Positions 1-7,070 of a DNA stretch of 7,070 bases are shown one piece after another; the first letter of the stretch is position 1; the number at the start of each line of letters is the position of its first letter. The DNA comes from an uncultured Pseudomonadota bacterium. Lineage in GTDB: Bacteria > Desulfobacterota_B > Binatia > UBA9968. The position numbers were made by a program, and so were the translations under genes. The stretch is taken from positions 1 to 7,070 of the forward strand of contig CAMLCX010000249.1 in assembly GCA_946478635.1 (NCBI GenBank). The letters are read 5' to 3'. The notes under the pieces are model-generated. The model did no database searches, was not told where the DNA came from, and worked only from the letters and a program-made list of their open reading frames with translations.

Positions 1-144
1 GCCTGGTCGCTCGTGGATCCGATCATTCAGGTCTGGAACTTGAGCAAGCCGCGAAATTTTCCAAACTATGAGGCCGGTTCGTGGGGGCCCAAAGAAGCTG
101 ATGATTTCATGGCGCGCGACGGCCGGCGCTGGCGCCGGCCCTGA
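1..144 (+). CDS. zwf: Glucose-6-phosphate dehydrogenase, C-terminal end (partial)
   Basis: Frame 1 is open from the first base of the window to a TGA at 142-144 and gives 47 residues. It includes AWSLVDPIIQVW and YEAGSWGPKEAD, followed by a short basic tail with DGRRWRRP. The Y-x-A-G-S-W-G-P-x-x-A-D block and the D-G-R-x-W ending are the typical C-terminus of bacterial glucose-6-phosphate dehydrogenase. This enzyme oxidises glucose-6-phosphate to 6-phosphogluconolactone with NAD(P)+ in the cytoplasm. The catalytic and nucleotide-binding parts lie upstream of the window, so their integrity cannot be judged. Identification rests on this tail plus the next two genes, glk and pgl, which encode the steps just before and just after this reaction. 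The stop lies 19 bases before the preferred glk start, so the genes are probably co-transcribed. Confidence 0.9.
   Translation, partial: AWSLVDPIIQVWNLSKPRNFPNYEAGSWGPKEADDFMARDGRRWRRP
121..140. repeat. GC-rich inverted repeat at the zwf/glk junction
   Basis: Bases 121-140 form an inverted repeat with 9-base arms (GGCCGGCGC and GCGCCGGCC) around a central TG. In RNA this would be a very stable hairpin of 8-9 G-C pairs. It sits inside the last codons of zwf, ends one base before the stop codon begins to be read in full (stop 142-144) and lies 23 bases upstream of the glk ATG. There is no T-run after it, so it is not a standard intrinsic terminator. It might tune glk translation or protect the zwf mRNA 3' end, or simply result from Arg/Gly/Pro codons in GC-rich DNA. 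Confidence 0.6.
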
Positions 145-163
145 ACAAAAGCACGGGCTGGCA

Positions 164-1171
164 ATGGCAACGAGAAATTTAGTTCTCGCGGGAGATATCG
201 GCGGCACCAAGACGAATCTCGCGGTGTTCTCTGCCCACGGCAAAAAACTCCGGAGCGAAGCCTCGCAAAGCTTTCCAAGTAAACAGTACTCCGGTTTGAC
301 GCCGATCCTCAAAGCATTTCTCGCCGGCGCAAATCACGTCATCGAGGCGGCCTGCTTCGGCATTGCTGGTCCGATTGTCGATGGTCGCGTCAAGACCACA
401 AATCTACCGTGGATTGTCGAGAGCAACGAGCTGCGCCGGGTGCTGCAGGTCGATTCGATTCATTTGCTCAACGACCTCGAAGCCGGCGCCTACGGCTTGT
501 TCACGCTGGAGGACGAGGAATTTTTCACGCTCAACGAGGGTAAGATGCGCCAGGCCGGTAACAAAGCGTTGATCGCCGCCGGCACCGGCCTGGGTGAAGC
601 GATGCTTTACGACGACGGCCGTCATTTTCGTCCGCTCGCTTCAGAAGGCGGCCACGGCGATTTCGCGCCGCGGGACGAACTGGAGATCGAACTCTTGCGT
701 TATCTGATGGGCCGTTTTGGTCACGTGAGTTATGAGCGGGTGATATCCGGTCCTGGGCTGTTCAATATCTATCGCTTCCTCAAAGAAAGTCGCGGTATGG
801 CAGAACCGGCGTGGCTGACGGAACGTTTTGCCGCCGGCGACGACGGCGGCGCGATCGTGTCGAAGGCGGCGCTGGCCAACGAATCCGAGATCTGCGTCAA
901 GGCGCTGGATATGTTCGTGTCGATTTACGGCGCCGAGGCGGGCAATATGGCGCTGCGCGCCAAGTCGGTGCGCGGTCTTTACGTCGGCGGCGGAATCGCG
1001 CCGAAAATTTTGCCCAAGCTCAAGGACGGCGCGTTCATGCGCGCCTTTGCCGACAAAGGCCGTTATGCCGATCTGCTTGCCGCCATTCCCGTGCAAGTTG
1101 TGCTGAATGATCAAGCGGCGCTGCGCGGCGCCGCTTACTTTGCGGCGTTTCTATCCAGTGACGAGTCCTGA
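164..1171 (+). CDS. glk: Glucokinase (ROK-unrelated Glk family)
   Basis: The 335-residue product matches the bacterial Glk family in length and motifs. It phosphorylates glucose with ATP to glucose-6-phosphate in the cytoplasm. Visible motifs are the N-terminal phosphate-1 loop DIGGTKT (residues 11-17), GIAGPIVDG (67-74), LLNDLEA (101-107, with Asp104 the expected catalytic base), the second ATP-binding loop AAGTGLGEA (138-146), EGGHGDF (161-167), SGPGLF (195-200) and GGGIAPK (275-281). The ATG at 164 is chosen because family homology begins a few residues later. An upstream ATG at 68 would add 32 residues of unrelated sequence read out of frame through the zwf tail. No clear Shine-Dalgarno sequence precedes 164, so translation may be coupled to zwf. 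The 3' end overlaps pgl by 14 bases. Its position between zwf and pgl supports a role in feeding the oxidative pentose phosphate or Entner-Doudoroff pathway. Confidence 0.93.
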   Translation: MATRNLVLAGDIGGTKTNLAVFSAHGKKLRSEASQSFPSKQYSGLTPILKAFLAGANHVIEAACFGIAGPIVDGRVKTTNLPWIVESNELRRVLQVDSIHLLNDLEAGAYGLFTLEDEEFFTLNEGKMRQAGNKALIAAGTGLGEAMLYDDGRHFRPLASEGGHGDFAPRDELEIELLRYLMGRFGHVSYERVISGPGLFNIYRFLKESRGMAEPAWLTERFAAGDDGGAIVSKAALANESEICVKALDMFVSIYGAEAGNMALRAKSVRGLYVGGGIAPKILPKLKDGAFMRAFADKGRYADLLAAIPVQVVLNDQAALRGAAYFAAFLSSDES

Positions 1172-1931
1172 AATCATTATTTGCCGCGACGCCACAGAAC
1201 TGGCGCGCGGCGCTGCCGGGCTTCTAAGCGTTCGCGCCGCCGAGTTCATCGCGCGCACCGGCCGATTCTCCGTAGCGCTTTCCGGCGGCTCGACGCCGCG
1301 GGCGGTCTATTCCTTGCTCGCCGAGCCGGAGTTTCGCGACCGTATCGATTGGCCGCGGGTGCATCTGTTCTGGGGCGATGAGCGCTGCGTCCCGCCAAAT
1401 CACCCGGATAGCAATTTTCGCATGGTGCAGGAAGCGCTGCTGGCGAAGATCGCCATTCCGCCGGAGAATATTCATCGCATGATGGGCGAGAGAGAGCCGG
1501 CGGAGGCAGCCGCGGCCTATGAGCAAGAGTTAAAAACATTCTTTAGCGCAGGGGATGGCGATTGGCCGCGCTTCGACTTGATTTTTCTCGGTTTGGGCGA
1601 GGACGGGCACACGGCATCGCTTTTTCCCGGAACAGTGGCCCTGGATGCAACCAAGCATTGGATCACTGCCGTCCATGTGGAAAAATTGCAATCCTACCGG
1701 CTAACGCTGACTCTCCCGGTGATCCGTTCCGCCGCGCAGGTGGTGTTTTTGGTTTCCGGCGCGAGCAAGACAAAGATCGTGAGAGAAATTTTCGCTTCGA
1801 ACCGCGCGCTTAATGACTATCCGGCCGCGAAGGTTGGGCCCATGGCGGGGCGATTGACGTGGATGATCGATCGAGACGCGGCGCGCGAGTTACCGCCGGA
1901 TATTGCCGGAAAGGCCGGACTGCCGGAGTAA
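1158..1931 (+). CDS. pgl: 6-phosphogluconolactonase (DevB/Pgl family)
   Basis: The 257-residue product hydrolyses 6-phosphogluconolactone, the product of Zwf, to 6-phosphogluconate. Family motifs are present in order: LSGGSTP (41-47), FWGDERCVPPNHPDSN (71-86), LGLGEDGHTASLFPG (144-158), YRLTLTLPVI (180-189) and a C-terminal GRLTWMIDRDAA (231-242). They follow the NagB/RpiA-like fold of DevB-type lactonases, and the length is normal for the family. The GTG at 1158 is preferred because the following PEIIICRDATELARGAA looks like the usual N-terminus. The ATG at 1107 would add 17 residues read out of frame within glk. With GTG the gene overlaps the end of glk by 14 bases, and no good Shine-Dalgarno sequence is seen, so it is probably translated by coupling. 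It is the last gene of the zwf-glk-pgl unit and ends 40 bases from the convergent redoxin gene. Confidence 0.93.
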   Translation: MTSPEIIICRDATELARGAAGLLSVRAAEFIARTGRFSVALSGGSTPRAVYSLLAEPEFRDRIDWPRVHLFWGDERCVPPNHPDSNFRMVQEALLAKIAIPPENIHRMMGEREPAEAAAAYEQELKTFFSAGDGDWPRFDLIFLGLGEDGHTASLFPGTVALDATKHWITAVHVEKLQSYRLTLTLPVIRSAAQVVFLVSGASKTKIVREIFASNRALNDYPAAKVGPMAGRLTWMIDRDAARELPPDIAGKAGLPE

Positions 1932-1971
1932 TGGATCGCTAAGCCTCAGGCGCTGACGAGACGATCAAGGA
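1932..1971. other. Short convergent intergenic gap
   Basis: This 40-base gap separates the converging ends of pgl (plus) and the redoxin gene (minus). Both operons must end transcription here or run into each other. The only symmetry seen is a short imperfect repeat around AGCCTCAGGCGCT near 1942-1954, without a T-tract on either strand, so no intrinsic terminator is called. Confidence 0.4.
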
Positions 1972-2565
1972 TTATTTGATCTTTGCGAGCTCCCGGCGGA
2001 TCTGTTCGTTGGATGGCCTTTTGGTGTAATCGACTTCGATAAACTTCCAGCGCACGCTCCCCTTCGGGTCGATGATGAAAGTCGAGGGATGCGGCCAGCC
2101 TCGGCCATCCGGATTAAAAACACCGTAGCGGTCGATCACCTTGTGGTCTTTGTCTTCGAGCAGCGGAAAGTCGAACTCGCCGTCGAAGCGCTTGCGCAGC
2201 ATCTCGCCGAACTTTTTCGACTCCTCGCGGGTGTCGGTGCTGACCGCCAGGATCTGGATTTTTTCTTTTTGCTGCTTGGTCAATAAACTTTTCAGCTTCC
2301 CGAGCTGTTCTACGCAGAAGGGTCACCAGTAGCCGCGGTAGAAAACCAAGATCACGGTCTTCTTGTTACGAAAATCCGATAGGGTGAGCGCTTTTCCGCC
2401 GCTGTCTTCCAGGGTGAAATCCGGCGCGGGCTGGCCGACTTTCATTCGATTCAAATCCGTCGGCGCGAGATCGGCGCCGCCGTCCTTCGGTCCGAGTTGC
2501 GCACCGAGGGGAGCGCTGATCATGAAAATAGCGAAAGTGACTGCTAACGTTCGAGTGAGCGGCAC
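1972..2565 (-). CDS. Exported AhpC/TSA-type redoxin, probable UxxC selenoprotein (TGA read as Sec81)
   Basis: Read from a GTG at 2565 to the TAA at 1972-1974 with the in-frame TGA at 2323-2325 taken as selenocysteine, this gives 197 residues. Residues 1-22 resemble a Sec signal peptide (basic start, hydrophobic LAVTFAIFMISAPLG core, likely cut after GA), so the protein should act in the periplasm. The mature part is a thioredoxin-fold redoxin: KVGQPAPDFTLED (42-54), TVILVFYRGYW (70-80), then U81-P-F-C84, then AVSTDTREESKKF and the typical PSTFIIDPKG beta-strand block. Peroxiredoxin-like relatives carry R-G-x-W-C-P-F-C here, so the TGA replaces exactly the first redox cysteine. Frame and homology continue undisturbed on both sides. 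The start is supported by the strong TAAGGAGA ribosome site six bases upstream. It probably reduces peroxides or disulfides; the substrate is unknown. A nonsense mutation or sequencing error (TGC/TGT to TGA) is the alternative. Confidence 0.82.
2293..2325 (-). promoter_or_regulatory. Candidate bacterial SECIS element
   Basis: In the mRNA, 15 bases after the UGA comes a perfect 5-bp stem CAGCU/AGCUG (plus-strand positions 2303-2307 and 2293-2297) closing a five-base loop CGGGA (2298-2302). The loop starts 20 bases after the UGA and has G at its second position. Bacterial SECIS elements lie within the coding region just after the UGA, with a small G-containing apical loop roughly 16-37 bases away, so placement and loop fit. 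The stem is short, and the lower part could pair in a competing way (UUCU/AGAA around GCGU), so the exact fold is uncertain. Confidence 0.55.
2323..2325 (-). other. In-frame UGA, probable selenocysteine codon (Sec81)
   Basis: The plus strand reads TCA, so the mRNA reads UGA. It follows the codons for F-Y-R-G-Y-W and precedes those for P-F-C, turning the usual C-x-x-C of this redoxin family into U-x-x-C. There is no other stop in this frame between the GTG at 2565 and the TAA at 1972. Decoding would need SelB, SelC and SelA from elsewhere in the genome. Confidence 0.8.
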
Positions 2566-2571
2566 AGGAAA

Positions 2572-2579
2572 TCTCCTTA
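2572..2579 (-). promoter_or_regulatory. Strong ribosome binding site for the redoxin gene
   Basis: The minus strand reads TAAGGAGA followed by six bases (TTTCCT) and the GTG at 2565-2563. This is a near-perfect Shine-Dalgarno sequence at ideal spacing, the best in the window. It fixes the start at GTG 2565 just before a signal peptide, and argues that the gene is actively translated and not decaying. It lies in the 37-base gap after the SDR stop codon. Confidence 0.85.
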
Positions 2580-2602
2580 CAGTAAAAAATGTACCAGGAT
2601 TT

Positions 2603-3424
2603 TTAGCCCGCGTCACCCCGGCCGGAAGAATTTTCCGGCGGCACGACGTGGGCGCGAAATCGCCGATGCGCGATCGCGCGAAACAAATTAGGGAAGTGGC
2701 GCCGGAGCGCCGACATGAGTGCCAACCAGCGCGGCAAAACAATTTCGAAGCGCTTGTTTTCGATGATCTTAATGACCGCCTCGGCGACCGCGCCGGCGGC
2801 GACGATCAAGTTCGGCGGCGCCTTCGGATCGCTGTCGCGAAAATCCCGGCTAAATTCGGTCGCCACCGGACCGGGGCAGACGATCGATACGTGGATGCCG
2901 AGGGGTTTGAGCTCATGATAAAGACTTTCCGACCAGCCGTTGAGCGCGAACTTGGAAGCGCAGTAGGCGGCCATGTTCAGTGTGCCGATCAAGCCGGCGC
3001 CCGATGAGACATTGACGATGTGGCCGGCTCTTCTGGCGATCATCGTCGGCAGGACTTTTTTCGCGCAGTAAACCGCGCCGAGATAGTTGACCCGAATAAT
3101 GTCCTCAATGATTTTGAGATCGGTTTCGCTGAACGGCCGGCGCATGCCGATGCCGGCGTTGTTGATCAAGACGTCGATTTTCCCGTAGTCGCTGACGATC
3201 TTGGACACCATGCCGTGAACCTGCTCGGCGTCGCTCACATCGCAACCGATCATCACCGATGACGGGCTGGCGCGGCGCACCTCCTTCAAGGTGTCCCTCA
3301 GTGATTCAATGGAACGGCCGCAGCCCGCGACAATCGCGCCGCGCGCCGCCAGGTCGATCGCCAATCGCCTGCCGATGCCATTGGAGGCGCCGGTGATCAT
3401 GATCACTTGGTCTTTGAAGTCCAT
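2603..3424 (-). CDS. Short-chain dehydrogenase/reductase (classical SDR)
   Basis: The 273-residue product has all the marks of a classical NAD(P)-dependent SDR: the cofactor loop TGASNGIG (11-18), Asp62 in the CDVSD segment, NNAG (88-91), Asn113, the catalytic Ser141 with Tyr154 and Lys158 (YCASK), and PG at 184-185 followed by VATEF. It should oxidise or reduce an alcohol/ketone group on a substrate that the sequence does not reveal. The C-terminal part after about residue 228 (LPRWLALMSALRRHFPNLF) is amphipathic and basic, as in SDRs that associate with membranes and act on lipids or sterol-like substrates, but this is inference. The ATG at 3424 is the natural start because the Rossmann strand follows at once, though no good ribosome site precedes it. 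It is the middle gene of the minus-strand operon, 30 bases after the TIGR01777 gene and 37 bases before the redoxin. Confidence 0.9.
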   Translation of the reverse strand: MDFKDQVIMITGASNGIGRRLAIDLAARGAIVAGCGRSIESLRDTLKEVRRASPSSVMIGCDVSDAEQVHGMVSKIVSDYGKIDVLINNAGIGMRRPFSETDLKIIEDIIRVNYLGAVYCAKKVLPTMIARRAGHIVNVSSGAGLIGTLNMAAYCASKFALNGWSESLYHELKPLGIHVSIVCPGPVATEFSRDFRDSDPKAPPNLIVAAGAVAEAVIKIIENKRFEIVLPRWLALMSALRRHFPNLFRAIAHRRFRAHVVPPENSSGRGDAG

Positions 3425-3454
3425 CGCAGGGCTTGGACGCGAAGCTTTAGCCGA

Positions 3455-4363
3455 TCAAATCGGTTTGGAGGCTTCGAGCGCCTCGGGGAGATCCGGATAA
3501 CGGAATTTAAATCCAAGTTTCTCCGCTGCCGCCGGAACCACGCGCTGGCCGGTTAGAAGCATCTCCGCCATATCACCCATAGTGAGTCTGAGCAGAAATG
3601 CCGGCACCCGCGCCCAGGATGGGCGACGAATGGCTTTGCCGAGAGCCTTGCCGAATTCGTTATTTTGTACCGGATTCGGCGCTGTCGCATTAAATGGCCC
3701 CTGGGCAAGCGGGTTGTCGATCAGCAGTAAAATCAAACGGATCAAATCTTCGAGCTGGATCCAGGACATCCACTGCTTGCCGGAGCCCAGTGGGCCGCCC
3801 AAGAAAAATTTGAAGGGCTCAGCGATCTTCGCCAAGGCTCCGCCGTCCGGCCCGAGCACGATGCCGGTGCGCAGACAAACGACGCGCATGCCCAAATCCG
3901 CAGCTTTTTGGGCCTCAGCCTCCCACGCCTTGCAGAGCCGCCCCAGAAAATCATCCCCCGGCGGGGTTTCCTCTGTTACGATATCGTCGCCGCGGGGACC
4001 GTAGTAGCCAATGGCCGATGCGTTGAGGAGAAATTTCGGTCTTTGTTTGGCCTTGGCGCAGGCCTGCACGAGGCATTGAGTCGCGTCGATGCGGCTTTTT
4101 TCAATGCGGCGGCGTTGTGTGCGGCTCCATTTTTTTTCCGCGATGGGTTCGCCGGCCAGGTTGATCACGCCGTCGACGCCGTCTAAGGCAGCGTCCCAGT
4201 CTCGCAGAGTTCCCGGGGTCCAGTGCAGCCAGCGCTTGGTGCCGGTATTGGCGTCGCGCGGCGAACCGCGCGTCAGCAATGTGAGCGCATGGCCGTGCTC
4301 CAAAAGCGCGGCGCATAACGGCATGCCGATAAAACCCGATGCCCCGGTAACCACCAACCTCAT
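3455..4363 (-). CDS. TIGR01777-family epimerase-like NAD(P)-binding oxidoreductase (YfcH/SDR39U1-like)
   Basis: The 302-residue product is an atypical extended SDR. Visible motifs are the N-terminal cofactor loop GASGFIG (7-13), NLAGEPIAEKKW (68-79), SRIDAT (90-95), SAIGYYG (116-122), LRTGIVLGPDGGAL (165-177), GSGKQWMSWIQLEDL (193-207), FNATAPNPV (224-232) and EMLLTGQRVVP (267-277). This order is diagnostic of the TIGR01777 family (YfcH in E. coli, SDR39U1 in animals), whose physiological substrate is not firmly known. The length is normal. ATG 4363 is preferred, with AGAAAGG about ten bases upstream. A GTG at 4369 would add only two residues but leaves just four bases of spacing. It is the first gene of the minus-strand operon and is divergent from the ketosynthase. 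Its stop lies 30 bases from the SDR start. Confidence 0.92.
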   Translation of the reverse strand: MRLVVTGASGFIGMPLCAALLEHGHALTLLTRGSPRDANTGTKRWLHWTPGTLRDWDAALDGVDGVINLAGEPIAEKKWSRTQRRRIEKSRIDATQCLVQACAKAKQRPKFLLNASAIGYYGPRGDDIVTEETPPGDDFLGRLCKAWEAEAQKAADLGMRVVCLRTGIVLGPDGGALAKIAEPFKFFLGGPLGSGKQWMSWIQLEDLIRLILLLIDNPLAQGPFNATAPNPVQNNEFGKALGKAIRRPSWARVPAFLLRLTMGDMAEMLLTGQRVVPAAAEKLGFKFRYPDLPEALEASKPI

Positions 4364-4388
4364 CGCCACGCTGCCTTTCTGCTATGCC

Positions 4389-4417
4389 TTCACTGATATT
4401 GCTGCGGGTGTTATGCT
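4389..4417 (+). promoter_or_regulatory. Candidate sigma70-type promoter for the ketosynthase operon
   Basis: In the 88-base gap between the divergent genes, TTCACT (4389-4394, four of six consensus bases) lies 17 bases before TATGCT (4412-4417, four of six), and a TG one base upstream of the latter makes an extended -10. The start codon at 4452 is about 35 bases further on. Matches are modest, so this is a candidate only. No convincing -35/-10 pair was found for the opposite strand, although the minus operon should also start here. Confidence 0.4.
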
Positions 4418-4451
4418 CAAAGCCGCATTATTACCACGTTGAAGAGACAAG

Positions 4452-5732
4452 ATGAAACCGCTTAGAACCTATCCGCCGCCGCGTCGAGTCGTGGTGACCG
4501 GCATGGGTGCTGTGGCGCCCAACGGCGTCGGCAGCGATGCCTATTGCGCGGCATTGCGTGGCGGCCTAAGCGGCGTCGGCTTGATCTCACTCTTCGAAAC
4601 CGACGGACTGGAATGCCGGATCGCCGCTCAAGTGAAAAACTTTGCCGCGGAGGATTTTTTAAGTCCTCAAGAGATACGCCGGGTCGGTCGCGCCGTGCCG
4701 TTGGTCCTGGCGGCGACAGCAGAGGCGCTGGCCCGCGCCCGCGTTTGCGTGCAGCGTCAGAGCACACAAGAGAAACAATCCTGGGGAGTCGTCATCGGCA
4801 GCGGCGGCGGCACGCCCGACTTCATGGAAGAACAGTACCGCCGATACTTCTCCGACCAGCTGCGCCGGGTGAGCGCTTATAATGTTTCGAGCTCGACGCC
4901 GGGCAGCCTGTCGAGCGAAATCTCCCTGCGTTTTGGCTTTCGCGGTCCGAGCCATCTTATCTCCACGGGTTGCACGAGCTCCACGGATGCGCTGGGTTAT
5001 GCCTTTAACATGATCCGCTTCGGACTCGCCGATCATTTGGTCAGCGGCGGCGCGGACGCGACGATCACGCCGGGCATCATGCAGGGGTTTTCTGTCATGG
5101 GCGTGGTATCCTCGTCGCGTAATCACGATCCGCAGCGCGCCTCCCGGCCCTTCGATCGGACGCGCGACGGCTTTGTGCTCGGCGAGGGCGCCTGGATATT
5201 GATCTTGGAAGAGCGGGAAATGGCGCTGGCGCGCGGCGCGAAGGTCTACGGCGAAATCCTCGGCTACGGCTCGACCTGCGACGCGCATCATCGCGTGCGT
5301 CTCGATCCCAGCGGCGAGGAACCCGCGCGGGCCATGAGCCTGGCGATTGAGGATGCCGCCGTCGCCAAAGACGAGATCGGCTACGTAGCGCTGCACGGCA
5401 CCTCGACACTATTAAACGACAGGACGGAAACGCTCGCGGCCAAAACCTGCTTCGGCGCGCGCGCTCGCGACGTTCCCATGAGTTCGATCAAGTCGATGAT
5501 CGGCCATCCGCAAGGCGCGTCGGGCGTTGCCGGTGTCGTCGCGACGATGCTGGCGATGAATCATGGGTTTTTGCCGCCGACCATCAATTACGCCGAAGCC
5601 GACCCGGAATGCGATCTCAATTATATTCCCAATCACAGCATCGATCGCGACACCGAGGTGGCGCTTTGCAACTGCATCGGCTTTGGCTCGAAGAACTCGG
5701 CGTTGGTGGTCGCGCGCGGGGGAGCGGTATGA
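4452..5732 (+). CDS. FabF-like beta-ketoacyl synthase (KAS II type)
   Basis: The 426-residue product is a thiolase-fold condensing enzyme of the FabF/type II ketosynthase family, which elongates ACP-bound acyl chains with malonyl-ACP. The Cys-His-His triad is intact: Cys174 in STGCTSSTDALG, His315 in LHGTSTLLND and His352 in KSMIGHPQGASG. The N-terminal RRVVVTGMGAVAPNGVG, the acyl-site region RPFDRTRDGFVLGEGA (232-247) and the C-terminal GFGSKNSALVV (410-420) also fit. Several motifs depart from housekeeping FabF: HGTSTPLND has become HGTSTLLND, GHLLGAAG has become GHPQGASG, and GFGGTN has become GFGSKN. This suggests a specialised synthase rather than the core fatty acid enzyme. A GAAGAG six to eleven bases before the ATG could serve as ribosome site. 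It starts the plus-strand operon and overlaps the methyltransferase by four bases. Confidence 0.92.
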   Translation: MKPLRTYPPPRRVVVTGMGAVAPNGVGSDAYCAALRGGLSGVGLISLFETDGLECRIAAQVKNFAAEDFLSPQEIRRVGRAVPLVLAATAEALARARVCVQRQSTQEKQSWGVVIGSGGGTPDFMEEQYRRYFSDQLRRVSAYNVSSSTPGSLSSEISLRFGFRGPSHLISTGCTSSTDALGYAFNMIRFGLADHLVSGGADATITPGIMQGFSVMGVVSSSRNHDPQRASRPFDRTRDGFVLGEGAWILILEEREMALARGAKVYGEILGYGSTCDAHHRVRLDPSGEEPARAMSLAIEDAAVAKDEIGYVALHGTSTLLNDRTETLAAKTCFGARARDVPMSSIKSMIGHPQGASGVAGVVATMLAMNHGFLPPTINYAEADPECDLNYIPNHSIDRDTEVALCNCIGFGSKNSALVVARGGAV

Positions 5733-6427
5733 ACCGGAGCGCGGAGCTTGAAATGATGGACCTGCCGGGGCAACCGCGGGAATTGTTGCTTGACGACCTG
5801 CGAAACCTACGCTCGCTCAATCGTTATCTGGGCTGTTATAGAAACGTGCTGCGCGCGTTAACCGGCGCGCTCCGCGGCCAGAGCAAACGCGAGTTCACGC
5901 TCCTCGATGTCGGCACCGGCAATGCCGATATTCCCACAACCATTGTCAGTTGGGCGCGGCGCCGGAAACTCAGCGCCCGGCTCAGCTGCCTTGAACGAGA
6001 CGCGGTCACCGTCGGCGCAGCCGCCGATCAGACGCGCGCGCACCCTGAAATCAAAATCGTGCGCGGCGACGCGCTGAGACCGCCCTTTCGGCGGGCGTCT
6101 TTCGATTTCGTTCTGGCATCGCAACTGCTGCACCATTTTCCCGACGAGCAGATCGTCGATTTGCTGCGAACCTGGGCGGCGCTTGCCCGGCGCGCTGTGA
6201 TCATAAGCGACCTGGTGCGTCACCCTCTCGCCTATCATGGGATACGCCTGCTGACCAAGGGTTTCACCCGCAATATCATGACCCGCACCGACGCGCCGCT
6301 CTCGGTCCGGCGGGCGCTGACGATCGAGGAATGGCGCGCTGTGTTGCGCGAAGCAGACATCGGCCGATTCACCGTCGAGCGGGCGCTGCCTTTTCGCATG
6401 CGCGCGCTCATTTGGCTCGAGAGCTGA
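5729..6427 (+). CDS. Class I SAM-dependent methyltransferase
   Basis: The 232-residue product has a Rossmann-type methyltransferase domain: motif I LLDVGTGNADIP (58-69), an acidic residue at the end of strand 2 (Glu89 in CLERD), the adenine-side Asp114 in VRGDALRPPF, and FDFVLASQLLHHF (126-138) for motif IV and its following helix. Residues 1-50 form a helical lead-in (LLLDDLRNLRSLNRYL) like that of methyltransferases found beside polyketide and FAD-oxidoreductase genes, which may cap the substrate. The acceptor, O- or C-methyl, cannot be told. ATG 5729 is chosen because it forms an ATGA overlap with the ketosynthase stop and has GGGGGAG just upstream. An in-frame ATG at 5609 would add 40 residues read from within the ketosynthase gene with no family similarity. 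Two bases separate its stop from the next start, so all three genes should be translated together. Confidence 0.88.
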   Translation: MNRSAELEMMDLPGQPRELLLDDLRNLRSLNRYLGCYRNVLRALTGALRGQSKREFTLLDVGTGNADIPTTIVSWARRRKLSARLSCLERDAVTVGAAADQTRAHPEIKIVRGDALRPPFRRASFDFVLASQLLHHFPDEQIVDLLRTWAALARRAVIISDLVRHPLAYHGIRLLTKGFTRNIMTRTDAPLSVRRALTIEEWRAVLREADIGRFTVERALPFRMRALIWLES

Positions 6428-6429
6428 TC

Positions 6430-7070
6430 ATGGGGAACGTGGATGTCGCGATCATCGGCGCCGGTCCCGCCGGCTCGGCCACGGCCATCGGCCTGGCGCG
6501 GCGCGGTTACCAAGTCGCTTTGATCGACAAAAGATCATTCCCGCGGGAAAAACTTTGCGGCGATTTTGTCAATCCGATCAATTGGGCCGTGCTTCAGGAG
6601 CTGGGCGTGGAAGATCGCGTTCTTGCCGCGCCGCACGGCGAAGTGAACAGTTTTCGCCTGACAACTTCCTCCGGTCGGGAAGCTGAAGCCGCTTTTACAT
6701 CGCGCGAGGGTCAACGTTCGATGGGGCTTGGGCTGCGGCGCGCCGAGCTCGATCGACTGCTTGTAGAAAGAGCGGCGGAGTTGGGCGTAGCGATCAGTCT
6801 GGGAGGTCGGATCGAGAAAATTTTAAGAACGGGAAAAGGCTGGCAATTGGAGTCAAAAGGAAAAAACTGGCAAGCGAGATTTCTGGTCGGCGCCGACGGA
6901 CGCAACTCCTGGGTGGCGCGGCAGCTCGGCCTAGATCGAACCGGCGTCATGCACGGACGGGCGATCGGATTTCAATGCCGTTTGCGCTGTCCGGGCGCGG
7001 CCCGCGGCAAAATCGAGATCCATCTTTTCCCCGGTGGTTACGCCGGGGTCGTCGGTGTCGGCGATGGGAC
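6430..7070 (+). CDS. FAD-dependent oxidoreductase, geranylgeranyl-reductase/PHBH-like (partial, 3' cut)
   Basis: The frame starts at ATG 6430, two bases after the methyltransferase stop, and stays open to the window end, giving 213 residues. The N-terminus has the FAD-binding loop VAIIGAGPAGSATA (6-19), an acidic end of the second strand (LIDKRS), the KLCGDF segment (41-46) typical of the geranylgeranyl reductase and related flavin family, GLRRAELD (101-108) and the second FAD motif VGADGRNSWVAR (153-164). The protein is a p-hydroxybenzoate-hydroxylase-fold flavoenzyme. It could hydroxylate an aromatic or quinone ring, reduce isoprenoid double bonds, or act in a related redox step; the C-terminal substrate region lies outside the window. 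Coupling to a ketosynthase and a methyltransferase suggests it tailors the same product. Confidence 0.88.
   Translation, partial: MGNVDVAIIGAGPAGSATAIGLARRGYQVALIDKRSFPREKLCGDFVNPINWAVLQELGVEDRVLAAPHGEVNSFRLTTSSGREAEAAFTSREGQRSMGLGLRRAELDRLLVERAAELGVAISLGGRIEKILRTGKGWQLESKGKNWQARFLVGADGRNSWVARQLGLDRTGVMHGRAIGFQCRLRCPGAARGKIEIHLFPGGYAGVVGVGDG

Follow-up and report, generated by a model that had tools for sequence, protein, structure and literature searches.

The stretch of DNA analysed here, a window of 7,070 nucleotides, carries on its minus strand a gene for an AhpC/TSA-type redoxin (1972..2565) which most probably encodes a selenoprotein, in which the UGA codon at 2325-2323 is read as selenocysteine (Sec); based on sequence comparisons, we put the probability of this reading at about 0.93. 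The reading frame begins with a GTG codon (2565-2563, minus strand), is preceded by the Shine-Dalgarno sequence AAGGAG (2573..2578, minus strand) and ends with TAA (1974-1972, minus strand). It contains only one TGA, with 80 residues before and 116 residues after it, yielding a product of 197 residues including Sec81. Comparison with orthologues and Cys-containing homologues places the UGA (2323..2325, minus strand) at the first position of a UxxC motif within the context F-Y-R-G-Y-W-U-P-F-C. An earlier first-pass annotation, which had left out the strand, proposed that a TGA splits a single redoxin frame at the first motif residue (W-U-P-F-C), that the frame continues for 116 residues beyond it and that it is preceded by a good Shine-Dalgarno sequence, and all of this was borne out by the translation. 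As it also foresaw, the list of open reading frames obtained with translation table 11 contains a frame with a TTG start at 2283, encoding 103 amino acids, and a separate upstream piece ending at 2323.

The translated protein matched the Pfam family AhpC-TSA (PF00578) with residues 43-173 at 117.6 bits (cut-off 26), a match that spans the TGA, and PF08534 at a lower score of 81.1 bits. A structure was predicted with Cys substituted for Sec and from an alignment of 35 rows (A4), some of which had Trp at the site or lacked the motif. The model displayed a peroxiredoxin fold and, together with the PF00578 score above the gathering threshold, places the protein within the AhpC/TSA superfamily. The best 50 structural matches by Z were peroxiredoxins or thiol peroxidases, and the Foldseek matches included ResA structures; the absence of ResA from the best 50 is uninformative, as these represent top entries only. 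The first 30 residues were modeled with low confidence and the N-termini of the orthologues resemble signal peptides, suggesting that residues 1-22 (2500..2565, minus strand) form a probable signal peptide with a putative cleavage site between PLGA and Q, and that the redoxin is probably exported to the cell envelope.

The orthologue search covered 148 genomes of the class to which the genome holding locus L001 belongs, which is probably Binatia, a name that rests on 80% identity between the FabF encoded in the window and P0191. With a threshold of at least 52% identity, 19 orthologues were identified in 18 of the 148 genomes, each with one TGA. Together with the window this amounts to TGA at codon 81 in 20/20 copies, and the aligned part is otherwise free of in-frame stops; not included in this set were L100, the copy of genome G132 in which the active-site/UGA region is missing, and two fragments (G134:C302 and G134:C293). 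The random stops elsewhere in close homologues that the first-pass annotation had named as speaking against its proposal did not occur. As all 20 copies share the codon and are free of other stops, the in-frame TGA is not due to chance, and since independent genomes have it at the same codon, a sequencing error private to this contig is very unlikely. Five more distant loci also carry TGA at redoxin codon 81. Locus L002 belongs to genome G149, and of 119 genomes searched in the phylum of that genome, six gave a match at E <= 1e-30, three of them with one TGA and three stop-free. In a tree of 50 redoxins, the window protein fell inside a group of 20 consisting of Sec forms only (support 80/86, with a bootstrap that had not settled), and the Sec/Cys label required seven changes on this tree. 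Loci L003 and L004, from MAGs named Gammaproteobacteria and Gemmatimonadetes, hold near-identical Sec redoxin genes, reflecting either transfer or a binning error.

A wider scan of genome contigs was carried out with a single pattern that admitted only W or C in the Sec position, of which the best 80 loci were kept, so that TGA orthologues were under-sampled. Codon 81 was TGA at six of these loci, some of them named after other phyla, and TGC or TGT at the other 74. The first-pass annotation had proposed to look for Cys at position 81 in homologues and for TGA in close relatives, and both were observed (74/80 and 20/20, respectively). The protein search gave 213 homologue matches at E <= 0.001, and among the 120 listed, 41 contained the motif FYRG.[WF]x..C, with Cys (25), Trp (15) or Ser (1) at the Sec site. 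The records with Trp comprised 14 from JGI and one from ENA (P0052), and we infer that they represent TGA as written by a gene caller using genetic code 4. The motif was absent from the remaining 79, of which 68 are 109-115 amino acids in length, resembling proteins started just past the UGA. In single records, Ser occupied the Sec position (P0004) or the active-site region was absent (P0033). Many of the relatives have been cut short or misread in databases, probably for the same reason, a UGA-encoded Sec, in line with the misannotation that the first-pass annotation had anticipated.

Downstream of the UGA, at about nt 18-33, the coding sequence contains the hairpin CAGCUCGGGAAGCUG (2293..2307, minus strand), which occupies nt 19-33 when counting starts at the U of the UGA and is supported by synonymous constraint, by pair-keeping changes and by folding. 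Codons 87-91 were nearly fixed at the synonymous level (CAG 20/20, CTC 20/20, AAG 12/12 where Lys is encoded, CTG 19/20), and CTC accounts for only 27% of the Leu codons across the 20 copies, yet for 20/20 in the hairpin. Among 153 overlapping codon windows this segment was the most conserved, with 88% identical codons; windows outside the region averaged 47% (sd 8%). The redoxin copies share the consensus CAGCUC-GGN-(A/G)AGCUG, and distant loci form the pairs with different letters (L005, CAGUU/AACUG; L008, GCAACU/AGUUGC). Three of the six pairs had changed on both sides, which was matched in 0/500 shuffles, with the double changes occurring in three cells only; the sixth pair was open in 14/24 rows, and in the covariation score a control slid by -1 (0.114) exceeded the actual hairpin (0.066). 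The minimum-energy fold of nt 13-42 contained the hairpin in 25/25 sequences. The window's own fold taken alone was not significant (51 nt, z +0.71; 30 nt, z -1.05). Mean downstream fold values were -9.07 for 36 TGA loci vs -3.86 for 75 Cys loci (rank test, p 3e-11, on rows that are not independent), and some stem of at least 5 bp also occurred in 22/75 Cys loci. Judged by this comparative evidence, the hairpin after the UGA is a bacterial SECIS.

At least one of SelA, SelB, SelD and tRNA-Sec was present in 17 of the 18 class genomes with an orthologue (SelB in 15, SelA in 16, SelD in 15 and tRNA-Sec in 14), so that the lack of Sec machinery, which according to the first-pass annotation would have refuted its proposal, was not observed in these relatives. 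In the remaining genome, G139, neither SelA, SelB and SelD over the cut-off nor tRNA-Sec was found, with assembly gaps being possible, and six TGA redoxins occurred among its listed matches; unless due to such gaps, TGA redoxins without the machinery speak against a link to Sec. Across all 148 genomes of the class, SelB was found over the cut-off in 119, SelA in 123 and, with strict filters, tRNA-Sec in 107. The six TGA genomes of the wider scan had SelB over the cut-off in 6/6 and tRNA-Sec in 5/6 cases; scores of around 50 bits are weak evidence of tRNA-Sec, as a Cys-form genome without SelB over the cut-off gave a hit of 48.6, and G155, one of these five, scored 51. The genes selD, selB and selA are neighbours on G127:C70 and on other contigs like it, and all 16 SelD copies over the cut-off, from 15 genomes, contain one TGA.

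As a control, PF00578 matches were collected from 12 genomes (195 matches, of which 150 were listed) and stops were counted manually. In seven genomes with a TGA orthologue (G109, G123, G127, G130, G134, G139 and G140), 53 of the 104 listed matches had an in-frame TGA, one of them with two TGA and a TAA, amounting to 4-11 listed TGA-bearing matches per genome including the orthologue. No stop occurred in the 46 listed matches of the five genomes in which SelA, SelB, SelD and tRNA-Sec are lacking. Thus, TGA redoxins were listed in seven of the 12 genomes, six of which possess Sec machinery, and in none of the five machinery-free ones. The paralogue L110 of genome G070 has TGC at the Sec site and retains the hairpin GCTGCAG-GAT-CTGCAGC, and neither SelA, SelB and SelD over the cut-off nor tRNA-Sec was found in G070; the hairpin likely represents a SECIS fossil that followed a Sec-to-Cys reversion. 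On balance, it appears rather probable that the class, presumably the mostly uncultured Binatia, represents a lineage rich in selenoproteins that has gone unrecognised, that its redoxins radiated as selenoproteins and that some lineages lost the machinery and went back to Cys, with a fossil SECIS left behind as in L110. A literature search of partial coverage returned no link of Binatia or Binatota to selenoproteins, and the term occurred in a reference title only.

Other readings of the TGA have to be weighed against these results. A single in-frame stop is the typical look of a pseudogene or a sequencing error, and the relative in G132 lacks the active-site region. Nevertheless, we regard such a lesion as extremely improbable, as the codon is common to all 20 copies and to loci named after other phyla, other stops are absent and the hairpin is constrained. 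In addition, nine pairs compared on both sides of the TGA gave pN values of 0.04-0.19 and pS values of 0.46-0.86, indicating that purifying selection acts upstream as well as downstream. Decoding of the TGA as Trp under genetic code 4, or its readthrough by means of a nonsense suppressor, would account for Trp in 15 of the 41 motif-bearing records and merits equally little credence: in the window, TGA serves as the stop codon of four genes (glk, yfcH, fabF and the methyltransferase gene), none of the 80 best loci has TGG at the site, where TGC, TGT and TGA are used, and the TGA redoxins are distributed over the 12 genomes as described above. Hardly more plausible is the production of two proteins, a peptide of 80 residues plus an independently initiated C-terminal protein of some 103-113 amino acids. 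Gene callers predict this arrangement and the short, motif-less homologues match it in size, but an internal start would drop the motif together with the N-terminal half of the AhpC-TSA domain. In addition, codon 85, which in many relatives could serve as a start, is GTA in the window, and purifying selection maintains the part before the TGA as a redoxin.

If the UGA is read as Sec, SelB would deliver Sec-tRNA(Sec) to the codon at 2325-2323 and the hairpin in the coding mRNA would direct Sec insertion, resulting in a single protein of 197 residues with a predicted peroxiredoxin fold that is probably exported to the cell envelope. There, Sec81 may attack a peroxide or a disulfide, Cys84 may resolve the Sec81 intermediate as a selenenylsulfide, and a thiol reductant of the envelope may regenerate the redoxin. 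The typical peroxiredoxin active site is PxxxT/SxxC, in place of which the window redoxin has RGYWUPFC. In three alignments to solved peroxiredoxins, Sec81 corresponded to the Thr/Ser of this site, C84 to the peroxidatic Cys and the Arg to the Pro, so that Sec81 does not sit at the usual peroxidatic place. Accordingly, the claim of the first-pass annotation that Sec replaces the catalytic Cys of the family holds insofar as homologues have Cys at this codon (TGC/TGT in 74/80 loci), but not with respect to the peroxidatic Cys, which aligns with C84. These alignments and the structural matches to peroxiredoxins and thiol peroxidases would also fit a selenoprotein peroxidase in which Cys84 is peroxidatic and Sec81 resolving. 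We consider this assignment of roles possible but the less likely one, as Sec usually is the attacking residue in selenoproteins and WUPFC is similar to WCxxC, the site at which the first Cys attacks in ResA/TlpA. In addition, ResA is among the Foldseek matches and the NCBIfam ResA model scored slightly higher on the window redoxin than the Prx models, all of them below the cut-off.

The gene directly upstream of the redoxin, separated by a 37-nt gap, encodes an SDR-family oxidoreductase (2603..3424, minus strand; Pfam PF00106), and a gene of the TIGR01777 (YfcH) family is located at 3455..4369 on the minus strand (355.5 bits). Among 20 fetched loci, some of which end early, an SDR gene occurred near the redoxin in eight, TIGR01777 in eight, both in five and at least one of them in 11. 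Like these two, the other genes around the redoxin are ordinary (glucokinase, 6-phosphogluconolactonase, a FabF-like synthase, a methyltransferase and the first part of a geranylgeranyl-reductase-like gene). The FabF-like synthase, the methyltransferase and the geranylgeranyl-reductase-like FAD gene at 4452-7070 co-occur in several relatives and perhaps belong to a lipid or polyketide pathway.

In the database searched, most entries of this redoxin subfamily are C-terminal fragments or show an improbable active-site residue, and annotation would miss its presumed envelope redox chemistry and its selenium demand. The occurrence of genomes with and without the machinery within one class offers a direct route to study the gain and loss of Sec. 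The wider lead is the selenoprotein-rich class as a whole, while the gene itself adds to the UxxC selenoproteins already known.

This kind of selenoprotein is known: UxxC selenoproteins of both PF00578 and PF08534 appear in reviews, and an ocean survey of 2008 counted 225 'Prx-like 1' (pfam00578) UxxC sequences (PMC13188914, PMC9312934, PMC2398784). The first-pass annotation saw possible novelty in the subfamily and its context; the broad kind (PF00578, UxxC) is already known. No NCBIfam 20.0 model scored above its cut-off for the window redoxin, nor, when matches at E <= 1e-10 were considered, for any of eight relatives. With the Prx-like thiol:disulfide oxidoreductase selenoprotein (PF00578, UxxC/UxxU) or 'Prx-like 1' (PMC13188914, PMC9312934, PMC2398784), the window redoxin shares the Pfam family and the motif, whereas it displays a probable signal peptide and the SECIS of its own clade. 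The redoxin family selenoprotein (PF08534, UxxC) has the same motif, and the window protein matches PF08534 but favours PF00578. Homology to AhpC/TSA is also common to the Sec-peroxiredoxin TxxU, of which the Sec sits three residues later than that of the window redoxin. The scores fall short of the cut-offs for PrxU (NF040737; 57 bits, cut-off 270) and for the SelL-related redox proteins (NF040769; 60.1 bits over residues 45-123, cut-off 120), and the solved Cys proteins AhpE, the Bcp/PrxQ peroxiredoxins and ResA have Thr/Ser or Cys at the position that is occupied by Sec in the window redoxin.
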